Shown here: positions 1-64,000 of the stretch, piece after piece
Layout of the letters: each line of letters begins with the position of its first letter
How positions within the stretch are numbered: the first letter of the stretch is position 1
Assembly (NCBI RefSeq): GCF_019393635.1
Contig: NC_057867.1
Span: 4,190,889-4,254,888 of the forward strand
Direction: 5' to 3'
Length of the DNA stretch: 64,000 nucleotides
Source of the DNA: Dromiciops gliroides
Taxonomy: Eukaryota; Chordata; Mammalia; Microbiotheria; Microbiotheriidae
Notes under the pieces: model-generated
The model's input: only the letters and a program-made list of their open reading frames with translations
Database searches by the model: none
Told to the model about the DNA's origin: nothing
Program-made: the position numbers and the translations under genes

Positions 1-679
1 AGCTAGTAAGGCTCTGAGGGAGGGTTTGACCCAGGTCTCCTGACCCAGCATCCAGCACTCTAGAAGAAGCCACCTTTAAAATGCCCACCCTCTGTACTCC
101 AGCAAGTGTGAGTCTAGATTCTGGCTGAAGAAGGAGCCCCGAAGAGCCCAGAAGGGAGGGAACCCTTGGCGTAGGCCCTGTGGCAGCTTGCAGGCAGTTT
201 TCTCTGGGGCGCCTGCTTCCCCCTCCACTATGAGCCGTTGTTCTGCTGGGCTGTGCCCATGGGCTGCAGGCCAGATCCATAGCCTCAGCTATTCACATCC
301 TGGACCCCCCACCAAACCCTGCCAGTCCTGACCTGTCCCTCGAGCCTTGGCTCTGCCTCTGATGAAATTATGCAGGGCTGTGTGGGGGAGGGAGTAAGCC
401 TAGTACAAGGAACCCAGTGTCCCACATGTGAACTTTCCAGGCTAGACCAGCTTTCCTGAAACCCCTTAGGCTGAGGCTGGCTCAGCTCCAGACCCCCAGC
501 TCCCCTGGAGCAGACCCAAGCAATTCTGGGGAGGATTGGAGGAGGGAGGGGTGGCTCCTCTGGGGCTTGGCTTACTCTTGGGGGGCTCCCGGGTCCAGTT
601 AAGTTTGGGGCTGACCAGCAACCCAGACACTGTCCCCCCAGAGTGCTTGCCAGCAGGATGATGCAGGGGAATGTGCCCA

Positions 680-790
680 GTGTGGAGTGAGAGGGCATGG
701 GCTTTAATCCTGGCACTACAACTCTGACCAAATCACTTTGCCCTCTCTAGGGCTCAGCTTCTTCCACTGTCAAATGAGGAGGCCTGGCAA
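680..790 (+). repeat. MIR/THER1 CORE-SINE fragment
   Basis: A degenerate tRNA-related SINE body is readable: a clause like 'accaaatcactttgccctct' followed by the CORE-SINE tail 'cttccactgtcaaatgagga'. These diagnostic pieces occur in the same order in the other MIR/THER1 copies of this window. It is old and truncated, with approximate ends. Confidence 0.6.
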
Positions 791-1454
791 AATGGCTTCT
801 CACCCCACTGTCAGGCCAGCTATTGAGTCATTAAGACTTTTTACTGCCTGGGCTTTGCAAGAGAGGAAGATATTGGTCTGTGTGGCTTGGGTGAGCTACA
901 GCTCTATCCACCCCACCCCCAGGGGCAAACCCTTCTATTGGCAGACCTGGAAGCTGTCCTGAGAGTCCTTCCTCCTCTTAGCCAGGTTTTACCATGGCAG
1001 GCAGGATGCAGATGCAAAGAGGAGGTGATGGATAGCTTTTCCATAGTAGGTGGATACCTATGGGGTGTGAGTGGGGTGGATGCTGCTAACGAGCTTCCTC
1101 TGCACATAACTGTGCTGGAAACCACCATGCCCTGCAGACTGGACTCCCAGCTGATCTACTCAGTCTAGCTCTCCCTCCCCACTTCCCCTCTCTGATGGGT
1201 GGGCCATTGAGAGCAAAGACCCAACTGCCTCTAGCCAGCCACCCCCAGACTCTGCTTCACTCTGTCCAGCCACCACCCTGGCTCTGTCACTATTTTCATA
1301 CCCCGCCTAGCTCTGGGAACAGCAGCCAAATCAACAGCCTCTGGAAAGGGCCTGAGGACTTAGCAAGGCAAACCCCACTTCCTGGCCCCATGGCCTTAGC
1401 AGTGTTGGCTCCCTCATGAGAATGTAACCTCCTGGAGGGCAGGAACTGGCCTTG
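791..1454. other. Intergenic, nothing recognised
   Basis: Ordinary mixed-composition sequence. Short open frames here have no recognisable domain, and I see no strong repeat signature, splice pair or CpG clustering. Confidence 0.5.
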
Positions 1455-1620
1455 GAGTGGGGAAGACCTAAGTCCAAATATGACCTCAGGCATTTATTTG
1501 CTGTGTAACTGGGCAATTCACTTAACCTCAGCTTCTTTCAATTTTCTCATCCATAAAATGGGAATACTAATAGCACCTACTTCCCGGGGTTGTGAGGATC
1601 AAAGGAGATAATAATCAATA
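1455..1620 (+). repeat. MIR/THER1 CORE-SINE, nearly full 3' part
   Basis: Contains 'gctgtgtaactgggcaattc', then 'ttctcatccataaaatggga', then the '...gttgtgaggatcaaaggaga' tail, which is the full diagnostic order of a sense MIR-type element. It is followed by a short (ATTC)n run at about 1629-1645. Confidence 0.7.
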
Positions 1621-1671
1621 AGGGTTTTTCATTCATTCATTCATGGATATTGTATATAGCCAAGAACTGGC

Positions 1672-1825
1672 AGTGGCCTCAGAGAGCTTCTAATTCAACC
1701 CTCTCCCTTCCAGATAATGAAATCAAAGCCCAGAGAGGGGAATGACTAGGTCCCACAGGGAATAAGGAGCAGAGAGGAGATTCAAATTCAGGTCTTCTGT
1801 TCCCAAGTCGGTGTGCCTCCGAGTC
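1672..1825 (-). repeat. MIR-type SINE, antisense
   Basis: Reads in reverse as a MIR/THER-type element: '...gcccagagaggggaatgact', then a 'cccacaggg' clause, then 'gattcaaattcaggtcttct'. The approximate ends coincide with the loss of these blocks. Confidence 0.6.
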
Positions 1826-1934
1826 AGGCATAAAGTCCAGTGAGATTCTTGTTTGTTTTGTTGTTTTGTTGTGGTTTGGGGGGAAAGAGAGGGTGGGAAG
1901 GTGGGAAGGAGGCAAGGTCAGAGTGGTTATGATT

Positions 1935-2155
1935 GGAATGAATATTGATGGGTGTGGGGGAGGAGAGAGGCAGACAGACAGGGAGAGAGATACCAAGAAG
2001 GGGAGGGGGGAGAGATGCAGAGAATGAGAGAGGGAGAGAAAAGGAAGAAGGGAGAGAGACAGAAAGATAGAGGGAGAGAGAAGGAGAGAGAGAGAAGAGA
2101 GGCAGAGAGGGAAGGGAGGAGGGAGAGAAAGGAGAGAGGGAAGGAAGGAGAGTTC
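1935..2155. repeat. GA-rich low-complexity tract
   Basis: Long purine-only runs of imperfect (GA)n and (GGA)n. The leucine/serine-rich open frames on the minus strand and the Arg/Glu-rich frame on the plus strand here are composition artefacts. Confidence 0.85.
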
Positions 2156-2179
2156 TAGCTTTCCCGTGAGAAACAGGCA

Positions 2180-2272
2180 GCCTGGTCCAGTAGAAAGAGA
2201 GATGGATTGAGAAACAGAGCACCCGAATAGCAGCTCTGTGTGCCTCAGTTTCCTCCTCTGTACAATGAGCAG
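2180..2272 (+). repeat. MIR fragment
   Basis: The head-like 'tagaaagagagatggattga' is followed directly by the 'cctcagtttcctcctctgta' tail. The middle of the element has been deleted. Confidence 0.5.
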
Positions 2273-3544
2273 CCTGTTGGGAGGGACAGAAGGGAAGAAG
2301 AAAAGGGAGCCTGCAGGCTCCTGCACACCCTCTGCCCACTTCCTGCTTTCCCCACGTTACTTAGGGCCCACAAGCGTTGGCTTCAGGCCTCAGAGCACAA
2401 TCAGGCCAACTTAGCTGAGCCCTTTTATTGGGTCGCATGTGCTGCCCTGCCACGAGGTCCGGCCCATAGTAGACCCTAGTGGTTCCAGGTTGGGAGTTCA
2501 ACCGACCTGCACATGTTTGTGGCCTGCGGCCTGCAGGGCAGGGGAATTGAGGGCCATCCTAGGCTCCGTCCTCAAATCGATCCAGCTTGAGCTTTGGAGA
2601 AGCACCTGCTGGGATCAGGCATGTACTGTGCCTACAAGAAGCTCCCGTCCTACAGGGTGGGCAAAAGTAGACAAGGAAGTCCAATGGTGCTCTCTGTCTC
2701 TAGCTGATCTCTTTCGATATAAACATCTGGAGCGGGTGGGGGTCACAAGAACTGGGGGACCAGAAGGGCCTCAGATGGGAGGTGGCATGTGGGCCGAACC
2801 TCAAAGAGAACCCAGGTTTCTTGGAGCTGAATGGGAAGGGTTGGCATTCCTGGCCTCTGTGGGCTTTAGCTGGATGGCTTTATTGGCAGACCAGGGGTCT
2901 GTGGGCCATGGGGTCACCTCCAGTCCAGCCACGGGAGGGACCCAAACTGGCCAAGCCTGCTGGGTTTTTCAGGGCCAGAGCTGGGGTGGGCCAGGGCTGA
3001 ACTTCTAAGCCCAAGAGCTTCCTAGCCAGCCTCCCCCCCCCCCGCCCCAGCCCTTTCTCTTCTCTGGGTGTGCCCCAAGCTCTCCCCATAGGCAGCTTCT
3101 CAGGCTGGGTCAGGGGTGGAAGGCAAAGCTTGTGAAAGCCTGGGCTAGCCATCGGTGGCCTGGGTGGCATCCAGAGTGTCACTGGCATGGGGGTGGAGGG
3201 TGGCTCTGGACAGGCAGCCTTGGGCTGGGTACTAGCCGAGCAGGTGAGCCCGAGGCTGGGGAGGTGTGGACAGGAGTGTGATGTAACAGGGCCTGGGAAG
3301 CTGGGAGAGAGCACAGGGTGTCAGCCTGGGATTCTGGTCCTGCCTGACCCAAGCCCTGCCTGGCTGTGTGGCCTTACCCCATCTCCTTCCCTCCATGGGG
3401 TGTGGACAGGCTAATGACAGGCAAAGCTCTGGGGTGGAGATACAAGGGCTGAGTATGGCGGGGGAGGTTGAAGTAGGGTGGTAGCATGGCATCATTGGGG
3501 GAGGATTGAGATCCACCCTCTTTTACTTAGGCCTAGAGCAGCCA
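2273..3544. other. Intergenic; possible small L2 scrap, otherwise nothing recognised
   Basis: A weak L2-like stretch is readable at about 2600-2680 ('atgtactgtgcctacaagaa'). The remainder is G-rich single-copy-looking DNA with a short C-run at 3034-3044. No gene is supported. Confidence 0.4.
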
Positions 3545-3660
3545 CTCCAACCCCCTTACTTTACAAAGAAGAAGATTGAGGCACAGGATGGCCTAGAGTG
3601 TCACACCCACACAGGTAGGCATCATCTAACTCCCATCTCCCACTCTTTCCACTGTGCCCC
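3545..3660 (-). repeat. MIR fragment, antisense
   Basis: Shows 'ttactttacaaagaagaaga' followed by 'ttgaggcacagga', a decayed form of the antisense MIR tail, and ends at 'tccactgtgcccc'. Confidence 0.45.
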
Positions 3661-3879
3661 TTGACCTCTGGGTAGGATCAGCTGAGGTAGGGGTGGGGCA
3701 AAGCCACCCAAGGGCTGGAAGTAACATCAATGGCACCTACAAAGGAGCCCCGCTGCCTCTCAGCCTCTGTGTGTGAGTGTGTATGTGTGTGTGTAAGAGA
3801 CACAACAGTGGCCACTGAACCTTCCTCTGAAGAGGCTCTGCACATCTTCTCCCCAGGAGACAGCCCAGCTTTGTGCCTA

Positions 3880-3995
3880 GAGGTCTGGCCTTGGAGTCAG
3901 GAAGGCCTGAGGTCAAGTGGTACCTCTGATGCCTACTGGCTGTGTGACCTTGCCCAAGTCATTTGCCCTTTCTGTTCCCCAGGTGCCTCTTTTGG
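3880..3995 (+). repeat. MIR/THER1 fragment, sense
   Basis: Contains 'ttggagtcaggaaggcctga' and 'tggctgtgtgaccttgccca', the tRNA-related and CORE portions of a sense copy. The 3' tail is lost. Confidence 0.65.
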
Positions 3996-4448
3996 GCTAG
4001 GAGGGGCAGAGCAGGTGACTGTGCAGGTCTCATTGGGGGTTTGAGGCCTTCTGGCCACCAATCTTTGTTTCATCTGAATTCCTTCCAGGTTTGTGACCAA
4101 GGGCCCTCCCCCCATTGCCCGAGCCAAGGGATTCAAGCACACACAAACAGGAAGGAAAGCCAAGAGCAGGAGCAGGAAGGCAGCTGGGGCCTCCTCCTTC
4201 CATCCGGAGCTAGAAGCTCGTCTCTTGGCCCACTCCAAGCTGGTGGTGCTCCCTCCTTCCCTCCCTGCCTGCCTCAGGAATTTCCTGTGTCCTTACTCCT
4301 CCGTGTTCATGTTGTCTCCTCCCAGGCCACCGGAAGAGCCCACGACTTGGGTTTTTGTCTTGGTATCATCAGCACCCAGCCCGTGGTGCCTGGGCCTGTG
4401 ATTGCATGGGGATAGGGAACATCTATTACTGCCTAGAGAGAGAAGATG

Positions 4449-4841
4449 TGACCAGGGTCACATGGTCAGTATGTGTCAGAAGTGAGACTTGAAATCAGGA
4501 CTTCCTGACTTTGAGGTCAGCTCTCTGTCTCCTGTGCTGCTGTGCCTCTCTCACCTAGCACCTACTAGGCAAGACTTAACAAATGTTGGGCTTATTAGCA
4601 ACACGAGCCTGTGGCAACAAGTGGAGAAAAAGTAGAAATGATGGGCCCTCCCCTTTGGACCCAGCTGACCCATCCATTCCACTGGCCCAAGACTTGCCCA
4701 GCCCACTGATAAAAAGCCCCAAATGTCTGTGAACTTTAGTCTTGGGGTGATAAAGGGGGCCTGGGAAGTACAGAGGCCAGCCCCATCACACAGGTAGGAT
4801 GTGTCAGAGGCCGACGGTCACCCAGGCCTCAGCAGCCAAGG
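4449..4841 (-). repeat. Left arm of a long-range inverted duplication
   Basis: This 393-bp segment is the reverse complement of 49321-49715. By hand alignment there are five substitutions and one 2-nt indel (a GA unit), so about 98.7% identity. Homology stops abruptly at both ends. The first ~120 bp are an antisense MIR; in this copy that MIR is cut off at its 'gaccagggtca' clause, whereas the right arm continues into the natural MIR tail. The right arm therefore looks like the source and this arm like the derivative. No coding potential was recognised. Confidence 0.85.
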
Positions 4842-4884
4842 CTTGCCTCTCCTTCTACACACCAAGGGTTTGTAATCTGGTGGG

Positions 4885-4886
<2 letters not shown>

Positions 4887-4916
<30 letters not shown>
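4887..4916. repeat. (GT)15 microsatellite
   Basis: Perfect 30-bp GT/AC dinucleotide run, long enough to be length-polymorphic. Confidence 0.95.
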
Positions 4917-4920
<4 letters not shown>

Positions 4921-4969
4921 GGTGTCTATGGGTAGATGGAAAAATGGCATCTTTATATTCATTCACTTT

Positions 4970-5023
4970 TTTATTTTGTGGAGCAATGATAATTAAGTGA
5001 CTTGCCCAGGGTCACACAGTTAA
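4970..5023 (-). repeat. SINE tail fragment, antisense
   Basis: 'gataattaagtgacttgccc' followed by 'agggtcacacagtta' is the antisense tRNA-derived SINE or MIR tail without the rest of the element. The three-SINE array next to it inserted at its edge. Confidence 0.55.
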
Positions 5024-5038
5024 TATTCACTTACTTTT

Positions 5039-5182
5039 TTTTTTTTAGTGAGGCAATTGGGGTTAAGTGACTTGCCTAGGGTCACACAGCTAGTAAGTGT
5101 TAAGTGTCTGAGGCCAGATTTGAACTCAGGTCCTCCTGACTCCAGGGTCAGTGCTCTATCCACTGTGCCATCTAGCTGCCCC
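5039..5182 (-). mobile_element. tRNA-derived marsupial SINE (SINE1/WSINE1 type), array copy 1
   Basis: Full length in reverse: T-tract, 'tagtgaggcaattggggtta', 'acttgcctagggtcacacag', 'tgaggccagatttgaactca', and the head GCAGCTAGATGG reversed at the right end. Elements of this class carry a tRNA-like Pol III promoter in the head and an A-tail, and are mobilised by L1 machinery. Confidence 0.93.
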
Positions 5183-5198
5183 TATTCACTTACTTTTT

Positions 5199-5343
5199 TG
5201 TTGTTGTTGTTGGGCAATGGGGGTTAAGTGACTTACCCAGGGTCACACAGCTAGTAAGTGTTAAGTGTCTGAGGCCGGATTTGAACTCAGGTACTCCTGA
5301 ATCCAGGGCCGGTGCTCTATCCACTGCGCCATCTAGCTGCCCC
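5199..5343 (-). mobile_element. tRNA-derived SINE, array copy 2 with (CAA)n tail
   Basis: Differs from its neighbours by a GTTGTTGTTGTTG tail (CAACAACAACAAC in sense) and the variant 'ggcaatgggggttaagtgac'. These private markers recur in the SINE at 6147-6296. No TTTT Pol III stop lies between this copy and copy 1 when read on the minus strand, so read-through transcription is plausible. Confidence 0.93.
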
Positions 5344-5360
5344 TATTCACTTACTTTTTT

Positions 5361-5511
5361 TTTTTTAGTGAGGCAATTGGGGTTAAGCGACTTGCCCAGG
5401 GTCACACAGCTAGTAAGTTGTTTTTTTTTTTAATGTCTGAGGCCAGATTTGAACTCGGGTACTCCTGACTCCAGGGCCGATGCTCTCTTCACTGCGCCAC
5501 CTAGCTGCCCC
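5361..5511 (-). mobile_element. tRNA-derived SINE, array copy 3 with internal T-run
   Basis: Same family. An extra 'gtttttttttttaa' block replaces part of the usual 'agtaagtgttaagtgtctga' clause. Diverged at 'ctctcttcactgcg'. It lies next to the intact TT/AAAA side of the target, so it may be the latest of the three insertions. Confidence 0.9.
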
Positions 5512-5526
5512 TATTCACTTACTTTT

Positions 5527-6133
5527 AACTGAAATCCAGCATCTCCTTCGTTATGGGATTCAGAGCAGGGAGCCATCTGCATACAAGCCCTGAGCACCCA
5601 CAGCAGAGGACCCAGGCCTCTGAGAACTCAAACTGTTTTGGGGCTCAGAGCCATAACTGTATGATCACAGGCCTGAGCTGCTTTGGGTTTTTCTACATCT
5701 ATAAGCCAACCCCAAAGCAAAATGTCCCCAGGGCTGAGCCTGCCTATTTCTAATCTACCTGGCTCCTCAGTGCCACTAACTATTGGCTCCTCATCTTCAG
5801 ACCATGACCACCACCCTCTCTTGTCCCCCGAGCAAGGTGGAGTCATGGTCTGCAGAGTAGCTGAGGTGGGGAGTGTGGCAGGAACTGGGGGCTCATCTGC
5901 CCCATTTCCCCTTGGTTAGATAAGGGTAAAGCTGGCTCCTGCTAAGTGATGCTGGGGAAAAGGGGCAGGGTTTGGGCCAAGTGTATGTTGGAGCTGATTG
6001 TTAAATTTTCATCGTGAGCAGGGACACCTAGGAAATCTGCAAACACTCCAAGCCAAGGCTCAGTTTATTGTTTTGTTGATCATCCAGACTTAAGAAAGTG
6101 ATAGAGAAAATGTTAATAAAACAGATTCAATTT
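5527..6133. other. Unique spacer between the two inverted SINE arrays
   Basis: No repeat or gene signature was recognised. It is the loop between the inverted SINE dimers. Confidence 0.5.
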
Positions 6134-6146
6134 AAAAGTGCCTTGT

Positions 6147-6296
6147 GGGGCAGCTAGGTGGCGCAGTGGATAGAGCACCGGCCCTGGAGTCAGGAGGACC
6201 TGAGTTCAAATCCGGCCTCAGACACTTGACACTTACTAGCTGTGTGACCCTGGGCAAGTCACTTAACCCCCATTGCCCAACAACAACAACAAAAAA
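6147..6296 (+). mobile_element. tRNA-derived SINE, first half of the re-mobilised dimer
   Basis: Sense copy with the same private tail CAACAACAACAACAAAAAA as 5199-5343. It is followed by AAGTAAGTGAATA, which is the target-site duplication of the 5-kb array and not of this locus. About five mismatches to copy 2 over ~163 bp. Confidence 0.93.
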
Positions 6297-6307
6297 GTAA
6301 GTGAATA

Positions 6308-6448
6308 GGGGCAGCTAGATGGCACAGTGGATAGAGCACTGACCCTGGAGTCAGGAGGACCTGAGTTCAAATCTGGCCTCAGACACTTAACACTTACTAG
6401 CTGTGTGACCCTGGGCAAGTCACTCAACCCCAATTGCCTCACTAAAAA
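6308..6448 (+). mobile_element. tRNA-derived SINE, second half of the re-mobilised dimer
   Basis: Reverse-complement match to array copy 1 with about two mismatches, including the shared variants 'agatggcacagtgga' and 'gcactgaccctgg'. The dimer as a whole is bounded by AAAAGTGCCTTGT at 6134-6146 and 6449-6461, a perfect 13-bp duplication starting at a TT/AAAA site. Confidence 0.93.
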
Positions 6449-6462
6449 AAAAGTGCCTTGTA

Positions 6463-6612
6463 GGGGGCAGCTAGGTGGTACAGTGGATAAAGCACTGGCC
6501 CTAGATTCAGGAGGACCTGAGTTCAAATTCCACCTTAGACACTTGACACATACTAGCTGTGTGACCCTTGGGCAAGTCACTTAACCTTCATTGCCCTGCA
6601 AATAAAAAAAAA
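6463..6612 (+). mobile_element. tRNA-derived SINE inserted directly behind the dimer
   Basis: A third sense copy starting 'gggggcagctaggtggtaca' with a diverged body ('caaattccaccttagacact') and an A-tail at about 6600-6612. 'actgccttgttaa' downstream may be a mutated third copy of the local duplication. Confidence 0.9.
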
Positions 6613-6689
6613 ATGTTTTTAACTGCCTTGTTAATACAGGTGGGGTTTTTGTGTGTGTGGGGAGTGTTTGTTAAACATTTATCAGTCTT

Positions 6690-6840
6690 TCCCTGGGTTC
6701 AAGCTCTACCTGTGCTATTTACTATCTGGGTGATACTGGCCAAGTCCCTTGCCATCTGAGTCTCAATTTCCTCCTCTGTAAAAGGAGAGGGTGCACTATG
6801 CAATCCCTAGGATTCCTTCTAGCTCTCCAGTGTATGAGCT
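6690..6840 (+). repeat. MIR/THER1 CORE-SINE
   Basis: Sense order 'gggttcaagctctacctgtg', 'ctgggtgatactggccaagt', 'tcaatttcctcctctgtaaa', then 'ggattccttctagctct', the THER1-like 3' end. Confidence 0.7.
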
Positions 6841-6880
6841 TATGCATCTGTGACAGAATCAGGGAAAGTGAGAGGCCACA

Positions 6881-6989
6881 CTGACTTCTCTCATGTGTGC
6901 TGACTTCTCTCCTGGCTGCTGACTTCTCCCGCCTGCTGACTTCTCTCCTGGCTGCTGACTTCTCCCGCCTGCTGACTTCTCCCGCTGTG
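6881..6989. repeat. Minisatellite of alternating 19- and 17-nt monomers
   Basis: Six monomers each begin CTGACTTCTC, at 6881, 6900, 6919, 6936, 6955 and 6972. Two types alternate, one ending TCCTGGCTG and one ending CCGCCTG, giving a 36-nt higher-order unit. The open frame across it on the minus strand is a by-product of the repeat. Confidence 0.9.
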
Positions 6990-8514
6990 TCCTTTCTTTC
7001 ACGGTTCACACACAGTTTGCAAGGCTGCTATGACAATGAAGACTTGCACAGATGGGAGTCATGAACTGTCCTCACATCCAGCAGAAGGGATAGGCATGGC
7101 TTGGCATTCGGGAAGCTGAGGGCACCGTGCCAACCTGTACTTGCTATTGTCCCAGACTGTTGATCATGGGGGTAAGGGGCACCAGTGTTGTGGAGGATAA
7201 CCAACACACGCCGTTTTCTCATTTCCTGTGTGCCACCGATTGTCCTTCTTTATTCTCTTCCTGTTCTGCCCTTCCTAGACAGCTCTCAGTCCCTCCCCAT
7301 ATCCCCTAAAGGCCCCCGGGGTAAGATCAGGGTACTCTAGCGAACAAAATGCCCTTTTCCTGGATCCCCGAATCCTAGATGTTCTGAGTTCAGAGGCATC
7401 TCCCCCAATCAGCTCCTGGATGAGAACCCCCTTTGTTCCCAACAAAAGATCAGCTGGCCTTTGCTCTGCAGACCCCCAATGAGGGGGTGGCCCGGCTCCT
7501 AAGGAAAGGAAGCTGAGGAAGCACTGACCAGTAGCTCAGAGCCCCATTCTCTCCTCAACCTCCCTGGGACTCAGGGGCTTAGGCTGATGTCCCTGCTCCA
7601 AAGGGCCTGGCAGGGCACTTCAAGGGCCTCCACAGACCACCTCCCTCATTTTACAGAGGCACCAGTGGCCTTGGGCGGAGGCTGCCTTGTGTGCTCCCAT
7701 TTGGAGAAGGCAAGTGAGGGAGGGCAGTCTGCAGGGGTGGGCTGGGGGGGATGTCACATGCTGTCTGGACAAACCTGCTCGGTATCCCCTGAGCTTCCCC
7801 TTGGCCACCCACCCAGCCAGCCAGCCAGTCAGAAAGACCCAATCTGGCAGCCTCATTCTTCCCGGGTCACTAGTTACAACATGTGAGCTCAGCTATGGAC
7901 CATGAGGATCACCCCAGGACAGGGCGACGTCATCAGCCTGTTGCCAGGTGACACAGTCCAGTGCCCAGGCAGAGACTTGGCTCCTTGGGGCAGGAGGGCA
8001 GCAGGCCACACAGGCTCCAGCCCCTGAGCTGGCACTGGAGGGCTTGGTGGGGACACTGTGACAGTAAAGTCTGGGCTCTTTCCTGGAGTCTTTCCCAAGG
8101 CGCCCCCGATTCTTGCCAGTCCTGCTCACTCTGGCTGGTCCTGCTTGGTGCTGTGGGCCACCAAAGGATGAGATTAGGGGATGGGAGCCCTGAAATCAGC
8201 CACAAACTCTCTATCTGCCCCCAGAGAGCTCCAGCTCCTTTTCACAATCCTGCTGCTTCCTCCCTGAGTGACCTTGGCTCAGACAAGTCCCCTTCCAATG
8301 GGAATGTCCTCTGCTCTCTGACTCTAGCTGAGCATTTGGGTCCATGCCCGTGTCTTGGGCCCCACCTCTTCAAAGACTGGAGGGAGCCCTTTGAGAGCTG
8401 ACCTGTCAAGAGCCCCCCAAGTCTTGGGGTAAGGGGCACTGGAGACACAAGCTTGCAGTGCCCTCGTAAGCCATAAGCCTCAGAGCTCTAGCTCTGAGCA
8501 GCCTTCATTGCTTC
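6990..8514. other. Intergenic, nothing recognised
   Basis: Single-copy-looking sequence with occasional short tandem pieces such as 'cccagccagccagccag' at about 7811. Overlapping open frames on both strands lack recognisable motifs or splice context. Confidence 0.5.
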
Positions 8515-8715
8515 CAACTTAGTCTAAACCCCTTGTTTTACAGATGAAGAAAGGGACAAGACCATCAGAGCTCAAAGGGATGTTGGAGGTCATCTTGCCC
8601 AACTTGCTTATCTTACAGAGGAGGAACTGTGGCCCTGAAAGAAGGGACTTACCCAAGGCCACACAGTCAGCGAATAGCAGAGCCTGGCTTTGAATGGATG
8701 GAGGTCTTCTCAGGG
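8515..8715 (-). repeat. MIR/THER-type repeat, antisense (possibly two overlapping copies)
   Basis: 'cccttgttttacagatgaag' occurs at ~8531 and the fuller series 'gaggtcatcttgcccaactt', 'cttacagaggaggaactg', 'aaggccacacagtcagcgaa' from ~8585, which suggests one copy inside or beside another. Confidence 0.65.
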
Positions 8716-9559
8716 CAGGACCTGGGCTCTTCCCACTGCTCAGCAATTCTAGGAGATCTGGCTTTGGGGCTTCAGGGGTGAAAGGAAGAGAGGTAAGGGA
8801 TCCTGAAGGAGGAAAATAATCCTTTTCCATCTTGGTCCCTTCCCCAATTGAGAAAGGAGGAGGGGGAGTGATTAAGGAACAAGACAGGCCAGTGGAAGGA
8901 TGGAAGCAAGTGAGCAAGCAAGAGGAAGGCCAGTAATCTTGCCTTTTGCTCTTGAGTTATGGGGCTTCTGGGGCCACCAGGAGGCCAGGGAGCTCCTCTG
9001 GCTGTAGCCTACTGAACCACTGAGGAGGGCAAGAAGAGCATTCCTCCAACAAAACAAATTCTTTCACAGTGAGGACAATGTGAGCTGTCTGGCAAATCCC
9101 CACTTGGGTTCTCAGGGTGTCTGTCTGTCTCACTGCCGGCAGCCAGATCTCTGAGGCTGTGTGAAGGAGGCAGGAGGAAGGAAGAGACGGTGGGAAGGGT
9201 GGACTGAAGCAGCAGGGAGGGAGGCAAGGACAGACAGAGGCAGCAGGGAGGGAGGCCAGGAAGGAAGGTGGGCGTGTGGGTGTATGGGAACGTTGAGCTG
9301 GCCTAGAATGAGCTTGGCCAGTGGGTGGAGGCTCCCACTTGGAATGTCAGACAGAATTTGGTGCCAAGTTTGCTCTCGCTACCATGACTGGGCACACCGA
9401 GGGGCCAAATGAAACACCGGAGGGCCTCCAGCCATCCCTGCCAACAGCTAATGTAAACTTACTTTACTTTGGAGCTACGTCTATGCCTGCAGTTTACTGA
9501 CCCTCTGTGTTCAATCCACATTTGCATAACACAGCTAGATCCCATAGTAGATCTCTATC
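8716..9559. other. Intergenic, nothing recognised
   Basis: Purine-rich patch at 9165-9270 (GGAAGG/GCAGGGAGGGAGGC repeats, one 24-nt block duplicated imperfectly). No gene or clear mobile element. Confidence 0.45.
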
Positions 9560-9730
9560 CTAGCCTTAGAGTAAAAAAGATCTGAGTTCAATTTCTGCCT
9601 CAGACACTTGCTAGCGAAGTGACCCTGGCCAAGTTACTTAACCTTTCCTTACTTCAGTTTCCTTCTCTATAAAATGGGCATAATAGCAGCACTTGCCAAC
9701 CTGTGGGAAGTGCTTTGCAAGCCTTCAAGT
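9560..9730 (+). repeat. MIR/THER1 CORE-SINE
   Basis: Sense order 'ctgagttcaatttctgcctc', 'gtgaccctggccaagttact', 'cagtttccttctctataaaa', 'gaagtgctttgcaagcctt', a near-complete 3' two-thirds. Confidence 0.75.
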
Positions 9731-10599
9731 CCTCTCTGAAGATAAGTGCTTGTACTGAGAGCTAAGGGCCCTGCCCCGCAGTAGCTGGGAGGGGGCAGTC
9801 AGAGCCATGCTCAGGGTCCCTTTCTAGCATCTTCTAGACCTCTCTCAGGGCCTCAGTATCCTCCTGGAGGCCCCTTCCCCCTCAGCAGCATGGCTCAGGG
9901 CAGGATTGAGCAGCCCCCACTCGTCCGTCCATAGTCCTGATTTCCCTGGTGGTGGCCAGGCCTTCCCCTGTGAGGAATAGCTTTCCTCACCTATAGCAGC
10001 TGTACCCAGGCCAGCCTCACCCCACCCACAGCATGCCCAGCAGCAGAAAGGGTTCCTTTGGCTTGAGGCTAGCCGGAGAGCCAAGGCCTACATCTATGTA
10101 ACAGGGAACCAGAGCAGTACTCAAAGGGTAGTGTAAGGGAGGCCCTTAGCAAGGGGGGGTCCCTGACTCCAAGGAAGCCTGGACAACTCAGGCAAGGCTT
10201 AGTGGAGGAGGGGTCTTCAAGTTAGGCCTTGAAGGATGGGCCCACGTGGCAAATGAGAAGAGCATGGGGAAGGCATTTCCCAGAGTCTGGAATCTCAATT
10301 GGGGGAGGGGGTGGCAAGCAGAGAGGCCTCTGTAGTTAGCTACTGGGCCAGGTCACATGTGAACCAGAAACGCCAAGACAACAGAAGGGCCAAGCAGTCA
10401 TCCGGTCTGCCCAAACACCTCCAATGAGGCAGATCTCTAGACCATTTTGGGACAGCCCCATTGGGAGCCAATCTCCCCTGCCCTCAAGCTCCAATCGGCC
10501 TCTTTGCCCCCTTCCCTGCATCCTTCCTGCTTCTGTCCACCAGGGCCAGGCAGAATCCAATTCCTCCTCTTTGTGATGGTGCTTCAAATCTTTGTTTCA
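9731..10599. other. Intergenic; probable L2 scrap, otherwise nothing recognised
   Basis: 'tcttcaagttaggccttgaa' and 'aaggcatttcccagagtctg' at about 10205-10290 resemble the antisense L2 body. The rest is unassigned. Confidence 0.4.
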
Positions 10600-10690
10600 A
10601 TCAGTCAACAAGCATTAATTAAGCACCTACTATGTGCCAGGCACTATGCTCGGTGTGGGGTGGGAGGCAGGAAATACAAAGACAAAAAAT
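10600..10690 (-). repeat. L2 LINE 3' end, antisense
   Basis: 'taagcacctactatgtgcca' followed by 'ggcactatgctcggtgtggg' and 'aaatacaaagacaa' is the inverted terminal segment of an L2-type LINE. Confidence 0.75.
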
Positions 10691-11544
10691 GAAAAAAGAA
10701 GTCCCTGTGGAAGATGGCTGCTGGATCATCCCCTAAAACTTTCCTTCTTCGAACTGTCTCTTAGGTCCGCCTCTGCTGGTAGATGCTACGGACTCACTGA
10801 CTGACTGACCACGGGCCAGCTTCCTCCTGTCACTCAGGGCATGTCTCTTACATGGGCCGTGATGTTTCTTTGGGACCCCCAGCTAAGGGCACAAAAATAG
10901 GCTCGGTTTCCTCCAAGTTCTTGCCAGACTGAGTAGAGGCTATCCCTCTCCCAAAGTGGTTTTGAACTCTTGGCTGCAGCTGGCCAGAGTGGCCCACGTG
11001 GTCACCAACCTCCTGGGCATGCTCCCCCTGGGTTTGGGGAGCAGGTGCCCCAACTCCATTCTCTCACCCTAGACACCATTCATGCATCAAGCAGGGGAGG
11101 AAGAACCGAGGCAGGACAGAGCCAGAAGGGCCCCTCCTCCCTTCTTTGTATAGGTGGAGGATCATGGGGCAGAAAGCTGATTGGGTTGCTTGCTTTTCCC
11201 ACACTGCCTTGTTTTCTCCTTTTTGTTCCTCATGAGAGAGCATGGCCTGCTGGGAAGGGCCACACCAGAGCAGGGGTCTCCAAGGAGATGTGTCAAGAAA
11301 ACCATTAGGAAAGAAACAGAGACCAAAAATGCTTGCTCAAGCTTAGCTGTCTGAACATAGGGATTGATTTGGGTGACTAAGAAAAAGCCAGGGAATTGGT
11401 GGTTTTCGGTGTGCCAGGCTCTGAGCCTGTCTGGGTCCTTGAGCTCATCTTGTCTGGCTTGGAACGGCCTTCACCACTGTTTCCTTCCCATTCCTAAACT
11501 ATGTCTTGCCCCTCTTTCTAGCTCCCCTTATGGGTGGTCTTCCC
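10691..11544. other. Intergenic, nothing recognised
   Basis: Mixed sequence with no recognisable exon, repeat or CpG cluster. Confidence 0.45.
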
Positions 11545-11640
11545 AAGTGGACTATAAGCTCCCTGAGTGCAGGGCCCAGCTTGTTTGCTTGTATTTGCCC
11601 AACAGCTGGCCCTTGGTAAATGCGCTCTCATTCATTCCTT
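11545..11640 (+). repeat. L2 LINE 3' end fragment, sense
   Basis: 'ctataagctccctgagtgca' ... 'cttggtaaatgcgctc' ... 'attcattcc' is the sense terminal pattern of L2. Confidence 0.6.
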
Positions 11641-12244
11641 CAGCAGAAAGGCCCCACCTGGCTCTCAAGGGATCCCGAGAGCAGAAGCTCCTACTGAGGA
11701 ACAGTGAGCCCCTGGGCCCCACTGAGGCTGAGCAGGGAAGCACCAGCCAGGGCCAGGCTCAGTTCACTTCCCAGTTTGCTGAGGGCTGAGCCAGACATGC
11801 CAACTCCCAGCATGCAATGTTAGCTAGTGAGTGCCCATGCCATGGACCACGCACACTTGACTGTTTAATCTAAAAAGGCCACCGATAGGAAGTATCTAGC
11901 ACCAGGAAAAATGAGCCAAAGCGTGGACACTAAGCCTGTGAGAGGTTCAGCCCTGGGCCTGGGGCCACCATCTCTTGGCAGAATGGCATCGAGGCAGGTT
12001 TCCTCTCAGCTGCTGCCCCCAGCCCAGGTGGGACCAGAGCCACCTTTCCAAGTACCTGGGAAGCTGGCAGGCTGGCAGCAGAAATCAGAGGCCCCCTCTG
12101 GACCTTTAGCTGCTCAGGAGCTCAGCCTGGGGCGGGGGGCAGAGCTTTTGTGGTGCCCAGGAAGCTGCTCCTGGACCTCCAGTGTTTGGGCATCATTTGC
12201 CCTCCCCCATCAGACAGACCACAAATAGAAGGAAAAGGGTCCTT
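11641..12244. other. Intergenic, nothing recognised
   Basis: No features assigned. Confidence 0.4.
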
Positions 12245-12535
12245 ACGTGCATACCTGCAGACACACAAGCACACGCATACAGAGATACATATGCACATGC
12301 ACGTGCAATACAAGACACATGTACACACATGCAGACACAAACACGTGCACACACATACAGACACATGTGCAACACAGAGACACAATTCAGACATGTGCAT
12401 ATGATGAAGGCGCAATGACACACGTGCACACATTCACACATATACACATGACTCCACATATACAGACATGTTCGCACATACATGCTCAGACACATGTTCA
12501 CATATACCTATGCAGACACACATTCATTCTCACAC
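12245..12535. repeat. Degenerate CA-rich minisatellite
   Basis: About 290 bp of imperfect ACACATGCAC/ACACA units, with interruptions such as 'gatgaaggcgcaatga' at ~12402. The Cys/Val-rich and His/Thr-rich open frames are artefacts of this composition. Confidence 0.85.
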
Positions 12536-13504
12536 ACAAATGTGACCTCAGGTATTCAGAATGTCTTCATGAAAGACAGGGAAGGCCCTCAGTTATCAGT
12601 CAGTCACAGGAGACATGAAGCCCCCACCCCATGACAGTCCCTGACCCTCAGAGTATGAGAGGCACTGGTCACCTAATGGAAGAGAACACACAGTGGGGCT
12701 CATCTCTGGCGCACCCTGATCCAGCCTTGAGGCAGAGAGATGCTACACTGACCACGGCTGGCTCAGTCAGTGGGGGATGAAAGACACAGTAAGTGGGCCA
12801 AGGGCAAAACAGGCAGCTTTGAAAGGGGAAGACGACATTCTCTGACCTGTTGTTGTTTAGTTCTAAACTTCCATGGGGGGTACGCAAAGCAAATCAGTTT
12901 GCCATGTTCCAGGTTAATCATTACCCTGCTGCTCTTGGGGAAGGACTTTCTGCTTCTTAGAGGTGGGGCACATTGCTCTCCCGTTGGGGGTGGGGCCTCC
13001 ACACCTCTGCCTCTGCCCATGTTTGGCCTTTGATGCTCAGTGAGGGGCCTCTGCCCAAGGATCAGCCCAAACCCTGACAGGAAGGCCTCAGTGGGCCCCA
13101 GCCTCTGCCCTCTGCCTACCACACCCTGGGCACGATGAGTCATTAGTGACCGAGAGAAAACAGAGTCAGTCTGCTGGCTTCCAGACAGCCCAATCTGGAT
13201 CCCTTGTGAATGTTGGGGCAAAGGGAAGGGGATCCTGGAGAGGACAGGGACACTTGGTCTCCCATTGCAACCAGATGTAGAGGCCTTGTCATGGGGGGTG
13301 ATCCTGGGCTCTCAAAGGGCCTGCCCATGGATTGTGCCTCTGGCAGGGCCTACCGAGTTGGAGAGGTCCAGCTGAGCTAAGTGTGGGCAGATCAGCTCCA
13401 AAGGGCCAGCTACGAGGAGGTGGGGCCACATTGACCATGCCAGCCAATGCCCAGTTGTCCATGCCTCCCTCTCCTTCTGCAATGATGATGGTAACAAAGA
13501 GGAT
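12536..13504. other. Intergenic, nothing recognised
   Basis: No repeat family or gene recognised. Confidence 0.4.
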
Positions 13505-13757
13505 TGGTATTCAGTTGTTTTAGTTGTGTCTGACTCTTGGTGACCCCATTTGTGGTTTTCTTGGCAGAGAAACTGGAATGATTTGCCATTTGCTTCTCCA
13601 GCTCAATTTACGGGTGAGGAAACTGAGGCAAACGGGGTGAAGTGACTTGCCCAGGGTCACATAGCTAGGAAATGTCTGAAGTCAGATTGGAACTTAGAAA
13701 GATGAGTCTTCCTGACTCCAGGCCTGGCACTCTTTTCACTGAACCGAGTAGCTGCCA
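13505..13757 (-). mobile_element. RTE/BovB-tailed SINE (MAR1-like), antisense
   Basis: The left part 'tagttgtgtctgactcttgg', 'tgaccccatttgtggttttc' and 'tggaatgatttgccatttgc' is the inverted RTE/BovB-type 3' tail. The right part is a CORE/tRNA SINE body ending in an inverted head (GAGTAGCTGCC). Such SINEs borrow the RTE tail and are thought to be mobilised by RTE enzymes. Confidence 0.8.
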
Positions 13758-14547
13758 AAAAGAGAATAGAGGGTACCAGGACCCACATCATTTTGAAGCC
13801 AACCATGAATAGAAATTTAGCTGTTGGGATGCTTAATGCCCAACTGTCCACACAGAGAAAATTCAGTGGATGAAGTGCCCAGTTCCCAGCCTCTGGCATG
13901 CAATTGGTTGGAGCTAGCCTGGACAGCCCCGTAGGATAAACAATGAGCTGGGCTCTGAGTTAAGGAGGAGGTAGACAGCAGTTTAGATAGTGGCCTTTGG
14001 CAAACTGGCCAGGGCTTTGAAATCCCCTAAGCTTCCCCTGGAAACACAGGCCCATGTTTCTAACACCCACATTCTTCTGATGATGCCATACAGCTGGGAG
14101 TCATGGAGACCCACAGTCTCTGAAGCCCTGAAATTGAGGCCCACTAAGTGGATAGCGGAAGGGCTCCTGGAGGGCATGAACCAGCTGTAAGACATGACAA
14201 ACCAGGGATTGGAGAGGAGGAGCAACAGAAAGGAGAGCAGGAAACTAATAACAAGAAGAAAAAGAGGGCTTGTCACACATAAGGGTGAGGGTCAACCAAT
14301 GGACTGCACGCTCCTCTGGTATGTGGAGGATGCCAAGGGAACTGTACAGAGCAGTGTTCACTATGTGTGGGGAAGAGCTCTATGGCAAAGTGATGGGAGG
14401 ACATTGACAAGAATGGCCCAGGCCTGGTAGCCATGGAAGGGTTGCAATCTGAGTGGTTGGAGAAAATGCTGACATCAGGGAGTGCCTGCCTCCGCTGGAG
14501 CATCAAACTCTTTTTAGTGTATGTTTTTGTCCAATGACCAATAAGAT
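13758..14547. other. Intergenic, possible unrecognised retroelement 3' end
   Basis: 14270-14450 contains an open stretch and the phrase 'gatgggaggacattgacaag' that reads like a decayed retroelement coding end, but I could not assign a family. Confidence 0.3.
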
Positions 14548-14558
14548 GACACAGCTCT

Positions 14559-14709
14559 GGGGCAGCTAGATGGTGCAGTGGATGGAGCACCGGCCCTGGA
14601 GTCAGGAGTACCTGAGTTCAGATCTGGCCTCAGACACTTAACACTTACTGGCTGTGTGACCCTGGGCAAGTCACTTAACCCCAATTGCCTCACTAAAAAA
14701 AAAAAAAAA
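14559..14709 (+). mobile_element. tRNA-derived SINE with perfect 11-bp TSD
   Basis: Full-length sense copy with an A-tail. GACACAGCTCT flanks it at 14548-14558 and 14710-14720. Little divergence suggests a fairly recent insertion. Confidence 0.95.
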
Positions 14710-14946
14710 GACACAGCTCTAGAGGAGGTGAACCACATCTAATATGGACTCAGTCCTTCCAAAACCAAAACAGAGCTCACAAGGATCCCACTGCTAAGTA
14801 GGAGGACTCTCGGGGTTCTCAGAGATGTCAGTAAAGGACCCAGCCAAGTTGTTTCTTTCCTGTACTGGGAGGCACCAAGAAACATCCCTGTAGGGGCTTC
14901 CCTTACAGAGCTGAGGATGGAGCAGAAGCAAACAGATCCCCCCCAG

Positions 14947-15120
14947 AATGAATAAATGAACAAAAGAATGAATGAACAAATCAACAAATGAAGAAATGAA
15001 GGAATGAAAAATTTCTTGATTAGCTAACTCACTATGTGCCAGGCACTGTGCTAAGGACTGGGGAAAGAAATACAAAAGTATTGAAGCAGACTGTCTTCAA
15101 GAAGCTTATACATCTAAGTC
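14947..15120 (-). repeat. (GAAT)-rich tract plus L2 3' end, antisense
   Basis: 14947-15008 is a degenerate GAATGAA/AAATGAA tract. 15025-15120 reads 'actatgtgccaggcactgtg' then 'ggaaagaaatacaaaa', the inverted L2 terminus, so the tract is probably its terminal microsatellite. Confidence 0.7.
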
Positions 15121-15179
15121 TCCTTTGGGGCCCATCATGAAAGCCCTCAAGGGGTCTCATGTATTTGAATTGACACTAT

Positions 15180-15910
15180 TCAAAGTTATAAATTATGTAA
15201 AATATTGTGATAGGTTCCAGCCCAGTGGCAGTAGGCAGTGAAAATTCCATCACCACCACCACCACTTCCAGGGATTCCTTATTCCTGCTCATAAAGACCT
15301 AGCTTTATCTATTGCCATATGAAAAATGCTCTAAATCACTATTGGTTAGAGAAATGCAAATTAAAATAACTCTGAGGTACCACCTAACACCTATCAGATT
15401 GGTTAATATGACAAAAAAGGAAAATAATAAATGTTGGAGAAGCTGTGGGAAAATTGGAACACTAATGCATTGTTGGTGGAGCTGTGAACTGATCCAACCG
15501 TTCTGGAGAGCAATTTGGAACTATGAAGCTGTGCATACCCTTTGACTCAGCAATACCACTATTAGGTCTTTTCCCCAAAGAGATCATAAAAAAGGGGAAA
15601 GGACCCACATGTACAAAAATATTTAGGGCTGCTCTTTTTGTGGTGGCAAGGAATTGGAAATTGAGGGCATGCCCATCAAGTGGGGAATGGCTGAACAAGT
15701 TGTGGCATATGAATGTAATGGAATACTATTGTGCTGTAAGAAACGATGAGCAGGAGTTCAGAGAAACCTGGAGGGTCAGAACCAGGAGAACATTGTAAAC
15801 AGTATCTACAATGGAGCCATGGCCTCTGCCGAACTCATATGAAACCTACCCCTTACAAAAGAGTTCCTTAAATCAAGCTGTTTGATTCGTGGAAATTCTG
15901 CTTGGGATAG
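15180..15910 (+). mobile_element. L1 LINE, 3' part of ORF2 plus 3' UTR, 5'-truncated
   Basis: Frame-broken pieces of the L1 ORF2 C-terminus can be read: HCWWSCELIQPFW near 15467 and FDSAIPLLGLFPKEI near 15540, matching the conserved 'HCWWEC...AIPLLG.YPKE' region of mammalian L1. 'gtggggaatggctgaacaag' and 'gaatactattgtgctgtaag' follow, as in the other L1 copies here. Internal stops and indels make it inactive. Confidence 0.88.
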
Positions 15911-17524
15911 AGCTCCCAGGGCACTCAGTTAGGTCATGGCTAACATGGTCAGGTCATGGTAAGGCAAACTTTCCCGTTTTCCCTCTGTTAGCACAACAGA
16001 GAAGGCAGTGCTGCTGAAATGCAAGGACAGGAAGGAGAAGCAGGCCCAGTTACTCTGGGAAGTGCACTAAATAGCAGAGAGTGAGCCACCATGTCTTGAT
16101 TCTAAGTTTAGGAGCCCAACCAGTCCCTATGAGTTCTCATCTATTACAGAGTGAGCTATCACTTGGGACAAGGGAAGGACAGAGTCCAGAGTGAACCTGG
16201 AGTGCCTTGGGGGCCCTTCCCTTTCATCTCCATCCCATAGCAGTGTCCTGTTAGAGACATCTCCTTTGGGGAAGGCCAGTTGTCCTCTCTACAACCACCC
16301 TGGGAGGGTGTGGGGTAGGGGAACCTTGGATATCTGTCCACATCCCCAGTGGTTGAATAGCTCAGTGTTTAGGACCTGGCAAAATACTGGATGAACTCAG
16401 GCTGGCTGGCCAGCCAATGCAAACTGCATCCTTGCCAGCCTGCTCATGATTTCTCCATCCTCATTCAGATGTGTAGCCTGGTCAGTCTGATACCCAGAAT
16501 CCTAAAGTTACAAACACTTTATGTACTAGGAACAAGGTGGTCTTTCTTCCTGAGGGATGAGCCATCCTCATTCCAATCTCATCTGTAGGTACAGAGATCA
16601 GGTATCTGTCCTCCTTGGGGAAGAGATGAGAAGGGAAGGGCCCTTCTCCCCCAAGAAGACCTGGGAGGTCTAAGAAGACACTTTTCCTAGCTGCCTCCCC
16701 TGCCAGAGGTGGGGACTCATTTAGGCAGCAGGGCAAGGTGCTTACCTATAGGTGGGAATGTGGGAGCCATTTGTTCTGTAAGAATCAGGGCCTATTCAGC
16801 AGTACAATCATGTTTTTGGAGGGGGTGGGCAGAGTGAGGTCCAGCCCTGTGTGAGGGGCTGACTCCCAGTGTGGACACTCCCTAAGTAAATGCAGGTGGG
16901 TCACTCATGTGCACTTCAGAGAGCTCCCTTAAGCTTGTCTGGGCCCCTGAGAGGGTGTATCTAGTGGAGGCAGGAGCCAGGTCTTCAGGCTCAAAGGCCA
17001 GCTCTCTCTGCACTGTTCCCTTGGTGCTTCTCTTTCATGGGACAGTGGGGCCACTGTGGCAGGCCGATACAGAAAGAAGGCATCAGGCCTACAGAGGCCT
17101 AGGCATCCGGCAAGGCACCAGCCCCAATTAGTTCCAATTCAAAATGTCTGTGCCCTGATGATAATGGCCTTCAGAAGACACACCTGCAAGAATGGGGAGA
17201 TGGGAAGTGGGAGTGGTCTGACTTGGAACTTGGGTGGAACATCAGGGTCAATGGAAATAGTGCCAAGTCCCCAAGGGATGGGGTAGGATCTTCTCAAGAC
17301 TACGGTTAGCTCTTTGTTCAAGATGTCTGTCCATGGTGCCAGTATGCTCAAGGCAGGAGGTTGGACCATTCTACAGTCCCAAGGCTGCTGTGGCAGGGTG
17401 GGTCCAGGGCCTTTCCAGAGCCTCAGATGAGCTGCTACCAAAGGGCCCAGGGGCCAGGACCCCAGGCAGCCATGCCTTTACAGTGTCCAGACATGGAAAG
17501 AGTTCGCTCAGAAGCTGGCAAGAA
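15911..17524. other. Intergenic, nothing recognised
   Basis: Long repeat-poor stretch. Several short frames on both strands, none with a motif or conserved-looking splice pair that I can recognise. Confidence 0.45.
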
Positions 17525-17703
17525 AGAAAGACTTACAACATGACTAACATGGAAATATGTGTAACAAGATAGTAATGTATAACCTATATCAGCTTACTGT
17601 CCTTGGGAGGGGGGAGAAAAATCTGGAACTCCAAAAAATATCTTTACATGTAATTGGAAAAATAATTAAAATAAATATTTTTAAAATTTAAAAATAAACC
17701 ATA

Positions 17704-17738
<35 letters not shown>
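17525..17738 (+). mobile_element. L1 3' UTR end followed by (AG)15
   Basis: 'acttacaacatgactaacat' ... 'gaactccaaaaaatatcttt' ... 'catgtaattggaaaaataat' is the 3'-most ~175 bp of the marsupial L1 type seen elsewhere here. A perfect AG run occupies 17709-17738. Confidence 0.8.
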
Positions 17739-17740
<2 letters not shown>

Positions 17741-18384
17741 AGCCCTTGGGCATCCAAACCTCCTTGGTGACAGAGGGCAGCAAGTTGTCAGTGTCACAAG
17801 GGTCCATCCCTTCCAAGAGCAGCTGATGAAGTGCCTGGCATAGAGATAATTGAAATAGGGACCTCCTAATGTCTGGTCCTTTTCCTTTTCCTGCTATGAG
17901 CATTTGGGGGAGGGACAGGCAGGAATCAGAGAAGGTTCTCCTAGGCTCCCCTCTGGCCTGGATGTCACAGAATCTCAGAAACTGAGAGGTGGGAGGGACC
18001 TCAGCTGCCTCTAGTCGAATCCAGACACTAATGGGATCCCTGATGTGACATTGCTATCAGATTGACCTCCATCCAGCCTCTCCCAAAGCATCTCCTGCAC
18101 CTCTTACACATTGAACATAGGCAAAGACTCCTTTTACCCAAGCCCTGCCCTCACCAACAGAAGAGGGGTGATGCCCCAACCTAAAGTATGAAACATCAAT
18201 CTGACTCTAAATCCCGACCTCTTCCCATGGGGCTATGCTGCCTTTTTGGAGGGCAGGGGGTTAGCCTTTCCTTGTCCCCAGAGAGCAGAGCCGGGAGCAC
18301 TGGGGGGCAGTGAGAAGGGGGAGGAAGCTGCAGAGGCCCATTAAGGCTATGCATAAGAACAAACTTGGTACCAATCCAAGCTAT
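17739..18384. other. Intergenic, weakly repeat-like
   Basis: 17950-18110 has phrases such as 'cacagaatctcagaaactga' and 'gggagggacctcagctgcct' typical of old mammalian repeats. The family is not assigned. Confidence 0.35.
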
Positions 18385-18510
18385 GACCAAGTGGTAGGGG
18401 CTGCCTTGGGACGTGGTGATTCCCCCTCACCAGAGCTCTTCGGGTGGAGGCTGGACACTTCCTCATTAAGAATTTTGTAGAGGAGACTCTTGGGCATGCG
18501 GAGGCTCAAA
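18385..18510 (+). repeat. CR1/L3 LINE 3' end fragment
   Basis: 'gctgccttgggacgtggtga' and 'gtggaggctggacacttcct' follow the order of the sense L3/CR1 3' terminus, also seen at 23945-24310. Confidence 0.6.
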
Positions 18511-19844
18511 TGGATTCTGGGCCCCCAGCCAACAAGGGGCGCCGTCATTCTGTGAATCTCCAAACTCGATTAAGAGTGAGTCTGTACGAGTGTCCATGTG
18601 TCCACGTGTGTATGCATAGCGGTGTATACACGGTTGAGAGTGTGTATGTATGTGTGTGTGTGCTTGCACATGCAGCAGGGCCAACCTTTCCGAAAGAAAA
18701 CATATCAAGCAAGTGGTGCCTTTCACAAGAGCAGCTGAAAGCCCAAGACAGAGGCAGCCTGTTGGGGCCCGGTCGTTCTGGGCTGGAGCCAAAAGCAGGC
18801 TGCTTCTCCGTAGCCAGGATCCCACAGACAGTGATGGTTTCTTCACTGGCCTACTGAAAAAGAATTTGGCCAAGAGAAAAAAGGAAAGGGAAAAGAAAGC
18901 TCCTACAGAGAAAGGGAGAGGGAGGGGCTGTGCCCCAAGCTCTTTCCCATTTGGGGGCTCTGGCCTCTCTCCTTGTGTACAGTGGGTGTCTGGAATGAGC
19001 CAGTCACCCCGAGAGTTCTCAAGGACTTGTGCTGTGGCCTTCACTCTGGCAGAGCCTTTGTCTTGCCCACATGACTAATGAATCTACAGCCTTGCCCTTC
19101 TGCTTCAAGGAGGGATGCATCCTGGGAACTTGCTGGGTGAGAGCTGGTAGCTTTTTTTCCCCTAAGGCTCCAAAATGAAATTCTATCAAGTGGAGTGAGG
19201 TGGGGGAGGGGGGTAGTGATGAAGAAAACAGCATTTGAGAGGTTGAGCAGGGCTGACCACAGCAGGGGCCAGGTTCATACTGGGCTGGTGTTGATTTATC
19301 TTCTCTCTGCATCTGGGACATAAAGAAATAGTGCAGCCACTAAAGTAGCCACAGCAACACTTCGTGTGGTGGCCAAAAGTGAGAAATCCAGTGGGTGCCC
19401 ATTGACCCCAGAAGGGCTGAGCAAAGTAGACTATACGACTGACATGGGATACGACTGAGCATTAAGCAATAACAATTGTGAAGGGTTTAGAACACCATGG
19501 GATGCCAGTGGGGACCAAGAGTGGGGGAAACAGAGTCAGACAGGTCCCCACAACAATGGATCACCAGACACTCAAAGGCAGTGGCCAATCTTGCTTCTAC
19601 AGGGCTAATGACAAAATACATTGTCCTCTTCTGAGAGAGGAACAGGACGGTGTGGATGCTGTCAGATGTTGTGGCAAACAAATCTTTAGGCAGAAGGAAC
19701 CGTGTAAAGGATGAGGAAAGAAAAAGTAATCCGGTTAGGCACATGGTGAGAAGGTCTCGTCATCCACTACCCTGGGATCCTCTCAGATGTTAAGATCCAG
19801 GCCCCCAAAATATAAGGAAGACTCCCTGTGCTAAGCTTTTTAAA
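18511..19844. other. Intergenic with a TG-rich patch; nothing else recognised
   Basis: 18590-18665 is a degenerate GTGTGTATG tract. The rest shows no recognisable element. Confidence 0.45.
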
Positions 19845-20275
19845 AAATATTATTTATTTAGAATTTTGTTTTCCAAATTGCATGTAAAAACACATTTTTT
19901 ACATCGATTTTTAAAAACTCTGTGTTCCAAATTCTTTTCCTCTCTCCTCCCTCCCCCTCGCAAGAACTCAAGCAATTCATGTGTAGTCATGCAAAACATT
20001 TCCACATTAGTCAGGCTATGAAAGAAAACAGACAAAAAGACTTTAGAAAAAGGAACTAACAAAAATGTTTCCATCTGTATTCAGATGCCATTAGTTCTTT
20101 CTCTGTAGATGGACTGCATTTTCATAAGTCCTTCAGAGTTGTCTTGGATCATTGTATTGCTGAAAGTAACTAAGTCATTTGCAGCTGATCATCATAGTAT
20201 TGCTGTTATTTTGTATACAGTACATTTCACTTTGCATCAGCTCATGTACGTCTTTCCAGGTTTTTCAGATAGTCA
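19845..20275 (-). mobile_element. L1 3' UTR, antisense
   Basis: Begins with an AT-rich end ('ttagaattttgttttccaaa') and 'ctctctcctccctccccctc', then 'gttctttctctgtagatgga' and 'gtcttggatcattgtattgc', the inverted L1 3' UTR series also present at 29285 and 31390. Confidence 0.8.
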
Positions 20276-20409
20276 TCTTGCTGTGATGAGCTTTTTCGAA
20301 GATCATGGACCTAAGAGACACACAGGTGGGGCAGATGTGGATTCGTTGAAATCAGCATCATTGGAGGGATTATTTACATTGAAGAACTCCCAGATTCACT
20401 GGAGTTAGA

Positions 20410-20525
20410 GTGTAGGTTCTCTGATGGCAGAGATGGATCTTTCTCTGAATCTCTCCCAGTACCTCGAACAGGACTCTGAACACTATAGGCTCTTTGATAA
20501 ATGTTTGTTGAATGAATTAACAAGT
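20410..20525 (+). repeat. L2 LINE 3' end, sense
   Basis: 'tctctgatggcagagatgga' ... 'agtacctcgaacaggactct' ... 'ataaatgtttgttgaatgaa' is the sense L2 terminus. Confidence 0.75.
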
Positions 20526-20669
20526 ACATGGACTATTGGATTTGTCTCTTTTTCTCCCCTGGCCACTGGTGTGATCCAATTCTCCACCCTACCCCCCCCC
20601 CCAAGGCACTGGCTATGGTGCTTTAGAAGTCAATTAACCAAGCCTCTCACTTAAATGGATCAAATGACC

Positions 20670-20750
20670 ATAGATTCAGAACTGGAAAGAACCTCAGAGG
20701 CCTCATTCGACAGATAAGGAAAACTGAGACCCAGGGAGGGATAGTGATTG
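20670..20750 (-). repeat. MIR-type fragment, antisense
   Basis: 'agaactggaaagaacctcag' followed by 'gacagataaggaaaactgag'. Short and decayed. Confidence 0.55.
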
Positions 20751-21028
20751 CATCTTTGTATCTCTGGGGCTAGAAAAACGAAAATGAAGCTAGGGGCTGG
20801 CGAGTGTGTGTGTGTGGGGGGTGCTAGACCTGCAGATGACTGAGCCTCAGAGGAAGCAGAGGGGGGTGGAGTGGAATGGAGACTGTTAGAAAGAGCCTAC
20901 ACGCTATCAAATGTTTCAAGTAAGTTTGTATCTCCTCTTCTCCTCGAACTGCAAACTGCAGCCCTCCCCAAGAAGTCCCCAAGTCAAAGGAAGTAGGGAA
21001 GGCAGGAGCGGGTAGGAGGCTTCCTTCT

Positions 21029-21183
21029 TCTTCTTCTTTTTTTTTTTAGTGAGGCAATTGGGGTTAAGTGACTTGCCCAAGGTCACACAGCTAGTAAGTG
21101 TTAAGTGTCTGAGGCCGGATTTGAACTCAGGTACTCCTGAATCTAGGGCCGGTGCTCTATCCACTGCGCCACCTAGCTGCCCC
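21029..21183 (-). mobile_element. tRNA-derived SINE with perfect 15-bp TSD, antisense
   Basis: Flanked by AGGAGGCTTCCTTCT at 21014-21028 and 21184-21198. Full length, low divergence, with a TTC-rich then T-rich tail. Confidence 0.96.
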
Positions 21184-21604
21184 AGGAGGCTTCCTTCTAT
21201 CAGTCCCCCCAACGCCATTTCTAATGGGGCACTCTAGCAAAGTGGTCATTTGTGGGGAGGCTGGCAGTCGGCTTTCCTTCTGCTGTCACTGCCGCGTGGT
21301 TGCCCGGGGCAGGCCTCTAGGTAAGCTGCATGTCCCTTCCGTTAGCCCTGGCCACCGGAAGCTGCCTGCTAGGTAAGATGACCCAAAGGTGCTGTTTGAG
21401 GAGAGTCTCAAGCAGAACACTACTATCCGGCCTGAACTGGATCATCAGAGCTTAGCATCTATCGTAGGGGGTTTGGACTTTGGAAGCAGACTTGTGATTT
21501 CACGGTTTCCGGAATTCTCTGAGCTACTCCTCCACTTCCAGTTGGAGAGCGTTGCCTGGGGCACTGAGAAATGGTGGACATGGCCAGGGTCACACAGCAT
21601 AGCA

Positions 21605-21735
21605 CGGGCCATAGTGGAAAGAGAGCTGGCCTCCCAGATGGGAAGACTTGGGTTCAAGCCTCACCTCTGATGACTAACGAGCCATTTCTGTAGCAGGTTG
21701 GCAAACTGCTTGGCCTGCACTGGGTCTGATCTTCT
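21605..21735 (+). repeat. MIR/THER1 head fragment
   Basis: 'gtggaaagagagctggcctc', 'gacttgggttcaagcctcac' is the tRNA-related head in sense, with a short decayed CORE. Confidence 0.6.
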
Positions 21736-21766
21736 CAAGACTTGGACAAAAAACTAGCATTAGTTT

Positions 21767-21934
21767 GTTTTCTTTTTCTTTTTTCTTTCTTTTTCTTTCT
21801 TTCTTTCTTTTTTTTTTGGTGAGGCAATTGGGGTTAAGTGACTTGCCCAGGGTCACACAGCTAGTAAGTGTTAAGTGTCTGAGGCTGGATTTGAACTCAG
21901 GTACTCCTGAATCCAGGGCCGGTGCTTTATCCAG
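21767..21934 (-). mobile_element. 5'-truncated tRNA-derived SINE, antisense
   Basis: The T/C-rich tail starts at 21767. The element stops at 'ggtgctttatcc', so ~25 bp of its head are missing. Duplication AAAAAACTAG(C/G)ATTAGTTT at 21748-21766 and 21935-21953 (one mismatch) shows that the truncation happened during insertion. Confidence 0.93.
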
Positions 21935-21953
21935 AAAAAACTAGGATTAGTTT

Positions 21954-22396
21954 AAGAAGGGAAAGATAATTAGCTAACTACTAGGAAAGTGTCTTGTTTT
22001 CCTGTTCTAGATGCATATCAGTTAATGGGATTACATTTTGCAAATGTTTGTGTATTGTTCTGTTGTCTAATGTGATTACATTTCATCCCCCAAAAGGTTT
22101 CTTTTTAAGAGAACATTGAGTAGTCCCGCTCTGAGATGTGTCTCATTACCCTTGACTGGGTCTCATTCGGGGCTGAGCCTTATCTTTTGGAACCACGTCT
22201 GTGAATGAAGTGACAGCTTAACTTCCACAGTATCTGCAGACTTGGCCTTGCAAATCTAAGAGGTGCTAACAGTGAAGTCATAGGGAGATGGCTGTTATCT
22301 TCTGCCTGTAAATTGTTTTGAATCCAAGGTACATGCTCCAGTGATGCTAAAAGGAGATCAAAGCCAACCTGAGAAACCCTTTTCTCTCCCAGTTTT
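21954..22396. other. AT-rich unique sequence
   Basis: No repeat recognised. Relatively CpG-poor, with octamer/C/EBP-like words ('attttgcaaatg' at ~22034). Could be non-coding regulatory DNA or plain unique sequence. Confidence 0.3.
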
Positions 22397-22408
22397 AAGA
22401 CTGTTAGG

Positions 22409-22555
22409 GGGGCAGCTAGGTGGCACAGTGGATAGAGCAGCGGCCCTGGAGTCAGGAGTACCTGAGTTCAAATCTGGCCTCAGACACTTAACACTTACTA
22501 GCTGTGTGACCCTGGGCAAGTCACTTAACCCCAATTGACTCTCTAAAAAAAAAAA
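22409..22555 (+). mobile_element. tRNA-derived SINE with perfect 12-bp TSD
   Basis: AAGACTGTTAGG at 22397-22408 and 22556-22567. The preceding TTTT fits an L1-type nick. Full length with a short A-tail. Confidence 0.96.
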
Positions 22556-22569
22556 AAGACTGTTAGGCA

Positions 22570-23344
22570 TCAACGAGGACCCATTTGAGATGAGAGAACA
22601 TGAAATTGTAGAGGTCCCTGTGAGCATTCTTCCAATAGATTTCAGCAGGAAAGTAGGAATGCGGAAGGTCATTGTGGAAGAGATACAATATTGAGGAGTA
22701 TATGGAGGGAGGAGTAGGGGGTACAGGCTGAAAGATGGAAGAGAGTGAAAATAACGTTGAACTGCTCAGCAGAGACATACAAGGAGCATGGGCCAATGTG
22801 TGTGCAGCCCCTGAGCCAGGCCCATGTTCATCCACACTGGGCTGCTATGGCATCAAGACTGGGAAATGAGAGAGGGGACTGAAGCCAGAGCAGGGGTGAT
22901 GAACTGGGGAGGTGGGGGTGGGGGTCTGGGGAAGAGATGCCTGGTAAAGATGAGGACTACAAGGGAGAGCAATGCCAGAGGAGGATGTGATGGATCAGTT
23001 ATGGGTGATGGGAAAAATCTAAGGATGCCTGACATGGCTTGAAGGTGCCAGTCATGGGAAATGAGGAGGTCTGAGGGGATCTCAACAGGTATACTGGAGT
23101 TATATGGGTGGGGCTTGTGGGGGGGGGAGGCTACCTGTAAGGAAAAGACAAATCTGGAGGGCTGACACAGGACAGCAGCCAGGAGCCAGACTGGCCAATC
23201 CAGAGAACCGGAGTCAACCTCAAGGGAGGAGGCAGAGATGGGTAGCAAGAGAGGAAGGGAGGAGAGCAGCAGGGCCATTGTTCTCAGGAGATAATTGTGC
23301 AAATAAAGACCCCAGTAAGGGCAGTGAAAGCAGAATGAGCCATG
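22570..23344. other. Purine-rich intergenic sequence, nothing recognised
   Basis: Contains G-rich runs at ~22903-22925 and ~23119-23128. No coding or repeat assignment. Confidence 0.4.
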
Positions 23345-23490
23345 AGCCTGAGAGTTCAAAGGTCTGGGTCTGGACCCCAGCCCTGTTGCTTTCTGCCCTG
23401 GGCGACCTTGGCTGGGTTTCCTCCCCCTCTGCTCCTCCTTGGTAGAAGTAGGAGGTCGGAGTACATTAATTCCAAGGTCCCTTGCAACTG
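23345..23490 (+). repeat. THER1/MIR element
   Basis: 'aaaggtctgggtctggaccc' ... 'gccctgggcgaccttggctg' ... 'ggtcggagtacattaattcc' ... 'ccttgcaact', a decayed sense copy reaching the 3' end. Confidence 0.6.
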
Positions 23491-23559
23491 TTTGGCATCA
23501 TTTGTTTGTTTCCTTTCCATGTGGGGCCGGCCTTGTATTGATAACCCAACCCTAAGGTT

Positions 23560-23944
23560 CACTGAGCATATGCCCCAGATGGCCCCCAGTTGGGGGCAAC
23601 TTGGGAATTACTTGGATTTTTGAAATTGCTCCTTTCTGTGCATTGGGTGAGCTCCTTGTTCCTCCTCTGGGAACTCAGCTGTCTGTCTCATAGTAAATTC
23701 CAGTCCTCAAAGCTTTTAATGAACAAGGTGGTCTCTGATTAGAACCCCACCAAGCAATCGTCTTTGCTAAATAGCAAATGGGAAAGCATTTTGATGAAAA
23801 TGGAGCTGCCTGCCAACCCTTTGCATAATTCTTACTTGTATAAGATCATTTAAATGGCAATTACAGAGCTGGAAGAGTAACCAATTCTTAGACTGACAAT
23901 TGAGCTATTAAGGAATGACAAAATGTGCATTTAGGGAGGAAAGA
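23560..23944. promoter_or_regulatory. Candidate conserved non-coding element (upstream)
   Basis: About 380 bp of AT-rich, repeat-free sequence among repeats. It is dense in homeodomain/POU-like words: TTTGCATAATTC at about 23820, TTTAAATGGCAATTA at about 23849, CAATTGAG at about 23898. Function is inferred only from composition and lack of repeats. It lies ~16 kb upstream of exon 1. Confidence 0.3.
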
Positions 23945-24310
23945 CACTGATAAGCTGAAGAGAGACCAGGCTAATGAAGAGCCTTGAAATCACACCACTC
24001 CAGCAATTGGGGCTGTGTAGCCTGCAGAAAAGAGGATTGGGGGAGGGATGGGCACGGTGGCTGCCATCAAGGATCTGAAGGGCTGTCACAGGGAATGGGG
24101 ATCGGCAGAACCAGAAGTAGCAAGGGAGGGGAAGTGGCAAAGAGACAGATTTAAGCCCCAGGTTAAGCCCCATCGCTAACAATGAGAACTATTCCCAAGT
24201 GGCAAGGACTGCCTTAGGTGGTGGTGAGCTCTACCCGTTCTTGGAGTGGGAGGTAAGAGATGTTGTTCAGGTATGGCCTCAGAGACTGCTCTTGGATGCC
24301 AAAGCTTATG
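23945..24310 (+). repeat. CR1/L3 LINE 3' end
   Basis: Reads 'gcctgcagaaaagaggattg', 'ctgaagggctgtcacaggga', 'aagtggcaaagagacagatt', 'gcaaggactgccttaggtgg', 'ggtgagctctacccg', the full series of the L3/CR1 3' end in sense. Confidence 0.8.
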
Positions 24311-24856
24311 AGCTCAGCCTGGGTAAGAGGTCCCTCCATCCACTGGGCTAGGGAAGGCTTCGATGAGGAGAGGGCATTTGAGTGGTGGCTCTGAGGATGG
24401 GTAAAGTGGCAAGAGGTGAAGATTGGGAGAGGTGAGGAACAGGACACTTCAGACACAAGAAAGCCTAGGAGAGTATGGGAGAGGACTGGACGAGTAGAGA
24501 AAGTGTTTATTCCCACTTGATGAATCTTTTTCCTTGTGCCTTCCCTTGCACCCAAAAAGACAGGCTGTTTCCATTTGAAGAGCATCAGCAAGGAGGTCAC
24601 GTCTCAGCTGAACTGGGATGAAAGGCACCGGAAAATCTGGGCTCTAGCAGTCATAAAGTGAGGCATGCTTCCCTCATCATAGTAGAGATGTGGGGGACGA
24701 TGGGTGCCACATGTGGCATATACTACCAGATATGGTTGTTGTGTTGGTAGGTTTGGCTTAACTGTTTTTCTTTGTAAAAGAAGACAGATCTATGGAATGG
24801 GCATATATTAAGAAATGTATGTGATGTAAAAAAAAGCATCATTTAAAAAACCATTT
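24311..24856. other. Intergenic, nothing recognised
   Basis: No feature assigned. Confidence 0.4.
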
Positions 24857-25012
24857 GGGGCAGCTAGGTGGCAAGGTAGATAAAGCACCAGCCCTGGATT
24901 CAGGAGGACCTGAGTTCAAATCTGGCCTCAGACACTTGACACTTACTAACTGTGTGACCCTGGGCAACTCACTTAACCCCAATCGCCTCACCAAAAAAAG
25001 GAAAAAAAAAAA
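24857..25012 (+). mobile_element. tRNA-derived SINE
   Basis: Sense copy with variant head 'ggtggcaaggtagataaagc' and tail AAAAAAAGGAAAAAAAAAAAA. Imperfect flanks AAAAAACCATTT and AAAAAACATTT support retrotransposition. Confidence 0.93.
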
Positions 25013-25059
25013 ACATTTAAAGGCAATTCAGTGAGTTCTCACGATATTCTATGAGTCCA

Positions 25060-26945
25060 TACATAAGTATGATGAAGTATGTGCTAGACCCGGTGTTGAG
25101 CTCTGGGCATACAAAGAAAAGCCCCAAACAGACTCTTTCCTTAAGAAATGTACATTCAAATGGGGGAGAAAACCTAAAGAAATCGCTCATCATACAGAGT
25201 GGGGTGGAAGGCCACTTTAAGGGAAGGGACGGCTCCAGGAGTTGGGGTGGGGGTGGGGGGCTGGGAATGGGGAATTTGAGCTGAGTCTTTTAGGAAGTCA
25301 GGGATCCTAAAAAATGGCTATAGAGAGGAAGTGCATTCCAGGCACAGGGGCCAGCCAGTGCAAAGATACGGTCAGGAGCTGGAGCAGCAAGGGGGCTTTG
25401 GGCTGGACTAGAGAATATGTGCAAGAAAACTGGAAAATAGGCATAGGCCTATTTTGAAGGTGTTTTAGTTAGAGGCCAGGGAGGGCGTATTCTGAGTGAG
25501 GAACAGCGTCAAATGCAGCAGATAGTTTGATTAGGCCTGAGAAAAGACCAAACCCATCATATTTGGCACGGAAGAGTGCTGAGGTTAGAAGCCGGGCCTT
25601 GGAGAGTTAAGAGACTGAGGGGAAAAGAACTGGGGCCAGTAACTAATGGCGGCTTTTTGGGGGAGTTTGCCAGGGGACCGGGGAGCCTGGGATGATCGCT
25701 TGGGAGGGGTGGCAGGGTCTAAGGAAGAACGGGACAGATTTGGGCATGTTTTGAGGCAGTCGGGAAGGAACCAGTTGAAAGGAAGAGTGAAAATTAGAGA
25801 GAAGGGATGATTGAAAGGATAATCTGCTGGAAAAGACTGGAGCCATTTCATTGTCAGACACGGGAGGGGGGGGCGGTGAGGAGAAGGGCAGAAGAGACCA
25901 AGCCCACAGCCGAGACAAGGCAAGAGGAGGTTTGCAAAAGATTTGGCGGGGGGTGAGAGAGGGAAGGAATTAGGAAGGAATCAAAGACCCGTGGTGGTTG
26001 GAGAGCCTGATCCTCCTGGTTGGGGGACTTCTCTGGTCTACTTCCGTGTCTGGTGAGTAGGAGCAAAGGAGGCTGAAGCTTGGATTATGGATATACTGGA
26101 GAGGAAGAGAAGAACGAAGAGGAAGAATGAAAAGGAGAACGAAGCCAGGCCAGGGGGAATGGCCTGAGGAAGGGAAGAGGTAGAGAGGATGGTGAAGACC
26201 GTGAGGACTGAGAGGAGGAGCAGGAGGGCCCAGGCACACAGAGATGGAGAATGAGGGCAGCTCTTGGGCTCACTTTCGAATTAGGGAAGCAGAACACTTG
26301 GGGGTGATGGGAGGTGGGGGCACGATCCTGCCTGTGGGTGACTGAGGTGGAGGCAAGGAGAGGATCATGGGGTTTAAGGAGGCTGAGGAACCAGAAAACC
26401 ATAGAACTGGCAGGAGTATCTATATGGATGGGAAAGTCTCCTTGCGCAAGAGCAGGAGTTGGGGAGGAGAGCAAGCTCGTGAGCCCGGGGCCCAAGCACC
26501 TGCAGGCCAGTCTGCTACAAACACCATCATTTGCACTGGGGAGAAAACTGGGACTGAATGGGCCCGAAGAAGGGAAGGCTTTCTGAGTGAGAGACAAGGC
26601 AGAGTCTGGAAGCTGTGATGGGACTATTCTGCCCCCAGAGCTGGTGGATGAGGAGGTGGGGGAGAAGGCAGCCAGTGCTAGAGAGCTGGCAGAGCAATGG
26701 CACGGGGCCCCACTTCTCTGTAAGGGCCAGCAGAAAGCTTAGGCTTGAATCACTTCCCCAGTCCAGGTGAGCGGTGATGATGGGGCCTGTGTTGGGGCAG
26801 GGGGCTGTGTGAACCGAGAGAAGGAGCTGGAAAGGGGAAAATGCTAAGATGTGGCAATAGATTGGTTATGTGGGGGACTTCGAGTGAGGAGTGGGGGTGG
26901 CCCTGGAGTTGTCAGCCATCAGGGAGGTGCCTTCAAGAGGAAGAG
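25060..26945 (-). mobile_element. L2 LINE body, antisense (copy A)
   Basis: Left end is the inverted 3' terminal type ('gctctgggcatacaaagaaa'). It continues through the inverted RT region ('tcaaatgcagcagatagttt', 'atgttttgaggcagtcggga', 'aatctgctggaaaagactgg'). On the minus strand the decayed phrase FLPDCLKTCPNLSRSSLDP resembles the L2 RT segment 'P..LKHA.V.PLLKKPSLDP'. The right half (26000-26945) is assigned by continuity and is less certain. Many stops; dead. Confidence 0.65.
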
Positions 26946-26949
26946 GGCA

Positions 26950-27115
26950 GGACTGCACGTGTATAACTTATATTGAACGGCTTGAGTTCTTAAAGGGGGG
27001 TGGAGAGGGAGGGAGGAAGAGAATTTGGAACACAAAGTTTTTAAAATCAATGTGAAAATTTGTTTTTACATGTAATTTGGGGAAAATTCTAAATAAATAA
27101 AAATAACTTAAGAGA
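26950..27115 (+). mobile_element. L1 3' UTR end, sense
   Basis: 'gtgtataacttatattgaac' ... 'tttggaacacaaagttttta' ... 'tttacatgtaatttggggaa' ... 'aaataaataaaaataac'. The short 5'-truncated L1 sits between the two L2 bodies. Confidence 0.75.
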
Positions 27116-27546
27116 AAGGGCAAAAAAAGAGGCGAGGGCAGGGTTGGGAGGGGGGTACAGCAAGGGCTGTTTTGGACAGGTTGCCATTGCACATCCAGCA
27201 GTTGGTGATGCGGGACCAGAAGTCAAGAGAAAGGCTGGGGTGGGCCATTCCAGCTCTGCCAGTCGTTTGATAAGTAAAGCCGGGGGAGTGGAGGAGGTCT
27301 TCAAGTGAGGTAGCATAGAGAGGAAAGAGAAGAGGGCCCAGGACAGTCTTGAGGGCCGCTTTTACTTGGCTGACACAGCCTGTGAGAAGACTCAGCAAAG
27401 GAGTCTGAGGAGTGGCCAGACAGGAGACAGCAGTGCCATGAAAACTTGGAGAAGAGGCTTATGGACAGTGGCAAAAGCTGCAGAGAGGTCAAGGAGGATA
27501 AGAAGTGAAAGGAGTAGGTTGGCCCTTAAGATATTATTAGTAAGTC

Positions 27547-27790
27547 TGGGGCAGCTAGGTGGGCTAGCCGGGCCTGGACTCAGGAAGACTCATCTTCCTG
27601 AGTTCCAATCTGGCCTCAGGTGTGTCCTAGCTGTGTGATACTGGACAAGTCACTTCACCCTGTTTGCCTCAGTTTCCTCATCTGTCAAATGAGCTGGAGA
27701 AGGAAATGGCCAAGCACTCCAGGATCTTTGCCTGCCAAGAAAACCCCAAATAGGGTCATAACTGAAAAAGGACTGAACAGCAACAGTAAC
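27547..27790 (+). mobile_element. RTE/BovB-tailed SINE (MAR1-like), sense
   Basis: Head GGGGCAGCTAGGTGG, then a CORE-type body ('gcctcagtttcctcatctgt'), then the RTE-like tail 'gaaggaaatggccaagcact' ... 'ccaagaaaaccccaaatag'. No A-tail; flanked by a short 'agtaa' repeat. Inserted in L2 copy B. Confidence 0.85.
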
Positions 27791-27863
27791 TTTTGAGAGA
27801 ACAGGATCAGTTGAGTAAGGAAATCAGAAGCCAGATTGCAGAGGGTTAAGAAGAAAGGAAGAA

Positions 27864-28019
27864 GGGGCAGCTAGGTGGCGCAGTGGATAGAGCACTGGCC
27901 CTGGATTCAGGAGGACCTGAGTTCAAATCTGGTCTCAGACACTTGACACTTACTAGCTGTGTGACCCTGGGCAAGTCACTGAACCCCAACTGCCTCACCA
28001 AAAAAAAAAAAAAAAAAAG
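27864..28019 (+). mobile_element. tRNA-derived SINE inside L2 copy B
   Basis: Full length with a pure A18 tail. AAGAAGAAAGGAAG lies directly upstream (about 27848-27861) and again after the tail (about 28027-28040), a 14-bp duplication. Confidence 0.93.
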
Positions 28020-28934
28020 AGGACAAAGAAGAAAGGAAGGAGATGGGAGGTGAAGATACCAACTGCAATGGCCTTCTCAAGGAGTTCAGTTAAGGGAGGG
28101 AAGCTCTATGGTAGCATGGGGAGGGGTTTTTGAGCATGGGGGAGGCTTGGGCATGTTTGTAAGCAGCAGGGAAGTAGCCCTGGCTGAAGATGTGAGAGAG
28201 TTGGGACAATGGTGGTGATGGTGGTGGTGGGGATCTGCTGGAGAAGGTGTGGGGGGAGATGGGATCACTTGTACATGGAGAGGGGTTGGCCTTGGCATGG
28301 AGAAGGGCCACTTGTTCACATGACATAGGAGTGAAGTTAGAAATAGTGGGAAAGGAGAGGAGGAGAGGGGGCAAAGAGGGAGCTCTCCAGAAATGGTGTC
28401 AATAAGGGCCTCAGCTGAGCAGGTGCGGGGCTTGAGGAGAGAAGAAAAGGTTGGGATCATACGTCCATTAGGGCTTGCTATAGTGAGGGCGTAGCTGAAA
28501 TTAGAGAAGACATGTGTGGTGGTGTAGTCAACACAGTTTCATGATTTCTTCCAGCTTCATTCAGTAATAGCATTGAATATGGTGTGTGGTGGGCTGGGGC
28601 TTGGCGATCTGTCAGAGGGGAGAGGGTGTCAAGAGGAGAGGATCTTTCCCTACTGGGTTTGTTTATGCCTACTGTTTCCTGGCACATAGTAGGCTCTTAA
28701 TTAATGTTTGTTGACTGGATAGCATGAATGACACATGCATGTGTGTGTGTGAAGGCCTAGCCTCTCCATAGCTCAATGGGCTCCAGTCTAGGTGGATTGT
28801 GTACTCTCTTTCTCCTCCCTTCCACCTCATGCACTCTCCCTCGCCATCTCCTCCAGGAAGCCTTCCCCTCTCTTATTAGTATCCTCCCTCCCTCTTGAAA
28901 GGAATTTCTATTGCATTGTTTACAGTTTGTATTC

Positions 28935-29075
28935 CCCTACTTGTGTAAATGTTGTAGCTCCCTTCAGTAAATGGAAGGTCATTGAAGGCAGGGCCTTTGG
29001 TTTTTGTTTCTGGTTCTTGTTTTCCCAATGCCTAGTGCAGGGTCTGGCACACAGTAGGTGCTTAATAAATATTAG
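28935..29075 (+). repeat. L2 LINE 3' end, sense
   Basis: 'tgaaggcagggcctttggtt' ... 'caatgcctagtgcagggtct' ... 'ggtgcttaataaatatt' is the sense L2 terminus. Confidence 0.75.
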
Positions 29076-29109
29076 GATGCTAATGAATTGTACCATCCCC
29101 TCCAGCTCC

Positions 29110-29215
29110 AACCAACCAATCAGATCCATTAATAAGCATTTGCTAAGTGCTTAATGCATGCTAGGTCTCTTGCTGGTTGGTGCTGGGGGTACAAAGACAA
29201 GCTGAAAGCATAGGG
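29110..29215 (-). repeat. L2 LINE 3' end, antisense
   Basis: 'aataagcatttgctaagtgc' ... 'gtgctgggggtacaaagaca'. It lies opposite to the preceding L2 end, so the two form a small inverted pair. Confidence 0.65.
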
Positions 29216-29284
29216 CCAAGATGCTTGGCCTTTTCCCAAGTGACCCATTTCTCTCACAGGCTCTGGCATTGCCTGGTCTTCTCT

Positions 29285-29925
29285 CGATCCACTTTCTTTT
29301 TTTCTTTTTTAAATTATAAAAGTATTTTATTATTTTCCAGTTACATGTGGAGATAGTTTTCAACATTTTTTAAATAAGATTTCTAATTTCAAATTTTTCT
29401 CCCTCCCTCCCCTCCCTCCCCACTCCCTAAGACAGCAAGTAATCTGATACAGGTTATATATGTACAATCACATTAAACATATTTCTGCATTAGTCATGTT
29501 ATAAGAGAAGAAATCAGAGCAAAAAGGGAAAACCTCAAAAAAGAAAAACAACAGTACCAAAAACAAAAGAAATAGTATGGCTCAATCTGCATCCATATTC
29601 CACAGTTCTTTTTTTTCTGGATCTGGAGAGCCTTTTCCATCATGAGTCCTTTGGAACTATCTTATACCATTGTATTGCTGAGAAGAATCAAATCTATTAC
29701 AGTTGATCAACACACAATGTTGATGATACTGTGTACAACGTTCTCCTGGTTCTGCTCATCTCACTCATCATCAGTTCATGTAAGTCCTTCCAGGTTTCTC
29801 TGAAATCCACCTGCTCATTATTTCTTACAGCACAATAGAATTCCATTACATTCATATACCACAATTTCTTCAGCCATTCCCCAATTGATGGGCAGCCCTT
29901 CAATTTCCAATTCCTTGCCTTGATC
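29285..29925 (-). mobile_element. L1 3' part (ORF2 end plus 3' UTR), antisense
   Basis: T/A-rich 3' end at the left, then 'cctccctccccactccctaa', 'ccattgtattgctgagaaga', 'ttcttacagcacaatagaat' and 'cagccattccccaattgatg', the exact inverse order of the sense L1 at 15180-15910. Low divergence from it. Confidence 0.88.
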
Positions 29926-30060
29926 TACTTTCTACCTGTGTGATCTTGGATGAGTCCCTTCCCCTCTGTGGGTCTCATCAATTTCTTCCTCTATAAAATG
30001 AGGTCAACCAGATAAGCTATAAGGTTCCTTCTAGCTCTAAATGCAACTAGAATCCCATCA
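29926..30060 (+). repeat. THER1/MIR element
   Basis: 'tacctgtgtgatcttggatg', 'ttcttcctctataaaatgag', 'gcaaggttccttctagctct'-type 3' end in sense; the L1 inserted into its head. Confidence 0.7.
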
Positions 30061-30309
30061 TCCTCATTCCATGTGTCCAACCTATTCTCTAGCCCTCACA
30101 TTGCTCCCTTCCAAATACTTCTAGGCTCTGTCTTTTCCTTTCCATTGCCAGCACTGAACCCTAGTCACCTTTTCTTGGATTTCTGTGGGGTCTCTGAGCC
30201 CCTCCCTTCCTGCTCACCAGATGATGCCAGCACCACTGTAATCACTTTTCAGGACCCCAGTGTGTCAGCCCCTGGCCCAGAATCCTCTATCCCTTGAGTC
30301 CCACCCTAT

Positions 30310-30805
30310 TGTTAAAGCTAAAATTCTAGCTAGACTGTCTAAAATCTAATGAGTGGTCACCAATAAATTATAAGCTTTAGCAAGAGTTAAGACTTTTAAG
30401 CATTTATTAAGGAGAATAAGAATTTGGTAAAGAGAGAGAGAAAGGCCTAGATTCCTATCTATTAAAGAGAGAGCGCATTTCTAGCTCCCTTCTCCACCAG
30501 CATCCTCAGGGAAAAAAGCGTGAGTCAGAGCGCCAGGCTCCCCCTTCTCCCTCCCACAAGCAAATGTCACTTCCTGACGCCAAAGAAAAGACGCATGGTC
30601 TTACCTTCAGAGATCTTCACCTCATGGCGGAGCTTTTCTACAGTAAGTCTCCAGCAGGTGGCATCATTCCAATCGTTACACTACCTAGCCCAGCTGATTT
30701 TTTATACCTTTCCCCCTTTGTCTTGCTGACTCTAGGACAGATGAGTCTCCTTGGGATATCTCTTTACCTGGCATCCTAATTCTTGCTTCAACCAATCAGA
30801 GAATC
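30310..30805 (-). mobile_element. Probable solo LTR of an endogenous retrovirus, antisense
   Basis: Left edge TGTTAAAGC gives a minus-strand end ...TTTAACA; right edge gives a minus-strand start TGTTGATTCTC. On the minus strand a TATA-like GGTATAAAAAATC (near 30705) precedes a polyadenylation-type AATAAATGC (near 30400), the U3-R-U5 order. No internal viral genes nearby. No clear target duplication, and the family is not named. Confidence 0.55.
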
Positions 30806-30984
30806 AACAGATATTTATTTGTTTTTGTTTGTTTGTTTATTCATACATTCATTTGTTTATTTATCTGTTTGGTTTTTTTGCTTGTTCATTAATTAATGTA
30901 TTTGTTTATCTATTTGCTTGCTTGTTCATTCATTCATTTATCTATTTATTTGTTTGTTCATTTATTTATTTATTTGCTTTGTTT
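30806..30984. repeat. TTTG/TTTA tetranucleotide tract
   Basis: Imperfect (TTTG)n, (TTTA)n and (ATTC)n over ~180 bp. The Phe/Tyr-rich 'membrane-like' open frame across it is an artefact. Confidence 0.85.
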
Positions 30985-31685
30985 TTATTTTATTTTCCCC
31001 AATTACATGTAAAGATAGTTTTCGACATTCATTTTTTATAAAGAGTTTAATTTTATTAAATCCTTTATGATTACTCTTTCATGTTTGCCTTTTTATGTTT
31101 CTCTTGAGTCTTGTGTTTGAATGTCAAATTTTTTTCTCAGCTCTGGTCTTTTCATCAGGAAGACTTGAAAGTCCTTTATTTCAATAAATATTCATTTTTC
31201 CACTCCAAGGATTATACTTAGTTTTGCTGAGTACGTTATTCTTTTGGGGAGGGGAGGGGCAATGAGGCAATGAGGGTTAAGTGACTTGCCCAGGGTCACA
31301 CAGCTAGTAAGTGTCAAGTGTCTGAAGTCGGATTTGAACTCAAGTTCTCCTGAGTCCAGGACTGGTGCTTTATCCACTGCACTACCTAGCTTCCCCCCAG
31401 CATTCATTTTTGTAAGATTTTGAGTTCCACATTTTTCTCTCCCCTCCCCAAGATGACTAGCAATCTGCTATAGGCTATAGCGTACAATCCTGTTGAACAT
31501 ATCCCTACATTAGTCATATTGTGAGAGAAGAATCAGAACAAAAGGGGAAACCTCAAGAAAGAAAAAAAAAACACCAAAAAACAACAGCAAAAGTGAAAGT
31601 AATCTGCTTCAATCTGCATTTGGATTCCATAGTTCTTTCTCTGAAATTGGAGAACATTTTCCATCAGGAGTCCTTTGGCATTGTC
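30985..31685 (-). mobile_element. L1 3' UTR, antisense, split by a SINE
   Basis: Left piece (to ~31245) contains 'ccccaattacatgtaaagat' and 'agttttcgacattcattttt'. Right piece (from ~31396) resumes with 'gattttgagttccacatttt' and runs to 'ggcattgtcttgga'. The SINE at 31246-31395 interrupts. The middle of the left piece (31045-31200) is less clearly L1. Confidence 0.7.
31246..31395 (-). mobile_element. tRNA-derived SINE within L1, antisense
   Basis: 'gcaatgagggttaagtgact' ... 'gaagtcggatttgaactcaa' ... 'cactacctagcttccccc'. More diverged than the SINEs with perfect duplications. Confidence 0.88.
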
Positions 31686-31835
31686 TTGGATTCAACAGAT
31701 ATTTATTGAATTGTGCTGGGGATAGGGGACCATCTATGGTCCCAGTCCTCAAGGGGTTCCCAAATCAACTGAGAAAGCAAGACAGAAACACTCCCAAACA
31801 GACAGGAAACAATTAAATAATGTCCCAAGAGGGAG
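31686..31835 (-). repeat. L2 LINE 3' end, antisense
   Basis: 'caacagatatttattgaatt' ... 'gtcctcaaggggttcccaaa' ... 'gacaggaaacaattaaataa', the inverted L2 end. Confidence 0.65.
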
Positions 31836-31879
31836 AGAGAAAGAGGCAGTGTGTACCTGATTGACCCAAGAAGGGGAAA

Positions 31880-32000
31880 AAGAGAGTTCAGAGACCTGGG
31901 TTCAAATCTGGGCTCCGCCACATTCTAGCTATGGACCTGACCATGATATTTCACTTCCTTTGACTCCTGCTTCTGCTCCCCTAAAATGGAAATAATAATA
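31880..32000 (+). repeat. MIR/THER1 element
   Basis: 'agacctgggttcaaatctgg' then 'ctagctatggacctgaccat' then 'ctaaaatggaaataataat', sense and decayed. Confidence 0.65.
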
Positions 32001-32029
32001 CTCACCCTCCCTACCACACATGGCTGCTA

Positions 32030-32140
32030 TGGATGTGTCTATGTCTTCGTCTGCATCTGTGTCTGCACCTGCATCTTTGTCTGCATCTGTGTTTGTATCC
32101 GTGTCTGTGTCTGTGTCTATATCTGTCTCTGTCTCTATAG
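32030..32140. repeat. (TCTGTG)n/(GTCTGCATCTGT)n minisatellite
   Basis: A 12-nt unit GTCTGCATCTGT degrades rightwards into 6-nt GTGTCT units. Pyrimidine/GT-rich; the Cys/Val repeat peptide across it is spurious. Confidence 0.85.
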
Positions 32141-32159
32141 CTACCTAGGAACCATCTAT

Positions 32160-32420
32160 ATAGAGATGATAACTGAAGCCAGAGGAGTTGATGAGATCAC
32201 TAGCTGAGGCAGTATAGAGGGAGAAGAGTTGAGGGGCCTAGGGCAAAGTCTGAGACGGCTTGGATGAAGAGACAGCAAAGGAGACTGAGGATAATGTTAG
32301 GTAGGAAGAAAGCACAAAAGCCCAGAGAAGCCACAGTATCCATCAGGAGGGGACAGTCGGCAGTTAACAAAGGCTATAGGGAGGTCTAAAAGGCTATCCG
32401 AAGATCACAGGGTTAGAGCT
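32160..32420 (-). repeat. Possible L2 RT-region fragment, antisense
   Basis: Phrases such as 'gtatagagggagaagagttg' and 'acaaaggctatagggaggtc' parallel the L2 bodies at 25-28.7 kb (compare 27310-27490). Assignment is tentative. Confidence 0.4.
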
Positions 32421-32524
32421 AGAAAGAATCTTAGAAAGGAAGCAGGAAAATGAGTGATGAGAATAAGCACTGACAAATGCTAGTCTCTAATAATAATATC
32501 CAGTAATATCTAGTATCTTCTTGC

Positions 32525-32665
32525 TTTTGTTCTTTAACTATCCTCATTTTACAACTGGGAAAACTGAGTCAGACAGAGGTGTAGTCACTTGTCCAGGGTC
32601 ACCCAGCTAGTAAGTGTCAGAGGCTAAATTTGAACTCAGTGCTTCCTGCCTGACTCTGGCTGAGT
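32525..32665 (-). repeat. MIR-type element, antisense
   Basis: 'cctcattttacaactgggaa', 'cagggtcacccagctagtaa', 'gtcagaggctaaatttgaac' in inverted order. Confidence 0.7.
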
Positions 32666-32694
32666 GCTCTCCCTGCTGCTCAGTAAAGCCCTCT

Positions 32695-33262
32695 TGTTTT
32701 ACAGTGAAGTAGTAACAAGTGTGCAATTGAAAATTATAAATGTGGGTTCTAATCTGTCCCCCCAGTTTTGGGGGGAAACTGACTAAAATCACTGATAAAC
32801 AAGTTTAGGTTTTGAAAAATAGTAAAAGAAAGAGAAAGGTTGAGAAGAGATTTCCTATAACCTGGCAATCCTAGCCTTCCTAATCTCCCACTTCTGAAGT
32901 TCTCTGCCACCACACTGACTTCTCGAATCCAAAGAGGCCGAGCTCTCTCACCAGCGTCCGCTTCCTCCTTCTTGTTCCCCTCCCAGAAATGGCAGGTTCT
33001 TCAAGCTGATTGGCTGGTGTCATTCAAATTTATTGGTTCACTGGACCCGAAGGTGGTCTCTATGTAAAGTTCAAAGTTCTTAGCTTCTGAGAACAATCAC
33101 CTTCCTAAGTACCCTTAAGTACTAGCCAGATGTGTTTACAATCCAGTAAACTGGAAGTAAGCCAATAATCCAGTCAGCAGTCAGTCACCTTATCCAATTC
33201 AATCAGTTTAAACCAGTCTCCAGGTGGGTCCCTGAGTATCTGCTAAATCTCATCTATCACAT
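32695..33262 (-). mobile_element. Probable second LTR, antisense; limits uncertain
   Basis: Non-coding, repeat-like block from TGTTTTACAGTG to '...catctatcaca', giving TG...CA ends on the minus strand and a terminal part rich in AT with polyA-signal-like content. Sequence up to ~33420 may also belong. No duplication was found, so this is a weaker call than the two other LTRs. Confidence 0.4.
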
Positions 33263-33444
33263 TCCATTATCTTGACACACAAGGTTAAATCCCAGGTGCT
33301 TGGACCCCCAATTCGGGGTTTGTTCCGCTTTTACTATACTTCGCCTAGAGATAAGGCCAATGGATTTATCAAGAGAACCTTTCTGCCTGGGAGACACCAG
33401 CTTTAGTTTTCATTTTCTGTATGTAAATCCAAGCTTGTCAAGGG

Positions 33445-33530
33445 TGGGGATGAGGCAGTAGAAAGAACACTGCACTTGGAGTCACAGAACCTGAGTTGGA
33501 ATCTTGCTCCTTGCACTGACACAAAATCCT
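33445..33530 (+). repeat. MIR/THER1 head fragment
   Basis: 'agtagaaagaacactgcact' then 'cacagaacctgagttggaat', the tRNA-related head only. Confidence 0.6.
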
Positions 33531-33569
33531 CCCTGGGGAATGGGGAACCCTTTGAAAACATCTCTTGAT

Positions 33570-33727
33570 GGGGCAGCTAGGTGGCACAGTGGATAGAGCG
33601 CTGGCCCTGGAGTCAGGAGTACCTGAGTTCAAATCCGGCCTCAGACACTTAACACTTATTAGCTGTGTGACCCTGGGTAAGTCACTTAACTCCAATTGCC
33701 TCACTAAAAAAAAAAGAAAGAAAAAAA
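33570..33727 (+). mobile_element. tRNA-derived SINE with perfect 15-bp TSD
   Basis: GAAAACATCTCTTGA flanks it at 33554-33568 and 33728-33742. Tail AAAAAAAAAAGAAAGAAAAAAA. Full length and little diverged. Confidence 0.96.
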
Positions 33728-33814
33728 GAAAACATCTCTTGAATCTTAAACCAGTAGAACAGAAGCTCTCTGAGGGCAGGAGCTGTTTTTTTCCTTTCTA
33801 TTGATTACCAGATC

Positions 33815-34730
33815 CTGAAAAGTAGAATGGTCAATAATATGACAAAAAGGAAAAATGACAAATGTTGAAGAAGATGTGGGAAAACTGGCACACTAATGCA
33901 TTCTTGGTGGAGTTGTGAACTGATCCAACCATTCTGGAGAGCAATCTGGAACTATGCCCAAAGAGCTATAAAACCATGCATACCCTTTGACCCAGCAATA
34001 CCACTATTTGGTCTATATCTCAAAGAGATCATAAAAAAGGGGAAAAGGACCCACATGTAAAAATATTTATAGCAGCTCTTTTTGTGGTGGCAAAGAACTG
34101 GAAATTGAGGGGATGCTCAACAAATGGGGAATGGCTGAACAAGTTATGGTATATGAATGTAACGGAATAGTATTGTGCTATAAGAAATGATGAGCAGGGG
34201 GCACCTAGGTGGTGAAATGGATAAAGCACTGGCCCTGGATTCAGGAGGACCTGAGTTCAAATCTGGCCTCAGCCACTTGACACTTATTAGCTGTGTGATG
34301 GGGGGCAAGTCACTTATCCCTCGTTGCCCCTCCCCCCAAAAAGTAACTATCAAGAAATGATGAGCAGATGGATTTCAGAAAAACCTGGGAAGACATATGA
34401 ATGATGCTGAGTGAAGTGAGCAGAACCAGGAGAACATTGTACACAGTAACAGCAACAGTGTGCAATGATCAACTATGATAGACTTAGCTATTCTCAGAAA
34501 TACAATGATCCAAGACAATTCCAAAACCCTCATGATGGAAAATGCTCTCCCCATCTAGAAAAAGAACTATGTAGCCTGAAAGCAGATCGAAGCAGACTAT
34601 TTTCACTTTCTTTTTGTTTTTTCTTTCTCATGGTTTTCCCCTTTTATTCAGTTTTACAACATGACTAATGTAGAAATGTAGAAATATGCTTAACATAATT
34701 GTATTATATAACTTTTTAAAAAAGTAGCAT
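33815..34730 (+). mobile_element. L1 3' part (ORF2 end plus 3' UTR), sense, hosting a SINE
   Basis: 'gttgtgaactgatccaacca', 'cctttgacccagcaatacca', 'gggaatggctgaacaagtta', then after the SINE 'agcagaaccaggagaacatt', 'gaaaaagaactatgtagcct' and 'ttttacaacatgactaatgt'. Retains the polypyrimidine/A-rich 3' end. Several stops; inactive. Confidence 0.9.
34198..34351 (+). mobile_element. Diverged tRNA-derived SINE nested in the L1, perfect 16-bp TSD
   Basis: AAGAAATGATGAGCAG at 34182-34197 and 34352-34367. The head is mutated to GGGCACCTAGGTGG and the A-tail is degraded to CCCCAAAAAGTAACTATC, yet the duplication is still perfect. Confidence 0.94.
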
Positions 34731-34734
34731 GGAC

Positions 34735-35324
34735 TAGTTTAATAGACAGCAAGTATCCTTGGAGCTGGGAAGACCATGATTCACCACTATGGATTCCAAA
34801 TGGATGGTTAATCTGTACTGTTGAAGTGGTTATCTGCACCAGAAGGTACTACACTGATAAAATCACAGGTTTGACCAGAAAAAAACCCAAATTTCCCAGC
34901 ACCCAGCACAGCGCCCTAACTGAGGCGGAGCTAGGAGTTGGCCTGTGCCAAGTGTTCCCAACCATTGCCACTGCATCCCTTCTAAGAATTCTAGGAATAG
35001 AAGCACCCCCCACCCACTCAAGTCACTAGCCTTGCTTTTAGCTGGGTCCCCACATCATCCATCTAGAAGAGCAATCACTGGAGAGACCCACCTTGACTTC
35101 TGGTTACTCTAGCCACCATAGCTACTGAAAACCCAGGCAAGTTCTCACAGTACCTAAGATCTTGGCACTGTGCAATGGCTCAGCATCTGAAATGCACGTG
35201 GTTTTCTCAATGCAAATGACATCAAAGCAGAGGCATTACCATCCTCCTTGCTGCTGTACCCTAAGGAACACTGGCCTTTCCATCTGCCCTGTGGCGGAGC
35301 CCTCTGGCATCTGCTATCTCTGTT
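34735..35324. other. Intergenic, nothing firmly recognised
   Basis: A weak MIR-like head at ~34745-34800 ('agcaagtatccttggagctg'). The rest is unassigned. Confidence 0.35.
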
Positions 35325-35340
35325 AGAAGACCAGCTTGTA

Positions 35341-35476
35341 GGGCCAGCTAGGTGGTGCAGTGGATAAAGCTCTGGCCCTGGATTCAGGAGGACCGGAGTT
35401 CAAATTTACCCTAAGACACTTGATACTTACTAGCTGTGTGACCCTGGGCAAATCACTTAACCCTCATTGCCCCACC
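35341..35476 (+). mobile_element. tRNA-derived SINE whose tail became a GAA microsatellite
   Basis: Sense SINE ('ccagctaggtggtgcagtgg' ... 'ccctcattgccccacc'). The duplication AGAAGA(C/T)CAGCTTG at 35325-35338 and 35555-35568 (one mismatch) brackets SINE plus triplet tract, which proves that the tract arose from the tail. Confidence 0.93.
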
Positions 35477-35560
35477 AGAAGAAGAAGAAGAAGAAGAAGA
35501 AGAAGAAGAAGAAGAAGAAGAAGAAGAAGAAGAAGAAGAAGAAGAAGAAGAAGAAGAAGA
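35477..35560. repeat. (AGA)28 triplet repeat
   Basis: 84 bp of perfect AGA/TCT. GAA/TTC tracts of this type can form triplexes. Poly-Lys, poly-Arg, poly-Phe and poly-Leu open frames across it are not genes. Confidence 0.97.
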
Positions 35561-35577
35561 TCAGCTTGAGAGAAGGG

Positions 35578-36330
35578 ACTGAGGAAAATGAGGGAATTGA
35601 GGGAGTTAGGATGGCAAGTGGTGAATTGTGGGAATTGAGCAAACCCCACTGACTCCATCCTGTGACTCAATTCTGGACCCAGCTCAGTTCCCTTTCTATT
35701 CAATTATGGGCCTAGTCTTGTGAGAAAACACTATTCAATTGTGGCAATTGGGAGAAAACGTTATTTCATTGTTTGAACCCAGCCCTGCGTGGCTGGGAAG
35801 CTGGACCACCCCTACCTACTGCTTGGAGACCCTTAACCAAGGACCTCAGCTATGTTGACCAGAACTCTGGTCAGATCCAAAGACTGATGCAAGGAGTTTT
35901 CTCACAGTTGTCCATCTCAGGCAACCCCTGTGTCTTTTCTGAAAACTGGCCCGTCCTGTTCAATTGGTTCTCGATTCCATGATACTTTGATTGTTCACAG
36001 ATGCCTGGGGGGAGGGGGACACCTCCTTCTCTGATTTCAGGGAATTGCACCTGTTCACTCTCCTCCCAATGTAGAAAGGGCCTAGCCTTTCCTCCAAGTA
36101 GAAATCAGCTCACCCAGTGTTGTATCCTAGTTAATTGTTCTCTTTGAATGAATTACTCTTATTTGATGACTTGTTTGTGTATAAAAGCCTGTCTCCCCCT
36201 GTGTTTGGGGCCCAGGACTAAGCTGAGGGGCCTGTTCCCATGCACTGCTTGCTGAATGGATACCCTTGGAAGCTTGGACCTCTTTCCTCAGTCATTTGCT
36301 CTTTCACCCACCACAGGCTCTTCTCTCTTT
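35578..36330 (+). mobile_element. Probable solo LTR (gamma-type), sense
   Basis: Starts near TGAGGAAAATG and ends near CACCCACCACA. It contains a TATA-type 'gtgtataaaagcctgtct' at ~36178, then a U5-like end 'cttggacctctttcctcagt' with 'catttgctctttcaccc'. No internal retroviral genes flank it, so it is read as a recombined solo LTR. Edges are approximate. Confidence 0.6.
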
Positions 36331-36334
36331 GGTA

Positions 36335-36405
36335 TTTGTATTCCTGGTGCTTAGCACAGGACTTGGTACATAACACTTAGTAAATGCCTTTTTTTGGTCT
36401 AAACT
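36335..36405 (+). repeat. L2 LINE 3' end fragment
   Basis: 'ttcctggtgcttagcacagg' ... 'acttagtaaatgcctt' is a short sense L2 terminus. Confidence 0.6.
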
Positions 36406-36409
36406 TGTG

Positions 36410-37384
36410 ATTTCTTCTGTGGGGGGAGCTTCCTCTACCCATGTCAGGCAGGACCTACTCCAGACATCTGAAGAGGGTTCTCTGAGCCACTGAGAGGTTA
36501 AATGATTTTTCCGGGGTCACTGGCCAATCAATATGTGTTTGAGGCAGTTTTTGATCCACTGAGTTATGCGTCCTTGCACGTAGGTGCTTACTAAATGCTT
36601 GTTGCATTGTAGGTGTTTACTAAATGCTTATTCATTTGGCTTGGCTTGTACATTTCTATTTGGAAGTGAGATTTATCCAGGTTAAATTTGAGAAATAGAA
36701 ATGAAAAACACTAACTCAACTCATCTGAGGGCAGAGCACTGAGGAGCATAGATACTCTGGGTCCCAAACCCCAGGTGCCCACAGAGAAGAAGACAACACA
36801 GACCATGCCCTGACTTTCTTGAAAGTGACCAGCTTGTTCATTGCTGGCCTTCCCAAGAGATGCTGTGCCACGTGGGTTTGTTCAAAAGGACAAACAGTGC
36901 TGCCAGTCATGAGGTTTGTAAGTTGGCTCTCATTCTGAAGTGGGGAACTCCAGACCCGGTGCTGGGGAGCCTATAGGTAGATAGCTACATACAGGAGTAT
37001 CCGGAGGTAAGGGAAGAGCAGGAGTGTTCTTTATTTTAATGGTTGTAGCCCTGGGAACACCCCCTTTCACATGTGGGGATCTCCAAAATGGCCACACCAG
37101 GTTCAAGGTACTCTGGGGCTTAGCATCTACTAAAAAAACCCAACCCTGAACCAAACAAACCAAACAACCTGAGTCCCCCAACCACCCACTTGCATGCTTA
37201 CTGTTTCTCCGGACAACCTGGGATTAGTGCAAAAGGAAGCCATTTACATCCAATATCATAGTAACTTGTTGTTTGACTTGGTAAATAAACAGATTACTGC
37301 GAAGGTATCAACAAGCATTTAAGTGCCTGCTGTGGACAGAAAAAGCAACAACAACCCCTGCTCTTAATGAGCACAGGTAGTTAG
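36410..37384. other. Intergenic; weak MIR at 36475-36565, otherwise nothing recognised
   Basis: 'gagaggttaaatgatttttc' and 'cactggccaatcaatatgtg' hint at an antisense MIR. 36590-36645 holds two L2-like end scraps. No gene. Confidence 0.4.
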
Positions 37385-37505
37385 CTGTGACCCTGGGCAA
37401 GTCACTGAACTCTTCTGGGCCTCAGTTTCCCCATCTATAAAACGGTGGCGCTGGCCTCCAAAGCTTTTAAGGTTCCTTCCAATTCTCTATCTCTGATCCT
37501 AGGAG
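37385..37505 (+). repeat. THER1/MIR element
   Basis: 'gctgtgaccctgggcaagtc', 'tcagtttccccatctataaa', 'aaggttccttccaattctct' in sense. Confidence 0.75.
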
Positions 37506-37844
37506 AGGTGCCCAGGTGGGTGGAAAGCAATGTTTAACTTTCAGTTAGATGGTTGGTTTGGACTGAGGACTGGGCCCAGAAGAGTTCAGTGACTTGCCCA
37601 GGGTCACATACCTAACTACCTGTGTGATTGATGTAGGCTCTGCCCTTGCCAGTCTTGCTTTGATTATGCACATTCGGGGAGAACAAACCCCCATCGATTC
37701 AGTGGCATATTCTGGCCTACAAAGAAGCTCACTCTGTCTGCACACGGCAGCCATATTTAGAGACAATCTCTCACCTCGCCCTGACCACCTTTGCCTCAGC
37801 GCCCCTCTCTGGACCATCATTTCCCTCCTGGTGCTGAGAATACA

Positions 37845-37960
37845 GGGCTGAAGCTGGAGTCAGGAAGACCTGGGTCCCCCAGCTTTGGGGGCTGTGCACC
37901 TCTGAACAAGTCACCTCAATTCCCTGTGCCTTGCTTTCCCCATCTATACCATAACACCTG
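37845..37960 (+). repeat. MIR/THER1 fragment
   Basis: 'tggagtcaggaagacctggg' then 'aacaagtcacctcaattccc', sense and short. Confidence 0.6.
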
Positions 37961-38599
37961 TAAGGAGGGGGAGGAGAAGGAGGAGGAAAAACTTCAGAGG
38001 GGAAACTGATTCCAGCAGCACCAGCCGTGCTGCAGCCACCCCAGGCCTGGGATAGCATCAAAAGCAGCATCTTTGTTTTCCTTGCCCGTGTGTGCCTGCC
38101 ATTTGTTATATTTCTTTCTGAAAAGGGGATGCAGAAAAGGTGTCGAATCTGGGCTGGGGTTCAGCCTCTTCCTTTTTTTAGGGAGGAGGCCCGATGGCAC
38201 GCAGGGAGTAGCTTCCACAGCTGACTCTGAAACCAGGGCTTCTACCTACCTACAAACACAATGCCTTTCCTCCAGACAGACAGGTCACTCCAGGCAGCTG
38301 CAGGGTGCCTCCTAAATGTCGGTCTGAACTGACTCTGAAAGGGACCAGGTTGACTTGGGCTCCTGCCACCTGTTGCTTATCCTGTCGGGACCCTGGAGCT
38401 AAGTGCCCCCTACCATAAGGCCCGCACTGACCTTCGGCGGAGCCCCTGGCTCCCCAGTGGTCACTTCATGGTACTATTTTTCTGAGTAAAATAGGGTGGG
38501 TGGGGGAATCTTTTAAGGTCACATTCTATGAAACCCACGAGTGTCCGGGAAAGGGGCATATTCACCCTTGTCTTTGGAGTCACCACAGAGGCAGCGGTG
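37961..38599. other. Upstream flank of the CpG island, nothing recognised
   Basis: Includes a GGAGGAGAAGGAGG patch at about 37965-37986. No repeats or exons identified in the ~600 bp before the last upstream MIR. Confidence 0.4.
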
Positions 38600-38830
38600 G
38601 CAAGAGTGTGGGCAGTGGAGCCAGAGGACTTGGGTTCCAATCCTGCTACAGCTGCTTCCTACTTGTGTGAGTCACGGCAAGTTATTCAAGTCCGCTGGCC
38701 TCAGTTTCCTTAGTCGAAGTGTGTGTGTGTGTGGGGAGAGTGAGTAGTGAAAACGAGAGGTGGACAACTCCACGAACTCTCTGAATCTCAGTTTCCCCGC
38801 TTGTAAAACATAGTTTACTTAATCCTTGCT
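38600..38830 (+). repeat. MIR/THER1 copy, possibly two
   Basis: 'agtggagccagaggacttgg', 'gtgtgagtcacggcaagtta', 'ggcctcagtttccttag' in sense, then a (GT)6 run at about 38721-38732, then a second tail 'tctcagtttccccgcttgta' at ~38787. Confidence 0.65.
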
Positions 38831-39417
38831 CTTCCAGCCCCCCGTGCGGTGGGGGGAGGGGAGCGGTGCGCAGGGAGAGGAGTGTGCCCACCCTGGCCCG
38901 ACTCCCCTACAGCCCCCCACCCCGCCTCCTCCGCCTTCCCGCCTCGAAGGTGGGGGGCGGAGAGGCTGGGTGGGCGCCCGCGACTCCCCGCGCGGGAACG
39001 AGCTGCCCGCACACTTTCGCGGCTCGGGACCGCCAACTTTGAGTCTCCGCGGAGGAGCGGGCGCCCCACGACCGGCCCTCCCCTTGGAAGCGCGGGCAGG
39101 CCGGCCGGCCAGCCGGGGAAAAGTGGGGGAGGGCGTGCCTCGAGGGGGGAGGGGGCCCCCGGCAGAAGGAAACAATATAACCACTGCTCTGCTCCGAGGC
39201 GAGGCCCGGCTGCCGCCCCCTCCCATTGCTCCTCCGCCTTGTCCATTAGACGCCTTTCCCCGCCCTCCCGGCTCTTTATTTTTTTATTTTTTTCTTTCCC
39301 GGGCCGGCGCTCAGGCCTTTTTGGAGCTCCCCTCCCTCCCTCTGGAGGCAGCCCCGGCCCTGCCCCGCCCCCTTGCCCCGCCCCGCCCCGTCCCGTCCCG
39401 CTGGTGCTGCTGCTGGT

Positions 39418-39489
39418 GCCGCCGCCGCCGCCGCCGCCACCACCACCACCACCACCACCACCACCACCACCACCACCACCACCACCACC
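39418..39489 (+). repeat. (GCC)7(ACC)17 triplet tract, probable 5' UTR
   Basis: A pure compound triplet repeat, with GCC at 39418-39438 and ACC at 39439-39489. It ends 198 bp before the first coding ATG, so it is probably promoter or 5' UTR. The complementary strand is (GGT)17, which can form G-quadruplex-type structures. Open frames through it (poly-His, poly-Thr, poly-Pro, poly-Val, poly-Gly) are shadows. Confidence 0.9.
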
Positions 39490-39649
39490 TCCTCCGCTCG
39501 GCTCGTCTTGGCTCGCCCCGATTGCCCTGCCCTCCCCGGCCCTGCCACCCGTGCCCTCCCTGCGCTGCGCCGGGCGGCCCGAGGCGCGGGGGCAGCGGGG
39601 GCGTAGCGCGGCCAGCCCGCCCAAGCTGTCCGGGCAGCGGCAGGGCGCA

Positions 39650-39679
39650 ATGGTGACGGCGCTGCGGAGGAGCGGCTAG
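39650..39679 (+). CDS. Upstream ORF, 9 codons (MVTALRRSG)
   Basis: ATG at 39650 has G at -3 and G at +4, a strong initiation context. It stops at TAG 39677-39679, 8 nt before the first main ATG and in a different frame. If transcription starts upstream of 39650, scanning ribosomes meet this first, so main-frame translation would need leaky scanning or reinitiation. With only 56 nt between the uORF stop and the second main start (39736), efficient reinitiation at either is questionable. Peptide function is not implied. Confidence 0.5.
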
Positions 39680-39687
39680 CGGCCGCC

Positions 39688-39855
39688 ATGGAGCCCGGGG
39701 GCAGCGGCGAGGGCAGCGAGGGGCTAGGGGACAGGATGGAGCCCCCCCGGCCGGGGGCCTGCCAGTACGCTCATGTGCAGCTGCAGGGGGGCGCGCCCTG
39801 GGGTTTCACTCTCAAGGGGGGGCTCGAGCACGGCGAGCCGCTCCTCGTGTCCAAG
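39688..39855 (+). CDS. SHROOM4: Shroom-family protein, first coding exon (SHROOM4-like), partial PDZ
   Basis: The exon encodes 56 residues and ends exactly at a codon boundary (phase 0) before GTAAGC. Residues 26-56 begin a Shroom PDZ domain: [20 protein letters not shown] with the carboxylate-binding loop P37-W38-G39-F40-T41, ending EPLLVSK. Human SHROOM4 begins MENRPGSFQY and then has [11 protein letters not shown]; residues 17-27 here ([11 protein letters not shown]) line up with that start, so Met17 (39736) is the likely ancestral start. Met1 (39688, GCCGCCATGG context) adds a Gly/Glu-rich 16-residue extension. The VQLQGG and VSK wording fits SHROOM4 better than SHROOM2 (SGG, ITK) or SHROOM3 (LEGG, ISK). 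Shroom proteins bind F-actin and, through a C-terminal ASD2 domain, recruit Rho kinase to shape epithelia and neurons; those exons lie beyond this window. In humans the gene is X-linked; linkage here is not shown. Confidence 0.85.
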
Positions 39856-39861
39856 GTAAGC
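39856..39861 (+). other. Splice donor of exon 1
   Basis: CAAG|GTAAGC matches the U2 donor consensus. Translation past it loses all PDZ similarity at once, and family PDZ residues (I/V-E-x-G-G-K-A) are absent downstream, which confirms the exon edge. Confidence 0.92.
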
Positions 39862-40660
39862 GGCGACTGCCCGGGCGGGTGGGCAGCGGGCGCGGGGCGG
39901 ACGACCGTGGGCACAGCGCGCAGACTCGGCCCCGGGGGCACCTCTAGTCCCCCGCCGACCCGTCGGCCTCCCTCCAGCCCTGGGAAAGCGCAGGCTCGGC
40001 GGGCGAGCGTGCACACATGGACGCATAGCCACACAACATCCATGTCTGCCTCTGGACTACGGCCGGGATGGGGGCTTGGAAGCACTTGGGGCGGCCCGGG
40101 GTGGGCGGGCGGGCGGGCCAGAAGCAGGCGCGCACCTCACTAGCCGGACCGGCCAGAGAGGCGACGGGGCAGCGGGAACCTCGTAGCTCCGATCCAGAGT
40201 CACAGACCCCCACGCACGCAGTCACTCCGGATCCGGCTGGAGGCGAGCCCCCAGCAGAGCTGCTGGCCGGCCCCCAGACTCCTGCTCAGCTGCCCCGGGA
40301 CGATGCGCCCCCCCTCCCCCCCTCCAGGAGGAAGAGGAGGAGGAGAGGAAGGAGCGCGGTGAGCCCCGCTCAGCCCGGAGTGGTCCTCTCTGCCCAAACT
40401 GCCTGCCTCCAGGGGCACGGCGAGGGCCGAGAAGTTGGCGCGCCCCCTCCCAGGCCCCCTTCGCTCACTCCCTCTCTCGATCTCTGCCTGCCCTCCCCGG
40501 GCCGTCCCCGGGCCGCTTCCATCCCGGGAGCCTCCTTCGCTCCTCTCGCCTTGGTGATTTCCAGCCTGGGCTCCCGAGTTACAAAGTGTGGAGAAGCCTC
40601 TGGCTGAGCAGTCCAGCTGTGCCGCCGCTGCCGCCTCGGCGGCTTCTGCAAGCCTCAGTG

Positions 40661-43154
40661 TTTGTTTGTTTTACGGGACTGGAATCTGCCTGAAGCCCCC
40701 CTCGGCAGGGGGCCGGGGAAGAGCTCTGTGAAATGGAGAATACTTCGCGTGTGTGTGCGTTGGGGGGGGGGCTTCTTTCATTTGGAGGGAGAATGCAGTT
40801 CACTTTGAGGAATCGCGTGCAGAGAGAGGTTAAAGATTCTGGGCTAAACAAACTTGCTACTAACTGTCCCAAAGCCCCCAAGAGCGAGACAGATTCGGAA
40901 GGCGAGAGGGCAGAGACCCGAGTTGCAAGTGAAGACGTGGGAACTGGGTTACCTGACTCTATGGGGAGGGAACTAACCTCCCCCCTCTTTCTAAGCCCCA
41001 GCCCCCTTGGCCATCCCTCACACGATTACTTCCCTTCGTGGCCTGGCCTGGCCTCGGGTTGTTAGGGGCCCGAGGCTGTCGGGTCAAGGCTGTTCCAGGC
41101 CAGTTCCTTAGGGATGGCAGGTGGGCTTTGGGCATTTGGCAGCTCCCGATGGGGGAAGCCTGGGGCACCTCCGTGGGGAGAAGTTTTAATCTTCAGCTTG
41201 GAAAGCAGCCAGTCCGTGCCCCCCCCCCCCCCGCCAACGCCCGTGCCCCGCCCCCTGCCTTGGCTTTGGAAACACTAGTCCGGGCTTTCTTACCCTGGGG
41301 TTCAGGGGTCCCTGGGTGGATTTCCAGGGCTCTGGGAACTCACTTGCCAACTGAATTTCAGTATAATGGGTGTCCTTTTGTCCTTTGACCTCCTCTCTCT
41401 GATTTTGGGCCCGAAAAGCCTTCTCTTGAGAAGGGTCCACATGCTTCCGCAGGCTTCGGAGCACAAGGGAGCTGAGGCAGGCCCGGCCTCGAGATTGTTC
41501 TCTGTCTCCCGATCTTGGGCTCGTTCCCCAACGGAGCCAGCTCTTCCTGCAGTGCCGCGAGACTCCCAGCTGCCTCTATTCAGACCCTCTCCCATTCGGG
41601 GAATAGTTTTCAAAACAAGATTCCCCTTTATGTATTTGGAGGGGACATGGCCCCTTGCTGAGGAGTTCTCTAAGCAAATAGGCCCTTTCTCTACCAAGTT
41701 CTGAACTGAGTCGTTCCCCGCCCCCTCCACCTTGGACATCGGGGGCCCTTCCTTCTGACTTCTCCCAGGGCATGGCTCTCTCCTCAGAAGCTGCTGCCTG
41801 CTCACCTGGGGGCGGGGATGTTGGAGTTACTGCCCTAGGCTGGCTCCTTCCCAAGTCTGGGACCCCTCTGGGAGTCTGGGTAGGGGGCTCCCCAGCAGTC
41901 TTTGGTCTGGATGGCAGAGGAGAGGGGGTGGGTAGGGTTAGATGAGGGGAACCCAGGCCGTTGGAAGAGGAAGGGCCTTCTGCTTAGAGATGGCTAGCTA
42001 AGGTCTACTTAGCCCTGTTCTAAGACACCTCACCCATCACACAGAATCCCCCTTCTTGACTCAGACAAACAAGTTTCATGATTTACTGCTCCCCCCTCCC
42101 CTCAATCTTCTGTGCACGTCACCTATGCTCTCATTAAGTGTGGATTTATTGGCCCTCAATGGCAGGAGCATCTCAACTTGGATACATACTCATAAAGATT
42201 CTCCAGCATGCCCTTCTGATATGATATGCTTACCTGTTTATCAATTATCTTTGTGTGTTATGGCACTAATAGTTAGGGGCATTATAAAACTTGCACAAAA
42301 GATGAAACAGTATTTGGGCCTAGAAGCAATAGGGAGCCCTGCAGAGATGGGAGGTGTGGGGAAGTCATGAGCTCTGGCATCTCAGATACAATCCATGTCT
42401 GCTCCTTTGGCCCCCCCCCCCTGCTCTCATATGAAGTGGGGAAGGAGCTAGGCTCTTACTCTCTGGTCACTGACCCAACTCACAGAACCTGCTCTCTGAG
42501 GTGCACCGGGGGTGCGAGTGTTCGAGGGGTGCTGGGCAAATTTTTCCCAGCGGCACCTATGCCCGGTAGGGGTTAGGTCATCATTGCTTTAGAAGGGGAA
42601 GGTGGGAGCTTGGCCAGAGAAGAGCAGGAAGGAGAAGGGATGAGGGTCCAGGGTGAATATGGCTATGCTGGAGGCTAGCATGGGGCTCATCTTCCTGCCC
42701 TCTGATTGGTTAATCCAGCACCCTTTGGGCTGGGTCATGGGTCAGGCCACGGCTCTGGAGGTTGCTGCCCTATAGGACTGTAAACAGCTAGAGGGCAGAG
42801 ATTGTACTGGGTTGTCTTGGCAGCTTCCACAATAGGCATCTAGACTTTGGGGAATCAAAAGGAACAGAAAACAGGCAGAGTTCTCTGCCTTGCTTCTGCC
42901 CCAAGTCTGGCCAAGCACCTTATGGTCCATATGTGGCTACTCTTTCCATCCCTCCCAGAGGATGGGCCTTTCTCAGAGGTGAAGGAGGCAGCTCTGTGAT
43001 GCAGTGAAGTGGCTGTTCTTCCAAGAAGGGAGGGTTCGCTGGTGGCTTAGTGCTCAGCATCTTAAGTGAGGGGAGAGAGGAGGGAGAACTTCCTCTGAGT
43101 GAGTCTTTGTGATCAGGGTCTGTGGGTTCAAGATGGCTCACTGGGTCACAGGTG
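40661..43154. other. Intron 1, unique sequence with few repeats
   Basis: Contains C-runs at 41221-41232 and 42411-42421 and one L2-like scrap at about 42770-42860 ('gctagagggcagagattgta'). Otherwise repeat-poor, a typical place for intronic regulatory DNA near a promoter. Confidence 0.45.
42040..42330. promoter_or_regulatory. Candidate intronic regulatory element
   Basis: AT-richer, repeat-free ~290 bp that stands out from GC-rich surroundings, 2.2 kb after exon 1. It has an AP-1-like TGACTCAG at 42058-42065 and the words GATATGATATGC and CAATTATCTTTG near 42218-42252. Judged only from composition. Confidence 0.25.
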
Positions 43155-43320
43155 TCTCTATTCCAGCCTCTTCAGTTTACAATTTACAGAGGAGGAAACT
43201 GAGGCATGGGAGGTCATTCCCAAGATCATAGAAATATTAAGTAGTTGAGCCAGAATTCAAACCCCCAGGCTTTCAATGGCAAGTCACTCCGGCATTCTCT
43301 CCCCCATACTCTGTTGCTTG
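43155..43320 (-). repeat. MIR element, antisense
   Basis: 'tttacaatttacagaggagg', 'tgaggcatgggaggtcattc', 'agttgagccagaattcaaac' in inverse order. Confidence 0.65.
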
Positions 43321-43684
43321 CTCTGATGGGCTGAAGGTGTGCAAAGAATGCTGGGAAAAGTACCAGCCAAGGACCAAAGGGTTCTTTAGAGGGAGAAAAG
43401 CAGTCATTTGGGATGCTCTCTTGTGGGGCAGGCTGAGATGTTGCCTCCGAACATGGGAAAGGATTTCCCTGTGTCTGGGGACTAGCTCGTGGGAGCCAGG
43501 TGGAGAAAGGAAGTTTCTGAGTTATTGATCACCTGGTATGGATATCAGAGACCTGGGGATGATTTATCAAGTTAGCTGAAAGGACTGGCCTACCCCCACC
43601 CCAGTCCCAGGAGGGGGGCCCCACCCACCTCTCTGGGGGTGTCAGGGCAAAGCTTGAGGCTACTGGAACTCGTGAAACGGAAAG

Positions 43685-43925
43685 GAATGAGTATTTATTA
43701 AGTACCCACTACGTGCCAGGCACTGTGCTAAGTGTGCTTTATGAATACGATCTCGTTTGTTCCTCATAACAACCCAGGGAGGTAGGTGCCAAGATGATCC
43801 TCATTTTATAAGTGAATAAACTGAGGCAGGCAGAGGGTTAGTGATTTGCCCAGGGTCACCCAGTTACTAAGTGTCTGAGGTTGGATTTGAACTTGGGGCT
43901 TTCTGGCTCCAGGTTCTCCATTGTG
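43685..43925 (-). repeat. Nearly full-length MIR, antisense
   Basis: Starts with 'tatttattaagtacccacta' and 'cgtgccaggcactgtgctaa', passes 'tcctcataacaacccaggga', 'cctcattttataagtgaata', 'tgcccagggtcacccagtta', and ends 'ctggctccaggttctccatt'. One of the best-preserved old MIRs here. Confidence 0.8.
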
Positions 43926-44325
43926 GCAACACCAAGTGCCTCTGGTGGGGGAGCATCTGCTTTGGAATCCTGGGACTTCAGAGATTACACAGTCCAAGCC
44001 CCTCCTTTTATGCTGGAGGACCCCGGGGGCCGGGGGGAGGTACCTTGTCCAAGGCTTGCTCCACTCAGACACTTTGTACCTGGGTTCTGCCTCCTTCACA
44101 CAGGGTCCTGGTATGCCTGGGGAGGGAGCAGCTGGCTGCCCAGCCCAAGATTCAGATTTCCCCCAGACCATGATAGGTGGTGAGGCCTGCTGTGTGCAGT
44201 GCGCTTCCTTTCTCCCTCCCTCATTCCCAGGGCCAGGCTGGGTGGGGCTGGAAGGTTCCCATCAATTCATTGGGAGTTTCCTGAGTGGAGGGAAGTACTA
44301 ACTTCTTTCCTGCTCTCTAGAGACA

Positions 44326-44330
<5 letters not shown>

Positions 44331-44393
<63 letters not shown>

Positions 44394-44402
44394 CCCCCCC
44401 CC
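44331..44402. repeat. (CT)30 followed by C12
   Basis: A perfect 60-bp CT run (44331-44390) flows into a 12-base C run (44391-44402). The 72-bp uninterrupted polypyrimidine tract has mirror-repeat symmetry compatible with H-DNA. The Leu/Ser and Arg/Glu open frames are artefacts. Confidence 0.97.
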
Positions 44403-44594
44403 GCCCCCCAGCTTGGTCTCCTATAGGTGGGGAAGGGGAGGGAGGGGGTAGTTAAGACCCCAGTAAGAGACTCTGGTTCTGGGGCAGAACACACAGGCTC
44501 TGGAGAGAGATGGGGTGAAGGGAGCCCATGCCATCTCCATCTTTGATCCCCATTCCGGGCCCTAGCCTTGAGGATGTGGGTGTTCAGCTAGTGA

Positions 44595-44805
44595 GGCAAT
44601 GCACCATACTGGTTGGAGGGTTGGACTTAGACCGTGTTTGAATCCTGCCTCTGAATCTTAGTAGCTGTGTGATCCTGGGTGAATTGCCTAACCTCTCTGA
44701 ACCTTGGCTTTCTTGTCTGTAAAATGGGCATGAGAACGCCTGTTGCACTTGCCTCCCTAGGGCTCTGAGGAGCTAATCTATATACAGTCCTTGGCAGACG
44801 TTATT
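44595..44805 (+). repeat. MIR/THER1, near complete
   Basis: 'ggacttagaccgtgtttgaa', 'tagctgtgtgatcctgggtg', 'cttgtctgtaaaatgggcat', 'ggctctgaggagctaatcta' in sense. Confidence 0.75.
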
Positions 44806-45174
44806 ATTATGAGGAGGAGAATTCAAAACCCTGAATGAGGTGAAATAGCCAAGAACTTCAGCACTTGCCTGTCGGCTCCCCAGGCCCCCTCCCCAACCAG
44901 GGCAGAGGAGTGCTACCTCTTAGTCTGCTTTCCTCCTTTGTAGAACAAGGGGCTGCCCTGTATAGATGCTCTTCCTGTCCGGTCCCTTGTGACCTCCCTC
45001 CACTGGCCTTTGTCCATTGGGGATGATAACAGCCCTTCTCTATCTAGGTTAAGGGGGTGAACGTGGGAGAGTGAATTGTGTGAACTGCTCTTAGTTTTGC
45101 CAACCTTCAGAATCTCAAGTCCAGTGTTCTCCCTACTACTGGGCCCTCTAGGGCAATTGCAGTTGTCCAATCAT

Positions 45175-45305
45175 TGAAGAAGCTCAGAGGACCTGGGTTC
45201 AGATTCTGACTGTCACTCACTGCCACCTCAGCTCTTATGCCTCAGTTTCCTCTTCTGTAAAATGGTGGCCTCTGAGGACCCTTCCAGCTCTCGTCCCATG
45301 ATTTC
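45175..45305 (+). repeat. THER1/MIR element
   Basis: 'agaggacctgggttcagatt', 'ctcagtttcctcttctgtaa', 'ggacccttccagctctcg' in sense. Confidence 0.75.
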
Positions 45306-45515
45306 TATCCCTCTCTCCCACATCAGTAAGGCAGGATTTTGGAACCGTCTTGGGTTGGCAGAGTATGGGTCCTTGCCCCCTGGACTTGAAAAGGAGCGGC
45401 CCATGGGACCGACAGTTGGGAGCCTGAGAAACCCCAGATGGTGCAATTAACAGCCTGTTCGGCTTGGTCTCATAAAAACCTCAATTCCAATCCACCCCAA
45501 GAAGTACCTTCTCAG

Positions 45516-45658
45516 GGGGCAGCTAGATGTGGCAGTGGATAAAGCACTGGCCCTGGATTTAGGAGGACCTGAGTTCAAATCAGGCCTCAGTCACTTGACA
45601 CTTACTAGCTATGTGACCTTGGGCAAGTCACTTAACCCTCATTTCCTCGGGGAAAAAA
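45516..45658 (+). mobile_element. tRNA-derived SINE in intron 1
   Basis: Sense copy ('cagctagatgtggcagtgga' ... 'cctcatttcctcgggg'). A-tail reduced to AAAAAA. Imperfect flanks AAGTACCTT / AAGTTCCTT. Confidence 0.92.
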
Positions 45659-45799
45659 GTTCCTTTTCTCTGAGCCCATTTCCTTTTCTGGAGAACAGTC
45701 TTGTAACTGCAGGGCAGAAGTGCCTAACATCCCACTCAGAGGGCAGCCTGAACCAGATGAAAACAGAGTTGGGAATATAATATTTAGCAGAAAATAAAT

Positions 45800-47734
45800 T
45801 CCAATAGGCCATCAATAATGCTACCACGTAAGCTCGTTTCAGTCTGGGTTTGGCACTTTTGCTGTAAATTGCGAAGGTAGAGGCTCAGTGGGAGCTGGGG
45901 AAGAGGCTTTTGTTCTCCCATCCCATTTTCTGAAAGGCTGAGGAGCCTCCTCCCTCAAGGGCCTGTGGTGGGGCCCGAGAGGGCCCTGCTCAGTCCCTGC
46001 TCAGTCCCTCGGTCAGAGGCACTTCAAAGGGACCAGTTAGTGGCTAAGTGTTGAACTCCACTGGGCCCCCTTTAGAAGTTTCCAGAGGGGGCCTGGGGTG
46101 ATGGGATGGGAGAAGGGCCGTCGTCGTGCACCCTGGGAGAGGCCCCTTGTGTCCAGGGGAAGGGATGGCCTCTTGAGAAGCCCTTGTTGTGGTTTCTCCT
46201 GCAATGGAACTGAGCTCCACTTCGGCTGCTCTCCTCAACTCCCTCGTGCTGCCTGCCCTGGCTTGGTGGAGCCCCTGTCTCGGGCCCTCCCTGTTGCTCT
46301 GCTGGGGTTCCTGGGCTCTCGTGGCTGCACAGAAGACTGGACCTGCTAATGCTTTTGCACCCCTCCAACCTCAGGCAAACAAAAGAATCCAGCTCCAGCT
46401 GGAAGACACTTGAGCTTGTCTTTGGGGGGTGGAAATGTTCCCTCCACCAGGAATTTCTCAAAAGGGAGTGGAGAGGCTGGGCTCTGTGGCGTTGGAGTTA
46501 TTATCTTGGGGAAGCAGCCATGTGGTCCCACTTAGATTTCTTCAGAACCAGGATAAAAAAAAAGGTGGCGCCACTTTTGAGAGGGGTGGAGGCAGTCTCC
46601 AAGGGCTGCAACACTAGGCTGCCATGGCCTTCAGAGGAGACCCCAAAACAAACCCTCCTCCCTACAAGGCACTGGGCAGGACGGTTCTGTTCCAGTCCCC
46701 AAAGACTTTCTGCTCTAGTGGGGAGGGGGAGGGATAGTCGTGAGCACAAGAACTGTAACACCTGGTAGTCCAAGGCCAGAACATTAGCTATTCACCCAAG
46801 GAAGCGCTTTGGGGCATTACTGATGGGGACCAAGCTGCCACTGAAACTGGACTTACAAGACTGGGGAGGAATCCCACAGCTGACTGGGAACAGGGAGGGC
46901 ATTCCTGGCATGGGGAACAGGGGACCCTGGCTTGAAGGCAGGAGGGTGCTCGGCACCTCTGGGAGGGCAGACTGGTGGAGTTGGTTTGGAGCGAGAAGTG
47001 ATGGGAAACACATGATACCGAGGTCAGGCTCCAAGCTCTGGAGTCTCCGAGCTCTAGGGTCAGGTTGGCAGGCACCTTGTGGGGTAGCTACTCCTACCCC
47101 CCACTTTCTAGAGGAGGGAAGGAGGGCAGAGTTAGGCCTGGCACCCCCCTCCCCCGCTGACTTTTGTCAAGGCTCTGATCTTCATTTTGCTCATCTGGGA
47201 GGAAGCCCTCCCTCCTGGAGTGGGGAAGGAACCTCCGAGGGAAGATTTGAAACATGTGTGGAGTCGAGGCAGGGTTGGGCTTGAAAGCACCTGACTGCTG
47301 AAGGGCCCGTCCCTTCCAAGGACAGCCCCCACTGTTCTGCTCCTTCCCCCCTCCCTCCCCTCCCCCTTCTCCCTTCCTTCTCCTCTCCCTGGGCTGGGCC
47401 CTGGCTGGTCTGGCCCAGCTGCTGCTGGGGCCTCTGCCCCTCAAGCCCCTGCTGCAGGAGGCCTGGCCCAGCGGGGGGAGGGGGGCTAGGGAGGGAGGAA
47501 GAGCCTTGGGTTGGGGGAGGAGAGGGCCAGATGTGTGCAGGCAGCCCGAGCTGGATTCCTGTAACCTTGGCTCTATGGGAAGTTGGAACAGCAGTGCCTG
47601 GAGCTGCAGCCCTTGAAGGATTTTACCCAGGGGCTCCTTGGGGGTTCTTCTGCCCATGGACCGAACGATGCTGCTGGAGGCCTGCCGGGGTAGGGGGGTG
47701 GCTCGAGCAGCATCTTGGGGGACCAGAGGATTGC
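45800..47734. other. Intron 1 unique sequence, no repeats recognised
   Basis: About 1.9 kb apparently free of transposable elements, including an AT-rich patch at 45790-45880 ('catcaataatgctaccacgt') and a C/T-rich patch at 47335-47400. Open frames on both strands have no recognisable domain. Confidence 0.4.
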
Positions 47735-47860
47735 GAATTGGAAGAGATCTCAGTTCCTCTAGTTCAACCCCCCTCAGTTTGTGGACAAGGAGGAAATTGA
47801 GGCCCAGGGAGGGAGAGCAATTTGGCTAATGCCTTGCAGCCTGGGTGCTGCTGTGTGGCA
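47735..47860 (-). repeat. MIR-type element, antisense
   Basis: 'ttggaagagatctcagttcc', 'aggaggaaattgaggcccag' in inverse order; its distal end is lost. Confidence 0.6.
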
Positions 47861-48069
47861 GATGAGCCTTTCTTTGGCTTCCCGACTCTAGATTTTATCA
47901 TCATTCATTCATTCTTTCACTCCCCCCATATTTTGGATGCGTCTGCTATGGATGCTCAGGGCGATTGACAAAATCATCTTCTGATAAAAGCTCTAATGCC
48001 TTCCCTGGAGCATCAGGGGCACTCCGTGCCCAGCGGGCACCTCCCTCATGCCCAGGGCCTACCGAAAGT

Positions 48070-48225
48070 GCTGGGCCTGGAACAAGTCTGGCAAGACCAG
48101 CATTTGACTCTTACTTAGCTGTGTGACTGGGAAAATCACTTCAACCTCTCTGAGCTTCAGTTTCCTTATCTGTAAAATGGGTTCTCTGTAATAGTTATTA
48201 AGAAGTACCAAGGAGGTCGAATATG
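48070..48225 (+). repeat. MIR/THER1 element
   Basis: 'tagctgtgtgactgggaaaa', 'cagtttccttatctgtaaaa', then 'ctgtaatagttattaag' in sense. Confidence 0.75.
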
Positions 48226-49059
48226 GAGAGTATTGATGATGCCGAGAATAATCACTCTGGCCATTTTGAGGGAGGGAGGAGGAAGAAGAACAACAGTGGG
48301 GGCTTCCCTTGGTGGGATTGGCTTTGGCAGGGTGGGTTTAGGGAGATGGCTTTTTCAGCCCTGGTCCTCCTCACAGCAAAGGGAGTTTGGGGTGGCAGCA
48401 CCACCAGTGGGCACCTCTGCCACCTGCCTCTGGGAGGGCTGGCAGGAAGCTCAGCAGCCATGGTGGAGAAGGGACGTGCCTCGGGTCATGCAGGCCAGTA
48501 GTGGCAGAGCCTCCCGAGGCCAGCTTTCCCACACTGCCCCAGATGTGGCCTCTTTTGGACACACAAAAGCTCCATTGAACTAGGAGGTAACCCTTGGGTA
48601 AGCACATGGCCCTTCTGGGTGATTGGCATCCTGACTGGACGGGACCCAGAGTTCATCTCCCAGAAATGCCCCCTTTGGATGAGGTCCCTGGGCTCTGAGG
48701 GGCTGCTCAGATAGATTGGCTAAGGGAGTGCCTTGTTCCCTCACCCTCCTCAGCTCTCCCAGGATAAATCCACTGAATGGAAAGAGTGGCTAATACCTCA
48801 GTAGGGCAGGCCACGGCCCTTCTTCCTCCCATCCCAATGGCATGTTTGCCTGGGCGGGCTGCCAGCTGAGCCGGGCATTGGCGCCCAGGTGCCTTGGCTT
48901 TTCTTGGGGAGCCCATTCTGAGTGGGATTGCATGCTTGGGGCTAGCTCAGGGAGGGGAGGCGAAGCCCCCCCAGCAGGCAGGGGAGCCCAGATCCCAGCT
49001 CAGAGTCCTGTTCTGTCTTCTGGGAACCTCCCCTTTTACTTGGCATTCTTGTCAGATAT
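48226..49059. other. Intron 1, nothing recognised
   Basis: Mixed sequence with overlapping short open frames; no element assigned. Confidence 0.4.
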
Positions 49060-49275
49060 CGGGGACTGGGACTGAACCTAGAGGAGCTGGCCTCTAGGCC
49101 TGCCTCATTCACTTCCTGCCTGGGTGACCCCGGGCCAGGGAGTCCACCCCTCTCAGCTCCAGGTTGTTCATCTGTAAAGTTGGAATGAAGCTGTGGATGA
49201 ACCCTACCTCCTAGGACAAGCTGATCTATTTAAAGCACTTTGCAGACTTGGCAGTGCTACAGAAATGCCATGATT
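49060..49275 (+). repeat. MIR/THER1, near complete
   Basis: 'tgcctgggtgaccccgggcc', 'aggttgttcatctgtaaagt', 'ttaaagcactttgcagactt', 'gcagtgctacagaaatgcca' in sense, reaching the 3' end. Confidence 0.75.
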
Positions 49276-49320
49276 CTTACTAAGAGGCGAGGTGGCCTGG
49301 CATGGTGGCAGGTGAGCAGA

Positions 49321-49715
49321 CCTTGGCTGCTGAGGCCTGGGTGACCGTCGGCCTCTGACACATCCTACCTGTGTGATGGGGCTGGCCTCTGCACTTCCCA
49401 GGCCCCCTTTATCACCCCAAGACTAAAGTTCACAGACATTTGGGCCTTTTTATCAGTGGGCTGGGCGAGTCTTGGGCCAGTGGAATGGATGGGTCAGCTG
49501 GGTCCAAAGGGGAGGGCCCATCATTTCTACTTTTTCTCCACTTGTTGCCACAGGCTCGTATTGCTAATAAGCCCAACATTTGTTAAGTCTTGCCTAGTAG
49601 GTGCTAGGTGAGAGAGAGGCACAGCAGCACAGGAGACAGAGAGCTGACCTCAAAGTCAGGAAGTCCTGATTTCAAGTCTCACTTCTGACACATACTGACC
49701 GTGTGACCCTGGTCA
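49321..49715 (+). repeat. Right arm of the long-range inverted duplication
   Basis: 395 bp matching 4449-4841 in reverse complement. It continues beyond 49715 as a natural sense MIR ('ggtcacttaacctc'), while the left arm does not, which suggests that this is the parental copy. It carries an extra GA unit (GAGAGAGAGGC against GAGAGAGGC). Confidence 0.85.
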
Positions 49716-49834
49716 GGTCACTTAACCTCCAAACATCAAACTCAAATAGAAATGGGGGCTACCAAAGCATACATAAGGATCCTGGCAGGCTGCATACTGC
49801 CTTTGAAAACCACATTTATATATTTCTTTTTAAA

Positions 49835-49989
49835 TGATTTTTTTTTTTTTTGCACGGGGCTGTGGGGGTTAAGTGACTTGCCCAGGTTCACATAGCTAGT
49901 AAGTGTCAAGTGTCTGAGGCCGGATTTGAACTCAGTTCCTCCTGAATCCAGGGTCAGTGCTTCATCCACTGCGCCACCTAGCTGTTCCC
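49835..49989 (-). mobile_element. tRNA-derived SINE with perfect 18-bp TSD, antisense
   Basis: TATATATTTCTTTTTAAA at 49817-49834 and 49990-50007. T-tail then a G-rich spacer 'gcacggggctgtgggggtta'; the head is mutated to GCTGTTCC. Confidence 0.95.
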
Positions 49990-50009
49990 TATATATTTCT
50001 TTTTAAAAA

Positions 50010-50574
50010 ACTAATACATCCGTATGTTCAAATCAGATAGGAATTCCCTTTTCATTTGGTTGGCCTGCACCCAGGAGTGTTGTGGGCCACCCATTTAACA
50101 CCTTGGGCCTAGGCTGCTCTCTAAGAGACTCGTGTAGGGAGATGCCAAACGGCTTTGGGCAAAGGAGTTTCCCTTCCCCAGAGTCCCTTATGCCAATGCA
50201 GTCCCGGGCCTGTTTCCTATTCTGTTATTAATGGGCCCTATGGAGAAGAAGATGGCAGTGAGGCAGGGAAGAGGAGAAAAAGGAGAGTGTACACAATCCT
50301 TCAGGCACAGGGTGAGGAAGGCGAGTGCTCTTGGGGAGCTCTGACAACAGAAAGCATCGGGATGCAGGGATTTCTTGAGTTCTGCCATGGAAAATGAGAC
50401 TTAGAGAAGAGTTTTGGCCCCCTCTCTGCTCATTGTGCATGGGGTAGACATTCATGCTAGAGAGAAAGCAGAGCTGCCTCACTTGGCCCTCCCGCTACCT
50501 GGGTGAGGGGAGGAGGGCGGGGGGGGGGGGGGCGAGAATGGCTTCGGGATTGAAAAGGCCCCAATAAACATGAC
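50010..50574. other. Intron 1, with a long G-run
   Basis: A G-rich run at about 50518-50532 stands out ('gggcggggggggggggggcg'); no other recognised element. Confidence 0.4.
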
Positions 50575-51940
50575 CAACAGGGAGTCAATGTCTGCGGTCA
50601 GTAGGGAGGTAGTCAGAGAACATATGGCTGCCCTGGAAGACGTGAAGCCACCTGACCCAGACACCCACCATCCTCCAGGCCTGACACTTGGGATGACACT
50701 GGAAAAGTCATGGAAAACTGAAGGGACAGCACAGACTGGGAGAAGGGCCCATGGGCTCCAGAAAGGGAAGAGAATGTAGGCCCGGGAGCCCCATTCTGTA
50801 AGAGGGTGGGTGCTTCCATGTTGGCTGATCGGGGCACGTGCAAAGGCAAGCCCTGTGGCCCTCCTAAAGTCTGGCATTGAAGGAGTGGCTGGAGAACATG
50901 GAGGAAGGGGCCAACGTCATTTTATCAAGTATCATTGCCTCCCTTGGCAGGAATGGCCAAACTGGGCGATAAGGGGAATGCTGTGAATCAAGTTTATCTA
51001 GATTTTTTGAGGGAATGATGGAGAGACAGGGATTAGATGATAATAGAATCAAATGGATTCTAGGTTCTTTGGATGGCCAGACTCAAAGAGGAGCTGGGAA
51101 TGGTTCAGTGTCGACATGACGGGAGGTCTCCAGTGGAATGCCCCAGGGATCTATGCTAGGCTCTGGGCTTGGCATTCTTCTTCAGGGTTGAGATCGAGGA
51201 GTTGCTAAGCTGCCCACGAGAGTTGCAGATGGGCACACAGCTGGGAATGGTGTCGAAAACAGTTTACCTGGATACTTAGTTTAGCAAAACATTTGACAGT
51301 TGCCAGTGCTATTCTTGTGAGCAAGATGGAGAGCTGTGAGCTAGGCAATGGTATAATTAGGCGGCTTTGAAAGTAGGTGAATGCTCAGGTGCAAAGAGTC
51401 AAGCTTGGAATGAGCTCTCCAGGGATTTGGCCTCGGCCTTGTGCTGGTGAACATTTTGATTGATGACCTGGCATAAATGCCATCCTCATCACATTTGAAG
51501 ATGACCTCAAGCAAAGAAGAATTGCTAACATTTGGGAAGATGACAGAAAAAATCCCAGATGACATGGACAGACTAGAACATTGGGACAAGTCTAATAGGA
51601 TGAAATTTAATAGGCATAAATTGAAAGTTTTACATTTGGGTTAAAACCCCCAGCTGTGTCCATGTGAAATTTGGGGTGCCACTCTAGCACTTCAGCTGAG
51701 AAGGATCTGGGGGTTCGAGATGACTGCGAGGTCAATTTGACCCTTCCCCCCACCCCCCACCCCAGTCCCGGATTATGGCAGTCCAAACTGATGTGAATTT
51801 TGGCTTCGTTGAGAGCTGTAGAGACCAGGCTCAGGTAGCTAATGGTCCTGCTGTCTTCTGCCCTGGTCTTGTCCCATCTGGGTGAAGTTATAGTGGGTTC
51901 TGGGAACCACAGTTTGGAAAGCACATGGCTAAGCTGGGGA
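50575..51940 (+). mobile_element. CR1/L3 LINE body (RT region and downstream), sense
   Basis: In a broken frame near 51540-51650 the text reads DRLEHWDKSNRMKFN then KVLHLG, matching the CR1/L3 RT phrase '[27 protein letters not shown]'. Upstream 'gatctatgctaggctctggg' mirrors the 'PQGS.LGP' region and 'attgatgacctggca' the 'I.DL' region. Downstream 'gctgagaaggatctgggggt' corresponds to 'AEKDLGV'. Stops and indels throughout; ancient and inactive. Confidence 0.8.
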
Positions 51941-52319
51941 GGGGCTGGCATATAAGGCTCACTGGGAGTAAGCTAAGTGAGGACTTAGGTCATCATCTGC
52001 CCTGCCTGTGCCCTGGACCACAGGTGCCTGAGACTCCACCTTGGGGAGCTTAACCCTCTCAGCTCTGGAGCCCCCACCCTGGGGTCGATGGCATTATCTG
52101 CCAGTGTGTTGCATGGCCCACTCTACCCAGCAGGTCCGGTGATGCTTCATACATGTTGTGCTTTGGCTGTCTTATCATCTAACTGGTGCATATGTCTCTC
52201 CTCCTCCCCTTTTCTAGGTCTGGAACCCTAAGTAAGCAGTAGCATTAGGATTTGAACCCATGCCCCTGGAATCCAATTCTGGCCATGTTTTCCCGTTGCA
52301 CCATGCCGCCTGTCTCTCT

Positions 52320-52466
52320 CTCTCTTTTTTAGTGAGGCATTTGGGGTTAAGTGATTTGCCTAAGGTCACACAGCTAGTAAGTGTTAAGTGTCTGAGGCCG
52401 GATTTGAACTCAGGTCCTCCTGACTCCAGGGCCAGTGCTCTATGCACTGCTCCACCTAGCTGCCCC
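52320..52466 (-). mobile_element. tRNA-derived SINE, antisense
   Basis: Short TSD-like CTGTCTCTCT at 52310-52319 and 52467-52476. Inverted head 'ccacctagctgccccc'. Tail is a mixed CT/T tract. Confidence 0.92.
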
Positions 52467-52469
52467 CTG

Positions 52470-54179
52470 TCTCTCTTTACCTACCCTTTCTTCTTTCCTT
52501 CCACTCCCCCTTCTTTTGATTTCTTCTGAGACCCAAATTTGGGGTCTCCTTTGGTCACAGCTGGCGCTGTCTCATGTCTGCCTTGCCATGCTGTGGTAAG
52601 TTGTGAAGGCAGGCTTGGACATAACGGAGACTATCGATGACCTGCATATATGGGAACTGGCATGATGACGACTTGGCTTAGGGGAGCTCCTTGGACTCAG
52701 CCTTCCCCCTGTTACAGTTGAGTGGGTTCCCTTGGCCTGGGGGCTCCCTGGGTTGTCTTTATCTTGTTGCCTTCTGTGGCTTGGGGTTTGAGCTTTTGTG
52801 TCAGGCTTACCAGGCGCTCTGGGGGCCTTTGCTAGTCAGTGAACCAGCATTGCCTAAATTTCTCTTCTGGGCCAGGGGCCGTGCCCTGGTGCTGAGACCC
52901 AGAGGCACAGAGAGCTGCCACTCCTGCTGTCAAGGGGACGCTGTTCTCTTGGGGAAGACCATACAGAACCAAGAAGAAGAGCAAGTGTCAATGGTGCCTT
53001 GGAAGCCAGGCAGGGTGGCTGGGAGCAGTGTGCTTGTCATGCCCCCTTTTCTTGGCTGGGATGAGGTGAGTTTTGGTCACTTGGATGCTGCCTGAGCCAT
53101 CATTGAGCTTTGGATCTGCTACCCAGCCCTTGGGGAGGGGGGGGGTCTTCTCCTAGGGGCAGCCAAGCCAGGCTAATGATCTACCTCAGGCTGACTCTAG
53201 GGTGGACTGTGGACTTTTCCCCTAGGGCTCCAAAGGCTGTCCTGGGAACCCGCAATTCAGAAGTTGGCTCAGCAGATGCAGGCAGCTCGGGGTGGGTGGG
53301 GGACTCTCACTCTGTGGGCCTCCTTCTGTCCTTCCTGCTCAGCTTGGTTGATGTCCACATGACCTGTTCTGGTTGCACTTAGGCTGGCTTGAGGTGATCC
53401 CAAAGCTCACTAACCGCTCCCCCAGGAAGAGAGTTCAGAATTTTGTCAGGAACTGAAGTCGAACTCACTAACTAATACTCTATAAAATGTGGTAACAATA
53501 CTCAACGCTACCTACTTTGCAGAGGATTGGTTTACCTTAAAACTCCATTGTAATGTATGCTGTTCTCACACTGGGTGTGGTGAGCAATGGTGAAACATGG
53601 TAGTGGGCTCTTGAGCAGGTGAGTAACCTGCTAAGATGGTATTTCTGGAGGTCGCTTTGCTTGTGGCCTATAGAGGGGCTGACAGAGGGTGGGAGGCAGG
53701 GAGACCACTAAGAGGCTCTTGTAGTGGTGGAGGGGGGAGATGATCACCAAATTCTTGGACCTTGGCCAAGTTTTCCCTGAACTGAGGTGACAGTGGAGAG
53801 GAAAGGGTGCAGGGGAGAGGTGTTGTCTGGAGGAAAGGTGAGCACTTGACAGTTTCAGTGCGGGGATGAAGAAGATGGATTCTGAGAGACTCCAAGGCTC
53901 TTAATCGTGGGAGCTTAGAAGGATGCTGCTCCTCCTATTGACAGAAACAGGGTGGCTGGGCAGGGGCCCTTCTGTTGGGGACACAGTGAATGTGGGGAGA
54001 TGAGCATTTGGGGGAGCAGCCTGGGATGTCAGGCTGCTGGAACCCTGGGAGTGGCATCACCAGAGTATGGCTACATGCACGGGTGTCCACTTAAGAGGGG
54101 GAGAGGGGCCTGGGCCGGCAGGGCTCCCAAGGCAGAGTTTGGGGGCTCAATGGCTCAACCACAGGGAAGCCATGTGAGG
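52470..54179. other. Intron 1, nothing recognised
   Basis: About 1.7 kb with overlapping open frames but no recognised repeat or exon. 53705-53895 is purine-rich. Confidence 0.4.
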
Positions 54180-54520
54180 ATCACGTTTGGGCTCTCTATT
54201 ATATGTTCATTTGTAACTGTTTTATTTGGGGCCTGATTTTGAGCCTAGCACAGGATTATTAATCTTGGGACAATCATTGTTACTTTAATCAGAATTATAG
54301 ATTTTCTTGAAACATGCGATTATAAGAGGTTTGCTGCATTCTTAAGGGTGATTTCATTATATCCAGTGACATTTTTTCTACCCTGGCAGAACACATCTTA
54401 GCCATTTAAATGAAGCCAATGGAAGATGAAAATGAATATAATAGGTTCATTTACAATGAAGTTGCCTGGAAGATGTCTCTTCTGTTAAGGGATGTTCATA
54501 CAAGTACTGGGTCTTGGTAT
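54180..54520. promoter_or_regulatory. Candidate conserved intronic enhancer
   Basis: Repeat-free, AT-rich, ~340 bp. It contains ACAATCATTGTT at 54270-54281, an inverted pair of SOX-type ACAAT cores one base apart, and TTATTAATCTTGG just before it. It also carries TTTAAATGAAGCC and ATGAATATAATAGG. Function is inferred from word content and composition. Confidence 0.35.
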
Positions 54521-55029
54521 TCAATTATCCTCCCCTCCTCCAAAGCTTTCCTGACAACAGCCCCAGACTGTATCCAGAATCTTACAGAGGACCCAGAGGG
54601 CTCTAGGGAAATGGGCCAGACTCAGCCAAAACATGTCTCTGATGATGGCCTGTGCACAAACAGTAGCATGGGGAATCGATGCAGTTAGGGTCGAGGGAAG
54701 GCAGATGGGACACCCCAAGACTCGGTGCACATAGAAAGTTAAAAGACCTAGAGGAAGGAAGCCCACTCCCCCCCACACACACACCCCACGTGGAGTGAGA
54801 GGGAGAAGGTAGACAAAAATGGCGTCGGGAGGAGAAGATGTGGATGGATTGATAACTGTACCATCAAAGGAATGTGATGAATGAAGTCTTGACTTCATTG
54901 TCCCAGCTACTTCTGTGCCTAACTCTGAGCCAGGGGTGTGGTGGGGGACAGGCACTGAAATACTTGTCTGGGTCTTCCTATAAATCCCCCAAGTGTGTTC
55001 TGGGAGCCTTGAGCATAGTCTCTTGACAG

Positions 55030-55276
55030 TGGTGCTGTTGTTTTGTTGTCATTTCAGTCGTGTCCAGCCCTCCATGACCCCATTTGGGGTTTTCTTGGCA
55101 GAGATCCTAGAGTGGTTTACCATTTCCTTCTCCAGTTCATCTGACAGATGAGGAAACTGAGGCAGACAGGGTGAAGTGACTTGAGCAGGATCAGTCAGCT
55201 AGTGCCATTTGAACGTGGGTCTTCCTGACTCCAGGTCTGGTGCTCTGTCCACTGAAGCGCCACCTAGCTGCCCCTC
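55030..55276 (-). mobile_element. RTE/BovB-tailed SINE (MAR1-like), antisense
   Basis: 'catttcagtcgtgtccagcc', 'tgaccccatttggggttttc', 'cctagagtggtttaccattt', then a CORE body and the inverted head '...cgccacctagctgccc'. Confidence 0.85.
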
Positions 55277-55439
55277 ATGACAGTGCTGCTTATAAATATG
55301 TGTGCCTTTGCTGTCTTTGATCTCCTTGGACTCTCTGCCGAGTAGTGCTCGCACTTGCCTCTACTCGACCTCCCAAGAGTCCTGTGCCATTGTTGCCCTG
55401 GCTTCTGCCTCCAGGCACGGAATTCTTCCTTTTCTCTGC

Positions 55440-55505
55440 ACCTAAGTGTAGCACATAGACTGCATACACCGAGTGCTTCATAAATGCTCACTGACTGCTT
55501 GAGTG
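55440..55505 (+). repeat. L2 LINE 3' end fragment
   Basis: 'taagtgtagcacatagactg' and 'gtgcttcataaatgctcact' give a short sense L2 end. Confidence 0.55.
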
Positions 55506-55589
55506 GCATGGTAGGCCAAGGCCAAGAACACTGCAAGAATTTAGAGTACCTGAGTTCAGATCCTGGTTCTGTCACTTTCCAGCTGTGGG

Positions 55590-56274
55590 AGCCTGGCTCT
55601 CCTGGGAAGAGGGGATCTCATTGAGCTGACCTTCTAGTCAGCGTCCCCCATGGCCAGGCGGGGCAGGGCGGGGCTGGCAGCCTCTTCTCCTTGGGGGCTC
55701 TCTTCTTGTACTGCTGAGGGCCCTTCATAGTTCCCACTTCCTCATTCTCCGTCACCCTGCCCTCCTTCCCTTCCTTCCTGCAACACTGGGTTCTTGAAAC
55801 TCTTCTCTCCAAGGTCAGCAGGGAGCGGCTGATGGCCAAGGCCAATGGCCTTCTCCCCCCTCCTCTCTTCCTCTCCCCCTTTCTCTCTCTCAATTTCCAT
55901 TTTCAATGTTTATTTTATTTTATATTTTATTTTATGTTTTTTCCCTCTCCCTCCTTACAGCCCCAGTGGCCTGTGCTCACTTGGGATTCTACTTGCCCTC
56001 TCTGGCCTTTGCTGACAGCTCTTCTCTTCCCTTGCTCCCTGCTGACCTCATAGAGCTGGGTGAGGGCTTCTTAAGCTGGGGTCTGTGGAGACATTTCATG
56101 GGGTTCATGAATTTGGAGAAACAATCCCATCTTTATTTTGGCCAAGCACCTGACCGCCTTTGTGGTCCCATGTATCCACTTTTATGCTTTTAAGCATGTT
56201 CTGGGAAGGGCTCCATAGACCTTACCAAGGCCCCGAGAGGTGCAGGTCACAACCACGCTTGTGGGCTCAGGAGT
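55590..56274. other. Intron 1, low-complexity patch and unique sequence
   Basis: 55848-55940 is C/T-rich then T/A-rich ('ttattttattttatattttatt'). No gene. Confidence 0.4.
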
Positions 56275-56450
56275 CCAGAGAGGTCATTGAGTACAACTCC
56301 TTGTTTTAGAGATAAGAAAACTGAGGCCAGAGTGGGGAGAAGACATGCCCTGGGTCACCTAGCCAGTGAGTACAGGAGATGAGATCTCACCTCAGCCTCA
56401 AGTCCTTGCTGCCACATCTCTTGGCCTCCATATTGCTGACGTTGGCTGTC
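56275..56450 (-). repeat. MIR-type element, antisense
   Basis: 'ttgttttagagataagaaaa', 'ctgaggccagagtggggaga', 'ccctgggtcacctagccagt' in inverse order. Confidence 0.7.
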
Positions 56451-56569
56451 CAGAATTCTGGGAGGTGGGCTCCAGCATCCTGGCCTGTGGGGCCCTCCCC
56501 ACCCCCAGGCTCTTGGGAGAAGGGCCTTTTCTGCTGTGCCTCTTTCTCCGTCTCCCTGCCATGTGTTTG

Positions 56570-57075
56570 TGGTTAGCTGCTTGTATTTAGTAAACGATTG
56601 CAGTGCAGAATTGGCCAAGGCCCGGAGCGCATTTGCTGAGAATGTCCGTCAGATACGTGTTGTTCCAGATGGCTTGGAGGCCAGGTTGCCGAGGCCCTCA
56701 CTAATGGGTGCCTCTTTGGAGCCAGAACCGTTGCAAGAATCCAGCTGCCTTGCTCCCACTTGCAAACACCCCCTAGCACCGCCTCGGCCTTGCCTGCAAA
56801 AGTGTGCTTGGTGATTGGCCAGGATTTCTCAGAAAGTACAAACTATTGGCAAGAAGCAGACCCCAGAGCAGCAGCGCGAGGCTTGCCCTCTGAATGATTG
56901 CACTTCCTTTCCCTGGAGTCGCGGCGCTTCCCCGTGATGCCTCGGTCACAAGCCCAAATGAAGGCGCCTTTCATGGGGCCCCCTCTTCTTCCCTCCCATA
57001 TTTCATCAGACCTATTGTTAAAGGAGGCATGGACTGTTTGTGATTATTCTGAAGCCATATGGGAGCCATACGTCT
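56570..57075. promoter_or_regulatory. Candidate non-coding functional element
   Basis: About 500 bp free of recognised repeats. It carries CpGs (GTCGCGGCGC at ~56918, AGCAGCGCGAGG at ~56872) well above the intron background and a CCAAT-type GATTGGCC at 56813-56820. Could be an intronic enhancer, an alternative promoter or simply unique sequence. Confidence 0.25.
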
Positions 57076-57124
57076 TTCTGTTCTTCCATTTTCTTAAGCA
57101 CAGCAACAGAACCCGGTGGGAAGA

Positions 57125-57295
57125 GGCAGGGGTTGGAATCTGAAGACCTGGGTTTGAATCTTAGCTCTGCCACTTCCTGTGTGACCCTGGCCACACCACT
57201 TCCTTTTCTGGGCCTCTGTTTCCTCATTAAATTAAGGGGCTGGACAAGATGACCAGAGGAGGCCCCTTCTGACTCTAAATCTATGGATCGTATAT
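57125..57295 (+). repeat. THER1/MIR, near complete
   Basis: 'gaagacctgggtttgaatct', 'cctgtgtgaccctggccaca', 'tgtttcctcattaaattaag', 'ggccccttctgactctaaat' in sense, with a clear THER1-type 3' end. Confidence 0.8.
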
Positions 57296-57384
57296 TATCA
57301 GAACTTCCCAAACATTTGCAATGTGGCAGTATTGCCTGGTGTTGCCCTCAGTTGGGCACATGAGATCAATCACAGGAACCCAGC

Positions 57385-57530
57385 ATGAACATTCGGGCTG
57401 GAAAAGCTCACAGGCCAGCTAGGCCAGCCCCCTCACTTACAGGGGAGGAAACCGAGACTCAGCTTAGCCAAGGTCCCCAAGGTCCAGCATTGATCCCTAG
57501 GGCCTCATATTCCAAACCCAGGGTCCTTCC
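57385..57530 (-). repeat. MIR-type element, antisense
   Basis: 'ccccctcacttacaggggag', 'gaaaccgagactcagcttag', 'ccaaggtccagcattgatcc' in inverse order. Confidence 0.6.
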
Positions 57531-57814
57531 TGAAACATGATGCTGTAAAACTTTGGGCATCTGCAGTCTGGTCTGGTCTGCTTAGGATGCTACCAGAACC
57601 TGCACTCACATTACCAACATCCTTTGTATTATTGCTCAAAGAGTTTTAGGATTTGGGGGAGCCTGGAAAAGTTACCTAGTGCTTTCCTTGGCCTCCAGAC
57701 TGGATGATGGGAGGTCCGACTATGGTAGTTCATGGGAATGCTTTTTTTGTGTAGTTCTCTATCAACCCCGATTGCTATGGGCTCTTCCTCCCTGGAGTTC
57801 TTCAAGAAAAGTAT

Positions 57815-57960
57815 GTGGTAGATCAATCAATCAATCAAACAATAAACATTTATTAAGTCCCTACTATGTGCCAGGCATTGTGCTAAGTGCTGGAGATATA
57901 GAAAGAAGCGAAGGACTGTCCTTGCCTTCAGGGAGTGTTTAGCTGAAGGTTAGGTGGCCT
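57815..57960 (-). repeat. L2 LINE 3' end, antisense
   Basis: (ATCA)n terminal repeat 'caatcaatcaatcaa' then 'ttattaagtccctactatgt', 'gccaggcattgtgctaagtg'. Confidence 0.75.
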
Positions 57961-58254
57961 CTGAGGTGCCTCCCCCTCTCCTCCACCAAATCCTTCCTGA
58001 ACTTTAAAGCCCATCTCAGAAGCCACCTCCTTGGCATGTGGGGATTGGTTGACACTGATTGGAATATGGGATAAAAGCAGCCACTGGACCCTGAAAGACT
58101 GTCCCGGCCATCAATGGCCACCTGATTTCTGTGTCTTGAGGCACATACGTCCTTCATTATTCCAGCCTTCCTGTTCTTAAAGGCTCTAAGGACTAGAGAA
58201 GCACCGAGGTCCTCTTCAGGTCGGCTGTTCTGTGTTTCCATGAAGCTGTCATGT

Positions 58255-58530
58255 ACACTGACTCAGGAGTCAAAGAAGTGGACTCAAGTCTTGCCTCTCA
58301 GTCTTACTACTTGTGTGACTGTAGGCAAGTCACCTAATCATTCAGAGCCTTGGCGTCCTCCTCTGTAAAGTGAAGGCCTCCAAGGGCCTGTGGGCTTGGA
58401 TTCTAGGATATTATTTTGCCACACACTTAGTAGTTATGTGGCCCTCTCTTAAGGCCAAGTGAAACCTCAGTTTCCTCTGCTGTAAAATGGAGAAAATAAT
58501 AGGGTTGTTGTAAAGATCAAATGAGACGGT
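58255..58530 (+). repeat. Two consecutive MIR/THER1 fragments
   Basis: First: 'ctactacttgtgtgactgta' ... 'ggcgtcctcctctgtaaagt' (to ~58420). Second: 'gtagttatgtggccctctct' ... 'agtttcctctgctgtaaaat' (to ~58530). Both sense. Confidence 0.65.
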
Positions 58531-59180
58531 TTACTAGGTGCCAGGCACTGTGCTAAGTGTGGGGGATACAAAAAGAGGCAAAAGATGGTCCTTGCTCTCA
58601 AGGAGCTCACAATCGAATGGGTGAGACAACATGCAAACAAATATATACAAAACGAGCCATATACAGGGAAAATTGGAAATAATTACCAGAGGGAAAGCCC
58701 TGGAAAGAAGAGGGGTTGGGGAAGGCTTCCAGTAGAAGGGAGGATTTGAGTTGGGACTTAAAAGAAGCCAGGGAAGGTAGCAGGCTGAGTGGAGGAGGGA
58801 GAGCATTCCCGGCCTGGGGAATGGCCAGAGAGAATGCCATAGCCCAGAGATGGAGGGATTTCTTTGTGGAACAGTCAGGAGGTTGGGGTCACTGGATCCA
58901 AGCACATGTGTCGGGATTGAGCTGTAAGACTGGAAAGGGAGGACGGGGCAGATTATGAAGGGCTTTGCATACCAAACAGAGCATGTTGTATTCAATCCTG
59001 GAGGTGATAGGGAGCCACTGGAGGCTATTGAGTAGGATGGTGACATGGTCAGAGTTACACTTTAGGAAAATCATTTTGGAGGCTGAATGGAGGATGGACT
59101 GGACTGGGCAGAGGCCTGAGGCAGGCTACTTCCATAGTCTAGAAGTGAGGAGATGAGGGCCTGTGGCACTGTCAGAGGAA
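58531..59180 (-). mobile_element. L2 LINE, RT C-terminus plus 3' end, antisense
   Basis: The left end is the inverted L2 terminus ('ctaggtgccaggcactgtgc'). On the minus strand LQWLPITSRIEYNM then LVCKALHNLPRPP matches the conserved L2/CR1 RT ending 'LHWLPI..RI.FK.LLLV.KALHGLAPP'. The right end fades near 'gaagtgaggagatgagggcc'. Comparable to the copies at 25-28.7 kb. Confidence 0.85.
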
Positions 59181-59728
59181 AGAAGGGGCCATGTCTGAGA
59201 ACTGCTGCAGAGGTAAAATTGGCAGGCCTTGGCACCGGATTGTAGTAATAGTTATTCTTATTTTTGTTATTATCTGGGTGGATTGCCTTGGCTTCTGGGA
59301 GTGGGAGAGAGTCATGGTGTTGGATACTTTCCATCTCCCTTGCCTCACTCTCTTGGTCCAAAAAGCATTCATTCATTCATTTGTTGATTCACTTACTCAA
59401 CAGACATCCCGGAATCTTGAGTCTGAACTGGAAGGGCTTTGGATGACTAGCATCTGAATACGAATCCCTTCCTCCAGACCTGCAGAGCTCCAAGGAGAGG
59501 GAAGCCATCACCTTTCCGAGCAGTTCTTCCCACTTTGGGACACCTCTCGTTGGCAGGAAGCCTTTCCTACAGGTCCAAATGGGCACCTTCTCTCCATTGC
59601 TGATCCCAGTGTTGGCTGCTTGGAGTTGGAGATGACTCACATCTCTCCCAGCCTTTGGTTCTTTAGACTAAACATTAACAGTTCCTTTGACCAGTCCATG
59701 GTATAGCCTTTCTATTCTCTCTCTCTTT
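59181..59728. other. Intron 1, nothing recognised
   Basis: AT-rich patch at ~59245-59275 and (ATTC)3 at ~59368. No element assigned. Confidence 0.4.
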
Positions 59729-59744
59729 AAAACCTTCTAGCCTA

Positions 59745-59930
59745 GGGGCAGCTAGGTGGCGCTGCAGTGGATAAAGCACCGGCCCTGGAGTCAGGAGGAC
59801 CTGAGTTCAAATTTGGCCTCAGACACTTGACACTTACTAGCTGTGTGACCCTGGAGAAGTCACTTAACTCCCATGGCCCTGCAAAAAAACCCCAACCAAC
59901 CAAACCAAACAAACCAAACAAAAACCTTCT
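59745..59930 (+). mobile_element. tRNA-derived SINE with perfect 16-bp TSD and (CCAAA)n tail
   Basis: AAAACCTTCTAGCCTA at 59729-59744 and 59931-59946, with the 5' site reading TT/AAAACC. The A-tail has mutated into a CCAAC/CCAAA tract. The head carries a CT insertion ('ggtggcgctgcagtgg'). Confidence 0.96.
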
Positions 59931-59946
59931 AGCCTAACCACCTGAT

Positions 59947-61824
59947 TTTATAGAAGAAATGGAGGCCCAGATTCAAGTGTTAAACTGTTTGGAATTAATT
60001 TTTCTCACATTGGGCTTTTTTACTAATAAACTGTCCACAGACATACTCTGACGGTGGAGGCAGCGTCTCCTCCATAGTTGGGGTTAAAGGCAAAGAAGGT
60101 GGACCTCTGTGCTAGGGAGGCGATGCTGGGCTTGGCTCCAGGATCTGACCCCCAGGTCTGGTGCTTTTCTGGCCTGTGTACCTGGAGGTCAGTTTTCTTC
60201 TGTTTTCTCACCAGTAAAATTTGTGGAAGTGGTGGTGGTGGTGGTGGGGGAACTAAGTAACATCCGTGAGTCCCTTTCATAGCTGATACCAACTCCGTCT
60301 TTAGAAAACAAGCTTTGCTTCCCAGTTCAGTCAGCTGTCTCCTTCCTCCCCCCACCCCCACCCGTCTGGTATGGCAACCTTCAGAATGATCACCTCCCTG
60401 GTGAAGAAGCGAATCTCTGGCTCTTTGTCCTCCCACGTAGCCATCTCATCAGGCACTAACTCTGCTGTTTGCCCATCCCAGCTCCAGGGCTTGTTGCCGA
60501 CTTTTCCTCAGTTAGTAAACCAGCCTTCCCATTCCTTTGGGTGACCGAGCCTTCTCATCTGGAAGCCACTCTGGAATTAAGTGTCCACATTTCTCAGCCC
60601 TTGGTTCTCGGCATGGGCTCAGCTCCAGCGTTCTGCATACTTCCTTCCCTAAGCCACAGAAGGAGGCTCCCTTGCCCACATGCTTAGGGCAGGTGCCAGA
60701 GGCCCTGCTGGCCACAGTTTCCCCAGCAGATGCTGTTCCCCAGTCCTCTGGTATCCCTGGCTTCTTGGCCCCTTTTTTGAGTTGTCGGTGGCTTTCCTTC
60801 ATTGGTTGAAGCTATGGTGATGTCTGAGTTACCTTGGGGCATAGTGGGAGAGCCACCCGGGGACCGCATTGCCCAGGAGAGAGAGGTCAGTGTAGGTGCA
60901 CTGCGTGATGCCCTCCATTGATCCCAATGTGTAATGAAGGAACAGTGATTGAAACCCAAGCTAGGCCGGGAGAAGATGACTTGACGAGCTGACCCTTCCC
61001 CCTGCTCCCAAGCCACACCATCCCAAGGTCCTGAAATGAATCTCAACTGATGCATTGGGTAGAGGCATGGAAAAGAATCTCAGAGGGTGTAGGAGACCTG
61101 GATGGGTTGGGCTCAGCACTTATGTCCAGGAGAACATGTTTAGAGCAATCTGATTGCCACCAGAGTGGCTGGCTGGCTAAGCTGAGGCCCAGCCAAGTGA
61201 TGCCACCAGTCAGGATCCTCTAGCCCTGCTGGCCGCATCTCAGGCTCCCAGTGTGGCTTTCCATTTGGTTCTAGCTTTCATTCTGGCTTCTTGTGGTGGC
61301 CTCAGCCTTTCGTGGTCATTTATGTCCTCAGTGAGGTTTTGGATCCCATCTGTCATGTGCCTGCCATTGGTCGTATGCCCTCCCTGAGTACTGCTTTAGG
61401 AATCCTTTGAGGGTAGCCCTGGGAGGACTGGACTTTGGGAGCAGCAAGCCCTTGGGAATGATTACGATCACCGTGTACCTCTCTGGACTAGACAGGGGCC
61501 GAAGTTATGTCTGCAGCTGTGTCTGTCTGGGGTCCTCACTACTTGGGAGCCCCAACTGCCCCTGTACAGGTTGCAGCCCCGGGTTCCCAATCCTTCTTAG
61601 CTTGTGTGACTTAAGAGAATTAGAGATGCTGCGGCGTGCAGGCCTGCTGTCAAGCTGGAAGATTGATTCCGAGCCCTGCCAGAGGCGCAGGAAGGTGTGG
61701 CCAGGAGTGGGAAGGGAGCTGATCACACTGCTGAACAATCAATCTCTTGGGCCCAGAGGATTTGGCCTGGACTGAGCTGCAGAACTCCTCTGGTCACCTG
61801 ACCGTGGATGGGGTGCAGGGGAGG
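59947..61824. other. Intron 1, repeat-poor sequence
   Basis: Holds a (GGT)n patch at 60230-60247 and a CCCCCACCCCCACCC patch near 60350. No exon was recognised despite several open frames. Confidence 0.4.
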
Positions 61825-62005
61825 GAGTGCTGGCCTTGGGAGCAGGGAGGGCTGACTTGGATCCTGCCTCAGACCCTCAACTGTGTGACCCCAGACAAGC
61901 CCCTTCATCCCTCCTAGCCTCAGTTTCTTCCTCTGTCAAATGGGGATAATAATAAAATCCTAGCACTTGCCTGGCAGGGTTGAGTATGTGAGGATCAAAG
62001 GAGAT
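61825..62005 (+). repeat. MIR/THER1, near complete
   Basis: 'gccttgggagcagggagggc', 'ctcaactgtgtgaccccaga', 'agtttcttcctctgtcaaat', 'gttgagtatgtgaggatcaa' in sense. Confidence 0.75.
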
Positions 62006-62179
62006 AAGATACATAAAAGGGCTCTTTCTTGCTTCAGGGGCCCTGCCTCAGATGTGGGATGCACTTTTCCCAGGCCTCATTTCTCTTATTCTCTTATGCA
62101 CATATATGTGAATGTGCCTCCTGGCCTGGGACCTGGCCTTGTCTTTGGGAGTCCTGTCTCTGCTGCCTCCGTGGTGTCT

Positions 62180-62340
62180 TAGGCTTGGGGTAAAGCACCT
62201 CGGTTCAGATCCCAGCTTTGCTACTGATTACAGCTGTGACTTTCCCTGTCTGAGCTGCCTCGGTTTCTTTTTCTGTAATATAAGGTTTTGGAGCAGATAA
62301 TCTCACAGGGCCCTTCCAGCTCTAGGCTGATGATCCTTTT
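62180..62340 (+). repeat. THER1/MIR element
   Basis: 'cggttcagatcccagctttg', 'cgaggtttctttttctgtaa'-like tail and 'gggcccttccagctctaggc' 3' end in sense. Confidence 0.7.
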
Positions 62341-62984
62341 ATGAAACCCTGTGGGTTATGCGGCTCTCTACTCTCTAAGCCCCTGTTTTCTTCCCTTTCA
62401 GGTCCCTTCTGGCCTTGACACCCCATGCTCCTCTGCATCAGTGTCTTCTTTTGCTTGGTCTTCTTCTTCCCTCCTAAAGCATCTTTTAAGTGAATTGGAG
62501 CAATCACAGGCCTAGGGCTGGGAGATGACTGAGGAGTGATGGGCAGGGAGGCTAATGAGTGCATAGATTAGCCTTTTCAGAAAGCTGGGGGGGGGGATGG
62601 AGACGGGAGAGAATGGTTCAGTCTGGTTTGGTTTGGTCTGGTTTGGTCTGGTTTGGTTTAGTCTGGTTTTCTTGAAAGGCTAGGGGGAGCCCTGAGCATG
62701 TATGTAGCCAGAGAGGGGTGGAGCCCATGGAGATATGGAGATGAGGAAGAGATAGCTGGAAGACAGGAGAGACATGATAATTGATGCAAGGGCGAGTGGG
62801 GAGGAGGGATGGAGGCAGGCTGGAGGGAACAGGATCCAGGGCTCAGGTGGAAAGGCCAGCCCTGGCAGGGCCAAGGGACCCTTGGGCTAGAAGGCAGACG
62901 GAGAAAGGCTCCGGAGAGGTTTGTGGGGGGAGGTACTCAGATCAGGTGACCTCCAGCTTCTCAGTCTAGTAGAGGCCAAGGCCA
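62341..62984. other. Intron 1, nothing recognised apart from a decamer repeat
   Basis: Contains the GTCTGGTTTG tract listed separately. Flanking purine-rich sequence is unassigned. Confidence 0.4.
62621..62669. repeat. Decamer tandem repeat, GTCTGGTTTG type
   Basis: Five or so units of GTCTGGTTTG with one unit partly duplicated (GGTTTGGTTT). Confidence 0.85.
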
Positions 62985-63085
62985 TTTATTAAGTTCCTTC
63001 TGTGTGCAATATGCTTCACGAATAACGCCTCCCTGAGCCTCACACCGGCCCTGCGAGGTAGGTGCTGTCATTACCCTTGTTTAAT
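62985..63085 (-). repeat. MIR fragment, antisense
   Basis: 'catttattaagttccttctg', 'gagcctcacaccggccctgc', 'gaggtaggtgctgtcattac', the same left-hand series as 43685-43800. Confidence 0.6.
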
Positions 63086-63164
63086 ATACAGGGGCCTGCA
63101 GAGAAGGGAGAATGGGAAGTGAACAAGAGCGCCGCAGCTGACGGGATGCTCTGGCTGGAGGGGC

Positions 63165-63345
63165 TGGACTTGGTAGGCAGAGAGATCCACCTTCAAATCC
63201 TGCCCAGCTGTGTGAACTGGGGCAAGGCATTGGCCTGCCTCACTTTCCTCCTCTTTCAAATAGGGATAAAATAATGCCTACCTCACAGGGTGGCTGGCAG
63301 GATGGAGTGAGATAACACTCGTGAAGGGTTTCGCTATGTAAATGT
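63165..63345 (+). repeat. MIR/THER1, near complete
   Basis: 'gagatccaccttcaaatcct', 'cactttcctcctctttcaaa', 'cctcacagggtggctggcag', 'aagggtttcgctatgtaaat' in sense. Confidence 0.75.
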
Positions 63346-64000
63346 TAGCTATGAAGGGGTGCATCTTGGGGGAGCCCCCTTGGGTTCCCCAGGCCAGCTG
63401 GTTTGGTCACCACTGTTAGCAGCACTTATTAGTAGCTGACCCTTAAATACTTCCTTAAAGTCATTCAGCTCCCATTTATGAGCTATCAGTACCATTTCTT
63501 CAACAACAGGCCTGATATGTCTCTTCTAGAGGGAGCCTAAGGGAGAGTCTGGGAGAGGTCCCCCAAAATCTCTCTTGCTGAGTAGCTAACAGGGCAGGAG
63601 ATGCTGCAGGAAACAAGGGAGGCTCGGCTTTGTTCTTTTGCCCCCAGCTTTTCCTTCCCTCCTTTAGTTTTCAAAGGGACCAACATTGTATCTGGCTTTT
63701 TGTTCATCCCTGTCAGCTCAGGAAGCCCCCTCCTCCATCTGCTACCCAGCGAGCCTTCCCTTTGGAACAGCTGAAGCATCTACCAACAGCAACAACCGCA
63801 GCAAAGGCCAAGCAGCCTGACCCGAAGCTCTGATCGCAGAGTGGCCACAGCAGGCCACCCCTTGGTGCCCATCTCCCCACCGAAAGGAGGAGGAAGGACT
63901 TCCTCTTCGCTGGGGTCTTACATTCATCTTCTGCCTTTGCTGTTGGGGGCCGCCTTTCTTCCTCAAACCAACCCTGGTGTTCATGCCTGCTTCTGGATTG
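63346..64000. other. Intron 1, nothing recognised to the window end
   Basis: No recognised repeat or exon. The sequence ends inside the intron. Confidence 0.4.

Follow-up and report, generated by a model that had tools for sequence, protein, structure and literature searches.

A SINE dimer bearing the target-site scar of a nearby inverted SINE array was probably made by local gene conversion

Local DNA repair copying (gene conversion) from an inverted SINE array at 5 kb probably made the SINE dimer found at 6.1 kb in the window, the stretch of 64,000 nucleotides analysed here, and it explains the dimer better than a clean jump through RNA. The dimer, at 6147-6452, matched the reverse complement of 5038-5343 over 306 nt without gaps and with 7 differences, in keeping with the roughly seven counted in the preliminary description; the gap between the two inverted arms is 803 nt. 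The linker between the two SINEs of the dimer equals each of four identical copies of the 5-kb target duplication, confirming the earlier claim that this linker is the array's own target duplication. Scored against flanking sequences, the 6.1-kb linker reached 0 and 5 with its own flanks, 15 and 17 with those at 5 kb, and at best 12 with those of 38 other loci. Since the AAAAGTAAGTGAATA duplication flanks the 5-kb array on both sides, copying ran from 5 kb to 6.1 kb, and because the dimer carries the 5-kb target-site scar, the 5-kb array was its template. Coordinates are collected in Table 1.

The preliminary description had proposed a genome search for the junction. This search, run with the 37-nt junction and up to 3 mismatches over 3,303,199,800 bases, returned two places, both in the window, namely the 5-kb and 6.1-kb sites. 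The 21-nt sequence AAGTAAGTGAATAGGGGCAGC, spanning the linker and the SINE start, occurred exactly at 4 places in the genome, all in the window, and at 255 places with up to 2 mismatches. As claimed, tail and linker both match the array, but the CAA tail is not private to the pair, since 12 other collected copies have a CAA-repeat tail; the unique feature is tail and linker combined, not the CAA tail alone. A composite SINE family is not supported, the junction (up to 3 mismatches) being present at two places only.

Table 1. Features of the 5-kb array and of the 6.1-kb site (positions in the window)
Feature	Position	Strand	Remark
Imperfect target duplication AAGTGAATGAATA	4956-4968	-	Beyond the truncated fourth unit; by direct reading, 2 of 13 bases unlike the array duplication
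Fourth array unit, 5'-truncated SINE end	about 4967-5023	-	
Target duplication AAAAGTAAGTGAATA, 3' side of copy 1	5024-5038	-	
Array copy 1, SINE, CTCACTA-A tail	5039-5182	-	0 differences to 6308-6412 over SINE positions 1-105
Putative donor tract (widest reading)	5078-5234	-	157 nt identical to 6256-6412
Target duplication AAAAGTAAGTGAATA between copies 2 and 1	5183-5197	-	The copied linker
Array copy 2, SINE, CAA-repeat tail	5198-5343	-	
Target duplication AAAAGTAAGTGAATA between copies 3 and 2	5344-5358	-	
Array copy 3, SINE	5359-5511	-	Outermost on 5' side; internal A-rich insertion
Target duplication AAAAGTAAGTGAATA, 5' (spacer) side of array	5512-5526	-	TT/AAAA site
Target duplication AAAAGTGCCTTGT, 5' side of dimer	6134-6146	+	TT/AAAA site
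Dimer's left SINE	6147-6292	+	First 82-109 nt of another subfamily haplotype (G12 G43 G51 G82); tail that of copy 2
Putative transferred tract (widest reading)	6256-6412	+	Identical to array; covers tail, linker and most of right SINE
Foreign linker AAAAGTAAGTGAATA	6293-6307	+	The 5-kb target scar
Dimer's right SINE	6308-6448	+	Rare base A35 in common with array copy 1
Target duplication AAAAGTGCCTTGT, 3' side of dimer	6449-6461	+	
Older third SINE	6464-6620	+	Same 6.1-kb target
AACTGCCTTGT, third (decayed) copy of 6.1-kb target duplication	6621-6631	+	

On the minus strand, 5526-4956 forms a head-to-tail SINE array of copies 3, 2 and 1 followed by a 5'-truncated fourth unit. AAAAGTAAGTGAATA is present four times in identical form, at the 5' edge and then behind copies 3, 2 and 1, so that linker and flanking target duplication coincide as in a same-site tandem SINE array. 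The array would have been built by repeated L1-type SINE insertion into one target. Each insertion would restore TT/AAAA in the 5' duplication, where the next SINE would enter, turning that duplication into a linker. As the 5' duplication keeps TT/AAAA, L1-type insertion predicts that the newest SINE would be the 5'-most, and the fourth unit is probably the oldest insertion. Tandem duplication is an unlikely origin for the array as a whole, given that copy 2 has a tail and a subfamily haplotype unlike those of the two neighbouring copies, 1 and 3.

The 6.1-kb site (6134-6631, plus strand) has a comparable layout, AAAAGTGCCTTGT preceding and following the dimer and AACTGCCTTGT closing the block behind the third SINE. 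A perfect 13-bp duplication belonging to the dimer itself, at a TT/AAAA site, had been claimed and was confirmed: the two copies of AAAAGTGCCTTGT are identical and do not recur within the window. Such a duplication round the whole dimer is what a unit inserted by L1-type machinery would show; a converted resident SINE would look alike. Linker and flanking duplication correspond between the dimer and the third SINE and differ inside the dimer. Since the 3' flank of the third SINE again bears AACTGCCTTGT, the 6.1-kb site is itself a re-used target.

The present SINE has a tRNA-like head, a short CORE-like end, an A-type tail and target duplications. We take it to be probably of WSINE1 type, a name given by description and not by a match to the consensus sequence. 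WSINE1 and WSINE1b belong to an L1-propagated CORE-SINE of Australian marsupials (PMC3403934), and the available portion of that paper describes similar traits for WSINE1, namely a tRNA-related head, a short CORE end, a poly(A) tail and target duplications. The word 'tandem' was not found in the texts of two open-licence papers that name WSINE1.

The seven differences between the arms, at block positions 12, 43, 51, 82, 109, 267 and 279, are unevenly placed, with 5 in the first 109 nt, 0 in the next 157 and 2 in the last 40. The 157 identical nucleotides between 109 and 267 run from the end of the left SINE through its tail and the linker into the right SINE, most of which they include. For seven random sites, an interior gap this large has P = 0.036 and any such gap P = 0.049, so the gap test alone is weak. 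An identical tract inside more divergent homologous flanks is the pattern expected of gene conversion. The nearby donor also fits, given the 803 nt between the arms and a junction with no third copy in the genome at up to 3 mismatches.

To compare subfamilies, we aligned 163 distinct full-length SINE copies from the window and the fetched loci, 161 of which share more than 80% identity with the query. Part of this material, from which the allele frequencies were taken, had been selected for likeness to the dimer, and the sample is enriched for dimer-like copies. A second allele reached at least 10% at 15 of 131 SINE positions. The left-block differences at 12, 43, 51 and 82 all proved to be swaps of two common subfamily alleles (minor allele 12-37%), none in a CpG, and 2 of the four were G/T transversions. 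Because these four differences swap common subfamily alleles, the left block does not resemble an aged copy of copy 2. In a mutation simulation favouring transitions 4-fold and CpG 8-fold, at least 4 subfamily swaps among 5 differences arose with a probability of about 0.017 when no transversion condition was set. When at least 2 transversions were also demanded, the probability was 1.7e-5 starting from the 6.1-kb state, and 0 of 300,000 runs succeeded from the copy-2 state. In an L1-type unit, divergence should affect ordinary mutable sites and be distributed over the full length; here, 5 of the 7 differences lie in the first 109 nt and 4 at subfamily sites.

Distances to other copies separated the two halves of the dimer. 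Over SINE positions 1-110, 24 of 159 other copies were within 5 differences of the 6.1-kb left SINE, from which copy 2 differed at exactly 5; over positions 1-105, 13 of 161 other copies (self and copy 2 excluded) were within 4 differences, the number by which copy 2 differed. The right SINE was identical to copy 1 over positions 1-105, and the next nearest copy differed from it at 3 positions. The rare base A35 was present in 4 of 159 copies, the dimer's right SINE and array copy 1 among them. Judged from sequence, copy 1 is the template for the right SINE, and the dimer's core is related to the array while its left end has no specific kinship to copy 2.

All four SINEs look young, with 0-2 rare non-CpG alleles each, and the dimer's left SINE is one of the 9 of 161 copies with none. 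Age therefore does not exclude retroposition. At 0.0045 per Myr, a rate given for devil WSINE1 in the available part of PMC3403934, the 3 differences in 306 nt outside subfamily sites correspond to about 1.1 Myr, and all 7 to 2.5 Myr.

The observations are the identity of the linker, its uniqueness when combined with the tail, the duplications at both sites, the mosaic make-up of the left block and the identical core; local conversion would join them as follows. The 6.1-kb site would have been built in the same way as the array, first by the older SINE at 6464-6620 and then by a single SINE in front of it with the haplotype G12-G43-G51-G82. A break would later have occurred in this front SINE, at about SINE position 83-106, and the inverted 5-kb array would have served as repair template. 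Repair would have entered copy 2, copied on through its end, its CAA tail and the linker, and left in copy 1 after copying the start of that SINE; out-of-register rejoining would have added one 161-nt SINE-plus-scar unit. T109 of copy 2, a rare base, weighs against this course unless it arose in copy 2 afterwards or the left boundary lies beyond 109. Addition of one whole unit predicts that the two ends of the foreign tract lie near the same point of the SINE, and both can indeed be placed at about position 83-106. What we infer here is the single SINE resident at 6.1 kb, its break, and a template of DNA and not of RNA.

The best-surviving alternative is retrotransposition of the unit with an extra step: reverse transcriptase would have switched at the 5' side to another SINE RNA, or copy 2 or the dimer's left end would have been converted later. 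Such a course would account at once for the linker, for the perfect duplication and for the mosaic character of the left block, at the price of two steps and with the 0.8-kb landing still unexplained. As to conversion of copy 2, its five-site haplotype recurs in an unrelated insertion (L064), and the combination of T43 and T51 occurs in no other full-length copy within 10 kb in the window; copy 2 therefore does not look locally converted. We regard this alternative as unlikely. Insertion of the two-SINE array's read-through RNA less than 1 kb from that very array, by reverse transcription that switched templates, seems to us rather improbable.

Clean retrotransposition of the unit is a distinctly improbable account. 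It supposes that Pol III read through copies 2 and 1, that the L1 machinery reverse-transcribed the RNA, which was inserted 0.8 kb away, and that all 7 differences are later mutations. The perfect 13-bp duplication at TT/AAAA speaks for it, as do the exact copying of linker and tail and the existence of foreign-linker arrays with exact outer duplications of 11-15 bp (L012, L015, L021, L026). So does the absence of TTTT: the preliminary description had found no such stop between the two SINEs, and the whole 306-nt block in fact lacks one; counted from the start of copy 2, the first TTTT is 399 nt away, at 4944. Against it stand the position of the four left-block differences on subfamily sites and the 13 other copies as near to the left SINE as copy 2 is. 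On present knowledge, the landing site of a retroposon is independent of the position of its source, and landing within 1 kb of it would be of the order of 1e-6 per event by our estimate for a 3.3-Gb genome. Of the proposal of a single read-through RNA of copies 2 and 1, the source, the direction and the lack of TTTT thus stand, whereas the clean mechanism does not fit the left block and makes the 0.8-kb landing very unlikely.

Two further routes involve DNA only. In one, a template switch during replication, by fold-back or fork switching between the inverted arms, would take the place of break repair and leave a like footprint that is local, inverted, one unit longer and ended in homology; sequence cannot separate it from gene conversion, and we consider this variant of the local DNA-copying class highly improbable as the specific route. 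An inverted segmental duplication or NAHR inversion, to which the inverted orientation and closeness would point, has a negligible probability, because similarity ends with the SINE block and does not extend into the flanks, which speaks against the former, and the duplications match on both sides of both sites, which speaks against crossing over.

The preferred reading, local conversion, gains from the fact that same-site stacking is common among the other arrays examined. Starting from the best 40 of 1374 first-look candidates, a top slice and not a census, we obtained 49 dimer matches; of these, 45 lay outside the window and, once merged, gave 38 loci, whose 46 linkers were tested against their own outer flanks with a simple suffix matcher. 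Matches to the own flanks were found for 33 of 46 linkers at a score of at least 6 and for 25 of 46 at a score of at least 12; in a cross-locus control of 1702 comparisons the corresponding values were 11.1% and 2.0%. The linkers of L035 and L045 match their own flanks by eye, in addition to the matcher's 33. Most head-to-tail pairs in this top slice look like renewed insertion into one target.

Not all linkers followed this rule. In L012, L015, L021 and L026 the linkers had no match although the outer duplication was exact over 11-15 bp; L014 combined one own with one foreign linker. The foreign linkers of these five arrays, two of them in L026, make up 6 of the 13 unmatched; the other seven comprise those of L035 and L045, that of L037, with a weak outer duplication, and those of L022, L039, L042 and L046, where the matcher found no outer duplication. 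No template for the foreign linkers of L012, L014, L015, L021 and L026 was present within the 1.5-3.3 kb of locus sequence. Genome searches with up to 2 mismatches gave 144 matches for L026 and 129 for L012. Among the matches listed, the exact L026 linker and SINE start occurred only in L026 itself; 10 of 12 one-mismatch places were fetched as loci and held no near-identical array. Among those listed for L012, the one exact match elsewhere (L091) was a single SINE with its own imperfect duplication and no array. This weighs against the local-conversion reading, since another process may also make such dimers; the arrays may reflect movement of whole units by way of RNA, jumps between RNA templates, or conversion from a donor that has since disappeared.

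Individual loci showed further arrangements. In L012 (732-757), the foreign linker ends in TTCCTTTTG, whose TTTT may derive from the Pol III stop at the end of one SINE RNA and would then hint at a template jump from that RNA to another. The three units of L017 are joined by two identical linkers with the same CAA tail in front of each; here a unit may have been duplicated in addition to same-site insertion. Tandem units in L018 (600-889) and L019 (601-891) were 0% and 0.8% divergent, perhaps by recent unit duplication or conversion inside the array. L022 (440-735) contains head-to-head SINEs that lie about 30 bp apart and differ by only 1.5% over 131 positions; they may have undergone inverted conversion recently. 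At about position 1500 of L057, L059, L061, L066, L075, L077 and L078, SINEs of the dimer family occupy the target .../AAGTTAGTGAA in copies of another dispersed repeat; they appear to have been inserted by separate events. AAGTTAGTGAAGAGGGGCAGC occurred at least 18 times among the matches listed for AAGTAAGTGAATAGGGGCAGC.

Conversion between inverted neighbours did not prove pervasive: 42 nearby inverted pairs among the collected copies were hardly more alike than pairs from other loci (mean divergence 0.103 versus 0.109). A general excess similarity of nearby inverted SINEs is therefore weak at best. Three of the 42 fell below the 1st percentile of other-locus pairs, two of these coming from the dimer-array finding itself. 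According to the available parts of two papers that cite earlier work (PMC8230782, PMC6598467), gene conversion between Alus is distance-dependent and largely confined to a range of about 10 kb. Non-allelic Alu conversion, as those parts present it, likewise involves short-range copying between nearby SINEs and yields mosaic sequence; unlike it, the 6.1-kb tract spans two SINEs and a scar, and a single SINE would have become a dimer. Tandem Alu insertions (El-Sawy and Deininger 2005, as cited in the available parts of PMC3415434 and PMC12840619) also place SINEs in tandem as here; compared through these citing papers, the present case differs in that the linker was also copied into a neighbouring array.

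Seven large contigs (764, 702, 671, 497, 303, 281 and 85 Mb) make up nearly all of the 3303 Mb, which fits a marsupial karyotype of 2n = 14; the smallest of them carries the window close to one of its ends. The 85-Mb contig is possibly the X chromosome; the window has a GC content of 51%. A GC-rich minisatellite with units of 17, 19 and 36 bp (CTGACTTCTC...) occupies 6881-6985.

Target-site linkers in SINE arrays act as bar codes for the array from which a dimer came, and they can help to tell RNA-mediated from DNA-mediated copying, which single SINEs rarely allow. If conversion makes two SINEs from one without retrotransposition, dimers and target duplications are less clean phylogenetic markers than assumed. 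If instead the reading by reverse transcription and template switch were true, SINE insertion could favour the neighbourhood of its own transcription site, and same-site arrays could move as composite SINEs.
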